Positions 1 to 64,000 of a stretch of DNA of 64,000 bases are shown here, in pieces (position 1 is the stretch's first letter; every line of letters begins with the position of its first letter). The position numbers were made by a program, and so were the translations under genes. Origin of the DNA: a virus; the IMG/VR virus record IMGVR_UViG_3300046727_000401, positions 1 through 64,000 of that record, one strand, 5' to 3'. Below the pieces are notes generated by a model. That model saw only the letters and a program-made list of their open reading frames with translations. It was not told the origin of the DNA and did not search any database.

Positions 1-677
1 AGCATGAACGCGCGCGGGATCTGCGTGGACTTGGCGTCCGTCTCCGTCTTGCAAACGAAGATCGAGTCTCCGTTAGTGGGGTTAACCTCGCGCTGGAATG
101 TTCCCTTGGTGAGGATGTTCAGCGAGCGGGCGACCTGCAGGACGTCGAGCGGGCGCGGGAAGCCTTCCACCGGCGGCGTCACCTTGGAACCGTCGACCAT
201 GTCCTCGAGCCGGCTCTCGATGAAGTCGGCGAACGCGACCTGCCCCATCGGCTTGCCGTCGAGCTGGGTCCAGGCCAGCCACTCGGCCGACCGCGGGCAC
301 GTGTAGCTCGCGCGATGCTGGCGGGCGGCGGCGGTGTGCTCGTCCGGCGGGTGGTCGTCGAGCACGGCCTCGAACGACATCGCGGCGGTGTCGGCGTAGA
401 CCACGGTGCTCTCGCTGCCCCAGCGCACCAGGTGGGCGATGAAGCTGTCGACCTCGGTCAGCGTGGTGGTGCCAGCACGCGGCCGGTCGCGCCAGCGCTT
501 GTCGAGCTCGGCGAGCACGCCGTCCATCATGGTCACCACGCCGCCGTTGACGGCGATCGGTACCACGATGCGCTCGTCGTGAGGGTGTTCGATGAGCGCC
601 GTGCGGTCATCGGCGTTGACGGTGGCCATGCCAGCCTCGATGGCGGCGGCGGTGTCGGTGACGTTCAGATCGTTCAC
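1..677 (-). CDS. DUF2303/YfdQ-like phage protein, C-terminus cut by window edge
   Basis: About 225 residues are visible before the gene runs off the left edge. The sequence resembles the YfdQ/DUF2303 family, whose function is unknown and which occurs in phage recombination or early operons. I translated it from a GTG start at 675-677, which has AAGGAG six bases upstream and overlaps the preceding stop as GTGA. No stop codon interrupts the frame to base 1. If the genome is circular, the next gene in this transcript would be the YqaJ recombinase cut at the right edge. The family name is by resemblance only. Confidence 0.7.
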   Translation of the reverse strand, partial: MNDLNVTDTAAAIEAGMATVNADDRTALIEHPHDERIVVPIAVNGGVVTMMDGVLAELDKRWRDRPRAGTTTLTEVDSFIAHLVRWGSESTVVYADTAAMSFEAVLDDHPPDEHTAAARQHRASYTCPRSAEWLAWTQLDGKPMGQVAFADFIESRLEDMVDGSKVTPPVEGFPRPLDVLQVARSLNILTKGTFQREVNPTNGDSIFVCKTETDAKSTQIPRAFM

Positions 678-1036
678 GATGGCTCCTTGGGCTTGATGTG
701 GGTGAGCGGGGTGATCGGGATCGCCTTGAGCGGCAGAGTCTGCTGGCGCGGGTCGTCGGTGACGAGCGCGCCGCCCTCGGTCACGTAGTAGGTGTCCCCG
801 GGGAGGTTCGGCTGGGGCTCGGTCGTCTTGATCGACGCGCGCAGCTCGGCGAGTGCACCCGGGCCGGCCCCGGCGGCGACCTCGAATGTGATCACCATCT
901 TGCCCTTGCGCCCGGTCTCCTGACATGCGGAGACCAGCTTGCGCAGCCGGTCGGACGCCTGCTTGTTCGTGGCACCGTGCCCGAACTCCTCCAGGAACTT
1001 GCTGAAATCGAAGTCTTCATCATCCGGCTTTGCCAT
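674..1036 (-). CDS. Hypothetical protein upstream of DUF2303
   Basis: A 120-residue acidic protein (begins MAKPDDEDFDF) with no family I recognise. The ATG at 1034-1036 is preferred over a GTG two codons upstream because AGAGG is well spaced from it. Its stop overlaps the DUF2303 start (GTGA), so the two are translationally coupled. It contains a basic stretch around residues 30-45 and no membrane segment. It probably belongs to the same early operon as DUF2303. Confidence 0.65.
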   Translation of the reverse strand: MAKPDDEDFDFSKFLEEFGHGATNKQASDRLRKLVSACQETGRKGKMVITFEVAAGAGPGALAELRASIKTTEPQPNLPGDTYYVTEGGALVTDDPRQQTLPLKAIPITPLTHIKPKEPS

Positions 1037-1083
1037 GGTCACCTCTTTGGCCGCGTACTATAGCGGTAAACTGGCCAGAATGC

Positions 1084-1089
1084 TACCAT
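1084..1089 (+). promoter_or_regulatory. Putative -10 box of the endolysin gene (leaderless type)
   Basis: TACCAT ends exactly six bases before the ATG at 1096, the spacing seen at the other leaderless promoters of this genome. No good -35 hexamer is visible. A GCGGTAAAC motif, also found at other promoters here, lies just upstream. Confidence 0.4.
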
Positions 1090-1095
1090 CCCGGC

Positions 1096-1806
1096 ATGAC
1101 AAATCTCCAACCTCTCGCGGTGGACGTCTACGCCGGTGACGGACCCAAGGACTGGGCTTCGTTCTGCGCAGCTGGCCCGCCGTGGCACGTCGCCATCTTC
1201 AAGTGCTCGCAGGGGACATACTACCGCCCCGGCCACTACGTGAGCGAACGGGCGAAGTTCCTGCGCTCGGCCGGCCCGGACCACTTCGAGGGCGCGTACC
1301 ACTACCTGGACTTCGGGATCGACGGCGCGGTCCAGGCTGACTACGCGGTGACCAGCGCGGGCGGGCGCCGTCCCAACACGCTGCCGATGATGGTGGACGT
1401 CGAGCGCGGCGGTCAGCGGATCCAGGATCCGAGCCGCGCGCTGGTAGAGGACCGCGTGCGCAAGTTCGCCGACCGCTACTTCGTTCTCACCGGCCGGCGC
1501 CCGACGCTCTACGGCGGCGAGCTGCTGCGGAGCCTCGGGATCGCCGACCGGCTCGGCTGCGCACTCTCCGCGGTCGCGCTGTACGGCGCGCACCTCAACG
1601 CGCACGGGGAGAGCACGGAATCCTTTCTGGAGCGGACCGGAACCAACCTGGAGCACCTGCTGCTCTGGCAGTACCGCGAGGCGGGCGGAACATCCGCGGT
1701 ACCGGATGGCTACCCGACCTCGGCGCCGGGCGCGGGCGACGTCGACATCTCGGCTGTCACGCTGCCGGGCGGGATCGCCGCGCTGCACGCGATCTGCAAG
1801 GCTTGA
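1096..1806 (+). CDS. Glycoside hydrolase family 25 endolysin (lysozyme)
   Basis: A 236-residue muramidase of the GH25 type, expected to cleave the glycan backbone of peptidoglycan at lysis. The fold begins at once (VDVYAGDG, D10) and the D-x-E pair of the family is at residues 101-103 (VDVE). A late LLLWQYRE segment matches the conserved last strand. There is no signal peptide, so export would need a holin. The start at 1096 is preferred over upstream in-frame codons because the family fold starts there and a -10-like box lies six bases before it. No Shine-Dalgarno sequence is present. The neighbours downstream are small membrane proteins. Confidence 0.9.
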   Translation: MTNLQPLAVDVYAGDGPKDWASFCAAGPPWHVAIFKCSQGTYYRPGHYVSERAKFLRSAGPDHFEGAYHYLDFGIDGAVQADYAVTSAGGRRPNTLPMMVDVERGGQRIQDPSRALVEDRVRKFADRYFVLTGRRPTLYGGELLRSLGIADRLGCALSAVALYGAHLNAHGESTESFLERTGTNLEHLLLWQYREAGGTSAVPDGYPTSAPGAGDVDISAVTLPGGIAALHAICKA

Positions 1807-1831
1807 CGTCGACTCGTAGCCGTGCGATAAA
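1803..1831 (+). promoter_or_regulatory. Leaderless sigma70-type promoter
   Basis: TTGACG at 1803-1808, a 17-base spacer and GATAAA at 1826-1831. Six bases separate the -10 box from the ATG at 1838, so transcription should start at or next to the A of ATG. Confidence 0.75.
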
Positions 1832-1837
1832 CTTGGC

Positions 1838-2107
1838 ATGCGAGAGCTGACATCGTGGCGAGAGTTGATCGTTGCTGAAATGGCGGACCATGGGGAGTCC
1901 TTCGCTGACGTGAAGGCGTGCACGATTACCGACGGTGAGCTTGATGAACGCTTTGATGCTGGGTTCGGCGGTACCGAAGGCAAGCCGTTCGCGCTGTGGA
2001 CTTCTGCTCGGGTCTACTTCCCGCTGTCCTACGACGGTGCGGAGTGGTGCGGGTCGGCGCCTCGTCATCCAAGCGATGAAACGCTCGCACACCAGGGCGG
2101 TGGCTGA
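1838..2107 (+). CDS. Small conserved-looking phage protein, 89 aa
   Basis: An acidic, soluble 89-residue protein with a compact aromatic core (VYFPLSYDGAEWCGSAPRHP). It looks like small proteins I have seen in other phages, but I cannot name a family. The ATG lies six bases downstream of a TTGACG-N17-GATAAA promoter, with no ribosome binding site, so the mRNA is predicted to be leaderless. The next gene starts inside its stop (TGATG), which makes this the head of a small operon leading to the RusA gene. Confidence 0.75.
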   Translation: MRELTSWRELIVAEMADHGESFADVKACTITDGELDERFDAGFGGTEGKPFALWTSARVYFPLSYDGAEWCGSAPRHPSDETLAHQGGG

Positions 2108-2205
2108 TGGCTACTCGCCGAACCCGAGCATCCTGGTGGGCGTTCTACCTCGCCATGGCCGCGCTCACCGTGTGGTGGACGGCCAAGGCCGGAGGATGTC
2201 TGTGA
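2107..2205 (+). CDS. Tiny single-span membrane protein, 32 aa
   Basis: A 32-residue product with a basic N terminus (MATRRTRAS) and one hydrophobic segment (about residues 10-26). The start shares a base with the preceding stop (TGATG), and the next gene starts in its stop (GTGA). Its position next to the endolysin suggests a lysis accessory such as a small holin or antiholin, which is inference only. Confidence 0.55.
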   Translation: MATRRTRASWWAFYLAMAALTVWWTAKAGGCL

Positions 2206-2615
2206 AGCGTCGGCCGGACATCATCCCTGGCATGGTCGCGATCGGTGTCGCGTTCGTTGCGACGATCGTCCTCGCGTCGGCGGTGCAGCAGTGCCGCGCG
2301 CGACGCCTGCCGCGAGGGCGGCGGGCGCGTCGAGCAGGGCTTGGCGTACGGCTGGAGGTGCGTTCCATGAGCGACAACCGACCCAGCATCGCGGAGCTGA
2401 AGCGATTTCTGGCGCTGCGATCGGTGCCCCAGCCACTCATGGCCGAAATCCAAGAGGCACTCCCCGCGCTCCTGGAAATCGCAGATGCCGCCAAGACGTA
2501 CTGGGATGCTCAGTGCGATAGCGCGCATTGCGATCGTCCTGCCCACCGCGGGGGATGCGCGATTCTAAAGGCTGGACGCAGGATGAGCGAAGCGCTCGCC
2601 AAGGTCCGCCCATGA
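2202..2615 (+). CDS. Membrane-anchored hypothetical protein with a strong internal start
   Basis: A GTG start at 2202 with GGAGG six bases upstream opens a 137-residue frame. It has a membrane span (about residues 9-28), a very basic linker, then a soluble 82-residue domain. A second in-frame ATG at 2367 has its own Shine-Dalgarno sequence (GGAGGTG) and would make only the soluble domain (begins MSDNRPSIAEL). Both products may exist. The arrangement resembles dual-start lysis proteins, but no family is recognised. The stop overlaps the RusA start (ATGA). Confidence 0.55.
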   Translation: MKRRPDIIPGMVAIGVAFVATIVLASAVQQCRARRLPRGRRARRAGLGVRLEVRSMSDNRPSIAELKRFLALRSVPQPLMAEIQEALPALLEIADAAKTYWDAQCDSAHCDRPAHRGGCAILKAGRRMSEALAKVRP

Positions 2616-3025
2616 TCCGCGGCGCGCTCGCCCCGTTCCGCACTGCGACCTTCTGGGTATCCGGCATGCCAGAGACGAAGGGCAGCTGGATCCCGATCGG
2701 CGGTGGGCGCGTTCGCGCCGACAACCCGCGCGAGCACGCGTGGGTTGAGGCAGTGGGCTGGGCCGCGAAGGCCGCCATGCTGACCGCGCGCCACCCACAG
2801 CCGGACTCGCGCCGGTACGCGGTGGTGCTGGCGTTCACGCTCGCGGCGCCGCCCGACCGCACGCGCAAGAATCGGCGCGACGCGGACAAGTTGGCACGCT
2901 CGTGTCTCGACGCGCTCACGGGAATCGTATGGATCGACGACGAGCAGGTGGACGATCTGCGGGCCACCAAGAAGATCGCCAAGGGCGCGTCCATCGGGGT
3001 GCAGATCACCGTGACCGCCCTGTAG
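2612..3025 (+). CDS. rusA: RusA-family Holliday junction resolvase
   Basis: A 137-residue endonuclease of the RusA family, which cuts four-way DNA junctions and is common in phages, where it can clear branched DNA before packaging. Diagnostic features are the RRDADKL motif (catalytic Asp at about 90 and 92), D100 in the CLDAL helix and the IDDEQV stretch at 108-113. The length fits the family (about 120-140). The start overlaps the preceding stop as ATGA. Confidence 0.9.
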   Translation: MIRGALAPFRTATFWVSGMPETKGSWIPIGGGRVRADNPREHAWVEAVGWAAKAAMLTARHPQPDSRRYAVVLAFTLAAPPDRTRKNRRDADKLARSCLDALTGIVWIDDEQVDDLRATKKIAKGASIGVQITVTAL

Positions 3026-3164
3026 CGTTTGCCTGTGGACTATGGCAGGGTGGCGCATGGCCGCACCGACCCTGAGCGACGTCATGGCGAAGCTCGTCAA
3101 GATCGAGCTCGAGCAGCAAGAACAGACCGGCCTACTTTCAGCCCTCTTTGCAAGGAGTCAGATC

Positions 3165-3377
3165 ATGTCTGCAGAAATGGACACGCTTTCCGCACAGGTC
3201 ACCCAGACCCTCACGGTCGAGCAGTCGGCCCTCACCCTGATCCAGGGCATCGCCGCGCAGGTCGCCGACGCCGCCGGTGACCGCACCAAGAGCCTGGCGC
3301 TCTCGGCGACGCTCAAGACCTCGGCGGATGCGCTCGCCGCGGCCATCGTGGCGAACACCCCGACCCCCACCCCGTAG
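3165..3377 (+). CDS. Small helical hypothetical protein, 70 aa
   Basis: The product is rich in Ala, Thr, Leu and Gln with heptad-like spacing and ends in a TPTPTP tail, as small coiled-coil phage proteins often do. The ATG at 3165 is chosen because AAGGAG stands seven bases upstream. The same frame is open further upstream, with ATGs at 3042 and 3057 that would add about 36-41 residues, so a longer form is possible. A strong terminator follows within 20 bases of the stop. Confidence 0.6.
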   Translation: MSAEMDTLSAQVTQTLTVEQSALTLIQGIAAQVADAAGDRTKSLALSATLKTSADALAAAIVANTPTPTP

Positions 3378-3396
3378 TCTCCCCGCAACCGCCCCA

Positions 3397-3430
3397 CGCC
3401 CCGGAACCCCACCGGGGCGTTTGTGTTTGT
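3397..3430 (+). terminator. Rho-independent terminator
   Basis: An 8-bp perfect stem (CGCCCCGG / CCGGGGCG) with an eight-base loop is followed by a T-rich run. It closes the plus-strand operon that begins with the 89-residue gene at 1838. The -35 of the next promoter lies inside the T-rich run. Confidence 0.85.
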
Positions 3431-3449
3431 GGCGTAGATGAGCTATAAA
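3421..3449 (+). promoter_or_regulatory. Leaderless promoter of the HNH gene
   Basis: TTGTGT at 3421-3426, a 17-base spacer and TATAAA at 3444-3449. Six bases then precede the ATG at 3456. Confidence 0.75.
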
Positions 3450-3455
3450 CGACGG

Positions 3456-3851
3456 ATGGGCGAAGAGGAGACGAAGTCCGCGGCCCGGAAAGCCGTCCAC
3501 CTCGAGGTGAGCGCAGGGCTGCGCCCGCATGCCAATTCGGTCCCGTGCTCGGCGTGTGGGCACATCTACCAAGACGGCGAGCGTAGGCACGAGTGGCACC
3601 ACCATCTCGGCTACGAGCGTGATCATTGGTTCTCGGTGATAGTGCTGTGCACAACTTGCCATGGGAGGCAAGGTGCGAGGGCAAACCAGACACATTGCGT
3701 GAACGGACACGAGTTCACGGCGGACAACACACATCGTCGAAGGAACGGCACGAGGGAATGCCGTGCCTGTCGCAGGGCGCAGAAGAAACGGCAACGTCCG
3801 GCGGCATGGTGGCGAGCGCGTCGTGCAAGAAAGGTGAACAATGGGCGATAA
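3456..3851 (+). CDS. HNH endonuclease-like protein
   Basis: A 131-residue basic protein. It has a CSACGH knuckle, a HEWHHHLGYERDHW core and a CTTCH knuckle, which fits an HNH nuclease with a zinc-binding frame. A second Cys/His cluster near the C terminus (HCVNGHEF ... CRACRR) resembles the DNA-binding tail of phage HNH proteins. The start at 3456 is set by a promoter whose -10 box ends six bases before it. An upstream in-frame ATG at 3438 would lie inside the promoter. The next gene overlaps its 3' end. Confidence 0.8.
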   Translation: MGEEETKSAARKAVHLEVSAGLRPHANSVPCSACGHIYQDGERRHEWHHHLGYERDHWFSVIVLCTTCHGRQGARANQTHCVNGHEFTADNTHRRRNGTRECRACRRAQKKRQRPAAWWRARRARKVNNGR

Positions 3852-4728
3852 GACAGCGATATCGTGGACGGATCACACGTTCAACGTTTTCTGGGGTTGC
3901 GACAAGGTCTCGCCCGGATGCGACGCTTGTTATGCCGAGGCTTTCGATCACCGCCTCGGTGGCGAGCACTGGGGGCCGATGGCTCCGCGGCGCTTCTTTG
4001 GTGACGCGTACTGGCGCAAGCCGCTGGCCTGGAACGCTGCGGCGGAGAAGGCCGGCGTGCGCGCGAGCGTGTTCTGCAGCTCGATGGCGGACTGGGCGGA
4101 GGTACACCAGGTACCCGAGGTCCGCGAGCAGCAGGACGAGGCACGTGAGCGGCTGTGGCGCCTGATCGAGGAGACGGCGTGGCTGGACTGGCTCATGCTG
4201 TCGAAGCGGCCGGAGAACTTCGCGGCGCTGCTGCCGTGGACGAGCAAGGTCTGCAGCTGGTGCAAGCCGCCAGGGTCCGGCGTGGACACCTGCGAGCAGA
4301 CCGGGAAGTGCTCGTCGTGCGGTGGGTGCGGTCGGTCGGAGGCCAGCGAGCCGTACCCCAACGTCACCCTCATGGTGACCGGCGAGAACACGGAGCAGCT
4401 GCTGCGCCGCGCGGCGATCCTGCGCCGGACCCCGGCGATACGCCGCGGGATCTCGGCCGAGCCGTTGCTGGAACACATCTCGGCGGAAGCATGGGACGAG
4501 GCGCTAGACTCTCGCGTTGCCGAGGTTCGCCATGATCGTCTGATCCACTGGCTCATCGTCGGCGACGAGAGCGGGCCGAACCGCCGGCCGGCGCAGCTCG
4601 ACTGGGTGCGCACCGCGCGTGAGGCCGCGCTGCGACACGGCGTGGCCTTCCACTTCAAGCAGTGGAACGGCAGCGGGAAGACGGTCCACCTGCCGATTCT
4701 TGACGATCGCGTGCACGATGCCAGGTAG
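3841..4728 (+). CDS. DUF5131 (phage Gp37/Gp68 family) protein with Fe-S type Cys triad
   Basis: A 295-residue protein with the family hallmark near the N terminus: ISWTDHTFNVFWGC, then SPGCDACYAE, with Cys at 20, 27 and 30. This looks like an iron-sulphur or radical-SAM-like site. A CSWC...C...CSSCGGC insertion in the middle adds a probable zinc ribbon. The activity is unknown for the family. The start overlaps the HNH gene by 11 bases and has AGGTGA upstream. A second protein with a CYA-type triad, GP88-like, lies at 53622-54467. Confidence 0.85.
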   Translation: MGDKTAISWTDHTFNVFWGCDKVSPGCDACYAEAFDHRLGGEHWGPMAPRRFFGDAYWRKPLAWNAAAEKAGVRASVFCSSMADWAEVHQVPEVREQQDEARERLWRLIEETAWLDWLMLSKRPENFAALLPWTSKVCSWCKPPGSGVDTCEQTGKCSSCGGCGRSEASEPYPNVTLMVTGENTEQLLRRAAILRRTPAIRRGISAEPLLEHISAEAWDEALDSRVAEVRHDRLIHWLIVGDESGPNRRPAQLDWVRTAREAALRHGVAFHFKQWNGSGKTVHLPILDDRVHDAR

Positions 4729-4740
4729 CTGTGCTATAAA
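4711..4740 (+). promoter_or_regulatory. Leaderless promoter, weak -35
   Basis: TATAAA at 4735-4740 is followed by six bases and the ATG at 4747. GTGCAC at 4711-4716 is a poor -35 with an 18-base spacer. The GTGCTATAAAC core is shared with other promoters of the genome. Confidence 0.6.
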
Positions 4741-4746
4741 CACCAC

Positions 4747-5985
4747 ATGACGACACCGATCGACGACATGTTGCAGAACCTCATAGAGAAACTCCACGCC
4801 GCGCGCTTCGCCGAGGCGTCCCCGACCATCGCCGACCTGCACCAGGTCGCGACGGCGCTGGAGGACACGCGAAGAATGACGCGTGGAACCGCGACCGGCC
4901 TGATCGAGGCACAGGCGACGCGGATCAAATTGCTCGAAGAACAAAATCAGCACCGAATCGACCTCGCGTTTCACCGCATCGAACGGGTTGACCAGCTCGT
5001 GGCCACGGACAAGACCGATTACCGCGCGATCCTCGGGGCGGTCGCGGACCTGGGCGACCGGGTCAAGAAGCTCGAATCCCCGTCCATCGGAGACGCCGTG
5101 AAGGGATTGGCCGACGACATGCGCAAGCTGGCCGCGCTCCGCGACATCCCGGTGACGCCGGACCGCATCGCCACGTCGACCGGCGATGATCTCGACGAGG
5201 TAGCCGACGCGCTCGGGCTGTCTCGCAAGGGCTGGCCCTGTCACGAGGTGGAGGCCGACGATGCGCTCCGGGTCCGCTGCGCCGCCGCGCTGTTCGGGCA
5301 GTCGATGACGCGCGAGCTGGCGCGAAGCGTAGCGACCGATGCTCGGAGAGCATGGTGGTCCAATAAGAGCGCCGAAACATTCGCGCCAGAGACTTGCCCA
5401 GAGTGGGTGGTTGACGCCGTGATGGCCGCGGCTGGCGCGCACCCGGACGGTCGCCCGCTCGATCAACAGAGCGATCTAGCCGTCGCGATGGAGCGCGACA
5501 TCACCGTTGCACTGGGGCTGGCGCCAGAGTCGGTCGCTTGGCCGCGGTGCCTTGAGCTCGTGCGCCAGGCCGTCGAGGCCGTGACCGCGCTCGGATCGCT
5601 GCGACAGCGCATCACCACGCTCGAGGAGCGCAACACGAAGCAGGCGCAGACGATCGCTGAGCTGCAGGACATCAACGCGCGCGGGATCTCCACCGTCGTG
5701 GACCAGGCCGCGCAGATCACGGCGCTGCGCGCCGAGGTCAAGCGCAGCGGAACGATCGACGGCGCCGATGCTCTGCCGCTGATCGCCGCGGCCTTGCAGT
5801 GGCGCAAGGATGCGGTGGTTCGCTGCGGCGCCTTAGAGGAACCGGAACGGGATCTTGATGTGCTGGTCACGATCGGAGATGTGGTCTGGCATCGTTACGA
5901 GCTTCCGCTCGTCAAGGCGATCGACGAGTACATGGCGTCCAAGGCCACCACTGCGGAGATCGCCGCGTTGACTGGGGCGACGTGA
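4747..5985 (+). CDS. Large coiled-coil hypothetical protein, 412 aa
   Basis: Long helical stretches with heptad spacing lie at about residues 1-130 and again at 270-330. They flank a middle part with an LDEVADALGLSRKG segment. No catalytic motif is visible and no family is recognised. The ATG lies six bases after TATAAA. The next gene starts in its stop (GTGA), so it heads an operon of four overlapping genes. Confidence 0.7.
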   Translation: MTTPIDDMLQNLIEKLHAARFAEASPTIADLHQVATALEDTRRMTRGTATGLIEAQATRIKLLEEQNQHRIDLAFHRIERVDQLVATDKTDYRAILGAVADLGDRVKKLESPSIGDAVKGLADDMRKLAALRDIPVTPDRIATSTGDDLDEVADALGLSRKGWPCHEVEADDALRVRCAAALFGQSMTRELARSVATDARRAWWSNKSAETFAPETCPEWVVDAVMAAAGAHPDGRPLDQQSDLAVAMERDITVALGLAPESVAWPRCLELVRQAVEAVTALGSLRQRITTLEERNTKQAQTIAELQDINARGISTVVDQAAQITALRAEVKRSGTIDGADALPLIAAALQWRKDAVVRCGALEEPERDLDVLVTIGDVVWHRYELPLVKAIDEYMASKATTAEIAALTGAT

Positions 5986-6239
5986 GCGACGAGTGCACGT
6001 GCGGCCGGCCGCGGGCCACCGATGCCGATCTGGCGCGATGGGTTGATGTCGCTGGCGATCGCCCGATCGAGGCCCACCCGGCGCCGCTGCCTGCATCAGA
6101 GCTGTGGGCGAACGCGCTTTGCTGGACCATGCCCGGACAGCGTCGTTGCGCCATGCGCCGGCGCTGGGCCAGCGACACGCACATCGGCGTGGCGCGCTCG
6201 GTGTTCGCGTTGTACCAGCTTGGCGTGGTGGTCAGATGA
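5982..6239 (+). CDS. Hypothetical protein, 85 aa
   Basis: The GTG start overlaps the preceding stop (GTGA). A short CTCGRP motif lies at the N terminus and single Cys residues occur in the middle, so metal binding is possible. Both ends overlap neighbours by four bases, which indicates translational coupling. No family is recognised. Confidence 0.65.
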   Translation: MSDECTCGRPRATDADLARWVDVAGDRPIEAHPAPLPASELWANALCWTMPGQRRCAMRRRWASDTHIGVARSVFALYQLGVVVR

Positions 6240-6940
6240 ACTTCGCCGACGCCAAGCTCTTGCTCGAGTTCGCCACGCTCCAGGCGCGGATCGCCGAGGA
6301 CCACGGCGCGCTCTCAATCGATCCCGTGGCGCTCGCCGGATCACCGCGCGTGCGGCTGACCCAGACCAAGGGTTACCGCGACCTGCGGGCGTTCTTCGAG
6401 CGCCTGTCCCCGCGCGCCAGGGAGGGGTTCCGCCGCCAGCTGAGGATGCAGATCGACGGCGTGCGCGCCGTGCTCAAACGCTGCGCGGAGACCGGGGAGC
6501 GGCCCTCGCTCGCGGACCTCGAGATCTCGGTCACCGACGTAGAAACCGGGCTGCCGGCCGATGGGCGCTGCGCCGGGTCCGGCGCAGGCATCACCGAGCC
6601 GGTCGACGAGCGCATCGGATGTCAGCGCTGCATGGCGTCGTGGCACCAGAACGACATCGGGTTCAAGATCCCCGAACACCAGGAGCAGAAAATGAACAAA
6701 GTCGACTACGTCAAGCGCCAAGGCCAGACGCGTTCACATCACTGTCACTGGCCGGGCTGCACCGCACAGGTTCCGCCGGCGATGTGGGGCTGCAAGGCGC
6801 ACTGGTTCAAGCTGCCGAAGGCGTTGCGTGACCGCATCTGGCGCGCGTACGTGCCCGGCCAGGAAATCGACATGTCGCCGAGCGCCGAGTACCTCAAGGT
6901 CGCCGACGACGTGCAGCGCTGGATCCGCGAGCACCCGTGA
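6236..6940 (+). CDS. Two-domain hypothetical protein with internal start
   Basis: The 234-residue frame starts at an ATG that overlaps the previous stop (ATGA). The first about 150 residues are helical and end in a zinc-ribbon-like CAGSG...CQRC. A second in-frame ATG at 6692 has AGGAG seven bases upstream and would make a separate 82-residue protein with an HHCHWPGC...WGCKAHW metal-binding pattern, which looks like a stand-alone phage protein. The gene is therefore either a fusion or a nested pair. Confidence 0.6.
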   Translation: MNFADAKLLLEFATLQARIAEDHGALSIDPVALAGSPRVRLTQTKGYRDLRAFFERLSPRAREGFRRQLRMQIDGVRAVLKRCAETGERPSLADLEISVTDVETGLPADGRCAGSGAGITEPVDERIGCQRCMASWHQNDIGFKIPEHQEQKMNKVDYVKRQGQTRSHHCHWPGCTAQVPPAMWGCKAHWFKLPKALRDRIWRAYVPGQEIDMSPSAEYLKVADDVQRWIREHP

Positions 6941-7125
6941 AGCCCGAGATCCTCCGCCAGAAGGTGACCGCGCTCGCGAAGACCTACCGCGCTGACGTCG
7001 CTGAGGTCGCCGAGCTCGTCGAGGAGCGCGCGGCGATCCGCCAGCACGAGGGCGGTCAGAAGCAAGGCAACGCCGAGCTGGCCGCGCTGGTGGACGTCGC
7101 GGAGATCTTGGCGCGGCGCACGTAG
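6937..7125 (+). CDS. Small helical hypothetical protein, 62 aa
   Basis: The GTG start overlaps the preceding stop (GTGA). The product is strongly helical and charged and has no Cys or membrane span. It is the last gene of the coupled operon that begins at 4747. The next gene has its own promoter, whose -35 lies just after this stop. Confidence 0.6.
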   Translation: MKPEILRQKVTALAKTYRADVAEVAELVEERAAIRQHEGGQKQGNAELAALVDVAEILARRT

Positions 7126-7128
7126 CTC

Positions 7129-7157
7129 TTGCGCTCTCTCCACCGTTGCGCTATAAA
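7129..7157 (+). promoter_or_regulatory. Leaderless promoter of the clamp-like gene
   Basis: TTGCGC at 7129-7134, a 17-base spacer and TATAAA at 7152-7157, then six bases to the ATG at 7164. Confidence 0.75.
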
Positions 7158-7163
7158 CATCGG

Positions 7164-7772
7164 ATGTCCGATCCACTCCGCATCCGAACCGACCTGCTCC
7201 GCGCTGTCGCGCAGTGGAGCCTCGCCTCACCCGGTGATCGTCTTCACCTCGCGGTCGTCGCCGTGCTCGATGGCGAGCTGGTGGCCACCGACGGCCACCG
7301 CCTGGCGCGCGTCCCGGTCGGCACGCACAAGAACGCCAAGTTCGCGCTCAAGCGTGAACACATCTTCGCCGCGGCGGCCGCGCAGCATAAGCTCCGGGAT
7401 GGCGTTCTGACCGACGAGGATGGGAAGCGCGTCATCGAGATCCGCCCCGACGGCAAAACGATCATGCTCGACCTCGGTCCGTTCGGGATGGTCGTGCCGG
7501 CGGGCCGCATCGAGGACTACCCGCCCTTCGACAGGGCCATGCCGAAGGGACCCGGGAAGTCGCCGCCCGCGGGATGCGTGGTCAACCCGCGCTACCTGGC
7601 GGCGATCGCCGACATTCAGGACGTGGTCCAAGGCGACGAGCGACACGGCATTCGGCTCACGATGTGGGGCGACCCGGACAAGAACGGCAACGTGCACGAG
7701 CCGATGCTGTTCGAGGGCTATGGCGGCACGCGCTACGTGATCATGCCGATGCGCGACTCGTTCAAGGACTGA
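7164..7772 (+). CDS. Sliding-clamp (DnaN beta)-like protein
   Basis: A 202-residue protein carrying the signature of beta-clamp domains, GELVATDGHRLARVPV at about residues 42-57, and a later FGMVVPAGRIEDYPPFD segment like the clamp loop region. Cellular beta clamps have three such domains in about 370 residues, so this is a reduced form. A role as phage processivity factor or competitor of the host clamp is inference. The leaderless start at 7164 is set by the promoter. It converges with the peptide gene on the other strand, with one base between the stops. Confidence 0.7.
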   Translation: MSDPLRIRTDLLRAVAQWSLASPGDRLHLAVVAVLDGELVATDGHRLARVPVGTHKNAKFALKREHIFAAAAAQHKLRDGVLTDEDGKRVIEIRPDGKTIMLDLGPFGMVVPAGRIEDYPPFDRAMPKGPGKSPPAGCVVNPRYLAAIADIQDVVQGDERHGIRLTMWGDPDKNGNVHEPMLFEGYGGTRYVIMPMRDSFKD

Positions 7773-7773
7773 G

Positions 7774-7947
7774 CTACGCGCCGTTCTTGCCCGCGCAGTA
7801 GCTCACGGTCACCTTGCCGCAGCACGGCCTGCTACACGCCTCATCGGCCGTCGTGGTGTACGTCGTGATGCCGCCGTTGACCTGGGCCGGCTCGACGCGC
7901 CGGAGCTCCTCGCGGTGCAGCGGGAGCTTGCCGGTCTTGCGCTTCAC
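7774..7947 (-). CDS. Lanthipeptide-like (RiPP) precursor peptide 1, 57 aa
   Basis: The 57-residue product has a basic N terminus and the core KLPLHREELRRV (residues 7-18), then VNGG at 23-26. This matches leaders of class I lanthipeptide-type precursors (L-x-L-x-R-E-x-L-R, Gly-Gly end). The tail has Thr at 28, 29, 31-33 and 47, Ser at 39 and 49, and Cys at 38, 42, 43 and 51, as needed for thioether rings. The GTG start overlaps the stop of the holin-like gene, so it is co-transcribed with it. No modifying enzyme is visible in the window. Two more peptides of this type lie at 36402 and 59548. Function (antimicrobial, signal or decoy substrate) is unknown. Confidence 0.65.
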   Translation of the reverse strand: MKRKTGKLPLHREELRRVEPAQVNGGITTYTTTADEACSRPCCGKVTVSYCAGKNGA

Positions 7948-8597
7948 AGGTCACCCGTGGATGTATGCCAGGTCGCGCCGCCGACCTTGCCGCGGAAGTC
8001 CTCGAGTTCGGCGCGGCCCGGTGGCGGCGCAGGGTTCGCGGCCAGCCCAGACGCCGCCGGCGAAATCGCCTTGGCCGCCGCGGCGACCATCTGGACGAGC
8101 GCGCACCCGCCGAGCGTCACGCCCTGCCCGATCGCGTCCGCCTCGACGCACCTCCAGTCGAGGCCGACCGGCGTCATGCATCTCAGCCGCTCTGCAGCGG
8201 TCAGGTTGACGACCGCGGCGAGGGTCGCGAGGTCGAGCCCGGGCGTTGTTCCGATCGCCGTGGCGGTGCAGTTGATCGCGGCGTGACCTGCGCTGGTCGC
8301 GACGGCGCTACGCTCGGCGGCCGTGCAGGCAGTCTGCGCGGTCCCGAGCGCGCCCACGAGCAGCAGCACGGCGGCGGTCTTCACCCAGCTGCGGTTGACC
8401 TGGTAGCCGAACGAACCCAACCACGCCGCGGCGATACCGGCGATGTTCAGCGCCGTGCTGTTCGTGAGTAGGCCGCTCGCGAAGACGAGCGTGAGCGCCA
8501 TCGCGGCGAGGTGCCCCCACCACTCGGTCGTCTTGTAGCCCGGCTTGGGCGGGGTAGGCGTGACTTGAACCTGTACGGGTACGCTGATGTCTGCCAT
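7944..8597 (-). CDS. Holin-like multi-span membrane protein
   Basis: A 217-residue protein with hydrophobic segments at about residues 29-45, 48-63 and 72-88, preceded by a short polar N terminus (TEWWGHLAAMAL), as in phage holins. The last about 125 residues are Ala-rich with several Cys and look extracytoplasmic. A lipobox-like QTAC follows the third span but does not fit well. The ATG has AAGGAG upstream, embedded in a hairpin at 8598-8616. It probably forms the lysis pore together with the distant endolysin. Confidence 0.6.
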   Translation of the reverse strand: MADISVPVQVQVTPTPPKPGYKTTEWWGHLAAMALTLVFASGLLTNSTALNIAGIAAAWLGSFGYQVNRSWVKTAAVLLLVGALGTAQTACTAAERSAVATSAGHAAINCTATAIGTTPGLDLATLAAVVNLTAAERLRCMTPVGLDWRCVEADAIGQGVTLGGCALVQMVAAAAKAISPAASGLAANPAPPPGRAELEDFRGKVGGATWHTSTGDL

Positions 8598-8616
8598 GTG
8601 GTCTCCTTCGGACCAC
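8598..8616 (-). promoter_or_regulatory. Hairpin over the ribosome binding site of the holin-like gene
   Basis: On the minus strand GTGGTC and GACCAC form a perfect 6-bp stem around a seven-base loop that carries most of the Shine-Dalgarno sequence. The ATG follows the stem with no gap. This could delay or tune translation of the lysis protein. Confidence 0.6.
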
Positions 8617-8650
8617 GGTACCAGTTTACCGCGCGAGAGTCACGGAGACT

Positions 8651-9037
8651 TCAGGACGTCCCGCGCGAGCATGGCGAGCTGGCGCCCTCGGCATGGCCCT
8701 CGGGTAATACGCAGGTAGCACCAAGGACAGGCCGCCCGCAGGGGGCGCCGAACTCCAAGCACCGGCAACCTTCGTGCAAGCACTCCGCGCCCGGAACCTT
8801 ATGCTCCACGAGCTCATGGCCGCAGCCGCATCGCACCCATTCGACGATGTCAGCTCCGAGTTCGACGCAGGATGGACCAACCGATATCGCCATCACCGGC
8901 GACGATACGCAGCAGCCGCACCGGCCGCAGTCATCGTGCTCCACCGCCATATCGGCGATCGCCGGCCGTTCGGCGATGAGCTGCTGTAGTCGTTCGATCA
9001 ACGTGCGGACCGTCAATTGTTCGAGATCAGTCTTCAT
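8651..9037 (-). CDS. Cys-rich hypothetical protein, 128 aa
   Basis: A soluble acidic protein with many paired cysteines (CGRCGCC, CGCGHELVEH, CLHEGCRCLEFGAPC), so it probably binds zinc. There is no signal peptide and no recognised family. The ATG lies seven bases after a TAAACA -10 box with a TTGACA -35 sixteen bases further up, so a leaderless mRNA is expected. Confidence 0.65.
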   Translation of the reverse strand: MKTDLEQLTVRTLIERLQQLIAERPAIADMAVEHDDCGRCGCCVSSPVMAISVGPSCVELGADIVEWVRCGCGHELVEHKVPGAECLHEGCRCLEFGAPCGRPVLGATCVLPEGHAEGASSPCSRGTS

Positions 9038-9044
9038 CCCTCGA

Positions 9045-9072
9045 TGTTTACCGCAGTCCTACGTGATGTCAA
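9045..9072 (-). promoter_or_regulatory. Leaderless promoter
   Basis: TTGACA (complement of 9067-9072), 16-base spacer and TAAACA (9045-9050), seven bases before the ATG at 9037. The GCGGTAAAC element recurs upstream of the XRE gene at 60267. The -35 overlaps the end of the fibre gene. Confidence 0.75.
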
Positions 9073-12038
9073 GGCGGGTTCACGACGTCCGTGATCGTGA
9101 ACGCGCGTGGGGTGATCACGTGCGTCCGCTTGCCTGCGAGCACGAGCACGATGTCCAGCCAATAGAGGCCGGGGGTGATGTTCGTCTCGGCCGATGTGAA
9201 CCCGAACGACGCTCGCCCCTTGGTCGCCGGCGCGGTCTGGTCGAGCAGCACGACGGTGCCGGCCGCGAGAGACTTGGAGAGCGTCGGCGGGTCGGCTGCG
9301 CCGATCGCGGTCTTCACCTGGACCTCGAGCGCGGCAACCGAGGTCAGGTCGATCGGGGTATCAGTGTCGTCGGTGACGACGAGCACATAGTCCACATCGT
9401 CACCGCGGTACACGGTGAGCGGTCCTGAGAGCTCGATCATGTTCGGGCCTCCGTCCTGCAGTCGACCAAAGAGGGGGCTCCATGTGAGCGAGCCGGACAC
9501 CGGGCCGGTCGTGATGCCTACGGCGTGCCCGGAGATCGTGCCCGTCGCTGCGATCGCCGACGCACCAGCGGCGATCGCTCTGGCAGCCCCCGCGAATGCG
9601 CCGCTGCCGGCCAGCGCACCTGCGCCGGCTCCCGAGTTGAGCGCGGCGCTCGCCCCCGAGAGCCCCCCGACCCCGGCCAAGTCGCCGCTCGTGGCGATGA
9701 TCTGCGCACCGACACCCGCGATGCTGCCCGCACCGGCCACCGCGCCCACGCCCGCCGTGAGCTGCGCGCCAGCGCCCGCGATCGTGCCCGAGCCGGCCAG
9801 GCTTCCGGTGCCCGTGCCCGCCGCGCCCGCGGCGCCTGCCCCAGCGATCGCCCCCGATCCGGTGAAGTCGCCTGCCGTAGGCGCCGGCGATGCGCCGGTC
9901 GCCGCGATGGTGCCGCCGCCTTGCACTGCCGCCGCCCCGGCCGCCAAGCCGCCGCCGGCCGCTGCTAGCGCCCCGGTGCCCGCAAGTGCTGCCGCGCCGG
10001 CCGCGCTCGAGGTGCTGACCGCTGCGAGCGCACCGGTTCCCGCGAGCGCACCGATCCCGGTTGCGAGCTCTGCGCCGGTGCCGGCCATGTTCCCCGACCC
10101 CGAGAGCGCGCCGCCGCCTTGCACTGCCGCCGCGCCCACGCCGGCGAGCGCCCCCGATCCAGTCGCCGCGCCAGCAGCCGCGATCAGCGCGGCGCCGCCG
10201 CCGGCCAGGGCCCCGGCCCCCGTGAAACCGCTGGACCCCGAGCCGAGCGCGGCACCGTGCCCCGACATGTCTCCGGCCCCGGTGAAAGCGCCGGCCGGCG
10301 TGTCCAGCACGAGCAGGAAGTCGGTGTCCCCGGCGTTGTTGTTGGCCGGAGGCGTGAACACGTGGGTGCCCGTGTTTGCGATCACGCCGATCGCCGTGAA
10401 TGCGCTGTTCGTCGGATCGAACCACCGCGCCCGCGCCGAGGCCGCCATCGCGGTCATGGCCACGGTGATCGTGCCGGTGTGGTCGGGCGGGATGTACGCG
10501 AGCAGCAGATCGCCCTCGGGCGTCGCCGCCGCCGCGACGTAGGTCGTCGACTGCGGACTCGCCGTGCCGCCGCCCGCGGTGATCAGCGAGATCATGCCGC
10601 CGAGCCCCGAGGGTTTCAGGCGGTGCCACGGCAGCGTCTTCCACAGCGCAAACTGCCGAGCCGCATCGAGCCGGCCCTGCGTCGCAAGCAGCGTCGTCCA
10701 GTCCGTCCCTGGCGATCCCGTGTCAAATCTCCAGAGCTGCTCGTGGCCGTAGAACCCGCCCGCGACGCCGCCGAGGAACTGCCAGTAGGGATACTTGCGG
10801 AACGGTGCCGAGCCGCCGAACAGGTCGAGCTCATAGAAGTATTCCAGGCCGATCACGGGCTTCGTCGGAGAGGCCGCGAACCCGCGGCGCGCCAGCTCGG
10901 CCACCGACTCGTCGGCGTAGCACCCGTTCAGGTCGAACGACCCAGCGGCGAGCACCGTATCCGTCGACAGCGCCGGGCGATCCCAGTGCGCGGTGAACAG
11001 CAGCGACGCCTGACCGGCCACCGACTTGAGGCCGGCCATCAAGTTGCTCACGGCCGCCGATTCGGCGGTGCTGAGCGTCTGCGTGTTCGAGCCGTAGTCG
11101 CCGCCCATCACCCAAATGATGTTGGGGTACGCTTTCCACCGCGCCGCCATCCATGCGCCGTAATTCCACATCTTCGACTTGGCGGGATTCGCGAACGACT
11201 GCCCGGTGAACCCGCCAGCGCCCGTGACCGCGTCCCACACGACCATCTCGTTGAGCCAGCCCTCGTCGTTCCGGTGGAACCCGAGGTAGCCGGGCCAGAT
11301 CAGCACGATCAGCCCGCTGGCCAGCGCCGCGTTCAAGATCGTCTCGACCGTGGTCCAGTAGCTGTTGTTGATGAAGGTGCAGTCCGGAGCCTGATTGTTG
11401 ATGTTCGAGTAATTGTCGCTCGCGAACTGGCCCTGCGTACCCGCCGCGCCGGTGGTGCCATTCGGCGAGCCGGTGAACGTGGTCCCGTCCATCTTCTGCG
11501 TGAACGGCAGCAGGCCGCCGCGCTCCTTGGGCGGCTTGACCAGGGTGTAGTGGTGCTCCATCGCGTTCGAGCTGACCGCGTTGAACCCCTGCGAGACGAG
11601 CGTGGAGAAGTACGTGTTCAGGCTAGCAAGCGGGATGTCCTCGAACAGCGACCATGTGGTGTCGGCGCAGAGCAGAAACGGCGTCCCGTCGGGGTGCACG
11701 AGGTAGCGCCCGTTCGCCGACACGCTGACCGGGAAGGAGTTGTTCGAGACCCCTGCGAGCGCACCGACACCAGCGAGCGCTCCCGCGCCGCCCGCCAGCG
11801 ATGCGCCACCGCCGGCGAGTGCGCCGGAGCCGGTGAGGACGCCGACGCCCTGCCCGGCGCTCGTGGCGGCGAACGCTACAGATCCGGCGAACGTTCCGGC
11901 GCCCGCGACCCCGCCGACCCCGGCGCCAGCTATGTCGCCAGAGCCGGTGAACGCGCCGTCGCCCGCAGCGGCCGGGACCCCGCTGAGCGCGCCAGGTCGC
12001 CGCTGCTGCGGTAGCGGTGGGGGACGAAAGAGCGACAC
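9069..12038 (-). CDS. Tail fibre with apiosidase-like (DUF4038) glycosidase between Gly/Ala repeat arms
   Basis: A 989-residue protein. Residues about 25-97 and 585-860 are Gly/Ala/Ser repeats of the type GxGALAG. Residues about 102-480 resemble the apiosidase-like DUF4038 glycoside hydrolase domain (LLCADTTWSLFED, NIIWVMGGD ending at 314, GLEYFYE with E399). They are followed by a beta domain like the putative collagen-binding partner of that family (AYIPPDHTG, ARARWFDP, about 480-580). The last about 115 residues form an Ig-like domain similar to phage baseplate or fibre attachment modules. It probably degrades host surface polysaccharide during adsorption. GTG start at 12038. Confidence 0.75.
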   Translation of the reverse strand: MSLFRPPPLPQQRRPGALSGVPAAAGDGAFTGSGDIAGAGVGGVAGAGTFAGSVAFAATSAGQGVGVLTGSGALAGGGASLAGGAGALAGVGALAGVSNNSFPVSVSANGRYLVHPDGTPFLLCADTTWSLFEDIPLASLNTYFSTLVSQGFNAVSSNAMEHHYTLVKPPKERGGLLPFTQKMDGTTFTGSPNGTTGAAGTQGQFASDNYSNINNQAPDCTFINNSYWTTVETILNAALASGLIVLIWPGYLGFHRNDEGWLNEMVVWDAVTGAGGFTGQSFANPAKSKMWNYGAWMAARWKAYPNIIWVMGGDYGSNTQTLSTAESAAVSNLMAGLKSVAGQASLLFTAHWDRPALSTDTVLAAGSFDLNGCYADESVAELARRGFAASPTKPVIGLEYFYELDLFGGSAPFRKYPYWQFLGGVAGGFYGHEQLWRFDTGSPGTDWTTLLATQGRLDAARQFALWKTLPWHRLKPSGLGGMISLITAGGGTASPQSTTYVAAAATPEGDLLLAYIPPDHTGTITVAMTAMAASARARWFDPTNSAFTAIGVIANTGTHVFTPPANNNAGDTDFLLVLDTPAGAFTGAGDMSGHGAALGSGSSGFTGAGALAGGGAALIAAAGAATGSGALAGVGAAAVQGGGALSGSGNMAGTGAELATGIGALAGTGALAAVSTSSAAGAAALAGTGALAAAGGGLAAGAAAVQGGGTIAATGASPAPTAGDFTGSGAIAGAGAAGAAGTGTGSLAGSGTIAGAGAQLTAGVGAVAGAGSIAGVGAQIIATSGDLAGVGGLSGASAALNSGAGAGALAGSGAFAGAARAIAAGASAIAATGTISGHAVGITTGPVSGSLTWSPLFGRLQDGGPNMIELSGPLTVYRGDDVDYVLVVTDDTDTPIDLTSVAALEVQVKTAIGAADPPTLSKSLAAGTVVLLDQTAPATKGRASFGFTSAETNITPGLYWLDIVLVLAGKRTHVITPRAFTITDVVNPP
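9498..10300 (-). repeat. Degenerate Gly/Ala-coding repeat, C-terminal fibre arm
   Basis: Tandem short imperfect repeats encode Gly-x-Gly-Ala-Leu-Ala-Gly type units with variable length. Repeat units differ at third positions, so they are selected as protein and are not a recent DNA expansion. Confidence 0.8.
11740..11970 (-). repeat. Degenerate Gly/Ala-coding repeat, N-terminal fibre arm
   Basis: The same repeat type as at 9498-10300, encoding about residues 25-97 of the fibre. The two arms flank the glycosidase. Confidence 0.8.
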
Positions 12039-12045
12039 GGTGCGC

Positions 12046-12516
12046 TCAGTTCATCTCCCACACGTCGATCGAACAGCCGATCGTGAGCGAGTCGACCGGC
12101 CCGGCGCCGAACCGCAACACGAGGAACTGGTTGCCGTGCGTCCCGACCATCATCTCGTCGGGGAAGATGACCTCCAGTGGGTTGCGAACGTTCCACCCCG
12201 TCGAGTACGGGGTCTCGGCCGTGCCCGCGCTCGCCGCCGTGGTGTCCGCGGTCCGCGCGGTGAACGAGGCCGCGGCGTCGGTGCGGACCTTGCGGATCGG
12301 AGTGAACGCCCCCGGTCCGCCGGATCCGACGGTCGTGTTGCCACGCACCAGGTTGATGGTCACCACCTCGTCCTGCGCATCGCCAAAGTCCGAGGTCTGC
12401 CAGATGCGAATCGCACGGACCTTGATCGGGAAGTCGGTGGCGGCGAGCACCGCGATCAGGTCGGTGGTCGCCACAGCGATCGCCGTCGGGGTCAGGTTCA
12501 CGGTGTAGCAGCGCAT
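12046..12516 (-). CDS. Putative structural protein near tail fibres, 156 aa
   Basis: A beta-rich sequence without Cys pairs or membrane spans. It lies between the fibre and two other fibre-like genes, so a distal tail or capsid decoration role is likely. No family is recognised. The start at 12516 (MRCYTVNL) follows the upstream stop by 11 bases. Confidence 0.65.
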   Translation of the reverse strand: MRCYTVNLTPTAIAVATTDLIAVLAATDFPIKVRAIRIWQTSDFGDAQDEVVTINLVRGNTTVGSGGPGAFTPIRKVRTDAAASFTARTADTTAASAGTAETPYSTGWNVRNPLEVIFPDEMMVGTHGNQFLVLRFGAGPVDSLTIGCSIDVWEMN

Positions 12517-12527
12517 GGTTTATCTCC

Positions 12528-13238
12528 CTAGAGTGAATGCAGGTAGTTTGGTGTGCGCGGATTGGACGGCGCGTCGGACACCGCGGTCACAACCTCGGCG
12601 AAGATGCCGATCCCGGTCGCGTGCGTGTCGCCGCCCGTGGTCGCGGTGAACGTGGCCGCCACGTTGCCCGTCGCCGTGACCCGCTTGTCCTCGGGCTTCC
12701 CGAGACACGTGTTGGTGCTCCACACGTTGGTGCGGGCCGTGAACCCCGTGCCGGCGCTCGGGGTCGTGGTCCCCGAGGTGTCGATGCACATGCCCCAAAC
12801 GAGCGCCGGCTGGCTGGTCGCGTTGGCGTTGCCCGAGCTCACTGCATCGGCCGTGGTTCCCGGTGCATCGTTCTCGGCGCGCGCCCCGTTGAGGAACGGG
12901 CTGGCCGTCGTGATGCCAGAGTACTCCGCGACGTAGACCGCGCGGAAGCGCGTGCTGGTCGAGAACGTCACGGTGAACGTGGTTGCGCCGCCCTTGCAGT
13001 TCGCCGCGAAGTACCACGCGCAGCGCTGGGCGTTGCCGGTGACCAGGTCCGTGCCGATCTGGGTGAACGTGTTGTGCGTCCCCAGGTTGTCGGAGAACGC
13101 GATGCTCGCGGTGTCGGCCGAATCGCCGGTAGCCGCGAACACGAGCAGGTTCCCCGCGGTCGGCGTGAGCGTGACGGTGATCGTCGCCGCGCTCGCCGCG
13201 TTGTCGGCCGAGTTCTGCTGGACGAACGCGAAGGCCAT
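12528..13238 (-). CDS. Putative beta-sandwich structural protein, 236 aa
   Basis: Thr/Ala/Ser-rich alternating beta pattern throughout, with a WYFAANCKGG and a YVAEYSGI segment of the kind found in lectin-like or surface beta-sandwich proteins. No catalytic residues can be assigned. It is probably a tail or fibre component, given its position between other distal tail genes. Confidence 0.65.
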   Translation of the reverse strand: MAFAFVQQNSADNAASAATITVTLTPTAGNLLVFAATGDSADTASIAFSDNLGTHNTFTQIGTDLVTGNAQRCAWYFAANCKGGATTFTVTFSTSTRFRAVYVAEYSGITTASPFLNGARAENDAPGTTADAVSSGNANATSQPALVWGMCIDTSGTTTPSAGTGFTARTNVWSTNTCLGKPEDKRVTATGNVAATFTATTGGDTHATGIGIFAEVVTAVSDAPSNPRTPNYLHSL

Positions 13239-13260
13239 CGGGGATGCGCCGCGGCGCTCC

Positions 13261-13701
13261 TCAGGTCAACGTGACGGTGGTGGCCGAGGTGAGCTGCGGC
13301 GTGACGCCGTTGTTGACCGTGATCGTCGGCGAGATCGCCCCGAACAGCGCCAGCTCGCCGGCACCGCTGGATGACTTGCCCAGCCCGACGAACGTGGCGG
13401 TTCCGCCGGTGCCGCCGCTGCTGATCGGCCAGCTGACCGTGGTCGCCAGCGTCGCCGGGTTGCCCGAGACGGTCCAGCCGCCCGAGGTGCGAGCCACCGC
13501 CACGCGGGCGTACCCGGTGTAGCTGATCTCGTTCGTGGTCTGGTCACCACCGGCACCGGGTGTGGCGGTGTGGAGACTCAGGAACCACGAGCCGGCCGCG
13601 CCCGAGCCGACGATCCCGGTGGCGTCTCCGACACCGGCCCACGTCGTGTTGTTGAGCAGGAGCTTGAGGAGATCCAAGATCGCGGTGTTCGCGAAAGGCA
13701 T
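13261..13701 (-). CDS. Tail fibre-like protein (SLHTATPG type)
   Basis: The 146-residue product begins with the MPFANTAILDLLKLLLNN helix, then SWFLSLHTATPG and YTGYARVAVAR. This pattern recurs in minor tail or fibre proteins of many phages. It is the first (upstream) gene of the minus-strand fibre cluster, with divergent lipoprotein gene transcription starting at 13744. Confidence 0.75.
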   Translation of the reverse strand: MPFANTAILDLLKLLLNNTTWAGVGDATGIVGSGAAGSWFLSLHTATPGAGGDQTTNEISYTGYARVAVARTSGGWTVSGNPATLATTVSWPISSGGTGGTATFVGLGKSSSGAGELALFGAISPTITVNNGVTPQLTSATTVTLT

Positions 13702-13731
13702 GGCACCACCCTACACGACGCGCAGATGCGG

Positions 13732-13737
13732 TACAAC
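13732..13737 (+). promoter_or_regulatory. Putative -10 box of a leaderless lipoprotein gene
   Basis: TACAAC ends six bases before the ATG at 13744. No convincing -35 is visible. Confidence 0.45.
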
Positions 13738-13743
13738 CACTGC

Positions 13744-14046
13744 ATGAGGCTGGCCTTCCGCATCCTGTTCCTTGTCTTTCTTGCCTGCGGATCTTCCTCG
13801 CCGCCGCCCGCTGCCGTGCCGCCGCCCCGCCCCGGACCTCTGGCGTGCTTCAACATCTGCAGCTCCAACGCGGAATGCTCCTTCGGGATCCTGCAGCGGT
13901 GCCCGTTCTGTTCGTTCGGCACCTGCTCCGGGGTGCGGCCCGAGCTCAAGGCGTGCCAGCAAGCCTGCGCGCCGAACATCGAGCCCCGTCCGGTGTGGTG
14001 TGACATTGGCGAGTGCGGCGCCATCCTGCGCGCCGCGGCGCGATAG
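13744..14046 (+). CDS. Cys-rich outer-surface lipoprotein, 100 aa
   Basis: Signal peptide with lipobox LVFLAC and lipidated Cys at 15, then a Pro-rich spacer and a mature part with at least ten cysteines, typical of disulfide-bonded myxobacterial lipoproteins. The leaderless start at 13744 is favoured because it places the lipobox correctly and follows a -10 box by six bases. It may serve lysogenic conversion or superinfection exclusion, or as an outer-membrane spanin. None of these is demonstrated. Confidence 0.7.
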   Translation: MRLAFRILFLVFLACGSSSPPPAAVPPPRPGPLACFNICSSNAECSFGILQRCPFCSFGTCSGVRPELKACQQACAPNIEPRPVWCDIGECGAILRAAAR

Positions 14047-14601
14047 CTACCGCCGCACCGACACGCGGTCCGCATCAGTCGGGACATCCGTCTCCCCGCC
14101 CGTCGCCGGGACCGATACGCCGAGGCGCAACAGCACCGCCCGCAGCTCGGCTATCTGGCGGCGCAGGTCATCGAGCTCCAGCGCGCGGGCGGTCTTGTAC
14201 TCGTGGAACGACCGCGCCTGCTCATCGGAGGCCGCTGCCGCCGCAATTTGTGCGTCATGCGAGTGCAGCCAGTAGGCGCCCACCGCGGCGAGGTTCGTTC
14301 CGGCGATGATCATGCCGGCGATGACGTGCCTTCGCGCAGACTTGAAGAACCCGTCCATCGCGCCGGCCCACTCGGCAAGGTGATGTGTCCTGATCGCGAT
14401 CTTGGGCACGGAATGCTGGTCACAATGCGGAACAAGCAGCCGTTCCTCGGGTGTGGGGTCCGCCGGTAAGTATTCCGCAGGGTGACTCGAATCGACTTCC
14501 ACCGCAGAATCGTAGGCAATTCTTGTATGTAGGCGCAACGCAATAGCCGAATCTCGCGGTACCGTGCCAAGCGACCGGCGCGGCCTGGTTGCTTCGTCCA
14601 C
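14047..14601 (-). CDS. Membrane protein with periplasmic coiled coil (spanin-like?), 184 aa
   Basis: A hydrophobic span at about residues 94-111 is followed by a charged coiled coil (about 125-165) and a short tail. This inner-membrane spanin-like topology could pair with the lipoprotein encoded convergently next to it. The GTG start at 14601 gives a long N-terminal extension. An ATG at about 14358 would start just before the span and is also plausible. No family is recognised. Confidence 0.5.
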   Translation of the reverse strand: MDEATRPRRSLGTVPRDSAIALRLHTRIAYDSAVEVDSSHPAEYLPADPTPEERLLVPHCDQHSVPKIAIRTHHLAEWAGAMDGFFKSARRHVIAGMIIAGTNLAAVGAYWLHSHDAQIAAAAASDEQARSFHEYKTARALELDDLRRQIAELRAVLLRLGVSVPATGGETDVPTDADRVSVRR

Positions 14602-14634
14602 TTCGCTGAGAGGGACCCCTGGCGGCGCCGGTCA

Positions 14635-14728
14635 CGCAAATTGTTCCACGGACGCAAACTGTGCGTTTCCCTGCGGGGAAAATCTCACGTAAGTAAAACT
14701 CGCAAACGGATATTGCAAAACGCGCAAA
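14635..14728. repeat. CGCAAA direct repeats in a low-GC gap
   Basis: CGCAAA occurs at 14635, 14653, 14701 and 14723, with a TGCAAA at 14714, inside a gene-free stretch of about 180 bases that is clearly AT-richer than its surroundings. It could be regulator binding sites for the lipoprotein gene downstream or a replication element. It contains no gene. Confidence 0.55.
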
Positions 14729-14783
14729 CCATGCGCCATGAATATGGCAGGGCGATGCTTCCGCCCAAGAATTGGAGATTTGC

Positions 14784-15593
14784 ATGTTCTCTTCGCTGAA
14801 ACTTCTTGCATTGATTGGAGTTCCGTGGGTGTCTGCGTGCCTAGGAGGGGGTGGCGAACGGGCGGCGCAGCAGGCCGTCGCTGGACCTGGCGGCGTCGCC
14901 GTGATGGAACCGGCGGCCGGCCAGCAGCTGATCACGTGGACTGCCGACGCCTCGGCCTGGAAGTTCTACGTGTTTCAGTCGACGGCCGGTGGCGCGTTCG
15001 TGGACGTCGCGAGCGTGCTGCTGCCAAGCGCGCTGCCGCCCGCTCCGACGACGTGGACGGCAACCGGTCTCGCTGGTGGCGTGTCGTACTGCTACGCGAT
15101 CGAAGCTGTGTACACCGATGGCTCGATGAGCGACCTGGGCATACCCGGCTGCGGGGTCGCAACGGGGACTGACATCGCGAGCAGCGCCACGAGCACCATA
15201 CTGCTAGGCGCGGCGAATGCCGTGGCATCGAATGCCAGCATCATCCGCAACCAGCCCGACAACATCCTGACCACCGGGCCGACCGTGCTTTTCTGGACGC
15301 TGCCGATGCGGGCAGGTGACCGTCTCAAGAATGGGGCGATCGTTGTCGTCGGCGATGGACTGGTCGACATCACCACCATTTCGCTGGACGTGGTCTCGGC
15401 GTCGGACAACACGACGAACCTCGTCAACGGCGCGTTCAGCAACGTTCCGCTGGCACTGAACAGCGTCCCGTTCTCGATTCCATCCCCGATCGCGCTCGGC
15501 GTGACCGATCGCGTCGTGCTGAAAATGGTCGTCAACGCTGGCGGGCTGACCGTCGGATCATTCAGCGCGTCATACGATCATCCGACGCCATGA
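14784..15593 (+). CDS. Lipoprotein with fibronectin-III-like domain, 269 aa
   Basis: Signal peptide with lipobox VSAC and Cys at 19, then a GGGG spacer. Residues about 45-120 have the pattern of a fibronectin type III fold (ITWTADASAWKFYVFQS, TATGLAGGVSYCYAIEAV). The rest is a beta-rich domain. The ATG at 14784 has GGAG upstream and places the signal peptide at the N terminus. Surface lipoproteins like this are host-like cargo and not virion parts. Confidence 0.7.
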   Translation: MFSSLKLLALIGVPWVSACLGGGGERAAQQAVAGPGGVAVMEPAAGQQLITWTADASAWKFYVFQSTAGGAFVDVASVLLPSALPPAPTTWTATGLAGGVSYCYAIEAVYTDGSMSDLGIPGCGVATGTDIASSATSTILLGAANAVASNASIIRNQPDNILTTGPTVLFWTLPMRAGDRLKNGAIVVVGDGLVDITTISLDVVSASDNTTNLVNGAFSNVPLALNSVPFSIPSPIALGVTDRVVLKMVVNAGGLTVGSFSASYDHPTP

Positions 15594-15594
15594 C

Positions 15595-15622
15595 TTGACA
15601 TCGCGCTAACGCGGTTTATAGT
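15595..15622 (+). promoter_or_regulatory. Leaderless sigma70-type promoter
   Basis: A perfect TTGACA at 15595-15600, 16-base spacer and TATAGT at 15617-15622, six bases before the ATG at 15629. Confidence 0.85.
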
Positions 15623-15628
15623 TCTGGT

Positions 15629-15979
15629 ATGAAGACCGCGCTGGCCATGATTGCCGTGTCGATGCTGGGGTGCGCTAACGGCTACGTCCGCCACGGTACC
15701 GCGACGCTGGCGTTGGCATCGCTCGCGTGCGATTGGGGTCAGACGCACGCCGCCGCGCGCAGGTCATGGCGCGGCCAGTACGAGGCGAACCCGATCATGG
15801 GAACCGCGCCAAGCCCGGTCACGGTCGATCTGTACTTCGCCGCCGCTGCTGTTAGCATGATCGCTGTGGCGCAGGTTTTGCCGGAGCGTTGGCGGCCCGT
15901 GCTCTATAGCGCCGTGACGGTCAAGCAGGGGCAAACGATCGCCGGCAACCTCGAGACGAGCGGAACCTGCGGGCTATAG
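15629..15979 (+). CDS. Small membrane lipoprotein, 116 aa
   Basis: The N terminus has a signal peptide with SMLGC (Cys 15). Two further hydrophobic stretches occur at about residues 24-34 and 69-84, so the product is probably membrane embedded. The promoter places the start at 15629 without a leader. The 3' end overlaps the convergent structural gene by six bases. No family is recognised. Confidence 0.65.
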   Translation: MKTALAMIAVSMLGCANGYVRHGTATLALASLACDWGQTHAAARRSWRGQYEANPIMGTAPSPVTVDLYFAAAAVSMIAVAQVLPERWRPVLYSAVTVKQGQTIAGNLETSGTCGL

Positions 15980-17206
15980 CCCCTCGGCGATGTAGAACGT
16001 CACTGCGCCGATCACCGTGCCGTTCTGTCCGCTGGCGATCTTGAGCATCAGGCGATCGGTCGGCACGGCCGCCGGGATGGCCTGGTTGATGCGGTTCTTC
16101 TCGAACGGCATTCGCCGCCCGTTACACCAGATTGGCACCCCCACCTTGGTCGTCGTCGAATGAACCACGGTCGGCCCAGCGGCGGGTGACTGCGTGTTCT
16201 CGAAGGCCCAGAACGGCAGAATGTCATCCGCGTCGGCACCGGAGCTCAGCTGGGGCACCGAGATCCGCGATGCGAACGTGCCAGAGAGGTTCGTCCCCGA
16301 GGTCTGGCCGAGCAGCATCGACGCCATCGTCGACCCGGCGTCATGCGATATGCCGATGCCTACGAGCCGCCCGATCGTCACCGGACAGGGAATGATCAGA
16401 ACGTTGGTTGCGTTCGTCGATGTCACTGTACTCACGGCATTGCTCGTCGACCACGCGGTGACCAGCTTGTAGGTCGACGGGTCGGCAACGTAGGTTCTAA
16501 CCCCGAGCGGAATCCGCTGATCGTGCACCACGGCATTATTTACCGCTGTGGTATCGATGCCCATGATCGGGGCGTTGCCTCCCGTGGCCCAGCTGTTCCC
16601 CACGAGGACCGATCCGACGGCAACGGCGCCCGCGTCCGGCTCTGGCACCACTGGCGAGGCGCCTGGCGTGCCCTGCTTGACCGATAGCGTGCACAGCAGC
16701 CGCCGCTTCGTCGCGGTGCCGGCCACCGTAGTGTTGGCCCGAGTGATCGCGTCCTGGAAGTCGACGTTGAGCGGGGTGTCGGTCGTGTAGCTCAGCGCCA
16801 TCTGCAGCAGATCCACGCGAGGGTTTGTGCCGTCACCGGCGGTGAGCGTCCACTCTTCGGAGCCCGCGAACTTGTAGGCCACGAGCGTCGAGTCGCTACC
16901 ATCGGCGTTCGCGATCTTCTGGAGCAGCGTTCCAGGGGCGATCTGGATCTTGTTGTTCGCCGAGCCCTGACGCAGGTACGCCGCTCCCTCACAGAGCGCG
17001 TAGGCTCGCGCGGTGCTGGCATTCGCGCCGTTCTGGCCACCGAATGACGGATCAAGTCCCGTCGTCGGGACCACGGATCCGATGAGCGTCTCGAGAATCT
17101 GATCGGTAAGCTGCGCGCGTAGGAACCGCTGGCCGTTGTTGAGCTTGTCGGTCTCGACCTCCTGGCCGCCCAGCCAGAGTTCGGTCGCATACAGGTCTGT
17201 CGTCAT
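15974..17206 (-). CDS. Putative tail/fibre structural protein, 410 aa
   Basis: An Asn/Thr/Ala-rich beta protein with a conserved-looking N terminus (LWLGGQEVETDKLNNGQRFLRAQL). It lies between the fibre cluster and the baseplate genes, so it is likely a fibre-joining or distal tail protein. No enzyme motif is visible. It is transcribed away from the small plus-strand gene at 17227. Confidence 0.7.
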   Translation of the reverse strand: MTTDLYATELWLGGQEVETDKLNNGQRFLRAQLTDQILETLIGSVVPTTGLDPSFGGQNGANASTARAYALCEGAAYLRQGSANNKIQIAPGTLLQKIANADGSDSTLVAYKFAGSEEWTLTAGDGTNPRVDLLQMALSYTTDTPLNVDFQDAITRANTTVAGTATKRRLLCTLSVKQGTPGASPVVPEPDAGAVAVGSVLVGNSWATGGNAPIMGIDTTAVNNAVVHDQRIPLGVRTYVADPSTYKLVTAWSTSNAVSTVTSTNATNVLIIPCPVTIGRLVGIGISHDAGSTMASMLLGQTSGTNLSGTFASRISVPQLSSGADADDILPFWAFENTQSPAAGPTVVHSTTTKVGVPIWCNGRRMPFEKNRINQAIPAAVPTDRLMLKIASGQNGTVIGAVTFYIAEGL

Positions 17207-17226
17207 GGCGCCATCGTAGCACCTCG

Positions 17227-17445
17227 GTGGGCGCCCACGTCACGCGCAAGGCCAGCGCAAGACAGATCGCCGCCGCCCGGCCCGGCCTCACGCTCTGGCC
17301 CATGCCCAGATCCAGGCCGATCGACTTCGAGGACGAGGTCCCCACGCGAGTCGAGGCGCCGCTGCCGACCCGCTACCACCCCGAGACCCGGACCTACGAG
17401 CTCCGCGAGGATGCCCTGACCGAGAGCCGCCGCGAGCGCCCTTGA
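17227..17445 (+). CDS. Small hypothetical protein, 72 aa
   Basis: Third codon positions are almost all G or C, as in real genes here, and the C-terminal half (TRYHPETRTYELREDAL) looks folded. The GTG start is uncertain, and an ATG at 17302 would give a 47-residue form. The -35 of the next promoter overlaps its last codons. Confidence 0.4.
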   Translation: MGAHVTRKASARQIAAARPGLTLWPMPRSRPIDFEDEVPTRVEAPLPTRYHPETRTYELREDALTESRRERP

Positions 17446-17471
17446 CATCGTCCTTACCGCGGCGATATAAA
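17442..17471 (+). promoter_or_regulatory. Sigma70-type promoter with a short leader
   Basis: TTGACA at 17442-17447, 18-base spacer containing TTACCGCGG, and TATAAA at 17466-17471. Unlike most promoters here, 38 bases separate the -10 box from the ATG at 17510. Confidence 0.75.
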
Positions 17472-17509
17472 CCTGCCCGAGGGCTAACGCCCCGGAAAGC
17501 GAGACAGCG

Positions 17510-17899
17510 ATGAGGACGATCATGATGGTGGTGCTGTGTACGATGACTGCGTGCGCGGTGGATGCGCCGGACGAGAGCGTGGCGACCAGCAATCAGAGCT
17601 TGATCTGCGATCCAGACTGCGACCCCGGGAACTTCCAGCCCTTGGTATCCGCGGTGATCACCGCGGGCAGTGGGTTGGGTACCAGAGTGTCCGGAACCAT
17701 GGAGTGCTACCACTACGAAGGTGGCTGGTACCCTAACCCCGACGGTGGAGAGTCCTATTCCACGCCTCACGACGAGTGTGCAGAGACTCGGCAGGATCCG
17801 TGGGGGCAGCAGTATAGGGTGAGCTGCAACACCCTCGCAAGCGTCGGGTGCGGCCACTACGCCTGTGGCTACGATCAGAGTCAGTTGCCCTGCGGTTGA
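17510..17899 (+). CDS. Cys-rich lipoprotein, 129 aa
   Basis: Signal peptide with TMTAC (Cys 15) and a mature domain with about ten cysteines and several aromatic residues (YHYEGGWYPN). It has the look of small myxobacterial secreted lipoproteins. It is transcribed alone from a TTGACA/TATAAA promoter and converges with the baseplate operon. Likely moron cargo. Confidence 0.7.
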   Translation: MRTIMMVVLCTMTACAVDAPDESVATSNQSLICDPDCDPGNFQPLVSAVITAGSGLGTRVSGTMECYHYEGGWYPNPDGGESYSTPHDECAETRQDPWGQQYRVSCNTLASVGCGHYACGYDQSQLPCG

Positions 17900-17910
17900 G
17901 CTGCTGATCT

Positions 17911-18786
17911 CTACGGGTTCAGTCGGCGCTCCACGATGACCGCGAAGCCCGCGGCTTTCTTCGTGCGAATCGACTCGATCACGCTGTTCTGCACGCCGGC
18001 CGAGGTCCCGAATGGGAGGATCAGCAGCAGCTTGAACGGGCGCGTCGAGGCAGCGCGAAACCCGCGCCCGACGTAGGCGCGCGCGAACCCGTCGGTGACG
18101 TTGCCGGTCACGTCGAGCCGCTGCGCCTTCCATGTGACCGTGGCATCGGCGCCAGCCACGCCGCCGGCGTTGGTCACGATCGCCGCGTTGCCGCTGAGCC
18201 CAGTGACCGAGCGCGTCCCGTTGTTCCCCGCGTTCGCCGCGCCGCTGATCACGAGCTGCCAGCTGATCACCGGGGCGACCGTGGCGGCCTGGAACGGCGG
18301 CGCCGGCCAGGGCAGCACGAGCGGCGTGAACATGCTCACCGTGCCGGCCTGGGTGAACGTGCCGCCGGTCCCGGTCATCGCCGTGTAATGCCCCAGCCAC
18401 GCGCCATCGCGAGGGAGTTCGAGAAGCGCTGCCGACCCTGCCACCCCAGCAGCGACCAGGATAGCGTTGGCCGCATCGAGCACGGCCTGACGGGTGACCG
18501 CGTCCGGGATCACCCGCAGGCGTTCCTGGAGCACCGGGTCGGCCTCCCCGGCTTGGCGCGAGGTCCCGCGGTCGCGCGCGTGCTGCGCCAACCAGTCCGG
18601 CGTGGTCGCGGTCGCGCCGGTGGCCTGCGTGATCAGCGTCTGGCTGAACAGGTAGACCGCGGTCGCGCGCGGCATGCCCATCAGCTTGGCCGCGGCGGTC
18701 AGGAACTCGTCCGGCGAGCGCACCCAGTTCGGCAAGGCGCCGGTGGCGAAATCCAGGAGCTCCTGCTCGTCGCTGGTCAGGGCCAT
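17911..18786 (-). CDS. Putative tail protein I-type baseplate component, 291 aa
   Basis: It lies directly downstream of the baseplate J gene, where P2-like phages encode tail protein I. The N-terminal part is helical (LLDFATGALPNWVRSPDEFL), with a PDAVTRQAVLDAANAIL stretch further on. The C-terminal part is a beta domain. Assignment rests on position and general architecture. Confidence 0.55.
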   Translation of the reverse strand: MALTSDEQELLDFATGALPNWVRSPDEFLTAAAKLMGMPRATAVYLFSQTLITQATGATATTPDWLAQHARDRGTSRQAGEADPVLQERLRVIPDAVTRQAVLDAANAILVAAGVAGSAALLELPRDGAWLGHYTAMTGTGGTFTQAGTVSMFTPLVLPWPAPPFQAATVAPVISWQLVISGAANAGNNGTRSVTGLSGNAAIVTNAGGVAGADATVTWKAQRLDVTGNVTDGFARAYVGRGFRAASTRPFKLLLILPFGTSAGVQNSVIESIRTKKAAGFAVIVERRLNP

Positions 18787-18793
18787 GAGGTCC

Positions 18794-19873
18794 TCACGAG
18801 ACGGTGATCACGCCGGGACGGATCACCTGGTTGGCCGTGGGCACGACGTCCGCGACCGGCGCGGACAGCACCAGCGCGTTGAGCGCGTCGGGGTCGACGC
18901 CGATCGCCGCGGACTTGATCGAGTCCAGGAACAGCGTTTCGCCCTGGCGCTGCTTGGCCATGCGACCGGCGATCGCGGTGGCGGCGAGCGCGCCCAGCAC
19001 CGACGTGTCAACGCCCGGCTCCGCGACCAGCGTGCCGGTGACGTTGACGATCAGCGCCGCGCCGCCGAACACGCTCACGATCGAGCCGGCCGCGCGCCAG
19101 TTCTCGATCTCGGTGACCACGTCGGCGACCATCTGCGCCGTGCTGTTGCCGTCGGAGTCGGTGACCACGAGCGTCACGATGCCGGAGATCGGATCCTCGG
19201 TGGCGCGCGCGATCCGCACGCTCGGGACCTGCAGCGCGCCGAACTCGAGCGCGCCGAGCGTCCCGCGACGCAAGGTCTGCCAGAAGTTGCGCGCGCGCAC
19301 GCGGAGCTCGTCGTCGCTCTCGCCGTCGTTGCCCCCGCCCGCGGTCGCCGCGTTGGTGACGGTCAGCGTGGGATCGAACGGCGAGCCGATGAGCCGCGTG
19401 ATCTGCCCGGCGGCGACGTTGCCGGCACGGCCCGCGATCTGCGCGGTCACGCCGACCGTGTGCGGCCCGTTGTCGGCGAGCGCGAACGTTACGTTGCTGT
19501 CGAGGGTGAAGACCTGCGAATTGCCGCTGGAGTCGATCTGCGAGGCGACGGAGAACCCGGCGAGGAGCGTGCCGCCGGCGCCGGCGCTGGTCCGCGCCAG
19601 CGTGACGGTGGCCTGCGCGAACGTCGCGACGTTGCGCTGAATGTTCAGGTGGTCGTTCACGAGGGCGGTGAGCGCGTCGCCCTTGGCCGTGTCGATGAAG
19701 GTGTCCTTGAGCGCCTGCACGATCAGGCGGATCACCGCGTCCGCCATCGCGCCGGCGCCGTGCTGGAGCGCGGTGGTGACGTCGCCTTCGAGGAACGTGA
19801 GCGTCGGCAGGTGGACCAGCGCCTCCGCCTCGAACTGGGTCAGAAGGTCATCGAACGACGGAGAAACCGGCAT
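18794..19873 (-). CDS. Baseplate J-like protein (gp47 type)
   Basis: A 359-residue baseplate wedge protein. It has the family features: N-terminal helices, a GTLLAGFSVASQ segment, the AGNVAAGQITRLIG strand, and GNDGESDDELRVRARNFWQTL, which matches the conserved E-D-D-x-x-R-x-R pattern. The neighbours are gpW/gp25 upstream and a tail-I-like gene downstream, as in P2-type baseplates. Confidence 0.85.
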   Translation of the reverse strand: MPVSPSFDDLLTQFEAEALVHLPTLTFLEGDVTTALQHGAGAMADAVIRLIVQALKDTFIDTAKGDALTALVNDHLNIQRNVATFAQATVTLARTSAGAGGTLLAGFSVASQIDSSGNSQVFTLDSNVTFALADNGPHTVGVTAQIAGRAGNVAAGQITRLIGSPFDPTLTVTNAATAGGGNDGESDDELRVRARNFWQTLRRGTLGALEFGALQVPSVRIARATEDPISGIVTLVVTDSDGNSTAQMVADVVTEIENWRAAGSIVSVFGGAALIVNVTGTLVAEPGVDTSVLGALAATAIAGRMAKQRQGETLFLDSIKSAAIGVDPDALNALVLSAPVADVVPTANQVIRPGVITVS

Positions 19874-19876
19874 GGG

Positions 19877-20374
19877 CTACCTGATCTCCAGGTGGATGGG
19901 GAGCGCCTGGTCGCCGCGGAGTCGGCCCTTGGGCGTGATCTTCACCGACAGCCGGATGCCCGGCGATCCATCCTCGAGCGGCGTCACCGTGGCCAGGTCG
20001 ACCGTAAGCACGCGCGGATCCCGCAGGCTCTGCGCGCGCACGCGGCTCTCCAGCTCGGCGCGCGCGGCGGCGGTGTTCTTGCCCTTGACGTACTGTCGGC
20101 ACCCGGCCCCGTAGTTGGGCGCGGTCTTCCAGTCCCCGGGGTTGGTCAGGTAGCGGCGGATCAGCGACTGCCGCAGCGCCTCGTGCTCCGTCACCATGGT
20201 GACGTCGCCCGCCGGCGTGATCACGTAGTTCGCGTGCCCGGTCTGGTCGGGCTGCGAGACATCGAACCAGATATCCGATCCGAAGAACTTGCCGACTTGT
20301 GCGGCGATCTCAGCCTCGGTGAGGCCGCCGCCGGTGCCGCCGAGCTCGAACGGTAGGGACAGGGGGAAGGTCAT
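19877..20374 (-). CDS. Baseplate wedge protein gpW/gp25-like
   Basis: The 165-residue product has the gp25-type arrangement: an early DIW segment, V-E-H-E-A-L-RQSL, then an LTNPGDW motif and LESRVRAQSL. It connects the baseplate hub to the sheath. It lies immediately upstream of baseplate J, with its start overlapped by the stop of the SGNH gene (ATGA). Confidence 0.8.
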   Translation of the reverse strand: MTFPLSLPFELGGTGGGLTEAEIAAQVGKFFGSDIWFDVSQPDQTGHANYVITPAGDVTMVTEHEALRQSLIRRYLTNPGDWKTAPNYGAGCRQYVKGKNTAAARAELESRVRAQSLRDPRVLTVDLATVTPLEDGSPGIRLSVKITPKGRLRGDQALPIHLEIR

Positions 20375-22065
20375 GCGTCACCGAACGCGGCGACGAACCC
20401 GCAGGGTGCCGCATTGAAACTCGCGGACTTCTTGATCGTCGTGTTGCCCACCGCGCCCGCCGTGACCTTCGTGCCGACGGCGACCACGAGCACACCGAAG
20501 TTCCCCGTATTCAGGGCATACGGCTCGTCGGTGATGATGGTCAGGTTGGCAAGGTTCGCATTGACCACTGCGAAATGCTCGCCGAGGCTGAGGCCGCCGC
20601 CCTGCGTGACGAACGCGATCACCACCAGGCTGTTGTTCTTCGTCGTGGTCGGTCCGGCCATGGCGAAGTCGCTGTTCGAGAACGAGGTCTCCTTGGACGT
20701 GACCACTGAGCCGTCGAGCGCGAGAGCACCCGCGCCGAACAGGGTGAACAGCTTGCAGTAGCTCTCATCGTTGCTGAGCAAAATCGTGGCGCCCGGCGCG
20801 TTGTGGTCGTTTGTGTCGAGGTCAGCCTGTGCGACCGGGCGCGAGAACAGCGCGAAGCCCTGCGTTGCTGTGCCGAATGCCTGCGTCGCATTGCCGAGCT
20901 GCGTCCACCCGGATGCCGGAATGGTGGGCGATGGAATCGCGACGTAGGTACCAGATGGCCACTTGTTGGACGCACAGAGGAGCAGCTGCAAGTGCTTGTC
21001 GCCGGTCATCGCGTAGGCCGCTGGCTTGAGCGTCGTGCTCGAGCCGGAGACCGGATGAAACTCCGGCTGGCCGTAGCCGAGGAATGCCGGAATCGTCGTC
21101 GTGCGCGGCAAGAGCCCGAGCTGGTCACGAGCCGCCGCCGCGAGGCGCTGGCCGATCGTGTAAATCCTGCGGGCGCCGTAGTGGATATTGTCGCTGTTGA
21201 GCCCCTGGTCGTCGGCGACCACAAGCCGGCAGCCGACGATCTCCTGAGAGGCCAGCAACATCTGCGGGCGGACCACCGTCGGGCGGAACGAGGAATCACA
21301 GTTGACGTTCATCTGGAGCAGGACGAGCTGCGCGCCTGGGAAGTCGATCAGGAACTGCGTCCAGAAGGTGACCCACCTGGAAGCGACCAGCGCCGCGTCG
21401 GTGGCGTTCGCGCCGTCGTTGGGTCCGAGGTCGCTGACCAGCAAGCTCAGCGTTCGGCCGCTCGCCGCCTCCGCGGCGCGGTAGCGCGCCTTCGCGAAGT
21501 TGTAAAAGTTGAGGCCGCCGAACGTCGGCGTCGAGGTGCCGTAGCTCGCGGCCGGCAGGCAGTCGAGCAGACGCACGCCCGAGATCGAGCAGCACACCAA
21601 CCATGGCGTGTTGCTCTGCGTGGGCGCGGCGCCAAAGCCGTTGAGTAGGCTGAAGATCTCTTTCCCAAACGAGACCTCGGGGCCGAACCCGGGGAAGCTG
21701 GAAACGTTCGCCGCGCGCAGCGGGCCGCGCCCCATGTCGAAGGTCGGCACCGGCTCGCCCGCCGAGGTGCCATAGATCTTGTCGAGCAGGCAGCTGGGAT
21801 TCGCGCTCAGAATGTCGTCCTGCCGGCTCGCGCCGTCAGTGGTCGCGCCAGCGGAGTTCCAGTTGCTGTTCCCGATGAACCCGATCAGCCGGTTGTTGCT
21901 CTGCGAGCCGAGCAGGAACGTCCGCACGTCGTCGAGGTACTGACAGATCTTGTTCCACTCCGCGGCGGTGATGTTCTTCGACGGGTCATCGAGGCCGGAC
22001 AGGGGCTTCTTGTCGCTCTTGGGGAACGGCAGCGGCAGGTTGTCGGTGACGAAGTTTTGCGGCAT
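20371..22065 (-). CDS. SGNH-hydrolase (carbohydrate esterase-like) tail protein
   Basis: A 564-residue protein. Positions count from the ATG at 22065. Residues about 60-300 fit the SGNH esterase fold: block I IGNSNW with Ser about 67, block III GPND about 215-218, and block V DNIH with Asp about 292 and His about 295. Such enzymes de-acetylate polysaccharides. The C-terminal half is beta-rich. It lies between the spike and gp25 genes, so it is probably mounted on the baseplate and trims the host surface. A GTG at 22068 is an alternative start. Confidence 0.7.
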   Translation of the reverse strand: MPQNFVTDNLPLPFPKSDKKPLSGLDDPSKNITAAEWNKICQYLDDVRTFLLGSQSNNRLIGFIGNSNWNSAGATTDGASRQDDILSANPSCLLDKIYGTSAGEPVPTFDMGRGPLRAANVSSFPGFGPEVSFGKEIFSLLNGFGAAPTQSNTPWLVCCSISGVRLLDCLPAASYGTSTPTFGGLNFYNFAKARYRAAEAASGRTLSLLVSDLGPNDGANATDAALVASRWVTFWTQFLIDFPGAQLVLLQMNVNCDSSFRPTVVRPQMLLASQEIVGCRLVVADDQGLNSDNIHYGARRIYTIGQRLAAAARDQLGLLPRTTTIPAFLGYGQPEFHPVSGSSTTLKPAAYAMTGDKHLQLLLCASNKWPSGTYVAIPSPTIPASGWTQLGNATQAFGTATQGFALFSRPVAQADLDTNDHNAPGATILLSNDESYCKLFTLFGAGALALDGSVVTSKETSFSNSDFAMAGPTTTKNNSLVVIAFVTQGGGLSLGEHFAVVNANLANLTIITDEPYALNTGNFGVLVVAVGTKVTAGAVGNTTIKKSASFNAAPCGFVAAFGDA

Positions 22066-22625
22066 CACTTCCCCTTGAGCACCGTGGTGCCCGTCGCTGT
22101 CGGAACCGTTCCGGTAGGTGGCCCCGCCGTGCCGCCGCCACCGCCGACAACCGGCAGGTGGAGCGTCGAGACGAAGGACGCGAGGTCCGAGACGTCGCTT
22201 TTGAGAGCCAACGACACCGCGCCGCCCGCGCCGTCGTGCACGACGACCTCAGTGCGCGTGATGACGATGCGGCCGGTAGCCGGCCCCTGGCCCGTGGGCA
22301 CCCGGCCCGAGCTCAACACGTCGGTGATCGTCGGCATGAACTCGATCTGCCCCTCGGGTATCGTGACCATCACCTCTTCCCCGAGGTCGGGCACGCGCCA
22401 CAGCGCGGCCGAGAGCCGGCAGGTCAGCGGGATGAGCGATGGCTGCAGCACGACCTCGACGAGCACATCGCTGTCGGTGACCTCGAAGTGCGAGGCGCCG
22501 TCGTCGGGCGCGGTCACCAGGCCGATCGAGCACCACAGGCGCTGGTCGCTGAACGCCTTGCGCATGTCGGTGAGGTCGAGCTTCTTGCTCGCGCGCCGGC
22601 CGCGGAACGGGGCGGTGATCTTCAC
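22065..22625 (-). CDS. Baseplate spike protein (gpV-like)
   Basis: A 186-residue protein with an OB-like N-terminal half and a beta-helical, Gly-rich C-terminal end (VVHDGAGGAVSLALKS ... GTTVLKGK). This is typical of the membrane-piercing spike of contractile tails. The GTG start at 22625 has GGAGGTC upstream. It follows the hub gene in transcription order. Confidence 0.75.
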   Translation of the reverse strand: MKITAPFRGRRASKKLDLTDMRKAFSDQRLWCSIGLVTAPDDGASHFEVTDSDVLVEVVLQPSLIPLTCRLSAALWRVPDLGEEVMVTIPEGQIEFMPTITDVLSSGRVPTGQGPATGRIVITRTEVVVHDGAGGAVSLALKSDVSDLASFVSTLHLPVVGGGGGTAGPPTGTVPTATGTTVLKGK

Positions 22626-22628
22626 GCC

Positions 22629-22657
22629 TTGACCTCCGTGCGTAGTCGTGCTACAAA
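22629..22657 (+). promoter_or_regulatory. Leaderless promoter
   Basis: TTGACC at 22629-22634, 17-base spacer and TACAAA at 22652-22657, six bases before the ATG at 22664. Confidence 0.75.
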
Positions 22658-22663
22658 CTCGAC

Positions 22664-22960
22664 ATGCCCAAGACCTACCCAGAACCGATGACCATGACCG
22701 AGCGCGCCATACTGGACGAACTGAGCGCCATCGCCGCGCTTCCGTCCGAGGAGATGACCCTGGAGGATGCCCATCGGGCGCACCATCTCAAGGGCTGCCT
22801 CGTCGTGATCGATAGGACTCGTCAGCCCGCCGGCAGTCGCGACGTCCGACCCCAGACCGCTGAATTCCAGTGCGACGTTTGCACTGCATGCGGCCCCCAC
22901 GGCAACCCGTGCCCGTTCGAGCACTTTCCGCAAGGTCACTTCGTGCGACCTAGGAACTGA
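22664..22960 (+). CDS. Small hypothetical protein, 98 aa
   Basis: The N-terminal half is helical (ERAILDELSAIAAL). The C-terminal half carries CDVCTACGPHGNPC, a likely zinc site, and ends in a basic tail. It is an isolated plus-strand gene inserted in the baseplate operon, with its own leaderless promoter. No family is recognised. Confidence 0.65.
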   Translation: MPKTYPEPMTMTERAILDELSAIAALPSEEMTLEDAHRAHHLKGCLVVIDRTRQPAGSRDVRPQTAEFQCDVCTACGPHGNPCPFEHFPQGHFVRPRN

Positions 22961-22965
22961 GCCGC

Positions 22966-24687
22966 TCACTTCTGCCACCGCTTCCGCTGCGCGTCCTCGT
23001 ACTGCTGGCTCCAGCCCACCGGCTTGCCGTCGCCGCCGCGCAGCGTCTGCCGCTTCGTGGCGAGCGTCGGCGGGGCCACCGCGCCGCTGTCCGGGCGGAT
23101 CCCGTCGACCACCATGAAGTCTTGGAGCTCCATCTCGATCGAGATGCCGCTGTCGACGTCGTACTCGAACGTCCCTTCCTTGAAGCGCATCGGCCGGGTC
23201 AGCCCTTGAAGGATCGCGTAATGCTTGACGATGGTCGCGGCGACGCTCGACTGGTAGCCACGGGCCTCGAGGTGCCGCTGCTTGACGGCCGGCTCGAGGC
23301 CACTCGACAGCATCTCGAGATTGAACTCATCCCACTCGACGGTGAGCGCATCGCCCGCCGCGATGTCGAGGATGTTGACGCCGTGCAGATCCTTCAGGTC
23401 TCGGGTCTTCGCGATGAGCACGCGCTCGGCCTTGCCCAGCAGGTTGTAGCGGTTCTCCGCGATGCGCTGCAGCGTCGCCTGGTCCGTGATGCCGTGGACA
23501 TCGACGATCTGGTACTCGTCGCGCTCGCGCACCGTCGTCTTGACCTTGCCCTTTTTCGAGACGCTCGTGCTCTCCTTGATTCGCCGCTTGAAGGTGAACG
23601 TGCCGCGCTTCTTGCCGCCGCCGTGGCTGGCCTTGAACACGCCGCTGCGGTCGATCGTGCCCGACGGGTGCTCTGCGGTGAGCGTGCCCTTCCCCGGCAC
23701 GTACGAGCGAACCACGATCGTCGGCGCCTGCTCCTTGCCGAGGTGGCGCCGCATCGTCAGGTGTTCAAGATTCCGACCCCACGCCATGCGGCGGATCTGC
23801 GAGACGTCCTTGTCGGTGATGGTCTTCGGCCGGCTGATCACCACGTCGAGGCCATCCACGAAACAGATAAACCCGTAGCGCTCGACGAGCTTGTAGATCA
23901 CGTCCCAATAGCTGGTCTCTTGCTTGACCGGGATCCCGCGCTTGACGTTGGTGGCGACCTCGCTGTGCACGATCGGCAGCGTCGCCGCGTCGAGGCCGCG
24001 CACCGCGACGCCGAGCTGACCATCCGGGTCAGCCTCGCTGAGCAGGTCTTCGACGATGGTGTCAAGGCGCTTGCCGACCGGGATCCGCCGCGCGGTGCCG
24101 TTCGCGTTCGGCGGAAACTGCACCTGCGCGAGGAACGCAGTGTAGTCCTGCCCCTTGATCGTGACCCACTTCCCGTTTTCGCTGAGCTCGAGGTCGACGT
24201 CATCGAACGTGCCGACGATGCGCGGCTTGTTGCCGAGGGTGAACACGTCGCGCGCGGCGTCGGTGCCGAGCTCCAAGCTGAGCGTCTGCACGGCGTCGCG
24301 CGGTCGCGTGGCGCCGGGGTCGGCCGAGCTGAACGGGTGCTGGCGGTCGAGCACGCGCTGCTGGTCGGCGTTGCCGGCGTGCTCGAACAGGAAGATCTCC
24401 GCGGCGCCGGCGCGGATGATCTGCGGGTCGAAGGGCAGATCAAGCACGTCGAAAATGAGCTCGAAGCTGTCAGCCTGCTTGTAGCTGTTCACGTGGATGG
24501 TGACGTTCTTCGGGATGATCGGGATGACCTGGATTTCGCTGTCGCGCGCGGTGTCGCCGAACCCGTCGAGGATGACCTGCAGGATCGCGCGCGCCTGCGG
24601 TCGGTAGATGCGAGCGTGCGCGTCGCGCTGAGCATCGCCCACGGCCGCGGCGACCACGCGCTGTGCGGAGGCGGTCGGGCCTGGCAT
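22966..24687 (-). CDS. Baseplate hub protein (gpD/gp27-like late control protein)
   Basis: A 573-residue protein with features of tail hub proteins: an N-terminal beta barrel part (IQVIPIIPKNVTIHV, ADSFELIFD), repeated structural modules and a long C-terminal domain. The ATG at 24687 is chosen because it overlaps the upstream stop (TGATG), and the longer in-frame extension reads as shadow sequence. It sits between the LysM protein and the spike, the expected hub position. Confidence 0.7.
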   Translation of the reverse strand: MPGPTASAQRVVAAAVGDAQRDAHARIYRPQARAILQVILDGFGDTARDSEIQVIPIIPKNVTIHVNSYKQADSFELIFDVLDLPFDPQIIRAGAAEIFLFEHAGNADQQRVLDRQHPFSSADPGATRPRDAVQTLSLELGTDAARDVFTLGNKPRIVGTFDDVDLELSENGKWVTIKGQDYTAFLAQVQFPPNANGTARRIPVGKRLDTIVEDLLSEADPDGQLGVAVRGLDAATLPIVHSEVATNVKRGIPVKQETSYWDVIYKLVERYGFICFVDGLDVVISRPKTITDKDVSQIRRMAWGRNLEHLTMRRHLGKEQAPTIVVRSYVPGKGTLTAEHPSGTIDRSGVFKASHGGGKKRGTFTFKRRIKESTSVSKKGKVKTTVRERDEYQIVDVHGITDQATLQRIAENRYNLLGKAERVLIAKTRDLKDLHGVNILDIAAGDALTVEWDEFNLEMLSSGLEPAVKQRHLEARGYQSSVAATIVKHYAILQGLTRPMRFKEGTFEYDVDSGISIEMELQDFMVVDGIRPDSGAVAPPTLATKRQTLRGGDGKPVGWSQQYEDAQRKRWQK

Positions 24688-25787
24688 CAGACGTTGCCTC
24701 GCTCTGGGATGATGAGCGTCTCCGACCCGGTCATCACGAAGCTGTGCAGCGCGTTCCGCTCGTGGATCAGCGCCCACGCGTGCGGCGTACCGTAGAACTT
24801 GCGGGCGATGCCGTAGAGGTGCTCACCGGCCTGGGGTCGGTACAGGCGCACGGCGTCCGGCTCGGCGTGTTCGGTGGCCGCGGCGTCGCCGTCGATCGAC
24901 GAGCCCGCGACGATGCGCGCGGTGTAGCGCAGCGAGCGCGACCAGTCCTCGAAGTCGAGCACGTTAGCCGCGGTCCGCTCCGTCATGTCGAGGTCGGCGC
25001 GGATCGGCGCGAGCCGGACCAGCAGATCGCGCGCCGCGCCGCGCATCGAGCGGAACTGCGTGGCGATGCGCGAGAACACGTCCACGTTGGTCGTGATCGG
25101 CGCGAGCACGCTCTGGTCGATGCTCGCCGCGAGCGATTCGCGGAACGCGGTCATGTTCACGAGCACCTTGGTGACGTCGTCGGCGAGCGTTCCGCCGAGC
25201 ACGTTCCGTGGAGCGAGCGCATCTGCATCGAGCGCGGCCTGCACCGACAGGTCCACCTTGTCCAGCGAGGTCAACGCGTCGTTGGGTGTGGTCGGAACCC
25301 GGGTCTGGTCACTCTCCTGGGGCTCGTTGTAGACGTCGAGGGTGAACTTGTAGTCGATGTCCCACAGCCGCTGCACCGGGCAGTCGTAGTCGGTGATGAT
25401 CCCCTCGTACGCGATGTCGCCGTACTGCGCGCGCACGATGCGACCCCGCTTGCACATCGCGACGAAGCGCCGCCACTCGAACCGCGCGTAGCCGTCGCCG
25501 TTGTAGCGGTCATCCCAGCGCCCCGAGAACGTGTGCGGCTTGTGGATATGGCCGAGAACCTGCACCGCAGGGATTACCGCGTTCGGGTAATTCGTGCGCA
25601 CGGTGCGTTGCTGGCCGCCGATGCCCCAGGGCTTGATCGGGCACGCCTTCGCGCCGCCGCCCTTGGTGCCGTCGAATGGGGTCTTCGAGATCGGATCCGC
25701 GGTCCACTCGAAGCGCGCGAGGTCGTCCGCGCTCGACGGGTCCCCGCCGTCGGCGATCTCCTGCAGGGTGAAGACGTGTTCCGCCAT
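24687..25787 (-). CDS. LysM-containing baseplate/tail protein, 366 aa
   Basis: The last about 55 residues form a LysM-like module (YRPQAGEHLYGIARKFYGTP ... LIIPERG), which usually binds glycan or acts as an assembly clamp in phage tails. The first about 180 residues include a beta domain with a CPVQRLWDIDYKFTLDV strand. This order (tape measure, LysM protein, hub) is common in contractile tails. The ATG at 25787 shares a base with the tape-measure stop. A GTG one codon earlier is possible. Confidence 0.75.
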   Translation of the reverse strand: MAEHVFTLQEIADGGDPSSADDLARFEWTADPISKTPFDGTKGGGAKACPIKPWGIGGQQRTVRTNYPNAVIPAVQVLGHIHKPHTFSGRWDDRYNGDGYARFEWRRFVAMCKRGRIVRAQYGDIAYEGIITDYDCPVQRLWDIDYKFTLDVYNEPQESDQTRVPTTPNDALTSLDKVDLSVQAALDADALAPRNVLGGTLADDVTKVLVNMTAFRESLAASIDQSVLAPITTNVDVFSRIATQFRSMRGAARDLLVRLAPIRADLDMTERTAANVLDFEDWSRSLRYTARIVAGSSIDGDAAATEHAEPDAVRLYRPQAGEHLYGIARKFYGTPHAWALIHERNALHSFVMTGSETLIIPERGNV

Positions 25788-27718
25788 CACCCCTCACGGA
25801 TCGCGTGGAACGCGCTCGAGGGGTTCTTGGCCGCGTCGCGGAACTGCTCGATGAGCCCGAACGCGATGCGGTCCGGGTCGTCGCTCTGCACCTCGATGCG
25901 CGCGATGTGCACGCTCACGTTCGGCTTGTCGGCGATGGCCTTGTGCTTGCCGGTCGGATCCTCGGTGTCGGCGCGCAAGATCGCGGTGATGGCCGCCGGG
26001 GAGATCGCGATCCCGCTGGTCAGCGAGCGGTTGATGTAGGTCAGGATGTCCTGCTGCGCCTTGGCCGTGTCGAGCGTCTGGCGCTGGTACTCGGTGAGCG
26101 TCATCAGGCCGAGTTCCCACGCGTCGGCGCCGGTGGCGACCATGGCGTCTTTCTGCGCCTGGAGCTGGTTCGCGCGCTCGAGCTGGGCCTGTGCGTATGC
26201 CTTCAGGCCGCCGGCCTTCGCGACCTCGTCATCCCCGACGCCCATCGCCTCGAGCTCCTTCATCTTCGCGATCATGACGTCGCCCGCGAACTCGTTGCCC
26301 TCGCGGTCGCGACGCATCGGTCCGCGCAAGGCGTCGCCAGCGAGGTTCGCCCTCTGCTTGTAGAGGTCGATCGCCGCCTGGATGTTGTTCTCGGCCGCCG
26401 CCTTCTTTGGGGCCGCATCCGCGGCACGCTCCATGGCCTGCGTGAGCGTATCGGATGCCTTGGTGAGCAGCTCGAATTGCTTGCTCGTCTTGTCGAGCGC
26501 CAGCGTGGCCAGCGCGTGCGATGCCCCGAGCGCCTCGTTGAGGATTGAGCCGAACGCGTAGCCGAGCGCCAGCGATTGCGCGAGCAGGTTCGCGTTCGCG
26601 AACGCGCCCTTCATGCCGACGTTCTGCCGCCCCGCGCCGGCCGGCTCGAAGACATAGCCGCCGTTTTCGTCGAACCTGTCGCGCGCGCCGCGGCCCCACG
26701 CCATGAGCGACGAGCCGCGCGAGGCCAGGTTGGTCCCGCCCTCCGTCGCGCGTCCGCCGAGCACGCCGGCCACCTTCACGGCCAGCCAGATCTTCCCCAT
26801 CGTCATCAGCGCCTCGCGGTGCTCGACGAGGAACCCGACGGCGTCCTTCATCACGCCGAACCCCTTCGCGATGCCATCGCCGATGGAGTGGGCGATGTTC
26901 GCGACGGTGTGCTCGTTCGCCGCAAGCCAGACGTTCCACCGCTGGATCTCCGCGGTCGCGGCCTTGAACAGGGGCAGCCCGACCGCGCCGAGCCCGATCT
27001 GCAACTTGTCCTCCAGCGTCGAGGTCACGCCGGTCCAACTCGATGCAAACTCGTTCTGCGCGTTCTTCATGCTCTCGCTGTCGAGCGTGGCGCGCACCAG
27101 GTTGAGGCGCTTCGTCGCGCCCATCTGGCGGAACTCCTCCATCGAGACGTGCGCCATGCCGAGCATCTGTTTGGCGAACATCATCCGCTGCGAGACGTTG
27201 CCGCTGAGCATCTCGGAGATCTCCAGCGCCGTGTACGCGGACTCGTAGCCGAACGCCTTCGCGGCGATCACTCCCTTTTCGGTGATCGTCGTCATGTCCT
27301 TGATGCTGCCGCCGGCCTGGAACGTGGCGACTGCGACCGCCTTGCCGAAGGTCAGAATCTCCTGGGTGGTGACCGGGGTCTCTGTCGAGAACTTCTGGAA
27401 CTCGAGGTAGAGCCTGTTCGCGTTCTCGGTCGCCTGCTCCCACGAGCCCCCGAGGTTGCCCTGAAGCATCGCGGAGAGGCCGATCTTCGCGTTCTGCACG
27501 TTCGCGTTGAACCCTACCAACGCCTTCGCGGCATGCCCGAGCACGACGGCAAGCCCAGCTGTCGCTGCCGCGCCGAGCAGGCCGAACGACATCGCCGCAT
27601 CCTTGTTCGCGCGCTCGAGCTGGCGCACGTCGCCCTTGAGCTCTTGCGTGCCCGTCCGGCCGCTGCGGTTGTCGACCGCATACCGAATCCCTACATTGTA
27701 GATGGTCTCGCCACTCAT
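25787..27718 (-). CDS. Tail tape measure protein
   Basis: A 643-residue, mostly helical protein. It starts with a typical tape-measure N terminus (IYNVGIRYAVDNRSG, then LERANKDAAMSFGLLG), has a hydrophobic segment at about 43-70, and long Ala/Lys/Gln-rich helices. It is short for a tape measure, so the tail should be short. The C terminus carries IEVQSDDPDRIAFGLIEQF, which recurs almost unchanged in the protein encoded at 42023-42448. Confidence 0.8.
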   Translation of the reverse strand: MSGETIYNVGIRYAVDNRSGRTGTQELKGDVRQLERANKDAAMSFGLLGAAATAGLAVVLGHAAKALVGFNANVQNAKIGLSAMLQGNLGGSWEQATENANRLYLEFQKFSTETPVTTQEILTFGKAVAVATFQAGGSIKDMTTITEKGVIAAKAFGYESAYTALEISEMLSGNVSQRMMFAKQMLGMAHVSMEEFRQMGATKRLNLVRATLDSESMKNAQNEFASSWTGVTSTLEDKLQIGLGAVGLPLFKAATAEIQRWNVWLAANEHTVANIAHSIGDGIAKGFGVMKDAVGFLVEHREALMTMGKIWLAVKVAGVLGGRATEGGTNLASRGSSLMAWGRGARDRFDENGGYVFEPAGAGRQNVGMKGAFANANLLAQSLALGYAFGSILNEALGASHALATLALDKTSKQFELLTKASDTLTQAMERAADAAPKKAAAENNIQAAIDLYKQRANLAGDALRGPMRRDREGNEFAGDVMIAKMKELEAMGVGDDEVAKAGGLKAYAQAQLERANQLQAQKDAMVATGADAWELGLMTLTEYQRQTLDTAKAQQDILTYINRSLTSGIAISPAAITAILRADTEDPTGKHKAIADKPNVSVHIARIEVQSDDPDRIAFGLIEQFRDAAKNPSSAFHAIREG

Positions 27719-28394
27719 CGTCGTTCGTCTTGCGGTCTGCTGCTCCCCGCCTCGTTCGCGCGCTCGATCAGATCGGTCAGCTCCTCGTTGGCCAGGTAAC
27801 GGTCGGTCAGTCGCATGTCCAGGTAGTCGTCATGCGAGCCGGGCCACCCGTGGTAGTACGCGCGCGTGTACTCCTTCCAGACTAGCCGGCGAGCCTCCCA
27901 GGCGAGGCGTTGGCGGGGGTCCCGTCGGTCCGAGGCGCGGACACGCCCACGGTCCGAGCCCCTCTCAGCCCCTCGAAGAACTCCTCCGCCGGGAGCCCGT
28001 TCACGTCGTTGTAATACATGGCGAGCGCGTCCCACACGCGCTTGCCCCAGTCGTTGATCTCGGCGAGCGGCGCGCCGGTGTTGTTCACGTGCCGGTAGGC
28101 GACGGTGCCGTCCTCCAGCCGCGCGCCGAGCCCGACGATTGCGATCCGGATGCACTCGCGCTCCTCCGCCTCGCGCGACAGCTTGGCGCTCGACTTCTGC
28201 ATCGTGGTCATGAGCGCGTCCGCCATCTCGGCGGCGGCGATGACGTCGCGGCTCTTGAGTTCGCGCACGAAGATCTCGGCGCACTCGGTGACCTGCTTGG
28301 GGAGGACGTACTGCTTGATGGGCCACGGCAGCGGGAATCGCTGCCGTAGCTCGCGCTCGAACCCCTCGAGCGCGTCGTTCCGTGGTTGCTCCAT
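27715..28394 (-). CDS. Tail assembly chaperone pair joined by probable -1 frameshift
   Basis: Frame one (27882-28394) encodes 170 residues and ends in TAG. The -1 frame remains open and adds about 65 protein-like residues (QRLAWEARRLVWKEY...) to 27715, with no start codon suited to independent translation. This is the classic short/long chaperone arrangement between the tube and tape-measure genes. A GGGACCCCC run lies in the likely shift zone, but no canonical slippery heptamer is visible, so the exact site is unknown. Confidence 0.65.
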
Positions 28395-28427
28395 GTGCTT
28401 GCTCCTGTGCTTGCTCCTGTGCTTGCC
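28395..28427 (-). repeat. 12-bp tandem repeat containing ribosome binding sites
   Basis: The unit CAAGCACAGGAG (minus strand) is repeated almost three times directly before the chaperone ATG, giving several AGGAG copies. Similar CACAGGAGC sites precede the genes starting at 34343 and 37627. Confidence 0.7.
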
Positions 28428-28448
28428 GGCGAACCCGCGCCGGCTCGG

Positions 28449-28892
28449 TCAGACGTTCAGCAGCTCACGCCGCTTGAACTTGCCGCTGTACTTCCCCCGG
28501 ATCGGCTCCTTGCGCCCGCCGAACGACTCCTCGTCCTGCTTGACGAAGCCGAGATGGAACAGCGCCGCCCGGCTCGGGATGGTCGGGTCGGCGAACGTGT
28601 AGATCACCGTGAGCGTGATGTCGGCCGGGCGCTGGTGCTTCTGGAAGCGAGTGATCTGGTCGTCGACGTACTCGATACTCGCGGCGTCGATCGTGTCGAT
28701 CGAGAACCCGACGTCCCACCCATGGTGCTGGAAGTCGAGGTCCGTCTCGTCCTCGCCAAGGTAGTCGTCCTCGTCGATCGTCGAGCGCGGCGTCGCGGTG
28801 AAGTCGCGCACCTTGATCATCGAGCCCTGCTGCAGGTCGCCGTCCGCGGTGATCCGAATATTTGCGCTTCTGCCGCGTGTTTTTATCGACAC
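28449..28892 (-). CDS. Tail tube protein
   Basis: A 147-residue protein directly downstream of the sheath. It has a beta-rich fold with GYS-like features of contractile tail tubes (HHGWDVGFSIDT, ITLTVIYTFADP). The GTG start at 28892 is followed by unusually AT-rich codons. Position and size fit the P2 FII/T4 gp19-type tube. Confidence 0.75.
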   Translation of the reverse strand: MSIKTRGRSANIRITADGDLQQGSMIKVRDFTATPRSTIDEDDYLGEDETDLDFQHHGWDVGFSIDTIDAASIEYVDDQITRFQKHQRPADITLTVIYTFADPTIPSRAALFHLGFVKQDEESFGGRKEPIRGKYSGKFKRRELLNV

Positions 28893-28934
28893 CTCTTGAC
28901 TCCGTTCTGCCTGTGCGATCCAGGCGATGGCGAG

Positions 28935-30491
28935 CTACTGCTGGATCACCGTGCCCGTTGCAATGTCCGTATCAAGCACGACGGCGAGCATGTGGCCGAT
29001 GAGCTTGACCCGCCAGAGGATGTGCTCCTCGCCCTGCGCGCGCTGACCCGGCGTGTTCACGCTGACCTGGTCGACGCTGAACCCGTTGCCGCCGTCGGGC
29101 GAGCGGTCGATGACGCGCGAGGCGAGCTGCAGGCCGAGCGAGAACGCGGTGAGCTCGGCGCCCATGAGCGCGCGGATCTCCGGGGTGTTCTTGCCCTTGA
29201 CGTAGGTGCGCAGGCGCGTCGCGGCCGACAGCTGGAGGAAGTCGGCCATGCGGCGCCGCGCCAGCTCGGTGCGGCCTGACGAGAGGTTGGTGGTGACCAC
29301 CGAGCGGAACTGGAACCCGTCGCTGGTGCGCTCGAGCGTCGAGATGCCGGCCGCCTTGAGCGCGCGGAGGTCGGGCACGGAGAGCGTGGTGTTCGTGACG
29401 CGCTCGATGCCGGCGAGTAGCGCCACCGTCTGGAACGAGCCGGCGTGAATATCCACGTCGACCTGGGACATGATCGACGCGAGCCAGACGTGCGGAGCGG
29501 TCTGCATCTCCTGGCTCGTCGTCGGGTCGATGGTGAAAGGGCTGTTGTAGCACCACACGATGCGGTCGCTCCGCGTGGTGATCTGCGTACCCACCTGCGT
29601 GACCTCGGTGCTCACGCTTTGGCCGTGGACCTGCGCCCAGGTGAGGAACACCCGGTCCGAGACCTGCGAGCTTAGCGTGACGAGGTTCGAGTGGAACGTC
29701 GCTGCCGAGCCGGTCACGATCTCCGGCACGAGCACGCACCGGACGTCCGGGAACACCGCGAGCGTGTTCACCGCGGTGTTGTAGTCGGTGACCGTGAGCG
29801 TGCCCTCGGAGCCAGCCACAGAGGTGTATGCGGCTACGGTTTGCCCCAGTAGGGTAAACCCAAGCGTGTCGGCGCCATCCACGCCGGAGGCGCTGTTGTT
29901 CGGCCGTCCGTCGGCCAGCTTCACGAGGTCGATGTACCGCGCGACGTCCGAGCCCACGAGCGCGGCGGTGTTGTCCACGCCGGTCGAGATGTCTACGTTC
30001 TGGTAGACGATCTGCTTGTTGAGGTACTTGATCGTCAAGTTGAACTGCGTGCTGATCGCCGATGTCGCCGCGGTGACCGACCAGCCGACCAGCGAGCCCC
30101 AGGCGCCGACGCTCGACGCGTCGATCCGGAGCACCGCGGTGCCGCCGCCGCCCGCCGTGTTCTCGAGCGTGAACGACGCCTTGACCGCGTCGCTTGCGTG
30201 GACACGCTGGACCACGAGCGTCCCGAAGGACTTGTTCAGCAGCGCCTTCCAGACCTCGCCAACCAACGTTCCGCCGCTGCCCTGGTCGCGCGTGCCGTAG
30301 GTGTTCACGAAGTCGCCGACGTTCGTGATCGTGACCGGCGCATCGGGGCCGCGTACGCACTTGCCCGCGAGCCCGGTGATCGAGAAGTCGGCCCCGCGGA
30401 TGAACCCGGACGGGCCGCGCTCGGCGACGTACAGCGCCTCGAGCTTCGCGTAGTCGGCGGGATTCGTGCTGAATATCACGTCGGTGCTCAT
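28935..30491 (-). CDS. Tail sheath protein (contractile)
   Basis: A 518-residue protein. The N-terminal domain (ERGPSGFIRGADFSITGLAGKC, VTITNVGDFVNTYG) and the C-terminal core (TYVKGKNTPEIRALMGAEL, then a final conserved domain) match phage tail sheaths. It establishes that the phage has a contractile tail. The ATG at 30491 has AGGAG upstream. The tube gene follows. Confidence 0.85.
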   Translation of the reverse strand: MSTDVIFSTNPADYAKLEALYVAERGPSGFIRGADFSITGLAGKCVRGPDAPVTITNVGDFVNTYGTRDQGSGGTLVGEVWKALLNKSFGTLVVQRVHASDAVKASFTLENTAGGGGTAVLRIDASSVGAWGSLVGWSVTAATSAISTQFNLTIKYLNKQIVYQNVDISTGVDNTAALVGSDVARYIDLVKLADGRPNNSASGVDGADTLGFTLLGQTVAAYTSVAGSEGTLTVTDYNTAVNTLAVFPDVRCVLVPEIVTGSAATFHSNLVTLSSQVSDRVFLTWAQVHGQSVSTEVTQVGTQITTRSDRIVWCYNSPFTIDPTTSQEMQTAPHVWLASIMSQVDVDIHAGSFQTVALLAGIERVTNTTLSVPDLRALKAAGISTLERTSDGFQFRSVVTTNLSSGRTELARRRMADFLQLSAATRLRTYVKGKNTPEIRALMGAELTAFSLGLQLASRVIDRSPDGGNGFSVDQVSVNTPGQRAQGEEHILWRVKLIGHMLAVVLDTDIATGTVIQQ

Positions 30492-30498
30492 GGGTCTC

Positions 30499-31128
30499 CT
30501 ACGCGGGCGAAAGCGTCCCGTCGGCGTTGATGCTGACCAGCTGGACCGCGCCGGCCGATGACGTCGAGTCGCCCGCGACGCCGAGGGTCAGCGTTTCGAT
30601 CGTGTACACGGGCGCGTCGATCGTCAGGGCCGGCACCGCGACGTCGACCTGGATCCGGCTCTCGTAGCGGCGATCGAGAGCCAGGGTCTCGACCCACTGA
30701 TCCTCGTCGAGGTCGAAGTAGGTGGTCCAGTCGCCAACCTCGGGACAGGCCGTGACCGTGAACACCAGGATCCCGGGCTGGTGCATGCCGCTGATCGGGT
30801 GCTTGGAGCTCAGGAACAGGTCCAGCACCTGCGCCTCGAGCACGGCGCGCTGGCGCGGCGAGGACGCGATGATCGAGATCACGCACGCAGCCTCGTGCCA
30901 TCCCACCTGGTAGACCAGCACGTTGCCGGGCAGCGAGCGCACGGCCTCGACGGTGTCCGCGTTGTAGAGCCACTTGCTCGGCTCGATCGACAGGTTCGGC
31001 ACCTTCTCCAGCTCGCCGCTCGGCGCCTGTCCGGCGCACGTGCGGCCCACGAGCGCGGGGATGTTGGCCTCGACAAACGCGGTGAACGCCTCGAGCGCGT
31101 CGATCCGCACGATGCATGGGACGGTCAC
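30499..31128 (-). CDS. Tail completion / head-tail joining protein, 209 aa
   Basis: It sits between the HK97-gp10-like gene and the sheath, the usual place of tail terminator or completion proteins. The GTG start at 31128 overlaps the upstream stop (GTGA) and has GGAGA upstream. Mixed alpha/beta sequence with a LLVYQVGW-like strand and no enzyme motif. Assignment is by position. Confidence 0.55.
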   Translation of the reverse strand: MTVPCIVRIDALEAFTAFVEANIPALVGRTCAGQAPSGELEKVPNLSIEPSKWLYNADTVEAVRSLPGNVLVYQVGWHEAACVISIIASSPRQRAVLEAQVLDLFLSSKHPISGMHQPGILVFTVTACPEVGDWTTYFDLDEDQWVETLALDRRYESRIQVDVAVPALTIDAPVYTIETLTLGVAGDSTSSAGAVQLVSINADGTLSPA

Positions 31129-31700
31129 GGTTGTTTCTCCGCGTTCGCCAGCGCCCGCTCGAGCTCGTCGATCATCACCCGGCGAATCTCGGGGAGCGCG
31201 TTCTTGACGAACAACCGCGCCGGCGTGCCCTTCGTCGCGATGCGATGCACGATCGCGTTGGTCACCTCGCTGATCACCGGGTCCTCGCCGTGGTACGGCC
31301 GCATCGTGACCGTGGCCTCGATCCGATGGCGCATGCGGCCCTTGCCACCGAGCTTGCCGCCTCGGTAGTGCCGGCGGACCCACTCGTAGATCGCCGTCCA
31401 CCCCTCGGGGGACATCGGGTGCGGCCGACTACCGAGCTCCACCGCGGCGATGTTGGGGCTGTTGTTGACCAGCGTCGCCAGCACGCCGTCAAGGTCGCCC
31501 TCGAAGTCGGCCGTGCCTGGGTTGACCTTCCAGCCGGCCTTCATCGGCCCGAGGTCAACAGGGGTCACCCGGACCACCACGGCGCGGCCCCGGTGTGCCC
31601 CGGCCAGCGCGCCGCGCGCGATTGCCCGCCGCACCTTGCGCTCGGTGCGGTCCAGCGCCGCATCCAGGCCGCTGAGCGGCACCTCGATCACGACGCTCAC
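31125..31700 (-). CDS. HK97 gp10-like / tail completion protein, 191 aa
   Basis: The sequence has the gp10-like course: basic N-terminal helix (RTERKVRRAIARGALAGAHRGRAVVVRVTP with DLGPMKAGWKV), then NNSPNIAAVELGSRPHP and a C-terminal helix. The GTG at 31700 with AAGGGG upstream is preferred over a GTG at 31721 that lies within the divergent promoter. It follows the neck gene at 31972. Confidence 0.6.
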   Translation of the reverse strand: MSVVIEVPLSGLDAALDRTERKVRRAIARGALAGAHRGRAVVVRVTPVDLGPMKAGWKVNPGTADFEGDLDGVLATLVNNSPNIAAVELGSRPHPMSPEGWTAIYEWVRRHYRGGKLGGKGRMRHRIEATVTMRPYHGEDPVISEVTNAIVHRIATKGTPARLFVKNALPEIRRVMIDELERALANAEKQP

Positions 31701-31739
31701 GATTGCCCCTTGCGCGAGCACAGTAGCGGTGCTACAAAC
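31699..31739. repeat. Promoter cassette repeat, copy 1
   Basis: These 41 bases recur in inverted orientation at 45004-45044 with a single difference (C versus T in the -10 box). The unit includes the -35, spacer and -10 of the leaderless promoter. Confidence 0.9.
31710..31738 (+). promoter_or_regulatory. Leaderless promoter
   Basis: TTGCGC at 31710-31715, 17-base spacer ending GTAGCGGTGC, TACAAA at 31733-31738, six bases before the ATG at 31745. Confidence 0.8.
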
Positions 31740-31744
31740 TCATC

Positions 31745-31963
31745 ATGTCGAACATGCCAACCGTCGGACGCATCGTGCACTTCCTCCCACCGTTCACCGG
31801 ATCGGACCAGCCCCGAGCGGCGATCATCACGAGCGTGAACCAGGCGACCGGACGCGCCAACCTCGTGTATTGGGACATCAACGGCGATCAGCGCCGCGTT
31901 TTCGACGCCGAGCAGAGCGATACGCTGCAGGCCGATCGGTGGTGTTGGCCGCCGCGCGTGTAG
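31745..31963 (+). CDS. Small conserved-looking phage protein, 72 aa
   Basis: A compact beta protein (PTVGRIVHFLPP, AAIITSVNQATGRANLVYWDINGD, DRWCWPPRV) of a kind frequently seen as orphan early proteins in phages. No function is known to me. It is a single plus-strand gene inside the neck operon, with a leaderless start six bases after the -10 box. Confidence 0.75.
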   Translation: MSNMPTVGRIVHFLPPFTGSDQPRAAIITSVNQATGRANLVYWDINGDQRRVFDAEQSDTLQADRWCWPPRV

Positions 31964-31971
31964 CACCGAGA

Positions 31972-32481
31972 TCACGGCGTCCATGGCGGCGCGGCCTCCA
32001 CGCGGCGGAGGTGGAGCACCCAGCCCATGTCCACCTCGCGATCGATGAACGGGGGCTGCGTGTGACCCCACAGCCGGACCGGCGACCCCTGGCCATTGCC
32101 CTCGCCGATCGCGATGAACATCTCCTGCCGCTGCGCGTCGAGCGGCTGCGCGGTTAGGTCGGCGTCGCTGTAGGTCAGCGAGATCTCGGTGAGCTTGACG
32201 TCGCCCAGCTCGCGGATCCCGCAGACAGCCTGTACGTACTTGAGGCCGTCCCAGATCTTGACCCGCGGCCGGGGCCGCAGCTCGGCGCCCACGTCCGTCA
32301 TCGTGCCCTCTCCGATGTCCCCACCGGACCACGTGCGCACCACCCGGTACACGCGGTACGCGCGTACGCCGAACGACGGCAGCAGCTCGTCTCGCAGCCC
32401 GTCGATCAGGTCGGGCACGAGCGAGTCCACGAGGACCGTGGGATCCAGCGTGGCACTGCCGATGAGGGCCGGGACGGTCAT
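31972..32481 (-). CDS. Neck / head-tail connector-like protein, 169 aa
   Basis: It lies between capsid and tail-completion genes. The N terminus is helical and the middle is beta-rich. No diagnostic motif is present, so the neck role is inferred from position. The ATG at 32481 lies four bases after the upstream stop. Confidence 0.55.
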   Translation of the reverse strand: MTVPALIGSATLDPTVLVDSLVPDLIDGLRDELLPSFGVRAYRVYRVVRTWSGGDIGEGTMTDVGAELRPRPRVKIWDGLKYVQAVCGIRELGDVKLTEISLTYSDADLTAQPLDAQRQEMFIAIGEGNGQGSPVRLWGHTQPPFIDREVDMGWVLHLRRVEAAPPWTP

Positions 32482-32485
32482 AGGG

Positions 32486-33214
32486 TCAGATCAGCGCGAA
32501 GGCCTTGCGCAGGGTGATCGTCAGAGCGATCGCGGGCGTGGTCGAGCCGGTCAGGTGCGCGCGGATCGCATTGTGCGGGCCGGCGACCGTGAGCGGCGTG
32601 GCCGCGTTCGAGGTCGTGATCCCGGAGCCTCGGTTCGTCCAGACCGGGCTGACCACGGTCGGATCCTCCGTGGTCTGCATCTGCACCGTGCCCGATCCGA
32701 AGGTGCCGGTCACGGTTACCACCGCGTCCTGGCATTCGAGCATCGAGACCGCGGTGTCACCGTCCGCGGTCAACGCGTAGACCTTGTTCACGATCGAGAG
32801 CGGCGAGCTGATCGCCGCGAGCGCGTCGCTGGCGAGCGTCGCCGCGGTGATCCCGCCTGCGCCGGGGTTGACCGTAGCCACGTTCTGATCCAGCGCGGTC
32901 ACCTGGTGGCACACGTTGATCGTGTCCGCGGTGGCGACCGCGATCCGCACGCCGAGCGCGCCGATCGTGTCGAAATCGGCCGTGTTGTGGACGACCTTGT
33001 ACCACCCGTTGGTCAACTCCGTGATGGCGGTCCCGGCATTGACCGCGGCGAACGCGCCACCGGCCTTGCTGATCGTCATCACCGGGACCACTCCGGTGGC
33101 GTCGGTCGAGTCGGCGCTCTTGACGAGGTGGAACTGCCAGGTCAGCTGCGCCGCCGTGGCTTCGTCCTTGGTGAAAATCAAGCTCGGTGCGTAGCTGCAT
33201 TGCGCGGTCGCCAT
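32486..33214 (-). CDS. Putative structural (decoration or tail) protein, 242 aa
   Basis: An Ala/Thr-rich beta protein with Ig-like rhythm (VVTVTGTFGSGTVQMQTTED, PLTVAGPHNAIRAHLTG). It lies between the capsid and neck genes, so a capsid decoration role is plausible. No family is recognised. A large hairpin lies between this gene and the one upstream. Confidence 0.6.
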   Translation of the reverse strand: MATAQCSYAPSLIFTKDEATAAQLTWQFHLVKSADSTDATGVVPVMTISKAGGAFAAVNAGTAITELTNGWYKVVHNTADFDTIGALGVRIAVATADTINVCHQVTALDQNVATVNPGAGGITAATLASDALAAISSPLSIVNKVYALTADGDTAVSMLECQDAVVTVTGTFGSGTVQMQTTEDPTVVSPVWTNRGSGITTSNAATPLTVAGPHNAIRAHLTGSTTPAIALTITLRKAFALI

Positions 33215-33251
33215 GGTGTTCCTTAAATGCTCCTGGTCTCAGTAGATCCAA

Positions 33252-33297
33252 CGTCGGGCGGCGGAGGCACTGGAGCGTTATGCTCCACCGCCCGACG
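33252..33297 (-). promoter_or_regulatory. Large nested hairpin between structural genes
   Basis: A perfect 10-bp outer stem (CGTCGGGCGG / CCGCCCGACG) encloses a second 6-bp stem (TGGAGC / GCTCCA). No T-run follows on either strand, so it is not a classic terminator. It may act as an mRNA processing or stability element between the gene at 33307-33705 and the one at 32486-33214. The rest of the 92-base gap holds nothing recognisable. Confidence 0.65.
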
Positions 33298-33306
33298 CGG
33301 AACGGG

Positions 33307-33705
33307 TCAGCCCTGCATCTGCGAGTTGCCGCCTCCGGTGGGGCCGCCGAACGACGAGCGGAAAGCAGGCAGGCTTGGCTGGAAGGGCGAGTTGTGGACC
33401 TCGACGCCGAGCAGGGTCGCGAGCCGGCCCAGCCGCTCCTCGCCGCGGGATCGGAGCTGCTTGAGCTCGCGCGGCGCCAGCTCGATGCTGCCGACCTTGT
33501 CCGCCTTGAACCGGACCTCGCAGGCCACGAGCGCGGCGTCGATCCGCGCCAGCTCGGCGAGGTGCACGCGCACCTTGGCCTCGTCGTCGGGCATGGTCTC
33601 GATCGCGGACATGGCCCGTTCCAGCGCCGTATCGAACTGCGCGAAGCGCGCGCTCCATCCCATGTACTCGCGGATGGTCGTCTTCTCGGCGCCGGTGAAG
33701 GCCAT
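33307..33705 (-). CDS. Small helical head-region protein, 132 aa
   Basis: Mostly helical sequence (EYMGWSARFAQFDTALERAMSA, LAELARIDAALVACEVRFKA), position between capsid accessory and connector genes. It could be an adaptor (gp6-like), but no motif proves this. Start ATG 33705 lies just after the upstream stop. Confidence 0.55.
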   Translation of the reverse strand: MAFTGAEKTTIREYMGWSARFAQFDTALERAMSAIETMPDDEAKVRVHLAELARIDAALVACEVRFKADKVGSIELAPRELKQLRSRGEERLGRLATLLGVEVHNSPFQPSLPAFRSSFGGPTGGGNSQMQG

Positions 33706-33707
33706 GG

Positions 33708-34343
33708 TCAGCGACCGGCCTTCTTGATCTCGGGCTTGGCGGGCGCGGCGGGCGCCTGCGCGGCCGGCAGGGTCGGCGTAGGCATGTCTTCTGGATCGTC
33801 GTCCGGGATCTGCACCACGCCGGTGTCGTCCGCCGCGGCGCGCGTCGGGCGCGGCGCCGGCACGTTCTCGACCGCGGCCTCGACCTGGACCTCGGTCCCG
33901 TCGGTGCGCTGCATCACGAGGCGCATCGGCGCGCGCTCGGACTCGGCGCGCTCGACCATCGCGGCCTCCCACTGCGCCTTGACCTCGGCGGCGCGGAACT
34001 CCGAGACGACCATCGGGATCCGCGGGCCGGGCTGGACGTGCCACGTCTCGATGCCGGACTTGATCGAGCGCTTGCCGGGCCACGCCTCGCGCATCGTGTT
34101 GACCTCGATCGCCGGCGGCAGCTTGTAGTTCTTCGACGCCATCGACTGGGTCTCGACGGTATACCCACGCTGCAGCAGGGTGCTCTCGCCGGGCTTGAGC
34201 CGGATCATCCGCGGCGGCGAGCCGGGGACGGTGGCGATCTCGAACCGCGCGTCGAAGGGCGAGACGTTAAAGACCCGCACGTCCCCGCCCTCGCGGGCGG
34301 CGCGGTCAAATTCGATGTCATTCTCGGTGCGTTGCTGCTGCAT
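33708..34343 (-). CDS. Head-region hypothetical protein, 211 aa
   Basis: The N-terminal half is a beta-rich domain (VRVFNVSPFDARFEI, MIRLKPGESTLLQRGYTVET). The C-terminal third is a low-complexity Pro/Ala/Asp tail. It is encoded immediately downstream of the major capsid protein. CACAGGAGC upstream of the ATG serves as ribosome binding site. No family is recognised. Confidence 0.55.
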   Translation of the reverse strand: MQQQRTENDIEFDRAAREGGDVRVFNVSPFDARFEIATVPGSPPRMIRLKPGESTLLQRGYTVETQSMASKNYKLPPAIEVNTMREAWPGKRSIKSGIETWHVQPGPRIPMVVSEFRAAEVKAQWEAAMVERAESERAPMRLVMQRTDGTEVQVEAAVENVPAPRPTRAAADDTGVVQIPDDDPEDMPTPTLPAAQAPAAPAKPEIKKAGR

Positions 34344-34413
34344 GTCGGCTGCTCCTGTGCCGTGCGCCAGGGGTGAGCACGTCGGCCGGCGCGGTGCCGA
34401 CGTGCCTCGAAGA

Positions 34414-35460
34414 TCACAGCGCGGCGTCGAGGTCCTTGATCACGCCGTTGCGGAACGGGTACCGGCACTGCAGCTGCGGGTACAGGATCAGCTGGAACGG
34501 GTACGCGTCGCCCTTCGGCCCCAGCGGGTGGATCCGCGCGGTGAGCTTGCCGGTCGGCTGGCCGAGCTGCTCCTCCGGCGTGCCGGCGACGGCGATCATG
34601 GCCATCGACTGGTTGGCCATGCTGACCTGGTCGGGCAGCTGCAGCACGCGCACCGTCGCGCTGTTCAGCATCACCATGTTGCCGGTCGGGCAGTCGACGT
34701 CTTCCAGGATCGGGACGCCGTCGAACTCGAGCATGGTGAAACCGCCGTCGAGCACGATCTGCTGACCGCGGAGCCGGATGTCGGTCACGTACCGGCGCTG
34801 CTGACCGAACAGCGTCCCGTACTTGTTGTACAGCTCGGGGGTGGTGATGATGAGGTCGGGCTTGACGCCGCTCGCGCGGTAGATCTGCGTGCGCAGTCCG
34901 CGCATCACGTCGAAGGTCAGGGCCCGGCCCACGCCGCCGTTGGCCGAGACGTTCGCCTGCCACTGCGTGCGGACCGCGCGATCGATACCGGCGTAGGTGC
35001 CGGTGTTGCCCAGCGGGCCGCCGGTGGTGAGCAGGCCGAAGATGAAGTTCGCCGCGCCCGAGCCGGACCACAGGTCCTGGCCCACGCCCTTAGCGAGCCG
35101 CTCGACGCTATCGCCGAGCTCGTCCACGAAGAGGTTGGCGATCTCGTCGGGGTTCTTCGCCGCCGCCGCCATCGCCATCGCCTTGCCGGTGACGCTGAAC
35201 GACGTGTCGTAGGTCCCGAACTCCAGCGAGGCCGGGATCTTGTCATCGTTGTCGAACGTGACGACGTCGGCGCCCTCGGCGCGCGCCGCTCCCACGGCGG
35301 TGCCAAAGCGAGCCGCCCACGTGATGTTTTTTCCGGTGGTGCCGTTGCCGACGGGCAGCACCTGCAGCAGCACCGTGGCGCGGTTGATCTGGCTCGCGAT
35401 CCGATCCTCGAAGATCGTGGTCAGCGCGCTGGCGATTTGTGCGGTTGCGACGACGGACAA
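34414..35460 (-). CDS. Major capsid protein
   Basis: A 348-residue protein with the profile of HK97-fold capsid proteins: N-terminal helix with IFEDRIASQINRATVLLQVLP, long spine-helix region, ELYNKYGTLFGQQRRYVTDIRLRG and C-terminal beta strands. It is encoded after the scaffold gene in transcription order and has its own promoter and a roughly 110-base untranslated leader. The start codon is TTG with AGGAG seven bases upstream. Confidence 0.8.
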   Translation of the reverse strand: MSVVATAQIASALTTIFEDRIASQINRATVLLQVLPVGNGTTGKNITWAARFGTAVGAARAEGADVVTFDNDDKIPASLEFGTYDTSFSVTGKAMAMAAAAKNPDEIANLFVDELGDSVERLAKGVGQDLWSGSGAANFIFGLLTTGGPLGNTGTYAGIDRAVRTQWQANVSANGGVGRALTFDVMRGLRTQIYRASGVKPDLIITTPELYNKYGTLFGQQRRYVTDIRLRGQQIVLDGGFTMLEFDGVPILEDVDCPTGNMVMLNSATVRVLQLPDQVSMANQSMAMIAVAGTPEEQLGQPTGKLTARIHPLGPKGDAYPFQLILYPQLQCRYPFRNGVIKDLDAAL

Positions 35461-35570
35461 GGGAGACTCCTGGGGATGTGCGCGCGGGGTCGCCCGCGCC
35501 GCGTTCGCCCAGGGTCATCCCCTGTCGTGCTCCCAAGCCGGAGGCTCCGTCTCCAACTTGTAGTAATTAC

Positions 35571-35598
35571 ACGCTACGATTATCCGTGGAAAAGTCAA
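35571..35598 (-). promoter_or_regulatory. Promoter of the major capsid protein
   Basis: TTGACT (complement of 35593-35598), 16-base spacer, TAGCGT (35571-35576). It leaves an untranslated leader of roughly 105 bases with a GC-rich foldback before the TTG start. This is the one clear long-leader promoter in the structural region. The rest of the gap 35461-35675 holds no gene. Confidence 0.6.
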
Positions 35599-35675
35599 CA
35601 GCTTTCAGCGCTGCGGCGACCGGGCGAACCTGCGGGCGCCGCGCGCGAAGGCGAGGACCTCGCTGGTCTTGTGGG

Positions 35676-36008
35676 TCACGGCGACACCGGACCGGCAGAG
35701 CGCGCCGCGGCGAACGCGGCGATACCCGTGTCGGTTAGCAGAATCGCTTGGCGACCACGCGGCCCCTCGAACCGGAACAGCACGGGCCAGGCGCCCGGCC
35801 AGACCTCGCCGCCATACGTGCTGACCGCGGGCTCCTCATTCCAGATCGTGACCTCACACCAGGGCGCCGCGGGCGGGCGAAGCGTCGTCGCCCACTCCGG
35901 GGCGACGTCACCGCCGCGGACCTCGAACTGCTCATGGACGATCGGTCTGCCATCGTCAAGACGGCGCACGACAGCGCGCGTGATGAGGACGACCTCGGGC
36001 GCGCTCAC
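35676..36008 (-). CDS. Hypothetical protein, 110 aa
   Basis: The GTG start at 36008 overlaps the upstream stop (GTGA). The product is a beta-rich single domain (APEVVLITRAVVRRLDDGRP, WCEVTIWNEEPAVS). It is co-transcribed with the gene upstream from a leaderless promoter, ahead of the capsid promoter. No family is recognised. Confidence 0.6.
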   Translation of the reverse strand: MSAPEVVLITRAVVRRLDDGRPIVHEQFEVRGGDVAPEWATTLRPPAAPWCEVTIWNEEPAVSTYGGEVWPGAWPVLFRFEGPRGRQAILLTDTGIAAFAAARSAGPVSP

Positions 36009-36241
36009 GACCGCACCGCCTGCGCGTCGGTCGCGGCGTACAGCGCCTGCTTGGCGCTCTCGCTCGCGTTGATCTTGTCGGCGCAGCACCGCCGCGCCGA
36101 GGCCGTGTGCGGTTCGCTGGTGTCCCAGTCCAGCGCCGCGACGGTGAGATCGAATGTGGTCATGTCGCCGCTCTCGAACGCGCGGATCCCGAGGTCGCGG
36201 ATCTGGCTGCGGGTGATGGTCTCGCCGGTCAGGTTCGTCAT
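36005..36241 (-). CDS. Hypothetical protein, 78 aa
   Basis: A small alpha/beta protein (TITRSQIRDLGIRAFESGD) with a CC pair near the middle. The ATG lies six bases after TATAAA, so the mRNA is leaderless. It is coupled to the next gene by a GTGA overlap. It lies just downstream of the initiator tRNA gene. Confidence 0.65.
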   Translation of the reverse strand: MTNLTGETITRSQIRDLGIRAFESGDMTTFDLTVAALDWDTSEPHTASARRCCADKINASESAKQALYAATDAQAVRS

Positions 36242-36247
36242 GCCCTA

Positions 36248-36275
36248 TTTATAGCACCGCTACGCTCGAACGCAA
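36248..36275 (-). promoter_or_regulatory. Leaderless promoter
   Basis: TTGCGT (complement of 36270-36275), 16-base spacer ending GTAGCGGTGC, TATAAA (36248-36253), six bases before the ATG at 36241. Confidence 0.8.
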
Positions 36276-36282
36276 GGGGAAT

Positions 36283-36357
<75 letters not shown>

Positions 36358-36389
36358 AGCAGAGCCTACCTGAAACAGGCCGAGCGCGC

Positions 36390-36395
36390 TACGGT
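36390..36395 (+). promoter_or_regulatory. Putative -10 box of precursor peptide 2
   Basis: TACGGT ends six bases before the ATG at 36402. No good -35 is visible. Confidence 0.4.
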
Positions 36396-36401
36396 CGCGG
36401 C

Positions 36402-36593
36402 ATGAAGCAAACGAGCAAGCGGGTACTGAAGCTGTCGCGTGAGAGCGTGCGCGTGCTGTCGAGCCGGCAGCTGGCCGGAGCCGGCGGTGGGTTCATCCCC
36501 GATCCAACCACCGCGGCCACGGACGGGAACAACGGGTGCCCCAGCGAGGCGACCGGATGCCACACCGGCCTGAGCGGCTGCGGAAGCTGCTGA
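36402..36593 (+). CDS. Lanthipeptide-like (RiPP) precursor peptide 2, 63 aa
   Basis: The leader (residues 1-30) is basic and contains VLKLSRESVRVL and ends AGAGGG, matching the L-x-L-x-R-E-[ST]-[LIV]-R leader core of class I lanthipeptide-type precursors. The 33-residue tail has Thr at 36, 37, 40, 51 and 55, Ser at 48, 58 and 62, and Cys at 46, 53, 60 and 63. It has the Gly-Cys spacing expected of a ring-forming peptide. It is a single gene with a leaderless start. No synthetase or transporter is nearby. The peptide resembles those at 7774 and 59548. Confidence 0.7.
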   Translation: MKQTSKRVLKLSRESVRVLSSRQLAGAGGGFIPDPTTAATDGNNGCPSEATGCHTGLSGCGSC

Positions 36594-36616
36594 TCGGACG
36601 AGCGCGAAGGTCAGGC

Positions 36617-36644
36617 TTGCCAATGTTTGTAGCGGTGCTAGGAT
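36617..36644 (+). promoter_or_regulatory. Leaderless promoter
   Basis: TTGCCA at 36617-36622, 16-base spacer ending GTAGCGGTGC, TAGGAT at 36639-36644, six bases before the ATG at 36651. Confidence 0.78.
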
Positions 36645-36650
36645 TCCGGC

Positions 36651-36839
36651 ATGACCGTCATCGAACTACAGACCAAACTGACCGCGCTGGTCGCGGCGGA
36701 TCCCAGCGTTGCCGACCTCGATGTCTGGATGAACGCTGATGGCAGAACGTGGACCACCAGCGAGGTGAGCCTCGTCGAGCTCGATCCGGGGCAACGCGCG
36801 CGCGTCACGCGGTTCGACCGCACCGTCGAGATCGGTTAG
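36651..36839 (+). CDS. Small hypothetical protein, 62 aa
   Basis: An alpha/beta sequence (MTVIELQTKLTALVAADPSV, DLDVWMNADG) resembling small proteins annotated in other phages without function. Leaderless start. Its stop lies three bases inside the convergent scaffold gene. Confidence 0.65.
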   Translation: MTVIELQTKLTALVAADPSVADLDVWMNADGRTWTTSEVSLVELDPGQRARVTRFDRTVEIG

Positions 36840-37627
36840 CTGTTCGGAAGGTCCCCGCCGGCCACGAGCGCCCCCGCCGCCTGCGCGAGCTGCTCGTACG
36901 CGCCGGCCACCTTCTGCGCCTTGGCGGTCTTCGCGTCGCCGCTAGCCGCCGGACGCGCGCCACCGTTGCCGCCGATCACGCGCGGCATGCCGGTCCCGCC
37001 CGGACGCGGAGTCGCCGGAGCGGCCACGTGCGCCTTGCCCTCGTCCGTGCCGATCCAGTCCTTCGCGCCGGCGCCCAGGTCCAGCTCCTCGGTGTAGCCG
37101 TCGCGCTGCGCCACGTACGACCACTCACCCGTCTTGTCGTCCTGGCGGGTGCTCTCGCGGAGGATCGCCACCGCGCCTCGCATGAGCTCGGGCTTGACCC
37201 CCAGCTTGCCGAGGTGGTCGCGGAGTGCGCCGTCGCGCTGCGCCGCCGCGGCCTGGGTGCGCTCCCTGGCCCGCTCCTCCTTCATCTGCGCCAGCTCGCG
37301 CTGCATCGCGGCCACCGCGGGGTCCGGGCCGGCCGCGCGCGCGGGCTGCTTGCCGGCCTTGCCCTTCGTGGGCTTCACCGGCTCCTCGGTATCGTCGTCC
37401 TCGGTCTCCTCACCGGCCGGGGTCGCCTTGGCCTTGCCCTGGATCAGGTCCTTGAGCTCGGCGAGCTGCGGCGCCAGCGCCGTGCCCACCGCCTTGTCCA
37501 GCTGGCGGCCCAGCTGCTTGCTCACCGCCGCGTTCACCAGGCCGCCCAGCTTGGTCAGCTGAGACTCGGTGAAGTCGTCGGTCTCGGTCTCGTCGTCGTC
37601 GTCCGGCTTCTTGATTTTGGGTGCCAT
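36836..37627 (-). CDS. Capsid scaffolding protein
   Basis: A 263-residue acidic N terminus (KKPDDDDETETDDF) is followed by a long coiled coil rich in Ala, Gln, Arg and Glu, and a GALRDHLGKLGVKPELMRGAV segment typical of phage scaffold proteins. It is the gene before the major capsid protein in transcription order. The in-frame upstream extension reads as shadow sequence. The ATG at 37627 has CACAGGAGC upstream. Confidence 0.75.
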   Translation of the reverse strand: MAPKIKKPDDDDETETDDFTESQLTKLGGLVNAAVSKQLGRQLDKAVGTALAPQLAELKDLIQGKAKATPAGEETEDDDTEEPVKPTKGKAGKQPARAAGPDPAVAAMQRELAQMKEERARERTQAAAAQRDGALRDHLGKLGVKPELMRGAVAILRESTRQDDKTGEWSYVAQRDGYTEELDLGAGAKDWIGTDEGKAHVAAPATPRPGGTGMPRVIGGNGGARPAASGDAKTAKAQKVAGAYEQLAQAAGALVAGGDLPNS

Positions 37628-37667
37628 GATGCTCCTGTGACATCTTGGCGCGTTTACCGCACGGCGT

Positions 37668-38126
37668 CTATAGGATGTGCGACCCGTCGGGACGACGGCG
37701 AACCGGCGGCATCCCATCGCTACACGGATGATGGCCCCGCGTGGCGAAATAGCGGTCCCGCCGCCATAGCCTGCCGTTGACCCAGAATCCCCACCGCCGA
37801 ACAACCGGGCCGGTGATGAGCAGCGTGACAGCACCGCCGGGATCGACCTCCACGGTGTGCCTGTGCGTTGCCGGACGGAATCGCACCGACCCGAAGCGCA
37901 GCCGGTCGCGTCCCGCCGGCGACACATCGGTGATTCCGCCCCACACGAGGACCGACAGGAACCACCACCCGTGGTCATGAAACGCACGCCGATCGTCGCT
38001 CGCACGCCAAGCGTGCAAACGCAGCGCGAATGCACCGAAGTCGACGACCCAGCGGCGCATATACGGACACTGCGGCAGTCCCAGGCGCTCACCCCATGTC
38101 AGCCGGGGCCATCGAAGCTTGATCAT
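37668..38126 (-). CDS. Cupin-like hypothetical protein abutting a tRNA
   Basis: A 152-residue protein with a jelly-roll pattern: AFHDHGWWFLSVLVWGG, then RFRPATHRHTVEV, then LLITGPVVRRWGFW. Paired His residues suggest a metal-binding cupin fold. Similar proteins occur in other phages without known activity. The ATG at 38126 follows the CCA of the tRNA at 38127 with no gap, and no ribosome binding site exists except within tRNA sequence. Processing of the tRNA end could create a leaderless mRNA. Confidence 0.7.
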   Translation of the reverse strand: MIKLRWPRLTWGERLGLPQCPYMRRWVVDFGAFALRLHAWRASDDRRAFHDHGWWFLSVLVWGGITDVSPAGRDRLRFGSVRFRPATHRHTVEVDPGGAVTLLITGPVVRRWGFWVNGRLWRRDRYFATRGHHPCSDGMPPVRRRPDGSHIL

Positions 38127-38203
38127 TGGTCAGGGAGGCGTGGATTTGAACCAGCGACCTGCAGGTTAGTATGCCTGCTGCTCTACCGCTGAGCTACTCC
38201 CCG
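38127..38203 (-). tRNA. Unusual tRNA with 8-base anticodon loop, CCA encoded
   Basis: The 77-base cloverleaf has a full acceptor stem (CGGGGAG / CTCCCTG, one G-U pair), normal D arm, 5-bp anticodon stem (GCAGG / CCTGC) and encoded ACCA. The anticodon loop (38166-38173) is CATACTAA, eight bases instead of seven, and the T stem carries one bulged C. With U33 as the third loop base the triplet would be ACU. A four-base anticodon ACUA would read UAGU, as in frameshift-suppressor tRNAs. Amino acid identity is uncertain. It has a good promoter of its own. Confidence 0.72.
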
Positions 38204-38214
38204 GTGACCTCATA

Positions 38215-38242
38215 TTCATAGCAACTCGGTAAACAAAGTCAA
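38215..38242 (-). promoter_or_regulatory. Promoter of the unusual tRNA
   Basis: TTGACT (complement of 38237-38242), 16-base spacer containing TTTACCG and ending GTTGC, TATGAA (38215-38220). Transcription would start a few bases before the tRNA 5' end. Confidence 0.78.
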
Positions 38243-38243
38243 G

Positions 38244-39797
38244 TTACTTCGGCGTCCCGAACGGCCACCACCAACGCCGGGCCGGTGCGACCTGGCGCGC
38301 CTTCGGCAGGTCCCGGGCATTGCGCGCGGCGTCCACCGGGAATGGGACCGAGCCGGGCGGGACCACGAACCGCTCGCGCTCCGCGGTGGCCTTCGCGATG
38401 GCGCGGTCTGTGCTCTCGCGCCGCTCGCGGGCCACGCGCAGGTCGTACTCGTACCAGGACTCGCCCGGCCGGCGTCCGGCCCCTGCGCTGCCGCCGCTCT
38501 GCTTGATGCGCTCGAGCCTGATCCGTTCCTCATCCGCGACCGAGGTCTGGCGCCACACCTGCGTCGTCCCGCGAGGCTTCGCTGCCACTGCCTCTGCCGC
38601 CACACGCTGCTCCGCAGCCTCCGCAAGTTGGGCCAGCTTCGCCGCGGCGCGCTCGGCTGCTGCGCGGTACGCGGACTCGGGCACGTGCTCGCGCGCGACC
38701 ACCGCCGGCTGCGTCGGCACGACGTCCGGGACCTCGGTGGCGTGCTCGTGGATGCGGCCCACGCCGATCCGCCAGCCGTCGGGCGCGTGGTCGGCTGCCC
38801 GGTTCTCGACCGCCACCGGCCCGTCTTCGGGCTTGATCGGCTCGGGTGCCGGTTCGGGCCGCGCCGCGGCGCGCGCGTCGGTCGCGGTCCGCATCTCACC
38901 CCAAGCAGGATTCCAGGCGAGCGCGATGCACCGGCAACACGAATGGGCCGGTGGGCTGTCGTACCCGCCGGGGAACATGCCACCGATCGGCGCCGTCTTG
39001 CCGTCGAGCCCCGCGCAGATCGGGCACACCCGGCTGTCCATGCTCGCGTCCCACCGCCGCACGTACTCCGGCTCGCCATCGGGCCGGTTCTCGTTCGCGT
39101 GCTCGGTGGCCACGTCGTGCTGGACGTTGTAGGCGTGCATCACCTCGGTCCGGACCAGCCGGTCCGCCCACCAGCGGTGCCGTGCGAACATCCCCTCCGC
39201 GATCCGCGCCGCGTCCGCCCCGGGATCGCCGCCCACCGAACGCGGGCCGGGGCCGAGCTTGCGGAGCCGCGCCACGAGCTGCTCGATGCTCTCGTGCTTC
39301 GCGACCCCGATGGCCAGCAGGTGCTTGATGTCGTCGCCGACCTGGCCCGCGTAGCGCTTCGCCGAGCTCTCGTGCCGGCGCCACAGCAGCTTGTCGCCCT
39401 GCGCGAGCACCGCCGCGGTCTTGATGTCGGGCAGCTGCGGCATGCCGTTGCCGAAGATCGCCGACAGCCGAGTGATCTCGGTGTCGAGGTTGTGGATCGC
39501 CAGCGGCCCAGTGGCATGGCGCCCCGCCGCGAGCGCGCCGGCCATCGCCGGGTCGAGCTCCTTGACCCGGGCGAACGTGCCCTCGAGCGCGCGCAGCATC
39601 CCGGTGCGCTGCAGCGCGGTGAACGCGCCCCGGTAGTCGGCCCTGTCGAGCCAGCCCCGGACGTCGGCCTGCAGCTCGTCGCGGACCGCCCGCAGCGCCG
39701 GCAGCACCGCCCGCAGCGCCACGGGCGAGAGCGCATCCACCGCCTGGACCGACTCGCGGACCAGGCGTTGAACGGCCTCGACTTTGGCGCTTGACAT
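38244..39797 (-). CDS. Head morphogenesis protein (Mu gpF-like) with long C-terminal extension
   Basis: A 517-residue protein. The MuF core lies at about residues 190-300: RTEVMHAYN, WDASMDSRVCPICAGLDGK, GGYDSPPAHSCCRC, with the usual zinc-binding Cys and His. The C-terminal about 220 residues are low in hydrophobics, Arg/Glu-rich and unlike the core, so may be an ejected or scaffold-like part. It follows the portal gene in transcription, as in Mu-like and SPP1-like head operons. The ATG overlaps a divergent promoter. Confidence 0.8.
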   Translation of the reverse strand: MSSAKVEAVQRLVRESVQAVDALSPVALRAVLPALRAVRDELQADVRGWLDRADYRGAFTALQRTGMLRALEGTFARVKELDPAMAGALAAGRHATGPLAIHNLDTEITRLSAIFGNGMPQLPDIKTAAVLAQGDKLLWRRHESSAKRYAGQVGDDIKHLLAIGVAKHESIEQLVARLRKLGPGPRSVGGDPGADAARIAEGMFARHRWWADRLVRTEVMHAYNVQHDVATEHANENRPDGEPEYVRRWDASMDSRVCPICAGLDGKTAPIGGMFPGGYDSPPAHSCCRCIALAWNPAWGEMRTATDARAAARPEPAPEPIKPEDGPVAVENRAADHAPDGWRIGVGRIHEHATEVPDVVPTQPAVVAREHVPESAYRAAAERAAAKLAQLAEAAEQRVAAEAVAAKPRGTTQVWRQTSVADEERIRLERIKQSGGSAGAGRRPGESWYEYDLRVARERRESTDRAIAKATAERERFVVPPGSVPFPVDAARNARDLPKARQVAPARRWWWPFGTPK

Positions 39798-39818
39798 AGT
39801 TTACCGCGGTGCTATGTT
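39791..39818 (+). promoter_or_regulatory. Leaderless promoter
   Basis: A perfect TTGACA at 39791-39796, 16-base spacer with the palindrome ACCGCGGT, TATGTT at 39813-39818, six bases before the ATG at 39825. Confidence 0.85.
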
Positions 39819-39824
39819 GAGGGC

Positions 39825-40154
39825 ATGAACGACGGCATCAATACGACCTACCCCTACGAAGCCACCAGCCCCGGAGTCGCGCGGCATCAGTGCGAGGAGT
39901 GCGGAGGCTGGGAGCGCTCGGACAAGGGCGGCGGCGAGATCAGGCACAGCAAGCGCTGCGACTCTCGCCCGCAGCCCGAGAGTGCCAAGACGCTCGCTGC
40001 CGACCGCGCGCAGCAGTCGCGCCGCTCGGGCCTGGAGCGGTTCGCCCGTCAGGTGCGCCGTACCGGGATGACCAAGGGGCGCGACCAGGATGTGCGCGAT
40101 GCCGTTGCGGCCGGGCTGCTCAGCGAGTCCGACGCGATGAACACCGACGATTGA
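39825..40154 (+). CDS. Small hypothetical protein with zinc-like motif, 109 aa
   Basis: The N-terminal part has HQCEECGGWER and a following RHSKRC, which could hold one zinc. The C-terminal part is helical and charged. Isolated gene with a leaderless start. It converges with the portal gene, with two bases between the stops. No family is recognised. Confidence 0.65.
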   Translation: MNDGINTTYPYEATSPGVARHQCEECGGWERSDKGGGEIRHSKRCDSRPQPESAKTLAADRAQQSRRSGLERFARQVRRTGMTKGRDQDVRDAVAAGLLSESDAMNTDD

Positions 40155-40156
40155 GC

Positions 40157-42013
40157 TCACTTCTTCGCCCGCGTCGGCTTCGCTGCAGGCTTGCCCGGCT
40201 TCGCGGGCATGTTCGGGTTGCCCTGCGGGTCCTCGCCCTCCATCGGCGTCCCGCCCTTGCCGGGCTGCACCGACCCGCCCGCGGTCGCCGCGGCCTGCAT
40301 CGCCTCTGCCGCCATCTCCTCCGCCGTCAGGCTCTCGCGGATCTGCTCGCGGATGAGCTCGGCGTCATCCTGGGGCACGTCGCCCAGGATCGTCCCGTAC
40401 GTCTTCGACAGAAACAGCTCGGCGAACCGCGGGGACTTCTGCGGGATCCCGTTGAACACGTCGATCGCCAGCGCGATCGCGTCGTTCACACCCTCGACGT
40501 CGAAGGACTCCAGGCCGGTGATGTTCGCCTTCGGCACCGCCTCGCCGCGCCCCAAGCTCGCGAGCACGAACAGCCGGCGCACGAACGGGTGCAGCAGTGC
40601 CGCGAGCGCGTCCAGCACCACCGCCGTGGTTGCGTGGTCTTGCTGCTTGCTCTCGCCCGACCGCTGTAGCGCCGCGTTGTCCATGTTCGCGCTGAGAGCC
40701 ATGCTGAACATGACCCGGTGCATCTCGCGCATCGCGTCGTTGCAGCTCTCGCGCGCCGCGACGAACACCGCCGGGTCGATCCCGACGTACCGCGCATCAT
40801 CGCCGGCCGCGCGCGTCTGCGTGTACCCGACGCCGCGCACCTGGTTCGTGGTCCGGTTCTGGTCGCTGGCGATCGTCGGAAGGTCCGTCCCGGATTGGGA
40901 ACCGTCGCTCGGCCCCAGGAATTCGTAGAGCTGCGCGAACAGCGAGCGGTACTCGGCCCAGCCCATCGCACAGCGCTTGTTGAGGTGCTCCTTCGCGAGG
41001 CAGTGGAGCTTGCCCATCGCGTAGAGGCCCTCGGGCAAGGCCAGGCACTCGAGCGGGACGCGGCCGAACGCGTGCGGGCCGCCGTCGACCGGCCTGAATA
41101 CCTCGTCCACCTGCGGCGGCTTGGCCGGGTCGACATCGATCACGTACTTGAGCCACTGGTAGGCGTCCCACACGACGAACGTGTGGCGCATCGTCTTGCG
41201 GCGATCCTTCGGCGTCGCGCGGATCCGCGTGCAGGTCAGGACCATCGCCCAGGTCAGCCGGCCCTCGTCGTCGTACTGCCAGTCGACCACCTGCTCCGCA
41301 GGGATCAGGCGAAGATACGGGTCCAGACCCTCGCCCGGCTCCTCTTCGCCGGCGCGCGGCAGGTCGGCCAGCACCCACGCGGTGCGGGTCTGCAGCGCCT
41401 CGCGCAGCACGTCCACGCAGAAGCGGTGGATCGACCGGCCGCCTTCGTCGTCCTCGTCCTCGTCGTTGCCGTCCTCGAGCCCGTAGTCCGCGGGCCGCTC
41501 GGCCTCGTCAGTGACATCGGACACCCACTCCTGCCACCACTTCGCCTTCGCATCGGGCTCCTGTGCCTTGCCGTCGTCGGCATCGAGCAGGGTGAACGAG
41601 ACCTTGAGCGGGTCGGTCCCGAGCCCGGCCAGCAGGTGGTCGATGATGGTCCCGGGGTACGGGTAGTAGTGGGCGCGGCGCTTGCGCTGCTCGTAGACGG
41701 CCGCGTCCTCATACAGGTTCTGCGGGAACAGCCGCTTCATGAGCGCCGGGTCGGCGAGCAGGCGCTGGCCGCCGGCGTAGAGCGCTCGGCACTCGGCCCA
41801 GTAGTCGCCCAGCCACTCGTCATGACGCTGGCACAGGTCCCCCCAGGTCAGCGTGAGCGCGTCGGACGTGAGGTTGAGCTGCGCGGTCGCGGTGCCACCG
41901 GCCGGCGCATCGGACCGCAGGCGCATGTTCAGTGCGGTCGCCGCGGCGAGCGCCGGGCCGCCGGGCAGGCTGTCGAGCTGGGCGCCGATCATGGAGCCAG
42001 GGATAGATGCCAT
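40157..42013 (-). CDS. Portal protein (DUF4055-like)
   Basis: A 618-residue protein with features of the DUF4055 portal group: YYPYPGTIIDHLLAGLG near the start, a long acidic insertion, the QWLKYVIDVDPAKPP region and a helical C-terminal domain ending in a Lys/Pro-rich tail. It is preceded in transcription by the small gene at 42023 and followed by MuF, as expected for the head operon. Confidence 0.8.
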   Translation of the reverse strand: MASIPGSMIGAQLDSLPGGPALAAATALNMRLRSDAPAGGTATAQLNLTSDALTLTWGDLCQRHDEWLGDYWAECRALYAGGQRLLADPALMKRLFPQNLYEDAAVYEQRKRRAHYYPYPGTIIDHLLAGLGTDPLKVSFTLLDADDGKAQEPDAKAKWWQEWVSDVTDEAERPADYGLEDGNDEDEDDEGGRSIHRFCVDVLREALQTRTAWVLADLPRAGEEEPGEGLDPYLRLIPAEQVVDWQYDDEGRLTWAMVLTCTRIRATPKDRRKTMRHTFVVWDAYQWLKYVIDVDPAKPPQVDEVFRPVDGGPHAFGRVPLECLALPEGLYAMGKLHCLAKEHLNKRCAMGWAEYRSLFAQLYEFLGPSDGSQSGTDLPTIASDQNRTTNQVRGVGYTQTRAAGDDARYVGIDPAVFVAARESCNDAMREMHRVMFSMALSANMDNAALQRSGESKQQDHATTAVVLDALAALLHPFVRRLFVLASLGRGEAVPKANITGLESFDVEGVNDAIALAIDVFNGIPQKSPRFAELFLSKTYGTILGDVPQDDAELIREQIRESLTAEEMAAEAMQAAATAGGSVQPGKGGTPMEGEDPQGNPNMPAKPGKPAAKPTRAKK

Positions 42014-42022
42014 TGCGCAAGC

Positions 42023-42448
42023 CTACACGGTTTCGTCTTCGGCCGCGGCACGGATCGCGGTCTCCACGACGGCCTCTTGGTCGACGTCTCGCTCGCGGAA
42101 CAGCGCGACAGGTCTCGGCTTGTCGGCCTGCCGCTTGAACTCCTCGATGAGCCCGAACGCGATCCGATCAGGATCGTCGCCGTGGACTTCGATCTTCTGG
42201 ATGTGGATCCCGAGCGGCAGAAATCGCCGCGCGATCCCGCCGAGGTTCGGGAACCGTTCGACGATCCTCGCGGCGTGCTCATGACAGACGAGGATCCTTG
42301 GCATGATGTCGTTGATCAGCGCAAACGTTGCGATCGCGTGACATTCACCCGGGACACGATCATTGCCGTACCGGGTGAAGTATTCGCAGCCTGGCTCTGC
42401 GATCTCCGCGGCGGTACATGTCACGACGTCGCCAGGTTCGATGGGCAT
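42023..42448 (-). CDS. Small protein sharing the tape-measure C-terminal motif, 141 aa
   Basis: The first about 70 residues contain possible metal ligands (GECHAIATF, CHEHAARI). Residues about 80-115 (IHIQKIEVHGDDPDRIAFGL) are nearly the same as the C terminus of the tape measure protein at 25787-27718. The ATG lies six bases after a TACCGT -10 box in a divergent, palindromic promoter region. The function is unknown. It may bind the partner that normally recognises the tape measure end. Confidence 0.65.
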   Translation of the reverse strand: MPIEPGDVVTCTAAEIAEPGCEYFTRYGNDRVPGECHAIATFALINDIMPRILVCHEHAARIVERFPNLGGIARRFLPLGIHIQKIEVHGDDPDRIAFGLIEEFKRQADKPRPVALFRERDVDQEAVVETAIRAAAEDETV

Positions 42449-42454
42449 GGCTCG

Positions 42455-42481
42455 ACGGTAGCACGTTTGCCGTGCTACAAA
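42455..42481. promoter_or_regulatory. Palindromic divergent leaderless promoter
   Basis: TACCGT on the minus strand (42455-42460) and TACAAA on the plus strand (42476-42481) lie six and five bases from the ATGs at 42448 and 42487. Between them GTAGCACG and CGTGCTAC form a perfect inverted repeat around TTTGC (42458-42478), a likely operator. Both -35 boxes are weak. Confidence 0.6.
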
Positions 42482-42486
42482 CCAGC

Positions 42487-42714
42487 ATGCTCACCACCGC
42501 GCACCTCCTGCTCCACCTCGGCAAGCACACGTGCGGCACGGCCGGATGCCGAGACCGCGCCTCGCGCCTGATCCGCTGCACGACCTGCAAGGCAGTCATC
42601 GCGCGCTGCGGAACCCACGGGGCGAACATGATGCGCGAGCGCGACCGGCACTGCGCTACGCCAGCGCCTGTTCGTACTGCGGACCCACGAGCGCCAGCGT
42701 CGGAGTCCCGCTGA
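42487..42714 (+). CDS. Small zinc-ribbon-like protein, 75 aa
   Basis: Cys/His spacing ([26 protein letters not shown]) suggests one or two zinc sites. Leaderless start at 42487, divergent from the gene at 42023. Its last 59 bases overlap the end of the collagen-like gene on the other strand, so the true C terminus may be shorter in function. Confidence 0.55.
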
Positions 42715-43555
42715 CCGTGACCGCCTGCATCAACACGAAGTGACCCGGCGGCACGAGGTACTTGAGCGAGCCCACGTTCCCCGAGGTCGCCCCGACCCCG
42801 GCGATCTTGACGCCTCGACGGTCGCGCTCGGTGGTTGGCGGATTCGACGCATCGCAGAGGAGCTTGACGTACCCCTCTTGCGCGCCGAGCAGGGTCGACG
42901 TCGCCTCCGCGTTGACGCAGTAGCTCACGTTGCACGGCGCGGTGGTGCTCGGTTGCCAGGCCGATCCACCGATCGCGCGAGTCGTGGTCGTCGTGGTGAT
43001 CGTCCCGAACCCCGCGCCCGGATCTCCCTGCGCTCCTGTCGCGCCGGTGGCACCCGTCGAACCCTGTGCACCAGGAGCTCCAGTTGCTCCGGCGGGGCCT
43101 TGCGCGCCGGTTGATCCTGTTCCTCCGGTCGATCCAGCCGGCCCAGTTGCCCCCGTCGGTCCGGTCGCACCTGTTGATCCCTGCGATCCCGTGGGTCCCG
43201 TCGCTCCCTGCGGTCCGGTGATGCCAGGATCCCCCACCGGGCCCTGTGAACCCGTCGGACCTGTCGGACCTGCTGCGCCAGCCGGCCCGGTCGCGCCTGT
43301 GGCGCCTGGCGCTCCTTGCGGGCCCGTGGGACCAGTCGCGCCTGTGGCGCCCGTTGCCCCGGTGGGGCCCTGCGCGCCCTGCGGACCCTGTGGTCCCATC
43401 GGGCCGATGAGCTCGTAGCCCGCGGCGCCCTTCCAGAACAGCGAGCAGGCATCGGCGCCACTCTGGTAGGCGATCAGCTGCGGATCGCTGCCGGGCGGAG
43501 CCGTCACCCTCGGATCCACGTTCGTGATGTACGGATGCAAAGCGTCGAACGTCAT
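42656..43555 (-). CDS. Collagen-like tail fibre protein
   Basis: A 299-residue protein. Residues about 51-181 are about 43 uninterrupted Gly-x-y triplets (GPQ, GAT, GPT and similar), expected to form a collagen triple helix. The last about 110 residues form a globular beta domain, probably for binding or trimerisation. The N-terminal 50 residues would be the attachment part. The ATG has GGAGG upstream. It is placed away from the main fibre cluster, between portal and terminase. Confidence 0.8.
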
Positions 43556-43620
43556 CTCGTAACCTCCTGCCCCAGTGAGGGGGAGGCTACGATACGGCGC
43601 CGGCGAAAGCTACCAGCTGA

Positions 43621-43989
43621 TCAGCCCGCGATCTTGACCACGTCCATCATGTCGGTGCGAGACGAGCGCTCGCGGAGCTGGGCCGTGACCTTGACGTCAC
43701 CCTGCCTGGTCGGCTCGTCGAAGGTCTCTTCGCGCAGCTGGCGCTTGAGCTGGTCGATCCGGACCAACGCCGCCGCGAGCGAGCGCTCCGCCACCGCAGC
43801 CCGGGACTCGGCGATCGCCAGCTCCACCAGGGCCGCCGCCGCCGTGTCGCTGATCAGCGCGAGGTGCGGCGCCAGGTGCTTGTGGCAGACCTCGGCCCCA
43901 CGCTGGGCCAGGCGCAACAGGCGACCGCGGGACCGCGAATCCGCGGGGAGGCGATTCGGGATGGGCCCGACTTTGGTTCCGGTGCTCAT
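43621..43989 (-). CDS. Helical hypothetical protein, 122 aa
   Basis: Ala/Leu/Arg-rich with coiled-coil potential (residues about 50-95) and no Cys cluster beyond one CHKH. The ATG overlaps the stop of the upstream lipoprotein gene (ATGA). No family is recognised. Confidence 0.6.
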   Translation of the reverse strand: MSTGTKVGPIPNRLPADSRSRGRLLRLAQRGAEVCHKHLAPHLALISDTAAAALVELAIAESRAAVAERSLAAALVRIDQLKRQLREETFDEPTRQGDVKVTAQLRERSSRTDMMDVVKIAG

Positions 43990-44333
43990 CGCCAGTCCGC
44001 GCAGTAGCCGAGGTGGCAGATCGGCTGGTCGGTCCCGGCCGGGCACGTGTACGAGTGCTGGCACACGGCGGCGGAGTCGAGGCACATCGTCTGACACGCC
44101 TGGTCCCCGAGGCCGAACAGCAGCGTCGGGTCGCAGTTCGAGGTGACCGACGAGCATCGATTGACGGGCGCCCCGCCGCCCCCGCCGCCCCCTCCGTCGC
44201 AGTAGATCGGGTTGCCGTCGTCGTCGTAGTCGCACGGCACCTGCAGCGCCTGCGTGCTGTCGGACGTGGACGGTGCCATGTTGACCGCGCAGGCCACCGT
44301 TGCGCATATCAGGAACAGGATCGTCGCTCTCAT
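43986..44333 (-). CDS. Cys-rich lipoprotein with poly-Gly linker, 115 aa
   Basis: Signal peptide with TVAC (Cys 15), a mature domain with about twelve cysteines and a run of eight glycines near residues 48-55. It resembles the plus-strand lipoproteins at 13744 and 17510, but here lies within a minus-strand operon, coupled to genes on both sides by ATGA overlaps. Probably a surface-exposed moron product. Confidence 0.7.
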   Translation of the reverse strand: MRATILFLICATVACAVNMAPSTSDSTQALQVPCDYDDDGNPIYCDGGGGGGGGAPVNRCSSVTSNCDPTLLFGLGDQACQTMCLDSAAVCQHSYTCPAGTDQPICHLGYCADWR

Positions 44334-44707
44334 CGTCGCTCTCCTTCTTTGGGTTCGGGTACGCGGTGCGCGGCGAGGATCTTGTCGAGCGCGGCGATCG
44401 TCTCCGGGAACCCGCCGTATCGCGCCACGAAGTTGCGCGCCGCTTCGAACTCCACCAGCGCCTCCGGCCCGAGCCCGTACGGCACTGGGCACACGTGGCC
44501 GGGCGACGTGGCGGGCGGGGTGATCTTCAGTGCCCTGACGATGGCGTCCAGTTCCATGCAGACCGCTTGGATGTTTCCCCGGATGACGTCGAGCGCCTCG
44601 GGCGCGGTGAAGCCGGCGTCATCGCAACGCTTGATGATGCGGAGCGCGGCCTCCTTCGCGCTTGTCCAGTCGATCTCGGTCGCTGAGGTCAAAACGGTGC
44701 GGGTCAC
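44330..44707 (-). CDS. Helical hypothetical protein, 125 aa
   Basis: Mostly helical (SAKEAALRIIKRCDDAGFTA, VEFEAARNFVARYGG). The GTG start at 44707 overlaps the upstream stop (GTGA), and its stop overlaps the lipoprotein start. No family is recognised. Confidence 0.6.
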   Translation of the reverse strand: MTRTVLTSATEIDWTSAKEAALRIIKRCDDAGFTAPEALDVIRGNIQAVCMELDAIVRALKITPPATSPGHVCPVPYGLGPEALVEFEAARNFVARYGGFPETIAALDKILAAHRVPEPKEGERR

Positions 44708-44997
44708 CAGCGGAACTCCACCGGCGCAATGGCGGGCCGGAGCTGCGCCGAGGGGTACTCGTAGGAGCTGGTCGACCCGTCGGCGTCCGTGGTGGTGATG
44801 GCCCAGTGGTCGGCCCGTCGTCCGGGTCCGGTGACCACCGCGGTGTTGTAGTGGTCCCACATCCACACGACCGCGCCGGCCGCGTAGTTGCGCACCACGG
44901 GGCCGCGCCACGCCGCCAGGGTCGCGGGCTTGATGCTGGCGATGTGGGCCGCCAGGACGGCGAACGGGTCGGTCTGGGTCTGCGTCGTGTTCATCAT
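44704..44997 (-). CDS. Hypothetical protein, 97 aa
   Basis: A small beta-rich protein (VVRNYAAGAVVWMWDHYNTA). Leaderless: the first of two adjacent ATGs lies seven bases after TATAAA. It heads the coupled operon with the lipoprotein. The promoter is part of the inverted 41-base repeat shared with 31699-31739. Confidence 0.65.
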   Translation of the reverse strand: MMNTTQTQTDPFAVLAAHIASIKPATLAAWRGPVVRNYAAGAVVWMWDHYNTAVVTGPGRRADHWAITTTDADGSTSSYEYPSAQLRPAIAPVEFRW

Positions 44998-45003
44998 GGT
45001 TCT

Positions 45004-45044
45004 GTTTATAGCACCGCTACTGTGCTCGCGCAAGGGGCAATCGT
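45004..45044. repeat. Promoter cassette repeat, copy 2 (inverted)
   Basis: It is identical at 40 of 41 positions, in inverse orientation, to 31699-31739. It carries the promoter of the gene at 44997. Confidence 0.9.
45005..45033 (-). promoter_or_regulatory. Leaderless promoter
   Basis: TTGCGC (complement of 45028-45033), 17-base spacer ending GTAGCGGTGC, TATAAA (45005-45010), seven bases before the ATG at 44997. Confidence 0.82.
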
Positions 45045-45094
45045 CCGAACGGTTACCCTGGTACAATGTCAGCAAGACATGTTACCATCATGTC

Positions 45095-45616
45095 ATGCCA
45101 AGGATCTACACCAAGCGCGACCCGATGGAACGCTTTAATTACAAGGTCTTGAAGACAGAAACGTGTCACATCTGGCAGGGTACCAGGCTCGGTAAAGGGG
45201 GAACTCTGTACGGGATTTTTGCTCACAGAACCAGCCGGCCCAAGGCAACATGCTTGGCGCATCGCTGGATTTTCGAGCAGACCCACGGGCTCATCCCGGA
45301 CGGGATGTTCGTGCTGCACAAATGCGACAACCCTGCCTGCGTGAGGATCGACCATCTTTTTCTTGGAACGCCCAAGCAGAACACCCAGGACATGCTCCGC
45401 AAGAAGCGGAATTTCGTGCGTAACGGAGAGTTGAGCGGAATGGCCAAGCTCAGTGATGCCCAGGTCGCAGATCTTCGCCGCAGAGCGAAGAACGGTGAGA
45501 GCCGAAAGTCACTGGCCAATAGGTTCAAGACGTGCGCCACCAACGTTAGGTCAATCATCCTCGGCCTCAGCAGATCGAGACCAGCAGACCGCCGTCTAGC
45601 CAAATGGGGCCTTTGA
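45095..45616 (+). CDS. HNH homing-type endonuclease
   Basis: A 173-residue protein with the HNH core AHRWIFEQTHG, VLHKCDNPACVRIDHLFLGT, PKQNTQDM typical of phage HNH homing nucleases, and a C-terminal helix-turn-helix-like part (LSDAQVADLRRRAKNGES). Its codons are less GC-rich than those around, suggesting recent transfer. TACAAT at 45061-45066 and an inverted repeat GACATG / CATGTC (45076-45094) precede it. The 3' end overlaps the end of terL by 21 bases. Confidence 0.85.
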   Translation: MPRIYTKRDPMERFNYKVLKTETCHIWQGTRLGKGGTLYGIFAHRTSRPKATCLAHRWIFEQTHGLIPDGMFVLHKCDNPACVRIDHLFLGTPKQNTQDMLRKKRNFVRNGELSGMAKLSDAQVADLRRRAKNGESRKSLANRFKTCATNVRSIILGLSRSRPADRRLAKWGL

Positions 45617-47158
45617 TGGAGATGTACCTCTCTGAGATTGCTTGACTTCCCAGAGTTCATTGTACCCGTGTGCGAGCGCGTCGATCTGGTCATCCTCCAA
45701 ATCCCCCACGCCCGTGAACTTGTCCGCCTCCCACAGCAGCTCATCGGCCCAGGTGATTCCGGCCTGAACGCCGGCGCGGAGCTTGCGCGCGAAGCGCTCG
45801 CCGGTGACCTCGTTGGCCGGCAGCATGAACCGGCCCTGGCGCCCGTCGGGCCATGTCGCCTTGCTGTCCCACCACAGGTCACTGTCGATCGGCACGAGCA
45901 CCCGGCCCGCGTTCCAGGCCGCCGCGAAGCCTTGCGCGCGCGTGAACTTGTCGCCCTTGGGCTTGATTGGGCGGATGCGCAGGCGCGGCTCGATCTCCTT
46001 GAGGATCTGCGGGACCGCCTTGAACCCGCCCACGGACTCGACGGCGATCGGCACCGGGTAGCGGTCGCCCCAGTGGCGTTGCTGGATCTCGTAGAGCTTG
46101 CGCGCGACAGCCGGCACGGTGATGTGGTCGCGCCAGCCGTGGAGGATCCACACCTTCATGTCCAGGCCGAACCCCTTCGCGGCGAGCACGAACGCGGCCG
46201 AGAAGTCGGCGCGGTTGTCGTCGGTCGCGGCGGGGTCGCAGCAGATGATGATGCGGTGCTCGTCCGGGCGCCAGTCGGCCAGGCTGAACGTGGCCGGCTC
46301 TCCGAAGATGTCGGCGCCCTTCGGCCGCGGGCGCTGCTGGTAGAGCGACGCGAAGCTGTACGGCCCCGAGCTCTCCTCGATCCGCCGGAGCTCCTCGATC
46401 GGCATCTGCTCGGGCCAGAGCGCCTCGCCGATCTGCCGCCCCAGGATGTCGTCCTCGTCCTCGCAGATCGCGGGGAGGCGAACCTCCTCGAACTGGTACC
46501 CCTTGTACTTGCCCTGCAGCAGCCGCCCGATCAGGTCGTCGGCGTGCCAGCGCGTGAACTGCGCGATCACCGAAGCGCCCATGTTGCGCTTGCTCGGCGG
46601 GTGCAGACGCGGCCACAGGACGTCGGTGAAGAACTCCCACACGTTCTCGCGGATCACCTTGCTCTCGGCGTCCTTGCGGTCCTTGTACAGGTCGTCGAGG
46701 AGTGCCACGCCGTTGATCGGCATGCCCGACCACTGGCCTTTGTACCCGTGCGCGAGCAGCCCGCCGCCGCGGTCCGTCTGCCACTCGTGCACCGCCGCCG
46801 ACCCGCGCGGTATCTCGACGCCACCACCGGTGGCCATGCGCCGGCAGATGCGGGACTTCGATGCCGCGAGCTGGTCGTTGTACGTCGCGTAGCCGTGCGA
46901 CAGCACCGGGTCGCGCGCCATGCGCCAAGCCAGCCCATGCAACCCGGTCGTGCTCTTGCCGGTCTGCGGTGGCTGCATCACGCACGCGAACACCCGCTCA
47001 TACCGCGTGCGCTCCCACAGGTCGGCGACAGGCTCGAGGTGGCGCTTGATGCTGTGGTGCGGCGAGACGCGCGCCACGAAGTCCCGGAATGACTCGCCGT
47101 GGTCCGCACGCAGGAGGGCGGTGAGCCGCGCTTCCTCTGCGGTCCCGAAGGCGACCAC
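45596..47158 (-). CDS. terL: Terminase large subunit
   Basis: A 520-residue packaging motor. The Walker A-like motif is QPPQTGKST (62-70), Walker B is GVALLDD (Asp 155-156), and the C-terminal nuclease domain has CCDPAATDD and DDQIDAL acidic residues. GTG start at 47158. It lies downstream of a coupled series that begins with the probable small subunit at 49196. An HNH nuclease gene faces its 3' end, a frequent pairing in phages. Confidence 0.9.
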   Translation of the reverse strand: MVAFGTAEEARLTALLRADHGESFRDFVARVSPHHSIKRHLEPVADLWERTRYERVFACVMQPPQTGKSTTGLHGLAWRMARDPVLSHGYATYNDQLAASKSRICRRMATGGGVEIPRGSAAVHEWQTDRGGGLLAHGYKGQWSGMPINGVALLDDLYKDRKDAESKVIRENVWEFFTDVLWPRLHPPSKRNMGASVIAQFTRWHADDLIGRLLQGKYKGYQFEEVRLPAICEDEDDILGRQIGEALWPEQMPIEELRRIEESSGPYSFASLYQQRPRPKGADIFGEPATFSLADWRPDEHRIIICCDPAATDDNRADFSAAFVLAAKGFGLDMKVWILHGWRDHITVPAVARKLYEIQQRHWGDRYPVPIAVESVGGFKAVPQILKEIEPRLRIRPIKPKGDKFTRAQGFAAAWNAGRVLVPIDSDLWWDSKATWPDGRQGRFMLPANEVTGERFARKLRAGVQAGITWADELLWEADKFTGVGDLEDDQIDALAHGYNELWEVKQSQRGTSPSKAPFG

Positions 47159-47161
47159 GCG

Positions 47162-47395
47162 TTACCTGTGGATCTTGGCGACCGGCAACGGAGCCGGCGG
47201 GCTGTTCCCCTCGATGCAGTCGTGCACCTCGATCACGAGGTTCTGACCTTGCTCGGTGTTCGCCCAACGCGTGTAGCTGCAGTACATGCAGCGACCAGGA
47301 AAGACGGTGTGCCATTGCCGGGTTCCGTCGTCGGAGAATCCGCTCGGCTGCCTCAGACGGGCAACCACCCAGCGCGCGACATCGGCCAGTTTCAC
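47162..47395 (-). CDS. Small hypothetical protein upstream of terL, 77 aa
   Basis: The GTG start overlaps the preceding stop (GTGA). A CMYCSY motif and a following HDC could bind metal. It is part of the coupled terminase operon. No family is recognised. Confidence 0.6.
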   Translation of the reverse strand: MKLADVARWVVARLRQPSGFSDDGTRQWHTVFPGRCMYCSYTRWANTEQGQNLVIEVHDCIEGNSPPAPLPVAKIHR

Positions 47396-47970
47396 GCCTG
47401 CCCCCGCGGCCTGCGCCCGATGTCCGTGGGGATCTCGACCTCCGGCACCAGCGTCACCACTGGTCCGGCCGCCGTGCGGTGCAGGATATTGATCAGCATG
47501 TGGCCCGGGTCGAGCATGTCCTGCTCGCACGTGACCTCGACGCCGAGCACGTCCGGATCGAACGCCTGGAGCGCAGCGGTGAGCTCGGCGCGCAGTTCGG
47601 GCAGAGCGCTCGCCGGCCCTGGCACGTACCGCTGCATCACCGCGGCGACCACGTCACCGGCCGCGGGCTGCTCCTGGCGTGCGATCGCCCGGCCGATCAC
47701 CACCGCCCAGCGCGGCACCGGGCGCGGGATCCACAGGTCGGCCGCGTCCCGGGTACCGCGGAGCGTCAGCATGCCGGTATGGTGCGCGTCGTCGATCACC
47801 AGCTGTCCGATCGCCTCCCACATGGTCAGTCGGCCCACGCCGAACAGCGCCATGACCAGCGCCTCGCGCTCCAGGCCGTGCCGGCGGTCGCAGGAATCGC
47901 AGAGCACGCAGCGGCGCAGCTCGGCGCGGAGGCCGACCTGGATCACGCCACAGCAGCGACAGGGCCTCAC
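47392..47970 (-). CDS. Zinc-motif hypothetical protein, 192 aa
   Basis: It begins CRCCGVIQ with CVLCDSCDRRHG further on, a four-Cys site likely binding zinc. The rest is mixed alpha/beta (LFGVGRLTMWEAIGQLVIDD, ELRAELTAALQAFDPDVLG). The GTG start overlaps the upstream stop. It may be a DNA-binding accessory of the terminase operon, but no family is recognised. Confidence 0.6.
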   Translation of the reverse strand: MRPCRCCGVIQVGLRAELRRCVLCDSCDRRHGLEREALVMALFGVGRLTMWEAIGQLVIDDAHHTGMLTLRGTRDAADLWIPRPVPRWAVVIGRAIARQEQPAAGDVVAAVMQRYVPGPASALPELRAELTAALQAFDPDVLGVEVTCEQDMLDPGHMLINILHRTAAGPVVTLVPEVEIPTDIGRRPRGQA

Positions 47971-48284
47971 GTTCGCCCGGGCTTTCGCTGCCCGGGGTAG
48001 AGCACATCCCACCAGCGGTACACCGCTGAGTGCGCGAACGGGAACCGGGCGAGTGCGATCACCCGACGGTGCGCCTCCAGGAGCCTGATGTCCTCGAGCG
48101 CGGCGAACCTGCAGGTGAACCGGGCCAACCTCGTCGCGATGCATGGGTCGTCGCTGCCGAGTTGCCGCATGCTCTCGCGCGTCCGCTCGACGAGGTCAGC
48201 GATCTCCGCCGGGGTCATGTACCGCACCGTGAGCAGGTCGCGACCGCGGCGCGCCTTCTGACGCAACGTCCCTTCCGAGGTCAT
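47967..48284 (-). CDS. Helical hypothetical protein, 105 aa
   Basis: Basic, helical sequence (TPAEIADLVERTRESMRQLG, LEDIRLLEAHRRVIALARF) with AGGAGG upstream of the ATG, which overlaps the preceding stop. No family is recognised. Confidence 0.6.
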   Translation of the reverse strand: MTSEGTLRQKARRGRDLLTVRYMTPAEIADLVERTRESMRQLGSDDPCIATRLARFTCRFAALEDIRLLEAHRRVIALARFPFAHSAVYRWWDVLYPGQRKPGRT

Positions 48285-48469
48285 CGCATCCTCCTGGCCT
48301 GCTCGTCGGCGCTCGGCAGCGGGGCGAACCGCTCGCCGACCAGGCGGTGACCGCTCCAGCAATCCGACACGGCGCGCACCGGCCGCCGTGCTTCCTCGGG
48401 GCCAAACCTGGCCCACGCGCGATCGATCGCACGCTCCGACCAGATCCCGTCCTTCGGGCGGTAGCTCAC
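48281..48469 (-). CDS. Small hypothetical protein, 62 aa
   Basis: The GTG start overlaps the upstream stop (GTGA) and the stop overlaps the next start (ATGA). Basic, with WSERAIDRAWARFGPEEA, possibly a short helical DNA-associated protein. No family is recognised. Confidence 0.55.
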   Translation of the reverse strand: MSYRPKDGIWSERAIDRAWARFGPEEARRPVRAVSDCWSGHRLVGERFAPLPSADEQARRMR

Positions 48470-48672
48470 CGGAGCTCCGTGATGACCGCGTCGTAGGTTT
48501 CGCCGTCCCCTGGGCGCCAGACGCCATCCGGGCCGAACCTGTAATCGGCCTCACAGCGATGTGCCAGGCAGAGGCGAGTCTCGAACGGTCCGGTGTGGAA
48601 CGTTCTGCCTCGTGTGGTCAGTGTGAACCGGGCCGGTGCTGAGCATCCGACAACTGCGCACTTGATCACCAC
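48466..48672 (-). CDS. Small Cys/His protein, 68 aa
   Basis: KCAVVGCSAPARF and LCLAHRCEADYRFG give a C-x5-C ... C-x2-H-x-C pattern that looks like a small zinc-binding fold. Two adjacent GTG codons (48672, 48669) are possible starts. Coupled to its neighbours. Confidence 0.55.
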   Translation of the reverse strand: MVIKCAVVGCSAPARFTLTTRGRTFHTGPFETRLCLAHRCEADYRFGPDGVWRPGDGETYDAVITELR

Positions 48673-48674
48673 GG

Positions 48675-49196
48675 TCAGTTCCCATCCCTTCCTGCCGCCT
48701 CGCGCATCGCGGCCTCGCGCTTGGCCAGCAGCTCGTCGATCTCCGCGCGGCGCTCACTCGGCGACATCGACAGCGGATCCACCGCGGCGTCGACCTTGAC
48801 CACCGTCGGCGCCAGCAGCCCGTCGAGCTGGCACGAGAGCTTGGCGATCTTCGTGCACTCCGCCCGGCTCAGCGTCGCCGCCATCGTCGTAAGCGGCCGG
48901 CCATCGGTGTCGGTGCTCGCCTGGTAGCTCGCGCGGAACAGCATCATGAGCTGCTGGCGCATCATGTCGCGCCGGGCGGGGCGGAGCTCGATGTCCTCCT
49001 TGGTCCAGCGCGCGAAGACCTCGGCGCGCCAGCGGCGCACCGTGTCCTCGTTGTCGGTGCGGCCGTCCTCGATCATGATCTCGATGCACCGCTCGATCGT
49101 GTAGCCCTCGACGATCAGGCTCTCGAGGCGCGCGAGGTTGGCGCGGTGCACGTGGGCGGGCGGGCGCCCGCGGCCCTTCTGTGGTTCGTCTTCCAT
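48675..49196 (-). CDS. Probable terminase small subunit
   Basis: A 173-residue basic protein at the head of the terminase operon. It has an N-terminal helix-turn-helix-like part (ARLESLIVEGYTIERCIEIM, DNEDTVRRWRAEVF) suited to binding the packaging site, a helical middle and a C-terminal charged helix (SPSERRAEIDELLAKREAA). Assignment rests on position and architecture. The ATG has a plausible promoter upstream. Confidence 0.6.
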   Translation of the reverse strand: MEDEPQKGRGRPPAHVHRANLARLESLIVEGYTIERCIEIMIEDGRTDNEDTVRRWRAEVFARWTKEDIELRPARRDMMRQQLMMLFRASYQASTDTDGRPLTTMAATLSRAECTKIAKLSCQLDGLLAPTVVKVDAAVDPLSMSPSERRAEIDELLAKREAAMREAAGRDGN

Positions 49197-49208
49197 GGCT
49201 CCGGCTCC

Positions 49209-49238
49209 ATCGTACCACGCGACGGCGGCGCCTGTCAC
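49209..49238 (-). promoter_or_regulatory. Putative promoter of the terminase operon
   Basis: GTGACA (complement of 49233-49238), 18-base spacer, TACGAT (49209-49214), 12 bases before the ATG at 49196, with a GGAGCC repeat as weak ribosome binding site. Confidence 0.5.
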
Positions 49239-49264
49239 CGGGGTTTACTGCGGAACGGATGCGG

Positions 49265-49453
49265 TCACGTCGTCCCGTTACAATTCGGGCACGGCTCGTC
49301 TACCGACTCCTGGCCAGCCACGAACGCGTTGTGAAGCTCTCGCTGCAGGCGCTCCAGCAGCGTCTCGCCAGTCTCGTTCTCCATGTCCGCGTCGAGTTGG
49401 AACATCTCGATCAGCTCACGCGCCAGCGCATCGAAGTCGGTCCGGTTGCTCAC
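49265..49453 (-). CDS. Small helical protein with C-terminal CPNC, 62 aa
   Basis: Helical and acidic (FDALARELIEMFQLDADM, TLLERLQRELHNAFVAG), ending CPNCNGTT. The GTG start overlaps the preceding stop (GTGA). No family is recognised. Confidence 0.6.
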   Translation of the reverse strand: MSNRTDFDALARELIEMFQLDADMENETGETLLERLQRELHNAFVAGQESVDEPCPNCNGTT

Positions 49454-49722
49454 CTGTCCTCCGTGAGCGAGTCCGGGACCTGGTCGAGCTCGAAGTCCGG
49501 GCTGCCGCCGTGCTCGATCGTCCGGTCGCGCGGCTCCAGCCCGAGCCGATCGCGAGCGGCAGCCCAGCGTGCGCGCGCGGCCTCGCGCAACTTCTCTCGC
49601 CTCTCCGGGCTTGGCCTGCCCTTGCGCCGGGCCTGCATCACGCGGTTGCGCTGGGCGATGAGCCGGCGGCGCTCGGCAAGGCGGCGGGTCGCGTCCGAGG
49701 TGTGGCCGACGAACGCGGTCAT
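49450..49722 (-). CDS. Basic helical protein, 90 aa
   Basis: Arg-rich helices (TRRLAERRRLIAQRNRVMQA, SPERREKLREAARARWAAAR) resemble short nucleic-acid-binding helices such as those of NUMOD-type proteins. ATG overlaps the preceding stop (ATGA), and its stop overlaps the next start. Confidence 0.6.
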   Translation of the reverse strand: MTAFVGHTSDATRRLAERRRLIAQRNRVMQARRKGRPSPERREKLREAARARWAAARDRLGLEPRDRTIEHGGSPDFELDQVPDSLTEDR

Positions 49723-50240
49723 CGGGTGCACGATTCCTGGTAGCCACGCATCCACTGCTCGAACGTGCGGCCGTCCTCATTGCGACCAGACGCGCCCTCG
49801 ATCGCGTAGTCGGTCAGGTCGTAGACTTGGAACACCGGATACGAAGGATCTCCGACATGGCTGTGATGCCTCCGCCCGTGCTCCATCTCCCTCCGCATCC
49901 CGCTGGAGAACCGGCGGCCGCAGAGCACGATGCCATCGCAGCGCTCGACCACCGCGCAGGCGTCGACCATGCCAGCGTCGCGCTGAGCTGGATCGGCGTC
50001 GTCCGCGCCCGCCACGACGCTCGCGATCCACGGAGCGATGAACGTGGTCTCCGGGAAGCGCTTGCGCAGCCACGCGAGCCAGCGCTGGGCACTCGCAAGG
50101 TGCGCCAGCAGAACGCCCAGCGTGACCTCCTCGAAACTGGCATCTCCGGGCCCTGGCCGCTCTCGCCAGGCCGGATGGCTCCGGATCTCGTCCTCGGTCG
50201 GCCGCAGGCAGTGCGCGACGTACAACACGCGGCGGGTCAC
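49719..50240 (-). CDS. DUF4406 / nucleoside deoxyribosyltransferase-like protein
   Basis: A 173-residue protein with a Rossmann-like pattern: VLYVAHCLRP, then RFPETTFIAPWIA, then CDGIVLCGRRFSSGMRREME. This resembles DUF4406 and nucleoside 2-deoxyribosyltransferase proteins that handle nucleotides in phages. The GTG start overlaps the upstream stop (GTGA). Catalysis is not certain from the motifs. Confidence 0.65.
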   Translation of the reverse strand: MTRRVLYVAHCLRPTEDEIRSHPAWRERPGPGDASFEEVTLGVLLAHLASAQRWLAWLRKRFPETTFIAPWIASVVAGADDADPAQRDAGMVDACAVVERCDGIVLCGRRFSSGMRREMEHGRRHHSHVGDPSYPVFQVYDLTDYAIEGASGRNEDGRTFEQWMRGYQESCTR

Positions 50241-50737
50241 GACCGCCCCCGGCGCCGCTCACGCGTCCGCTCCTGCTTGGCCAGCGCCTGGTACTCGGCG
50301 ACCACGATGGCTCCGGCGTCCTCGCTCGATCCGACGATGACATCGATCGCGCGATCTGCGATCAGTCGCCACTGCCGCGCGCTCTCCTGCCACTCTGCGG
50401 CCCGGCTGGTCGCCACGTGCTTGCGCCCTTCGTCGAGCGCGGTGTCGCGCCCGGTCGGGGCCCACACGATGCACAGCCGGCCGCTGATCTTGCACGGGCG
50501 CTCGCCGATCTGGCGGATCAGACCGCGCGCCTGGAGCTCGGTGAACCGGCCGCGCCACGCGTTGACGTTGGTCGCGCCGGAGATGTACGCGTTGAGCACT
50601 TCGCCGCTCGTAGCCGGGCCGTTCTCGACCAGAGCGTTCAGGACTCGCATGCACTTGCCCTTGATCTGGCCCGAGGCCACGAGGCCCTCGTAGGCCAGCC
50701 GGCTCGTGCGCTTGATTCGACGTGGGATGGCCACCAT
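50237..50737 (-). CDS. Winged-helix DNA-binding-like protein, 166 aa
   Basis: Residues about 30-100 fit a winged helix (MRVLNALVENGPATSGEVLN, NAWRGRFTELQARGLIRQIG, then a wing strand with IVWAPTGR). The last part is helical and basic. The ATG at 50737 has AAGGAG upstream and a good promoter further up. It is the first gene of a coupled operon and a candidate regulator. Confidence 0.65.
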   Translation of the reverse strand: MVAIPRRIKRTSRLAYEGLVASGQIKGKCMRVLNALVENGPATSGEVLNAYISGATNVNAWRGRFTELQARGLIRQIGERPCKISGRLCIVWAPTGRDTALDEGRKHVATSRAAEWQESARQWRLIADRAIDVIVGSSEDAGAIVVAEYQALAKQERTRERRRGRS

Positions 50738-50760
50738 GTTGCTCCTTGGTTTACCGCGCC

Positions 50761-50788
50761 AGCATAGACTACTGGGCAGCGCTGTCAA
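50761..50788 (-). promoter_or_regulatory. Promoter with short leader
   Basis: TTGACA (complement of 50783-50788), 16-base spacer, TATGCT (50761-50766). A GCGGTAAAC element and an AAGGAG site lie between it and the ATG at 50737. Confidence 0.75.
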
Positions 50789-50870
50789 CGTGCATCGTGC
50801 GCACGCCGTCGAGCCAGCAGCGCGAGCACAGCCACCACCCTCCGACCATGGCGACCATCACGACCATCAC
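50769..50870 (-). CDS. Tiny membrane-like peptide, 33 aa
   Basis: A GTG overlapping the preceding stop (GTGA) opens a 33-codon frame with a hydrophobic start (VVMVAMVGGWWL), a CSRC pair and a polar end. Short, and its 3' end contains the next promoter, so it is uncertain. Confidence 0.3.
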   Translation of the reverse strand: MMVVMVAMVGGWWLCSRCWLDGVRTMHVDSAAQ

Positions 50871-51757
50871 GACCCGTCGCTGGGCGCAGTGCTCGCACGT
50901 AGGAGGGCGTCCATCTGCGCCGTGGTCAGCTCGTGTCCGTTCTCGCATCGGTAGCCCGTACCATCGAGGGGTGACATCGGCGTCGCGCACTGAGGACAGA
51001 TCCCGAGCGGGTTGACGTGCTCTGCGGGATCGAACACGGCCAGGGTCGGGATGTCGACAAGCAGCGAACGCAGCTTCGCCACTTCGCGCTCGATCTCTTC
51101 CGGCGATCGATTCGGGTAGCTAGCGGAGACGCGGTGGATCTCGGCGTGGATGGGAGCGTTGTGGTGGTGCGCCTCGAATTTGGGTCGCACCGCATCGGCG
51201 ATGATGCCGATGGCCGGCTCCGGTGCTGGCGCCGGAGTTGCCATCGTCGCCAGCATCTCCCTGCCGATCGTCAGGAACACGCCGTGCGGCTCGATCGTCA
51301 GGCCGTGCACGATCTCGCAGTCGTCGATCCCTTTCGCGATGCACAGCCCCAACGCCGCGACCACGTGATGAGACTCGACCAGGTCTTGGCGCTCCAGCGC
51401 CGCGAGCCGGGTCACCCCGTGCACCGGCTGGACGTCGTCGCGGCGCGTGAGGGCGCGCGCCAGGTCCAGGATCGGCGCGATCGCCAAGCCATGCAGGTAC
51501 GCGTAGCCGGCCGCGCAGACCATCGCCTTGCCCAGGTGCTCGACCGCGTGCTCCGCGTCCTCGGTCTCAAAGGTGCCGCCGACATACTCGATCACACCGA
51601 GGGCGAGCTGCTGCGGATCAAGGTCGCTGCCAGAGCACCAGATTCGCTCCTGGAGCTCGTGGACCTGGTTCTCGAGCTCGAGGTCGGTCGGCTTGTGGTC
51701 CTCGCCGTCGCCCCAGCGACGGATCGCGGACTCGTACAGCCGCGCGAGGTCGGTCAC
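50867..51757 (-). CDS. Hypothetical protein with C-terminal zinc ribbon, 296 aa
   Basis: The N-terminal about 120 residues are helical (HAVEHLGKAMVCAAGYAYLHG). The C terminus has CPQCATPMSPLDGTGYRCENGH, a zinc ribbon. The middle is Ala/Pro-rich. GTG start overlaps the upstream stop (GTGA). No family is recognised. Confidence 0.65.
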   Translation of the reverse strand: MTDLARLYESAIRRWGDGEDHKPTDLELENQVHELQERIWCSGSDLDPQQLALGVIEYVGGTFETEDAEHAVEHLGKAMVCAAGYAYLHGLAIAPILDLARALTRRDDVQPVHGVTRLAALERQDLVESHHVVAALGLCIAKGIDDCEIVHGLTIEPHGVFLTIGREMLATMATPAPAPEPAIGIIADAVRPKFEAHHHNAPIHAEIHRVSASYPNRSPEEIEREVAKLRSLLVDIPTLAVFDPAEHVNPLGICPQCATPMSPLDGTGYRCENGHELTTAQMDALLRASTAPSDGS

Positions 51758-52125
51758 GGCAGCACCGCGCCCCGGTCGAGGATGTCTCCAACCGTCACCG
51801 CGCCGAGTACACCGACGATCCGGTCACGGTCATCGGTGACGGACTCGAGCGTTGCCTCCAGCTCGCGGATGCGCGCGATCAGCGCGAGCGTGATCGGCGG
51901 CCCGTTCGCGGCAATGTGCTCGGCATCCTCGGTGGTCGCATCGGGGGAATCGCAGCAACCGCACCCAGCTACGATCTCGCGAAACTCACCATCCTCGTCG
52001 AGATCGGTCAAGGTGGAGATGCACCCAGTTCCTCCGCCATTTCGCTGCTCGCTGGGCGTTCGCTGCCATTGGTCCTGTGTCGCCGCCTTTGCCTTACGTT
52101 CGAGGTCGTCGAGATCGATCTTCAT
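51754..52125 (-). CDS. Ead/Ea22-like phage protein, 123 aa
   Basis: It has the pattern of small early phage proteins of the Ead/Ea22 type: an N-terminal LERKAKAATQDQWQ, a central DAEHIAANGPPITLALIARI, and a C-terminal helix. A GCGCCDSP stretch could bind metal. The function of the group is unknown. Leaderless start six bases after TATAAA. Coupled to the downstream gene. Confidence 0.75.
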   Translation of the reverse strand: MKIDLDDLERKAKAATQDQWQRTPSEQRNGGGTGCISTLTDLDEDGEFREIVAGCGCCDSPDATTEDAEHIAANGPPITLALIARIRELEATLESVTDDRDRIVGVLGAVTVGDILDRGAVLP

Positions 52126-52131
52126 GCCATG

Positions 52132-52159
52132 TTTATAGCACGCGGGTGGCCGATGTCAA
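52132..52159 (-). promoter_or_regulatory. Leaderless promoter
   Basis: TTGACA (complement of 52154-52159), 16-base spacer, TATAAA (52132-52137), six bases before the ATG at 52125. Confidence 0.85.
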
Positions 52160-52830
52160 GCCGGCTCGATCATCGCCAGCCGGCGAGATGCGAGCGTCAC
52201 GCTGTCCGCGCTGAGGTCACATCCCATGAACAAGCGCCTGGCCATCAACGCCGCGCTGCCCACCGACGCAGAGCCCATGAACGGGTCCACCACCAGCTCG
52301 CCGGGCTGCGTGCTCTGCTCGATCAGCACGGTCGAGAGCTTGACGGGTTTCTCCGTCGGGTACCCGTCACGCACACGCGCCGCGGTGATCACGTCCGGCA
52401 CGCCCAGGTCGTTGAGCTTGCGCTTGCCCTTCTCGAAGAACAGCACGAACTCGTGCCGGCAGCGGTAGTGGTACCCCATGCCGATCGTGACCTTGTCCCA
52501 CACCAGCGGTTTCCAGAATCGGAACCCTGCCGCCTCGGCCATCGGCTTGACCACGAACATCGTCTCCTGGTCGCACATCAGGTAGAAGTGCCGGTCTGCT
52601 CGCAGCACCCGATAGACCTCGGCAAGGAACTCGGGGAAGCGGGCGTTAGGGAAGATCTGGAACCAGTCATTGCTCGAGCCGGCGCTGTGCTTGAGCCGGG
52701 TGGTCGTGCCGATGGCGCGGTGCTTCTCCAGGGACTCGTACGCCGGGTCCGTGACGACCAGGTCAACCGAGGCGTCGGGAAGGCCGCGCAGCCACTGCAC
52801 CGCGTCGCCCTGCGAGACGGACCAGGTCAT
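52156..52830 (-). CDS. DNA N6-adenine/N4-cytosine methyltransferase
   Basis: A 224-residue beta-class amino-methyltransferase: catalytic TDPAY at 27-31 precedes the AdoMet-binding DPFMGSASVG at 182-191. LRADRHFYLMCD and WDKVTIGMGYHYRCRHEFVLFF fit the family. No restriction endonuclease is adjacent, so it is an orphan phage methylase, perhaps for evading host restriction or for marking packaging sites. Confidence 0.9.
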   Translation of the reverse strand: MTWSVSQGDAVQWLRGLPDASVDLVVTDPAYESLEKHRAIGTTTRLKHSAGSSNDWFQIFPNARFPEFLAEVYRVLRADRHFYLMCDQETMFVVKPMAEAAGFRFWKPLVWDKVTIGMGYHYRCRHEFVLFFEKGKRKLNDLGVPDVITAARVRDGYPTEKPVKLSTVLIEQSTQPGELVVDPFMGSASVGSAALMARRLFMGCDLSADSVTLASRRLAMIEPA

Positions 52831-53012
52831 GATCCGCCGCCGCGGAACAGTCGGTGCTTGCGGGCCAGCAGACCCGTCACGATGACGCGCTGGTACCAGT
52901 CAGGCGGGTACCTGTTCTCTCGCGCGGCCTTGATGCGATCGCAGACCTCCGACCACCGGACTTCAGTGGTCGCCTGCTCGAGGTCTTCATACTCCTCGGT
53001 CGTGAGATTCAT
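52827..53012 (-). CDS. Small hypothetical protein, 61 aa
   Basis: Helical and charged (YEDLEQATTEVRWSEVCDRI), with AAGGAG upstream of the ATG. Its stop overlaps the methyltransferase start (ATGA), so the two are coupled. The 77 bases upstream hold a GGGTAAACT element and no gene. Confidence 0.6.
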   Translation of the reverse strand: MNLTTEEYEDLEQATTEVRWSEVCDRIKAARENRYPPDWYQRVIVTGLLARKHRLFRGGGS

Positions 53013-53089
53013 AGATTGCTCCTTGCTAACCGCGGACGTCCAGGCGCCGCATGAGTTTACCCTACCACTACGCCGGGCGATTGCAAGCG

Positions 53090-53452
53090 CTACCGCTCGC
53101 CGCGAACGTCGGCGCCGAGCTTGCCCAGGATGCCAGCGAGCAGCGTCCGGTGGCAGTGCGCCGGGTCGTTGCAGTAGCAGCACAGCGTGACCTCGGCGCA
53201 GGAAAGCAGCCGATCCCAGGCCGCGCGGTTCTCGCGGTAGCTGGCGCGCATCTCGGCGGTGTAATCGGTGACATACTCCGGCCACAGCAGCGCGCCAGCC
53301 GGGCCATTTTCGCGTCGCGACCTGAGCATCGGCCCGAGGATCTTCCACGACGGAGCGAACGGGAGCCCGTCAGGCCGGGCGGTCTTGCGAGTGACGTCGA
53401 GGCGGTCGATGCCGACGTAGGTCACGCGAGCGGTGTAGACGACGAGCGTCAC
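53090..53452 (-). CDS. DUF488-like protein, 120 aa
   Basis: The beginning VVYTARVTY and the C-terminal CCYCNDPAHCHRTLLAGIL match the DUF488 family, which has a conserved C-x-H-R-type end and no known reaction. GTG start overlaps the upstream stop (GTGA). Confidence 0.75.
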   Translation of the reverse strand: MTLVVYTARVTYVGIDRLDVTRKTARPDGLPFAPSWKILGPMLRSRRENGPAGALLWPEYVTDYTAEMRASYRENRAAWDRLLSCAEVTLCCYCNDPAHCHRTLLAGILGKLGADVRGER

Positions 53453-53625
53453 GGCTTGGCTCCGCGCGCCTGGCGCGCTCGGTCGATGATCTCGCGCGCT
53501 CGACTGGACAGTGCTGACGTCTCGCCGGCCCGGCCGCGGCGACGCTTCAGCCGAGGTGCGAGCATCGGTGCTCCGACCTTCTCCTTCAGGTCCAGCGCCT
53601 GGATCGGCGTGAGCCGTTTCGTCAC
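53449..53625 (-). CDS. Small basic hypothetical protein, 58 aa
   Basis: Begins VTKRLTPIQALDLKEKVG and has an RLKRRRGR patch, so nucleic acid binding is possible. The GTG start overlaps the stop of the GP88-like gene. Confidence 0.55.
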   Translation of the reverse strand: MTKRLTPIQALDLKEKVGAPMLAPRLKRRRGRAGETSALSSRAREIIDRARQARGAKP

Positions 53626-54467
53626 AGGGCCGCCCGCTGCCGCTCCAGTGTCTTCGGGCTGAAGCACTTGCGGCACTTCGAGCACGCGGTCCCGCCCACG
53701 CCGCGCACGTTGCCGAGCTCGAGCCGGCCCGCGTCCACCGGGCAGTCGGCGATCCCGTCGTAGGGCAGGCCCTGGGTTTGCTTCTCGTTGAACACGATCG
53801 CCGCGCCGCTCACGTCGTCCGTGACCTTCGTGCGCAGGAACGAGACGTAGGCCCGAGGATTGTCGGCGACGAGAGCCCGGGTCGCCGCGCGCGCCGGCGG
53901 CGTCGTGGTCGCGTCAACGCTGAGCTGCAGGTACAGGTTCGACCTCGGCTCCAAGCCGGCGGCGATCAACGGTCGCCGGCTCACCACCCACAGCGCGACC
54001 TCGGGGTGGTCGGCCATGAACAGGTTCAGCGCAGCAACCACCTCAGGCGTCAGGTCCCCTGTGCCGTTGACCCGAAGGAAGTCGATGCGCACGCCCCGGC
54101 TGACCCACTTCGCCGTAGTGCGCCGGCGCGAGAACTCGTGCCAGAGCCGGTTCGCCGCGGCGCGTGGGGTGGAGAGCTGGAAGTAGCGCAGCGTCCGCAG
54201 TCGCATGCGCAGGCTCTTGTCCCACCGCGCCGGCGTGCCCGGCCTGGAGGCGTAGCAGACCTTCGAGCACAGCGCGGTCGGTGCGCACGTGTGCCCGATC
54301 GGGAAGTCGAGCGAGAGGGAGGTCTTCGCGTTCGACGAGAGCAGCGGGAACTTGCAGAGCTGTTCCAGCGTCATGCCGTTGATCTCGAGCATCAGGTCGC
54401 GCTCGTGGGCCTGCAGGGACGTGAAGCGGTGGTCCAGGACGGGGAGGATCTTGCGCGCTGTCACCAT
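53622..54467 (-). CDS. GP88-like protein with Fe-S type Cys motifs
   Basis: A 281-residue protein resembling the phage 'gene product 88' family. Cys 61, 67 and 71 in HTCAPTALCSKVCYA look like an iron-sulphur or radical-SAM-like triad. A second cluster, DCPVD ... ACSKCRKCF, lies at the C terminus, like an auxiliary cluster site. The middle has a barrel-like sequence (IDFLRVNGTGDLTPE, VALWVVSRRP). The reaction is unknown. A perfect TTGACA promoter and leaderless ATG at 54467 set the start. Confidence 0.75.
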   Translation of the reverse strand: MVTARKILPVLDHRFTSLQAHERDLMLEINGMTLEQLCKFPLLSSNAKTSLSLDFPIGHTCAPTALCSKVCYASRPGTPARWDKSLRMRLRTLRYFQLSTPRAAANRLWHEFSRRRTTAKWVSRGVRIDFLRVNGTGDLTPEVVAALNLFMADHPEVALWVVSRRPLIAAGLEPRSNLYLQLSVDATTTPPARAATRALVADNPRAYVSFLRTKVTDDVSGAAIVFNEKQTQGLPYDGIADCPVDAGRLELGNVRGVGGTACSKCRKCFSPKTLERQRAAL

Positions 54468-54473
54468 ACCTGA

Positions 54474-54503
54474 ACTATAAACTACCCCGCGCGCCCATGT
54501 CAA
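54474..54503 (-). promoter_or_regulatory. Leaderless promoter
   Basis: TTGACA (complement of 54498-54503), 18-base spacer, TATAGT (54474-54479), six bases before the ATG at 54467. Confidence 0.85.
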
Positions 54504-54523
54504 CTATTCGCGTGCGCCCCTGA

Positions 54524-54814
54524 CTAATCGTCCCTCATGCAGTAGCAGGGGCGGATCAACGTTCCGCAGAACTTGCAGCACTCGCCCATCAGCTCGCAGC
54601 GCTGCTCGTCGGTCAACGCGCGGAACGCTGTCACCATGGTGCGGTCAATGGCCGCCTGCATCAGGCCGGCGATTGCCAGGTTCCAGGAGAGCACCCCCGT
54701 CCACCACGGATAGAACTCGCAGAGCAGATGCCCGGTCCCAGCAAGACAGTCCAGCGGCGGGTCCATCGGGACCAGGATGGCATCCCAGGCCACGTGATCG
54801 TTTCGTGCTTCCAT
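54524..54814 (-). CDS. Cys-rich small protein, 96 aa
   Basis: A hydrophobic middle (FYPWWTGVLSWNLAIAGLM) could be a membrane segment. The C terminus carries GECCKFCGTLIRPCYCMRDD with six cysteines. Leaderless start from a perfect TTGACA promoter. No family is recognised. Confidence 0.65.
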   Translation of the reverse strand: MEARNDHVAWDAILVPMDPPLDCLAGTGHLLCEFYPWWTGVLSWNLAIAGLMQAAIDRTMVTAFRALTDEQRCELMGECCKFCGTLIRPCYCMRDD

Positions 54815-54820
54815 AGATGA

Positions 54821-54848
54821 ACTATAAACTATACGCGCACCCTGTCAA
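54821..54848 (-). promoter_or_regulatory. Leaderless promoter overlapping the upstream gene end
   Basis: TTGACA (complement of 54843-54848), 16-base spacer, TATAGT (54821-54826), six bases before the ATG at 54814. The -35 lies within the last codons of the gene at 54829. Confidence 0.85.
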
Positions 54849-55179
54849 CCCAGATTTCCCGCTCAAGCTCGGCAACTTCGACCTCGAGTGCTTCGATCTG
54901 AGCTTCTCTTTCCTGGACCATTTGCCGATATCCTGCATCCATCGACGTTTGCGCGCTGATCAGCTTACGAACTTGCAGCTCCAGATCCACAACGTCGTTT
55001 TCCTGGGTCTCGCATCGATGGCTGAGAGAATTCACCGATTTGGCGAGATTGGCGTTCACCTGCTGGAGATGATCACGTTCGGCAACGCATCGCACAATGA
55101 GCGCGTCCCGCTGCGCGATCGTGGCGCGCGCTTGCTCCAGCTCACGAGCTAGCGCATCCAGATCGGCCTGGTCGCTCAT
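54829..55179 (-). CDS. Coiled-coil protein, 116 aa
   Basis: Almost entirely heptad-repeat coiled coil (LDALARELEQARATIAQRDA, VAELEREIW). It ends WVDRVRV. The preceding gene ends in the related WVDRVGAR, encoded by an identical 16-base stretch. ATG overlaps the upstream stop. Confidence 0.65.
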   Translation of the reverse strand: MSDQADLDALARELEQARATIAQRDALIVRCVAERDHLQQVNANLAKSVNSLSHRCETQENDVVDLELQVRKLISAQTSMDAGYRQMVQEREAQIEALEVEVAELEREIWVDRVRV

Positions 55180-55499
55180 CGTGCACCAACCCTGTCAACC
55201 CAGACCGCGCGTTCTTCCGGCGCCCGCTTGCCGAGCTCCACCAGAGCGGCGCGGACCTCGCGCAGCACATCCTGGTGCGCCGGCGGCAGGAATCCGTCAC
55301 GCGGGACGATGCGCTCGAGCCGGTCCAGCAGGTCAAGAGCGCGGTCTCGTTCGGCTGCGCGCATCGCGAGTGACTCGCCGACGTCCGGGATCAGCGCGGC
55401 AACCCCGCGACCGCCTCGGCCGAGCAGCTCGGACTCGCGGCGCGCGAGCTTGCGCCCGGGCTGCGTACCATCGGCCAGCTTGGGCTTGGCGAGCTTCAT
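55176..55499 (-). CDS. Helical hypothetical protein, 107 aa
   Basis: Basic N terminus (MKLAKPKLADGTQPGRKLA) and helical rest (RAAERDRALDLLDRLERIV). Ends WVDRVGAR, matching the end of the next protein. ATG at 55499 overlaps the upstream stop (ATGA). Confidence 0.6.
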   Translation of the reverse strand: MKLAKPKLADGTQPGRKLARRESELLGRGGRGVAALIPDVGESLAMRAAERDRALDLLDRLERIVPRDGFLPPAHQDVLREVRAALVELGKRAPEERAVWVDRVGAR

Positions 55500-55699
55500 G
55501 CCGAGACCTTCACGACGCGCCGACGCTCCCCGCGCGGTCTATACTGACCGTGGGCGCCGCGGGTAGGCTCGTGTCCCTCGAACAAGTCGCCGCACCAGCA
55601 GCAGACGAAGTCGCCATGGCGCACACGGTAGTGGATGCAGTGTGCTGGATGCTCCTCGGAATGGTCCGGGGACTTCTTGCATGTGCCTTCACCCTTCAC
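55496..55699 (-). CDS. Small zinc-ribbon-like protein, 67 aa
   Basis: CCWCGDLFEGH with an upstream HCIHYRVRHG and a C-terminal basic tail suggests a zinc site. GTG start overlaps the preceding stop (GTGA). Confidence 0.55.
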   Translation of the reverse strand: MKGEGTCKKSPDHSEEHPAHCIHYRVRHGDFVCCWCGDLFEGHEPTRGAHGQYRPRGERRRVVKVSA

Positions 55700-56037
55700 G
55701 GGACGGTCTTTCGTTGCATAGTTCGCACGCGCAGGTACTCACGATGTCCGCCGCGCTTCCATGCCAGCACAAGGCACTCGATCGGCGACAACATGAGGTG
55801 CGCGCCGCGGCCCAGCGTCACATCGGTCTCACCGCGGGCATAGGCGCGCTCGCACAGATCGATGATCCCGCGGATTCCGACGATGGTCAGCTTGATGTCA
55901 TGGATCGTCCGCGTGGCCGCGATAGTAGCCTCCGAGACTCCGCCGAACGGCGCGAGCATCAGCTCCGCACGCAATAGTCCGATGCGGTCGCTGACTGGCA
56001 TATCCTCTCGACCGGACAAATTGACAAGATCGCTCAT
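55696..56037 (-). CDS. Hypothetical protein, 113 aa
   Basis: Mostly helical (SEATIAATRTIHDIKLTIVG, RGIIDLCERAYARGETDV). ATG at 56037 overlaps the upstream stop (ATGA). No family is recognised. Confidence 0.6.
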   Translation of the reverse strand: MSDLVNLSGREDMPVSDRIGLLRAELMLAPFGGVSEATIAATRTIHDIKLTIVGIRGIIDLCERAYARGETDVTLGRGAHLMLSPIECLVLAWKRGGHREYLRVRTMQRKTVP

Positions 56038-56333
56038 CTGCACCTCACGGTCTGCCAGTCTACCACGGTGGGCCGCGTCGTACCAGTGCAATAAACCCGG
56101 CCTTCGAGCACCCACGCCGGCTGCACGCTGCGCTCCGGTCGGAGGTAGGTCCCGTCCCACTCCGGGTCCCCGACCGGGTGCGGCCAGCACGCGAACCGGC
56201 CGTCTCGCCGGATCCCGGTGCGCAGGTCCAGGTCGCCAGGGCACCGCGCCGAGGTCGGGCGGAACCAGGCGGCGAGCGCCAGGCAGAGGAGCGAGAGCAG
56301 CGCGGCGGTGAACGAGCTCACCCGGCCCTCCAT
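56034..56333 (-). CDS. Secreted or membrane-anchored small protein, 99 aa
   Basis: A hydrophobic N-terminal helix (FTAALLSLLCLALAAWF) acts as signal anchor. The rest is polar with four Cys (ARCPGD, FACWPH, VYCTG, VRCR), which could form disulfides. Overlaps the upstream gene by 16 bases. Confidence 0.6.
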   Translation of the reverse strand: MEGRVSSFTAALLSLLCLALAAWFRPTSARCPGDLDLRTGIRRDGRFACWPHPVGDPEWDGTYLRPERSVQPAWVLEGRVYCTGTTRPTVVDWQTVRCR

Positions 56334-56545
56334 GCGCGCGCCCGCGTCGTCTTGCCGGCCGCCTTGGCGCCGCGCTTGATTCGCTTGAGCTCGGCCAGCG
56401 CCTGCTCATGCGTGATCTCGCCGGACTTCATCCGCTCGACGAGCACGGCGCGCACGGACATCGAGTCGGCTACCTCTCCGGCCGCCTCTGCTGCGTTCAC
56501 GGCGGCGCGCTTGTCTTGGCCTGCCTGCCATCGATCGCGCGTCAT
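56318..56545 (-). CDS. Small helical protein, 75 aa
   Basis: Helical and basic (VRAVLVERMKSGEITHEQAL), resembling a short regulator or scaffold-like protein. ATG overlaps the upstream stop (ATGA). Confidence 0.55.
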   Translation of the reverse strand: MTRDRWQAGQDKRAAVNAAEAAGEVADSMSVRAVLVERMKSGEITHEQALAELKRIKRGAKAAGKTTRARAWRAG

Positions 56546-57291
56546 CCGAGCTCTCCATCCACGCCGAAGGACAGCGCGGTCTCCGCCTCCGTCATGTGGT
56601 CATGCGTGCAGGTCTCCGCGCCGAGCAGCTTGCAGTTCTCTGACGTGAGCGACCCCGATGCCGAGCTGTGCTGCTCGCGCAGCGCCTTGCAGTTGCACGG
56701 GAACGCCCGGTCGAAGATTCCGGACAGCGGCTCGCGGCCTTCCGCCTTCTCGATGACCTTCGCGGCGTCGCGGATCAGCTCGACCGACAGCGGGCGCGGC
56801 GGCGGATATTGGACCAACGTCGGCGCGAGCGAGCGGTCGATGCCAACGAACCCCCTACCGCGTGATTCCTCCACGCTGTTGTCGCCCATATAGTAGAGCC
56901 CGCACTTCGGGCATGGATCCGGCATCAGGTCGGCATCAGGGGTATCGCTGTTCGCGAGGTGCAGGCACGCCCGCACTTCGCGCATGGCATCGCGCGCGGT
57001 CTCGGCCAGCTGTTCCGCGAGCGGACGCGAGATGTCCCAGGCCCAGGCGTCGCCCTGGTCTCCGGTGGAGATCCTGTGCGACCCGAGCGGCAACTCGTAG
57101 AGGGCCTCGCCCTCGGCCAAGCCACCGTGGACCGCGATCATCCGCCCCGCCGCAACGTCCACCTCCGGCTCCTTGGCCTTTCCGAGGGACAGTAGCTGCC
57201 CGCAGTCCGCGCACTGCTTGAACCATCGGGGTCCTTCGGAGCGCTTCTTGTGCCTGCACTGCGCCAACTTGTCACGCCTACGTTTCGCCAT
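56542..57291 (-). CDS. Multi-zinc-motif hypothetical protein, 249 aa
   Basis: Three Cys pairs can be seen: CADCGQL near residue 27, CPKCGLYYMG near 126, and CNCKALREQHSS near 198. A conserved-looking middle includes an RPLAEQLAETARDAMREV helix. No family is recognised. The ATG at 57291 follows an AT-rich gap with TAATAT and an inverted repeat (TTCTCC / GGAGAA) that may be its promoter and operator. Confidence 0.6.
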   Translation of the reverse strand: MAKRRRDKLAQCRHKKRSEGPRWFKQCADCGQLLSLGKAKEPEVDVAAGRMIAVHGGLAEGEALYELPLGSHRISTGDQGDAWAWDISRPLAEQLAETARDAMREVRACLHLANSDTPDADLMPDPCPKCGLYYMGDNSVEESRGRGFVGIDRSLAPTLVQYPPPRPLSVELIRDAAKVIEKAEGREPLSGIFDRAFPCNCKALREQHSSASGSLTSENCKLLGAETCTHDHMTEAETALSFGVDGELG

Positions 57292-57312
57292 AAGTGCTCC
57301 ATTTCATTGATA

Positions 57313-57732
57313 TTATTCTCCACGGACTCGGAGAAGAGCTGGAAAACATTCCCTGAGACTTCGGGCACCTAGGATACGGTGCCTGTAGACTTCGTGGCGC
57401 TGAGACCAGCGCATGACGACCGCGATCTGCCGCCAATCGCGGCAGTCTAACTGGTTGATTTTATCCAGCTCGATCGCCCACTGCTGAATCAGAACATCGC
57501 GTAATCGTTGAGTTCCTATAGCGACGACGTGAGCCGGGTTGTTCTCACGTAGTAGTGATGCGAGCTCTCGCGCCAGTTCGAGCGCCTGAGCAGACGGGAG
57601 ATCGCCGACCCACACGCCTTGCCTGATTTGCCGTCCAGGGCTTCGCAGGTACGATCCATCTGGCTCGGCGGCATCTTCCTGCACCCCCCCATCTCGCGCT
57701 CTCCTGCGCGAGCCTGTGCGGTCGTCGCTCAC
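57313..57732 (-). CDS. Replication-associated protein with helicase-loader-like C terminus, 139 aa
   Basis: The C-terminal about 45 residues (DWRQIAVVMRWSQRHEVYRH, then RILGARSLRECFPALL) fit the motif at the end of phage and bacterial replication initiator or helicase-loader proteins (x-I-x-W ... H-x-[FY] ... I-x-S-x-x-L-R-x-x-F). The N terminus is disordered and basic. GTG start overlaps the helicase-loader-like gene's stop (GTGA). Codon use is less GC-rich than in its neighbours. Confidence 0.6.
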   Translation of the reverse strand: MSDDRTGSRRRARDGGVQEDAAEPDGSYLRSPGRQIRQGVWVGDLPSAQALELARELASLLRENNPAHVVAIGTQRLRDVLIQQWAIELDKINQLDCRDWRQIAVVMRWSQRHEVYRHRILGARSLRECFPALLRVRGE

Positions 57733-58334
57733 GTGGACTTCCTGAGAATCTCGCCGATCAGCTGGCCGATGGGCTTGGCCGATTGGTCTTCGATCCGTTG
57801 GAGCTCTTGCTTCGCGCGCAGCTGGCGGACTGCCGGGAGGCTTTCGCTGAGCTGTGATCGGCGCCGCGTTGCCGCGAGGTGGTCGTAGAGCTCGATGAAC
57901 CGAGCGCGGTCGGCGACCTGATTTTCCGACGAGCACAGCTCGACCCAGTCCATCGCGGACACGGCTTCAGCGACGAGCGGATCCGGGAATGTGAAGTCGA
58001 CGCCGGGCGAGCGCATGTAGCCGTAGCGTCGGATCGCCTTGACGACGTCGCCCCACGCCGAGCCGCCGGGCCGAACTTCTCCGACGGTGAGCGCGAGCGC
58101 TGCCTCGCGGATCTCGGCGACCGTCGGCGGGAAGTTGGGCTTCGTCGCCAGCAGCCGCTCGAGCGCGGCGAGAGCCGTTTCGTAGTCCAGATCCCGCAAC
58201 ATGTGCTCGTAGGCGTTCGAGGTTCCGGGGGAGTCCGGTCCGCCATCGATCCCCGGCGTCGTCGGGATCCATCGCGCGTTCGGGTAACTCACCATGAGCA
58301 CGGCCACGACTTCGGCAACCTGGGAATTGTTCAT
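57729..58334 (-). CDS. Helicase loader / G39P-like protein
   Basis: A 201-residue protein. The N-terminal part (VAVLMVSYPNARW, AYEHMLRDLDYETALAALER, FPPTVAEIRE) matches phage loader/inhibitor proteins for replicative helicase (G39P-like). The C-terminal half is helical. It follows the initiator gene with an ATGA overlap, as in lambda-like O/P pairs. Confidence 0.75.
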   Translation of the reverse strand: MNNSQVAEVVAVLMVSYPNARWIPTTPGIDGGPDSPGTSNAYEHMLRDLDYETALAALERLLATKPNFPPTVAEIREAALALTVGEVRPGGSAWGDVVKAIRRYGYMRSPGVDFTFPDPLVAEAVSAMDWVELCSSENQVADRARFIELYDHLAATRRRSQLSESLPAVRQLRAKQELQRIEDQSAKPIGQLIGEILRKST

Positions 58335-59251
58335 TTGTTCTCAGCCCTTTCCTGTGCTTTGAGCATGGCGATCCGCTCCATCTGCAGCTCGATCGGACTC
58401 TTGGCTCGCTGCGGTCCGGATCGCCCGTTGCCGTGCCCGTTGAGTGTTCCATTTGCGAAACGAACCGCGTTGCCGAGCCAGGTCCGGAATGCCGCGTCCC
58501 AGTCGACGAACATCGAGCCCTTGGCCGCGTGGTGATCGCGAAACCGATCGAGCTCGGCGGGGAGCTGCAGGTGCATGGCTGCGGCCTTGTCGATCTCCTG
58601 CTGCCTGGGTGTCCACTCAGGTGGCATGCGGTGTGCCGCTACCTGTACCCGTGGTTTACGCGCGCGCGCGTTGATTTGCTTGGGAGGATTCGCTTGCGAA
58701 TCCGAATCCGGGGAGAGCGCTAGCTCTCCGGATACTGTTCCTGTTCCGGATACTGTTCCGGATACTGATACTGTATGAAAGGGGTCGGCAACCCCGTCGG
58801 CAACCCCTTCCTGGATCCCGTTGGGGAAGGGGTTGTGGACCCCCTTGGTAAAGAGGTTCCTCCAGCCTTTGCAAGCTATTTCAAGAGCTTGCCAGATTTC
58901 AAATTTCATGCCACAGTGTGGAACGTCGTCCCATGACTTCGCGATCGCCGCGATGTGGTTCGGTCCTTGGATGGGCTGGTAAGTAAGAGCTTTTCTGAGC
59001 CAGATGAGGCGTTCGTGGATGGAAACCCCAAGCCCCTTGGCGAGGAGTTCCCGGAACCCTTCCCCGACCCCTTCCGGTCTCCACCCGATCTGCTCTGCGA
59101 TCGCCATCTCCCCCGCGATGATCACCCCGGGGATAGGGAGCATGAACGGAGATGTAAGCAGATATAGCCAAAGTAACTTCCCTCGGTCTGTGAGGGCCGC
59201 GACCTTGCGGTCGTTCCAGAGCCGGACGTCGACCGGGCGCCATTTCGCCAC
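58331..59251 (-). CDS. Replication initiator (O-like) protein
   Basis: A 306-residue protein. The N-terminal about 110 residues form a winged-helix DNA-binding domain (RLWNDRKVAALTDRGKLLWL). A Ser/Pro-rich linker follows, encoded by the repeat region at 58729-58777, and the C-terminal part has DWDAAFRTWLGNAVRF, typical of phage replication proteins that recruit the loader. Iterons inside the gene resemble the lambda O arrangement. Confidence 0.75.
   Translation of the reverse strand: MAKWRPVDVRLWNDRKVAALTDRGKLLWLYLLTSPFMLPIPGVIIAGEMAIAEQIGWRPEGVGEGFRELLAKGLGVSIHERLIWLRKALTYQPIQGPNHIAAIAKSWDDVPHCGMKFEIWQALEIACKGWRNLFTKGVHNPFPNGIQEGVADGVADPFHTVSVSGTVSGTGTVSGELALSPDSDSQANPPKQINARARKPRVQVAAHRMPPEWTPRQQEIDKAAAMHLQLPAELDRFRDHHAAKGSMFVDWDAAFRTWLGNAVRFANGTLNGHGNGRSGPQRAKSPIELQMERIAMLKAQERAENK
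58729..58777. repeat. Iteron-like repeats inside the initiator gene, probable replication origin
   Basis: CGGATACTGTTC occurs at 58729 and 58747, CGGATACTGA at 58759 and GATACTGTATG at 58767. A perfect palindrome (GGAGAG / CTCTCC) lies just left, at 58712-58729. Their placement in the initiator gene matches lambda-like origins. Confidence 0.6.
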
Positions 59252-59252
59252 G

Positions 59253-59486
59253 TCAGGCCGCCTTGCTGGCGCTCGCCGCGTCGATCCTTGCGAGCCGTTC
59301 CTCTACCGCGCGACGGATGAACTCAGAGCGGCTGATCTCGCCGAGCGTCTCCGCGGCAGCGTCGATCGCGTTCACCATGGTGCCCGGCAGCGCGGTGGAC
59401 ACAGGGACCGTGCATTCCAGCGAGGGAGCGTCGAGCCTCATCCGGGGCTTGAGGTTCCGCCGTCTTCGTCCTACGCGCTTGGCCAT
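59253..59486 (-). CDS. Ribbon-helix-helix-like regulator, 77 aa
   Basis: A basic N terminus (AKRVGRRRRNLKPR) precedes a ribbon (ECTVPVSTALP) and helices (VNAIDAAAETLGEISRSEFI, RRAVEERLARID), fitting a CopG/Arc-type repressor. It lies just upstream of the initiator gene in transcription, so it may control replication or the divergent peptide gene. Confidence 0.65.
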   Translation of the reverse strand: MAKRVGRRRRNLKPRMRLDAPSLECTVPVSTALPGTMVNAIDAAAETLGEISRSEFIRRAVEERLARIDAASASKAA

Positions 59487-59535
59487 ATTCTGGAACAGTG
59501 CGCCGACAGGACAGCTGTGTCAAGGGCGCTCGTGC

Positions 59536-59541
59536 TACCGT
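59536..59541 (+). promoter_or_regulatory. Putative -10 box of precursor peptide 3
   Basis: TACCGT ends six bases before the ATG at 59548, as at the gene at 42448. No clear -35. Confidence 0.4.
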
Positions 59542-59547
59542 GGGACT

Positions 59548-59700
59548 ATGAAGCGCCAACCCACACGTCTCCGCCTCAACCGCGAATCCATCCGCTCCTT
59601 GGCAGCATCTGACCTGCAGGTCGCCGCTGGGCTGCTGTTCTCCAACCCCGTCATAAGCTGCGACAGCTGCACAGGCTGCGGGTGCAAGCCGCCGGGGTAG
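59548..59700 (+). CDS. Lanthipeptide-like (RiPP) precursor peptide 3, 50 aa
   Basis: A 50-residue peptide with leader core RLRLNRESIRSL (7-18) and an AAG end near 26-28. The 22-residue tail has Ser at 32, 37 and 40, Thr at 42 and Cys at 38, 41, 44 and 46 (SCDSCTGCGC). The leader is the closest of the three to class I lanthipeptide-type leaders. Leaderless start. The stop lies one base before the convergent gene end. The promoter region is shared with the ribbon-helix-helix gene on the other strand. No processing enzyme is visible. Confidence 0.7.
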   Translation: MKRQPTRLRLNRESIRSLAASDLQVAAGLLFSNPVISCDSCTGCGCKPPG

Positions 59701-59701
59701 A

Positions 59702-59926
59702 TCAGGTCCACGCGGCGAGCAGCCGGATCAGCGCGTCGTAGGTCTTCGGATGCTCGGTGCGCGCGTGATCGGTCCCGCAGAACCGGCGCAGCGTGGCGAG
59801 GTCGGCGGCGCTCGGCGGGTCCTGGTTCTCGGCGACATGCTGGTCGAGCGCCGGAGAGAGCTCCGGGACCGCAGCATCGCATGCAGCGTCCCATCCAGCA
59901 CGGTATGCGCGCTCGATCGGACTCAC
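59702..59926 (-). CDS. Small hypothetical protein, 74 aa
   Basis: Helical (PIERAYRAGWDAACDAAV; LATLRRFCGTDHARTEHPKT), soluble. GTG start overlaps the stop of the XRE gene (GTGA). Such small proteins are frequent behind phage repressors. No family is recognised. Confidence 0.6.
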   Translation of the reverse strand: MSPIERAYRAGWDAACDAAVPELSPALDQHVAENQDPPSAADLATLRRFCGTDHARTEHPKTYDALIRLLAAWT

Positions 59927-60267
59927 GGGGTGACCTCTGCCGCGGGCTGCTTGCGGGGCTTGCGCTTCCTCGCCCGCTTGGGCGCCGCCGCGCGCGGCCT
60001 GCCCTTGACCTGGTCCCAGCTCGCCGAGCTCACCTTGTTTTTGGTGAACGCGGCGATCTTGTTCGCCAGCTGGCGACCGGGCTTGAAGTAGGCGTTGCGC
60101 ATGTTGTAGACGCTCGAGTCGGACAGACCGAGACCCTCGGCAACCTCCTTCGGCGTGAGCCCGCAGGTCGCGAGCCACTCGCTGAACGCGTTGCCAGGCG
60201 CGCGGCTGTCCCGTGGGCGCCCGCCGGGGCCTGCCTTGTCCGTCAGAGGTAGCGATCTGAGTGCCAT
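59923..60267 (-). CDS. XRE-type helix-turn-helix regulator with basic tail, 114 aa
   Basis: Residues about 27-62 form a helix-turn-helix (FSEWLATCGLTPKEVAEGLG, LSDSSVYNMRNAYFKPGRQL). The C-terminal third is very Lys/Arg/Pro-rich. Its promoter carries the GCGGTAAAC element seen at other promoters in this genome, so it could be the regulator of the promoter family and of itself. That is inference. Confidence 0.7.
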   Translation of the reverse strand: MALRSLPLTDKAGPGGRPRDSRAPGNAFSEWLATCGLTPKEVAEGLGLSDSSVYNMRNAYFKPGRQLANKIAAFTKNKVSSASWDQVKGRPRAAAPKRARKRKPRKQPAAEVTP

Positions 60268-60273
60268 AGCACT

Positions 60274-60302
60274 GTTTACCGCATCGCTGTAGGGATCGTC
60301 AA
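60274..60302 (-). promoter_or_regulatory. Leaderless promoter of the XRE gene
   Basis: TTGACG (complement of 60297-60302), 17-base spacer, GTAAAC (60274-60279), six bases before the ATG at 60267. Confidence 0.7.
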
Positions 60303-60308
60303 GGTCGC

Positions 60309-60635
60309 TCACCACGTGCCGATCTTGCCGGCGCGCGGGCTGTCGGCCCCGCACCACTCCACGCGGTGAATGAATCGATCCTCTGTCGCGAGCCAGGTCA
60401 GGCCCTCGGCGACCGGATCGACGTGCTGCGCGAGGGGCCCGAGCCGGCATCGCATGCCGAGCACGGTGTTGCCGATCGTGATCGGCTCGACCTTGAAGAA
60501 TCCGATCCACGCCTCGGCGGACTTGAGCACGGCGGCGAACTCCCAGGCGATCTCGCCGATCGAGCCCAGGAGGATGACCTCGAGCGTCCCGTCCGGGGCG
60601 GGGAACAGCCAGATTCGGCGGGTCGGCGGGGTCAT
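60309..60635 (-). CDS. Hypothetical protein, 108 aa
   Basis: An alpha/beta sequence (RRIWLFPAPDGTLEVILLGS, WEFAAVLKSAEAWIGFFKVE). ATG overlaps the upstream stop (ATGA). Last gene of the operon that starts at 61533. No family is recognised. Confidence 0.6.
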   Translation of the reverse strand: MTPPTRRIWLFPAPDGTLEVILLGSIGEIAWEFAAVLKSAEAWIGFFKVEPITIGNTVLGMRCRLGPLAQHVDPVAEGLTWLATEDRFIHRVEWCGADSPRAGKIGTW

Positions 60636-61210
60636 CGCCCGGCCTCAGCGACAGCCGCCGTCGCCTCCGCAAGCTCCTTCCAGTAGTCGCGCTCACGCCG
60701 CCGAGCCTCGCTCTCGTCGATCAGCGCAGCGATGCTCCGCTGATTCGCCGTGATCGTCACGATGCATTCGTCGTAGCGACGGTGCCAGGCGTCCCGCTCG
60801 GCCTCCACGCGTTGCAGCTCGAGCCGGGTCGGGCGCTGCTGCGCGAGCCACCGGATGCGGCCGGCCAGGTCGAGCGGGCGGTAGACCTCGGCGGTGTTCA
60901 CGGCGTACGGCACGCCTGCGTCGTCGAGCGCCTTGCTCGCGGCCTGGTAGAGCTCGGTGAGCTCCACGACCTCGGGATCGCCGTCCGAGAGCACGCGGAC
61001 GATCGCGGTTGTGGCGATCGCGGAGTGCTGCTCCGCCGGCCGGTTGGCGGCGACATCATCGAGAGAGGTGAGCGCAGCCGCGCGCATCGCGTCGATCGGC
61101 AGGCGCTCGAGCAGCTCCCTGGCGATATCGTCGAATCCCGGGACGTCGCCCATCGAGAGCCCATCCCACGACGCAGCGAGCGCCTCCGAGATCCAGCGCG
61201 GCGCGGTCAC
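60632..61210 (-). CDS. Hypothetical protein, 192 aa
   Basis: Helical protein with a final coiled coil (LQRVEAERDAWHRRYDECIV, RERDYWKELAEATAAVAEAG). The GTG start at 61210 overlaps the upstream stop (GTGA). The longer in-frame extension reads as shadow. No family is recognised. Confidence 0.6.
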   Translation of the reverse strand: MTAPRWISEALAASWDGLSMGDVPGFDDIARELLERLPIDAMRAAALTSLDDVAANRPAEQHSAIATTAIVRVLSDGDPEVVELTELYQAASKALDDAGVPYAVNTAEVYRPLDLAGRIRWLAQQRPTRLELQRVEAERDAWHRRYDECIVTITANQRSIAALIDESEARRRERDYWKELAEATAAVAEAGR

Positions 61211-61533
61211 GATGCACCGACCGGAACGTGAAAGTACAGCGCAACGTGCGCTTGGTCGGGCGCACCCACGGGGAATCCGTAGGTCACCGCCGGCGTGGTC
61301 TTCGAGCCGAACCCAGCCGCGACGAGCGCGACAGCGATGGCCTTGCTGACCTGCACTCCGAGGTCGAACGAGCCGGCCTGCAGGGTGAAGCACCAGCATC
61401 CAGGATAGGCACCGGCGTCCGACGCGTGGTCCCCGGTGACCGTGGCGTCCTCGTAGTAGATCGTCTGCACGATCGTGGCGCGGGCCAACGCGATCCGCTC
61501 GTAGCGGGTCTCGGGAAGTTTCGAGTTCGTCAT
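61207..61533 (-). CDS. Hypothetical protein, 108 aa
   Basis: A beta-rich sequence (GAYPGCWCFTLQAGSFDLGV, AHVALYFHVPVG). Leaderless ATG six bases after TATAAA. It heads a three-gene coupled operon. No family is recognised. Confidence 0.65.
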   Translation of the reverse strand: MTNSKLPETRYERIALARATIVQTIYYEDATVTGDHASDAGAYPGCWCFTLQAGSFDLGVQVSKAIAVALVAAGFGSKTTPAVTYGFPVGAPDQAHVALYFHVPVGAS

Positions 61534-61539
61534 GCTCTG

Positions 61540-61567
61540 TTTATAGCACCGCTACTCAGCGATGCAA
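61540..61567 (-). promoter_or_regulatory. Leaderless promoter
   Basis: TTGCAT (complement of 61562-61567), 16-base spacer ending GTAGCGGTGC, TATAAA (61540-61545), six bases before the ATG at 61533. Confidence 0.82.
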
Positions 61568-61580
61568 GAGCAAAACGACG

Positions 61581-62876
61581 CTACTCGCCGCGGCCGGCGG
61601 ACGAGCAGGCATCGCAAAGCGCGCCAGCCATGTCCGACTTCGGGACCTCGATCGTGTCGCTGCAGCCCGCGCAGGTGCGGTACTCGTTGCCCTCCGCCGG
61701 AGGTGGGGTGCCGGGCGGCAGGTCGGCCATCGGCATCGCCTGCTGCACGGGCGGCGGTGCGGCGGGGGCCTGCTTGCTGGTGAGGGCGCCCTTGAGCGCG
61801 GCGGTGCCCTTGCCCGAGCTGATGCGCAGCCCGGTGCGCGGCAGGTCAGCCGGCGGAGTGGGCTCGCGTGGCTTGGCCTGCTCGGCGGGGACGGCGGGAA
61901 CGCCGGGCGGTGGACCCTGCGGGGTAGCTGCGGGCGCCGGCGAAGCGCCTCCGTTGGTCGCGGGCTTCGCTGCGGGCTTGACCTCGCCATCCGCCGCCAC
62001 CTCCTTGAGCGCGTCGGCCCACGTGGTCTCGCCGTCGCGGATCGCCGCGAACAGCCCGCGCAAGTCGTCGAGCTCGGCCGGGCTGATCGTATCGGTGCTG
62101 TGCCCGAGCCACTGCTCCAGCGCCGCCGGTTTCACGCCGATCGAGCCGAACGCGTCGAACAGCTTGTTGCGCGCCGCCGCCGGGTCCGCGGCGTCCGCCT
62201 TGCTCGCGACGTCCTTGCAGAGCCGGCGTGCCTCATCCTGCAGGTGGCCCGGGATGATGCGGAGGATGCCGGTGCGGCTCGCCTTGCTGATCTCGGCGTT
62301 CTGCTTGGTCCTCACGTCGTCGTCGGTGGCCTCGACGATAAACACGCGGTCCCCATACGAGTTGACGCGCTCGCCGAGCGGCTTCTGTCCGCGGTTGAGC
62401 TTCCGGCGCTCGACGGTCTTGTTGATGGTGATGTCGGTCTGCCACATGGAGTTCCGCTCGTAGTCCACCACCTTGACGCGGATGCAGCGCACGGCCGGGT
62501 CGTCGTAGATGGTCTCGCTGGACGCGGACATGTTGCCCGAACACCGCATCGCGACCTCGGCGAAGCGGATCGAGAGCCCCTCGATCTTCTTCTCGCCGCG
62601 CGGCAGGCTGTAGATCGCCACCGCTGCGAACCCCGGCCGCTTGCACTCGGCGATCAGGTCCTGGCGAACCTGGTCCAGGTTGCGCGGCCATCTCTTCGCC
62701 ATGATGCACGCCGCCTCGATCTCGGCGCGGGACTTGGCGACCATCGCCTCGATCGCCCCGTTCTGCGTGGCGAGGCTGCCGCCCTGGAAGTCCTGGCGGG
62801 CGATCTGGTTGTTGCCGCGCTGCGTGGTGAGCGCGCCGGCCGGCTCGTCGGTATAGTCCTGTTCCTCGTCGGTCAT
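61581..62876 (-). CDS. Putative recombination (annealing) protein with C-terminal zinc finger
   Basis: A 431-residue protein downstream of YqaJ, the usual place of a single-strand annealing protein. Residues about 30-280 form one domain (IEAACIMAKRWPRNLDQVRQ, LSIRFAEVAMRCSGNM, ASRTGILRIIPGHL). A Pro/Ala-rich linker and a four-Cys zinc finger (CAGCSD ... CDACSS) follow. It resembles phage proteins found next to YqaJ, but is not clearly RecT, Erf or Rad52-like. The ATG at 62876 has GAGGAGC upstream. Confidence 0.6.
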   Translation of the reverse strand: MTDEEQDYTDEPAGALTTQRGNNQIARQDFQGGSLATQNGAIEAMVAKSRAEIEAACIMAKRWPRNLDQVRQDLIAECKRPGFAAVAIYSLPRGEKKIEGLSIRFAEVAMRCSGNMSASSETIYDDPAVRCIRVKVVDYERNSMWQTDITINKTVERRKLNRGQKPLGERVNSYGDRVFIVEATDDDVRTKQNAEISKASRTGILRIIPGHLQDEARRLCKDVASKADAADPAAARNKLFDAFGSIGVKPAALEQWLGHSTDTISPAELDDLRGLFAAIRDGETTWADALKEVAADGEVKPAAKPATNGGASPAPAATPQGPPPGVPAVPAEQAKPREPTPPADLPRTGLRISSGKGTAALKGALTSKQAPAAPPPVQQAMPMADLPPGTPPPAEGNEYRTCAGCSDTIEVPKSDMAGALCDACSSAGRGE

Positions 62877-64000
62877 TCCTGCTCCTCGCCCTTCGGGGCT
62901 TTCCATGTTCGTGGGTAACAAAGCGGACGCTTGCCGGGAATTTCGTGGGTGTACGCCGCGTCCGTCCGCGACGCGACCTCTTCGAGCGACGTTTGTAGCA
63001 CAGAAACGAGCTCACGGATCTCGCCGGCAGTCATCGCCGCGCGCGAGTTCGGACCGACCGGCGTGTGCTCGCCCATGACCTGCAGGCAGATCTTGGCCCG
63101 CTCGATGTCGGCGCGCTTGGCGGAGAGCGCCATCCGCGCATCGGTCCGCGCGTCGTTCGCGATGCCGGTGTAGTCGATCTTGCGCGACGCCTTGTTGCGC
63201 TTCCACGTCAGTTTCTCGGGCTTCCCCTTGGCGTTGTTCCAGGTCAACCCGGCATCTCCGGCGATCCGCAGCTTGAACCGCTGACCGATCGTCACCAGCT
63301 CGCGCTCGACATCGGCGCCCTGTTCGCGCAGCTCCTTCGCGCGGTCGATCAGCGCCAGCAGCTCGCGGTCCGCATCGGCCTTGAGCTCGATGAGCGCGTC
63401 CGTGTTCTTCTCGTGCCTCGCCTTGAGCCACGCGTCGAACGACTCCGACCCGTCCGGGTCCGGCACGGCGCCGCCGCGCACGTTGTCGATCAGGAACCGC
63501 TCCGCGCGCTCGCGCAGGATGCCGATCAGCTCGTCGTCCCGGTCGATGATGTAATCGTTCGGCTGGCCGTCGATGAAGGCCACCACGTCCCACCGGATCA
63601 ACCCGGTGACCGCCATGCACCAGACGCACTGCACGAGCACGTACGGCGGAACCTCGTCGGAGCCGGGCGCCCCGTAGAGGTGGGCGAGCCGCACGGTGTG
63701 GCATTTGATCTCGAGGCCGCGCACGGGGTCGACGTCCTGGTAGCCGACGCCGTCCGGAGAGCAGAGCATCCACGGCGAGTCGGGGTGCTCGAGCGTGCCA
63801 GGGACCTCGATGCGCAGGCCGGTGCGCTCCTCGTAGTCCGCGCGGATGGGGCCTTCAAGAATATCCCCCCAGCGCGTACGGTCGTCTTCCTCGAACGGCG
63901 GCGCATCGCCGCGCTTGCTACGCCAGACGTCGATCGCCGAGCGGTAGGGGTGGGCACCGGCGATCGCCGCGCAGTCGGTGGCGGTGATCCCGCGCAGGCG
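62873..64000 (-). CDS. YqaJ-like viral recombinase (exonuclease), N-terminus cut
   Basis: About 376 residues are visible, and the frame continues off the right edge. The visible N-terminal part has TATDCAAIAGAHPYRSAIDVW, then WGDILEGPIRADYEERTG and the catalytic-type PWMLCSPDGVG, with LEIKCHTVRLAHLYG following, as in YqaJ/PD-(D/E)xK exonucleases that resect DNA ends for annealing. The C-terminal half is a helical extension. It is coupled to the annealing-protein gene (ATGA). Confidence 0.85.
   Translation of the reverse strand, partial: RLRGITATDCAAIAGAHPYRSAIDVWRSKRGDAPPFEEDDRTRWGDILEGPIRADYEERTGLRIEVPGTLEHPDSPWMLCSPDGVGYQDVDPVRGLEIKCHTVRLAHLYGAPGSDEVPPYVLVQCVWCMAVTGLIRWDVVAFIDGQPNDYIIDRDDELIGILRERAERFLIDNVRGGAVPDPDGSESFDAWLKARHEKNTDALIELKADADRELLALIDRAKELREQGADVERELVTIGQRFKLRIAGDAGLTWNNAKGKPEKLTWKRNKASRKIDYTGIANDARTDARMALSAKRADIERAKICLQVMGEHTPVGPNSRAAMTAGEIRELVSVLQTSLEEVASRTDAAYTHEIPGKRPLCYPRTWKAPKGEEQE

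What the first reader, a model, noticed from the sequence alone, without database searches (positions are those of the whole stretch)
36402..36593. Three unlinked lanthipeptide-like precursor peptides in one phage (copy 2 and overview)
Three small genes (7774-7947, 36402-36593, 59548-59700) encode peptides of 57, 63 and 50 residues. Each has a basic leader with the same core (KLPLHREELRRV, VLKLSRESVRVL, RLRLNRESIRSL) and a tail with exactly four Cys plus Ser/Thr. This core is what class I lanthipeptide-type leaders look like. The three loci are spread over 52 kb and use two strands, so they are not one duplicated block. No LanB, LanC, LanM or peptidase transporter is visible. The phage may supply substrates for host enzymes, for example as a toxin or signal, as an inhibitor that occupies the synthetase, or for exclusion of rivals. 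I know of no described phage system of this form.
Basis: partly seen in the sequence, partly recalled or inferred. Interest (0 to 1): 0.92.

Follow-up and report, generated by a model that had tools for sequence, protein, structure and literature searches.

The report
Phage-borne orphan lanthipeptide precursor peptides
A soil phage carries three small genes for peptides that look like raw material for lanthipeptides (sulfur-bridged bioactive peptides) but none of the enzymes to finish them, so it probably relies on its host's enzymes, and about six other phage lineages carry similar genes.

Summary
The three ORFs exist as described, each with four Cys, all in the tail. All are conserved in related phages, with cores under strong purifying selection. 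A profile built only from five bacterial peptides encoded on contigs with LanB/LanC genes ranks exactly these three first of 1041 phage ORFs (E 1.5e-9, 1.3e-8, 1.5e-4; next 0.3). The phage profile in turn finds about 45 scattered peptides in one Acidobacteriota genome; of 26 tested, 25 match NCBI's class I lanthipeptide leader model NF038153. It also finds precursors inside textbook LanB-LanC-C39-transporter clusters in two other genomes. No LanB, LanC, LanM, C39 transporter or integrase was found in the phage. Copies 2 and 3 have leaderless-type promoters of their own; copy 1 is translationally coupled to the gene before it. Similar peptides occur in about six other phage lineages, one a distant relative. 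The three do not match NF038153 directly, host and chemistry are unproven, and Myxococcota could not be searched. Best reading: orphan class I-type precursors matured in trans by host enzymes. The cores are constrained in every copy, while the leader of copy 2 is not, so a role for the product fits better than a pure synthetase decoy.

The parts
36402..36593 (+). Copy 2: precursor-like gene, 63 aa. Leader MKQTSKRVLKLSRESVRVLSSRQLAGAGGG, predicted core FIPDPTTAATDGNNGCPSEATGCHTGLSGCGSC
   Evidence: ORF; conserved in G001, G002, G003; core 10 synonymous/0 nonsynonymous vs G001; host-derived HMM E 4e-11
7774..7947 (-). Copy 1: precursor-like gene, 57 aa, GTG start. Leader to NGG, predicted core ITTYTTTADEACSRPCCGKVTVSYCAGKNGA
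   Evidence: ORF; conserved in G001, G004; core 12 synonymous/3 nonsynonymous vs G001; host-derived HMM E 8.4e-7
59548..59700 (+). Copy 3: precursor-like gene, 50 aa. Leader MKRQPTRLRLNRESIRSLAASDLQVAAG (AAAGG in the relative), predicted core LLFSNPVISCDSCTGCGCKPPG
   Evidence: ORF; conserved in G004; core 11 synonymous/3 nonsynonymous; host-derived HMM E 1.2e-9; slot holds an unrelated cassette in G001
36390..36395 (+). TACGGT, -10-like box exactly 6 nt before the ATG of copy 2 (leaderless-type start)
   Evidence: module GCTANNN[TA]N6ATG found 15 times vs 0.67 expected
59536..59541 (+). TACCGT, -10-like box exactly 6 nt before the ATG of copy 3
7944..8597 (-). 217-aa protein with a membrane segment directly upstream of copy 1; its stop overlaps the GTG of copy 1 (GTGA)
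   Evidence: no PHROG match
36283..36357 (-). tRNA-Met(CAU), divergent from copy 2; forms with it a conserved block of about 410 nt

Best explanation
The three genes encode genuine class I lanthipeptide-type precursors: a leader with LxLxRE[S/T/E]xRxL and a GG-like end, then a Cys/Ser/Thr core. They are carried by the phage as scattered small genes without any modifying enzyme. During infection the host's own LanB dehydratase and LanC cyclase, which in some soil bacteria appear to serve dozens of scattered precursors, would recognise the leader, dehydrate Ser/Thr and close thioether rings; a host C39 transporter or protease would cut after the GG. Selection on the cores means that the finished peptide is what the phage benefits from, most likely as an effector against the host cell or competitors made during infection. 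Shown: real conserved genes, homology to LanB/LanC-linked precursors, no enzymes found in the phage, core constraint, own start modules for copies 2 and 3. Inferred: modification in trans, leader removal, function, host.
For: Host-derived HMM ranks exactly the three first; an HMM of five LanB/LanC-linked precursors does the same. 25 of 26 bacterial relatives match NF038153. Relatives lie in LanC-LanB-C39 clusters in G376 and G059. Three of three further genuine hit genomes hold LanB against 42 of 396 overall. Cores conserved, with every Cys/Ser/Thr kept. Scattered precursors are normal in the relatives' genomes, 11 to 53 each. No LanB/LanC/C39 in the phage proteins scanned. Similar genes in other phages.
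Against: No direct match of the three to NF038153. No synthetase beside them, host unknown, so no proof that a matching LanB is present in infected cells. The five cluster-linked precursors were first found with the phage profile, so that test is not fully independent. Leader similarity alone also resembles some radical-SAM RiPP leaders (TIGR04149, 4 of 26 relatives). Copy 3 of the window ends its leader in AAG, not GG. No integrase found, so a lysogen-borne bacteriocin role is less likely.
Confidence: 0.6

Rival explanations
1. Decoy or counter-defence: the leaders occupy the host LanB/LanC and block maturation of host (possibly anti-phage) lanthipeptides; the core is incidental.
For: Anti-phage class I lanthipeptides exist in Streptomyces (PMC12360287; PMC12715929); the phage brings leaders but no enzymes.
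Against: Core, not leader, is the most constrained part of copy 2 (core 10 synonymous/0 nonsynonymous, leader 1/3), and all three cores are conserved. Three different cores would not be needed.
Confidence: 0.15
2. GG-leader peptides of the same ancestry that are modified by another enzyme (radical SAM) or exported unmodified through a C39 transporter.
For: 4 of 26 bacterial relatives also match TIGR04149, a radical-SAM-modified GG family; C39 transporters accompany the relatives.
Against: 25 of 26 match the lanthipeptide leader model and the nearest clusters hold LanB and LanC. Radical-SAM neighbours were not searched.
Confidence: 0.14
3. Recently captured host genes with no benefit to the phage, on the way to loss.
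For: Relatives' genomes hold 11 to 53 scattered precursor genes, so capture would be easy; copy 3 is replaced by another cassette in G001.
Against: Purifying selection on all three cores, phage-type start modules on copies 2 and 3, three copies kept in a 65-kb genome, recurrence in other phages.
Confidence: 0.05
4. Small structural, zinc-binding or regulatory phage proteins unrelated to RiPPs.
For: No family match of their own; four Cys could bind zinc.
Against: Specific full-leader similarity to LanB/LanC-linked precursors; the spacing of the Cys differs between copies; cores differ while the leader motif is shared.
Confidence: 0.06

Closest known systems
Class I lanthipeptide precursors with L1a leader (NCBIfam NF038153)
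   Same: Leader layout MKK..KLxLxRETLRxL....L....GG followed by a Cys/Ser/Thr core; bacterial relatives of the phage peptides match the model and sit beside LanB/LanC
   Different: The three phage peptides score below the model's reporting range and have no enzymes nearby
Prochlorosins (one LanM, many scattered ProcA precursors; from general knowledge)
   Same: Many unlinked precursors served by few synthetases; G007's family shows 11 to 53 per genome
   Different: Class II there; here class I-type leaders, and in part on phages
Sublancin of Bacillus prophage SP-beta and other phage-borne biosynthetic clusters (from general knowledge; Dragos et al. 2021, cited in PMC11915812)
   Same: A ribosomal modified peptide encoded on a phage
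   Different: There a whole cluster with its enzymes on a prophage; here precursors only, and no integrase found
Anti-phage lanthipeptides of Streptomyces (PMC12360287)
   Same: Links class I lanthipeptides with phage infection
   Different: Encoded by the host against phage; here the phage encodes the precursor

Membership tests
Class I lanthipeptide precursor (L1a leader) | Direct match to the curated leader model NF038153 | tested here: not met
   No match in the phage at E up to 10, none for the three
Class I lanthipeptide precursor (L1a leader) | Homology to precursors encoded beside LanB and LanC | tested here: met
   HMM of five LanB/LanC-linked precursors gives E 1.5e-9, 1.3e-8, 1.5e-4; clusters verified
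Class I lanthipeptide precursor (L1a leader) | Core with Cys and Ser/Thr, leader without Cys | tested here: met
   4 Cys and 4-8 Ser/Thr per core, no Cys in leaders
Class I lanthipeptide precursor (L1a leader) | GG-type end of the leader | tested here: inconclusive
   GG in copies 1 and 2; copy 3 reads AAG in the window but AAAGG in its relative
Class I lanthipeptide precursor (L1a leader) | LanB and LanC encoded in the same cluster | tested here: not met
   None in the phage; also true of most relatives in G007
Class I lanthipeptide precursor (L1a leader) | Lanthionine rings in the product | not testable with these tools
   Needs mass spectrometry
Phage-borne RiPP cluster (sublancin type) | Modification and export genes on the phage | tested here: not met
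Radical-SAM-modified GG peptide (TIGR04149) | Model match or linked radical-SAM enzyme | tested here: inconclusive
   4 of 26 relatives match, none of the three does; radical-SAM neighbours not searched

The most novel reading that the evidence does not exclude
Orphan lanthipeptide precursors are a recurrent phage strategy: phages of soil bacteria supply substrates to the host's promiscuous lanthionine synthetase, so the host's own RiPP enzymes build phage-encoded effector peptides. About seven phage lineages do this, and their hosts are bacteria with dozens of scattered class I-type precursors.
Probability: 0.45. Interest if true: 0.88.

Novelty: new variant of a known kind. Interest (0 to 1): 0.77.

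Why it matters
It would add a way for phages to use host secondary metabolism: supply only the substrate gene and borrow the enzymes. It also points to bacteria with 11 to 53 scattered class I-type precursors per genome, a class I counterpart to the prochlorosin arrangement, and offers ready substrate and enzyme pairs for a simple co-expression test.

Tried and rejected
Direct family searches of the three peptides and NF038153 in the phage: nothing. Scan of genome contigs with a phage-only alignment: 32 pattern matches, none confirmed. Pattern hit L025 (Solirubrobacterales): lies inside a longer reading frame, rejected. G022 hit: reads like sigma-70 region 4 inside an 802-codon frame, rejected by inspection. 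L139: contig with phage-like genes, but the ORF is arginine-rich and antisense to a tail gene, judged chance. L140 and L152 score well but are cut short by the contig stretch held and were not used. Myxococcota could not be reached, because no genome handle in that phylum was obtained. LanB in viral contigs: nine loci, none with a peptide of this family in the stretch held.

Full report
WHAT IS THERE. The three ORFs are exactly as described: copy 1 at 7774-7947 (-, GTG, 57 aa), copy 2 at 36402-36593 (+, ATG, 63 aa), copy 3 at 59548-59700 (+, ATG, 50 aa). Each has four Cys, all in the predicted core and none in the leader. The window is 64,000 of the 64,781 bases of an IMG/VR virus record. It encodes terminase, portal, Mu-F-like head protein, major head protein, baseplate and sheath-initiator proteins, a GH25 endolysin, a RecE-like nuclease and a DNA methylase: a contractile-tailed phage. 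A relative (G001) is circularly permuted and joins the two ends of the record with about 120 nt between them, so the record is near complete. No LanB, LanC, LanM, C39 peptidase or integrase turned up among the proteins scanned.

THE GENES ARE REAL. Related phage contigs keep them: copy 2 in G001, G002 and G003; copy 1 in G001 and G004; copy 3 in G004. In the cores, differences are mostly synonymous: copy 2 against G001 10 synonymous/0 nonsynonymous, copy 1 against G001 12/3, copy 3 against G004 11/3 (Fisher p 1.6e-7, 7e-7, 1.4e-6). Every core Cys, Ser and Thr is unchanged. The leader of copy 2 shows 1 synonymous and 3 nonsynonymous changes against G001. Copies 2 and 3 lack a Shine-Dalgarno sequence but have a TANNNT box exactly 6 nt before the ATG. 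The module GCTANNN[T/A]N6ATG occurs 15 times in the phage against 0.67 expected, mostly at gene starts, as expected of leaderless transcripts. Copy 1 overlaps the stop of the preceding gene by GTGA. Copy 2 and a divergent tRNA-Met form a conserved block of about 410 nt between flanks that do not align; copy 3 is replaced in G001 by an unrelated small-membrane-protein cassette. This is how single-gene 'moron' cassettes behave (inference).

WHAT THEY ARE. The three find no family directly. A stringent leader pattern occurs, among 2.9 million viral contigs, only in this phage group, and in the bacterial collection in one Acidobacteriota MAG (L024, titled Thermoanaerobaculum sp.) plus one spurious site. 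In that genome (G007) the phage profile finds about 45 peptides, best E 7e-8. Of 26 taken, 25 match NF038153, the class I lanthipeptide L1a leader, best 7.9e-8. G007 has three LanB and 16 LanC-like domains. The four genomes of its family hold 53, 44, 33 and 11 such peptides; by coordinates only two of the 53 in G007 lie within 10 kb of a LanB, so scattered precursors are the rule there. In 396 Acidobacteriota genomes the phage profile hits five. One (G022) is a false hit; the three besides G007 all have LanB, against 42 of 396 overall (about 0.001 by simple counting). In G376 and G059 the hit lies in a cluster with LanC, LanB, HlyD-like or GAF proteins and a C39-ABC transporter. In 396 Actinomycetota genomes there is one hit, without the leader, judged chance. 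An HMM from only five cluster-linked bacterial precursors ranks the three phage peptides 1 to 3 of 1041 ORFs (E 1.5e-9, 1.3e-8, 1.5e-4; next 0.3). These five were first found with the phage profile, so the test is not fully independent; their position beside LanB/LanC is.

NOT ONLY THIS PHAGE. A more generic L1a pattern gave 30 viral contigs, of which about nine encode such peptides. They include L134, a distant relative of this phage (43-50% identity in early genes) with a peptide beside its helicase loader; L137/L158 (baseplate gene in L158); L138, with three peptides near lysis genes; L141 (weak tape-measure match); L142 (portal); and L153 (RecT). Seven of the 11 phage-borne members match NF038153 at E up to 1, best 5.8e-5. 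An HMM from the other phages' peptides again ranks our three first. No LanB or LanC appeared among the families shown for 34 flanking ORFs (25 of 35 families listed).

HOW IT PROBABLY WORKS. Shown: conserved genes, leader homology, core constraint, absence of enzymes. Inferred: the host LanB/LanC binds the leader, dehydrates Ser/Thr and forms thioether rings, a host C39 transporter or protease removes the leader, and the product helps the phage. Core constraint argues against a pure synthetase decoy, though a counter-defence role remains possible given the anti-phage lanthipeptides of Streptomyces (PMC12360287). With no integrase found, an effect during lytic infection is more likely than lysogenic conversion.

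LIMITS. The host is unknown: G007 shares the GC content (67%) but uses Shine-Dalgarno starts and not the phage's leaderless module, and terminase similarity is low. Myxococcota could not be searched. In the large genome searches only 16 candidates per genome were scored, so counts are lower bounds. The other phage contigs were read only in the stretches held. I found no paper describing phage-borne orphan class I lanthipeptide precursors in the library searched, which lacks most subscription journals and preprints.

Noticed in passing
window, 15 sites incl. gene starts at 4747, 36241, 36651, 39825, 42448, 61533: Start module GCTANNN[TA]N6ATG (leaderless-type, extended -10) occurs 15 times vs 0.67 expected; 13 times in relative G001 but not enriched in the Acidobacteriota genome G007. 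It may help to identify the host.
   Followed up: partly
G007 and its family (loci L041-L060, L093-L102): Soil Acidobacteriota genomes with 11 to 53 scattered class I lanthipeptide-type precursor genes and few LanB; no description found in the papers searched.
   Followed up: partly
L137 3551-7298 and L024 3806-6830: A lanthipeptide-like precursor gene directly beside a Ser/Thr protein kinase gene, once in a phage contig and once in a bacterium.
   Followed up: no
L138 (contig of 118.7 kb): A second phage contig with three precursor-like peptides, here within about 5 kb and near an endolysin gene.
   Followed up: partly
window 36651-36839 and G003 1220-1434: A small gene beside copy 2 is found in relative G003 at a different place, next to the portal gene: single-gene cassettes seem to move between slots.
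   Followed up: no
window 43986-44333: A 115-aa protein with 12 Cys and a lipoprotein-like N-terminus, unrelated to the three peptides.
   Followed up: no
window 9069-12038: Fibre-like protein with apiosidase-like and collagen-binding-type domains, and a SASA esterase-like domain in another tail-region protein: possible polysaccharide-degrading receptor-binding proteins.
   Followed up: no
L161-L169: Nine viral-contig loci encode LanB relatives, mostly in contigs from isolate genomes; none shows a peptide of this family nearby.
   Followed up: partly
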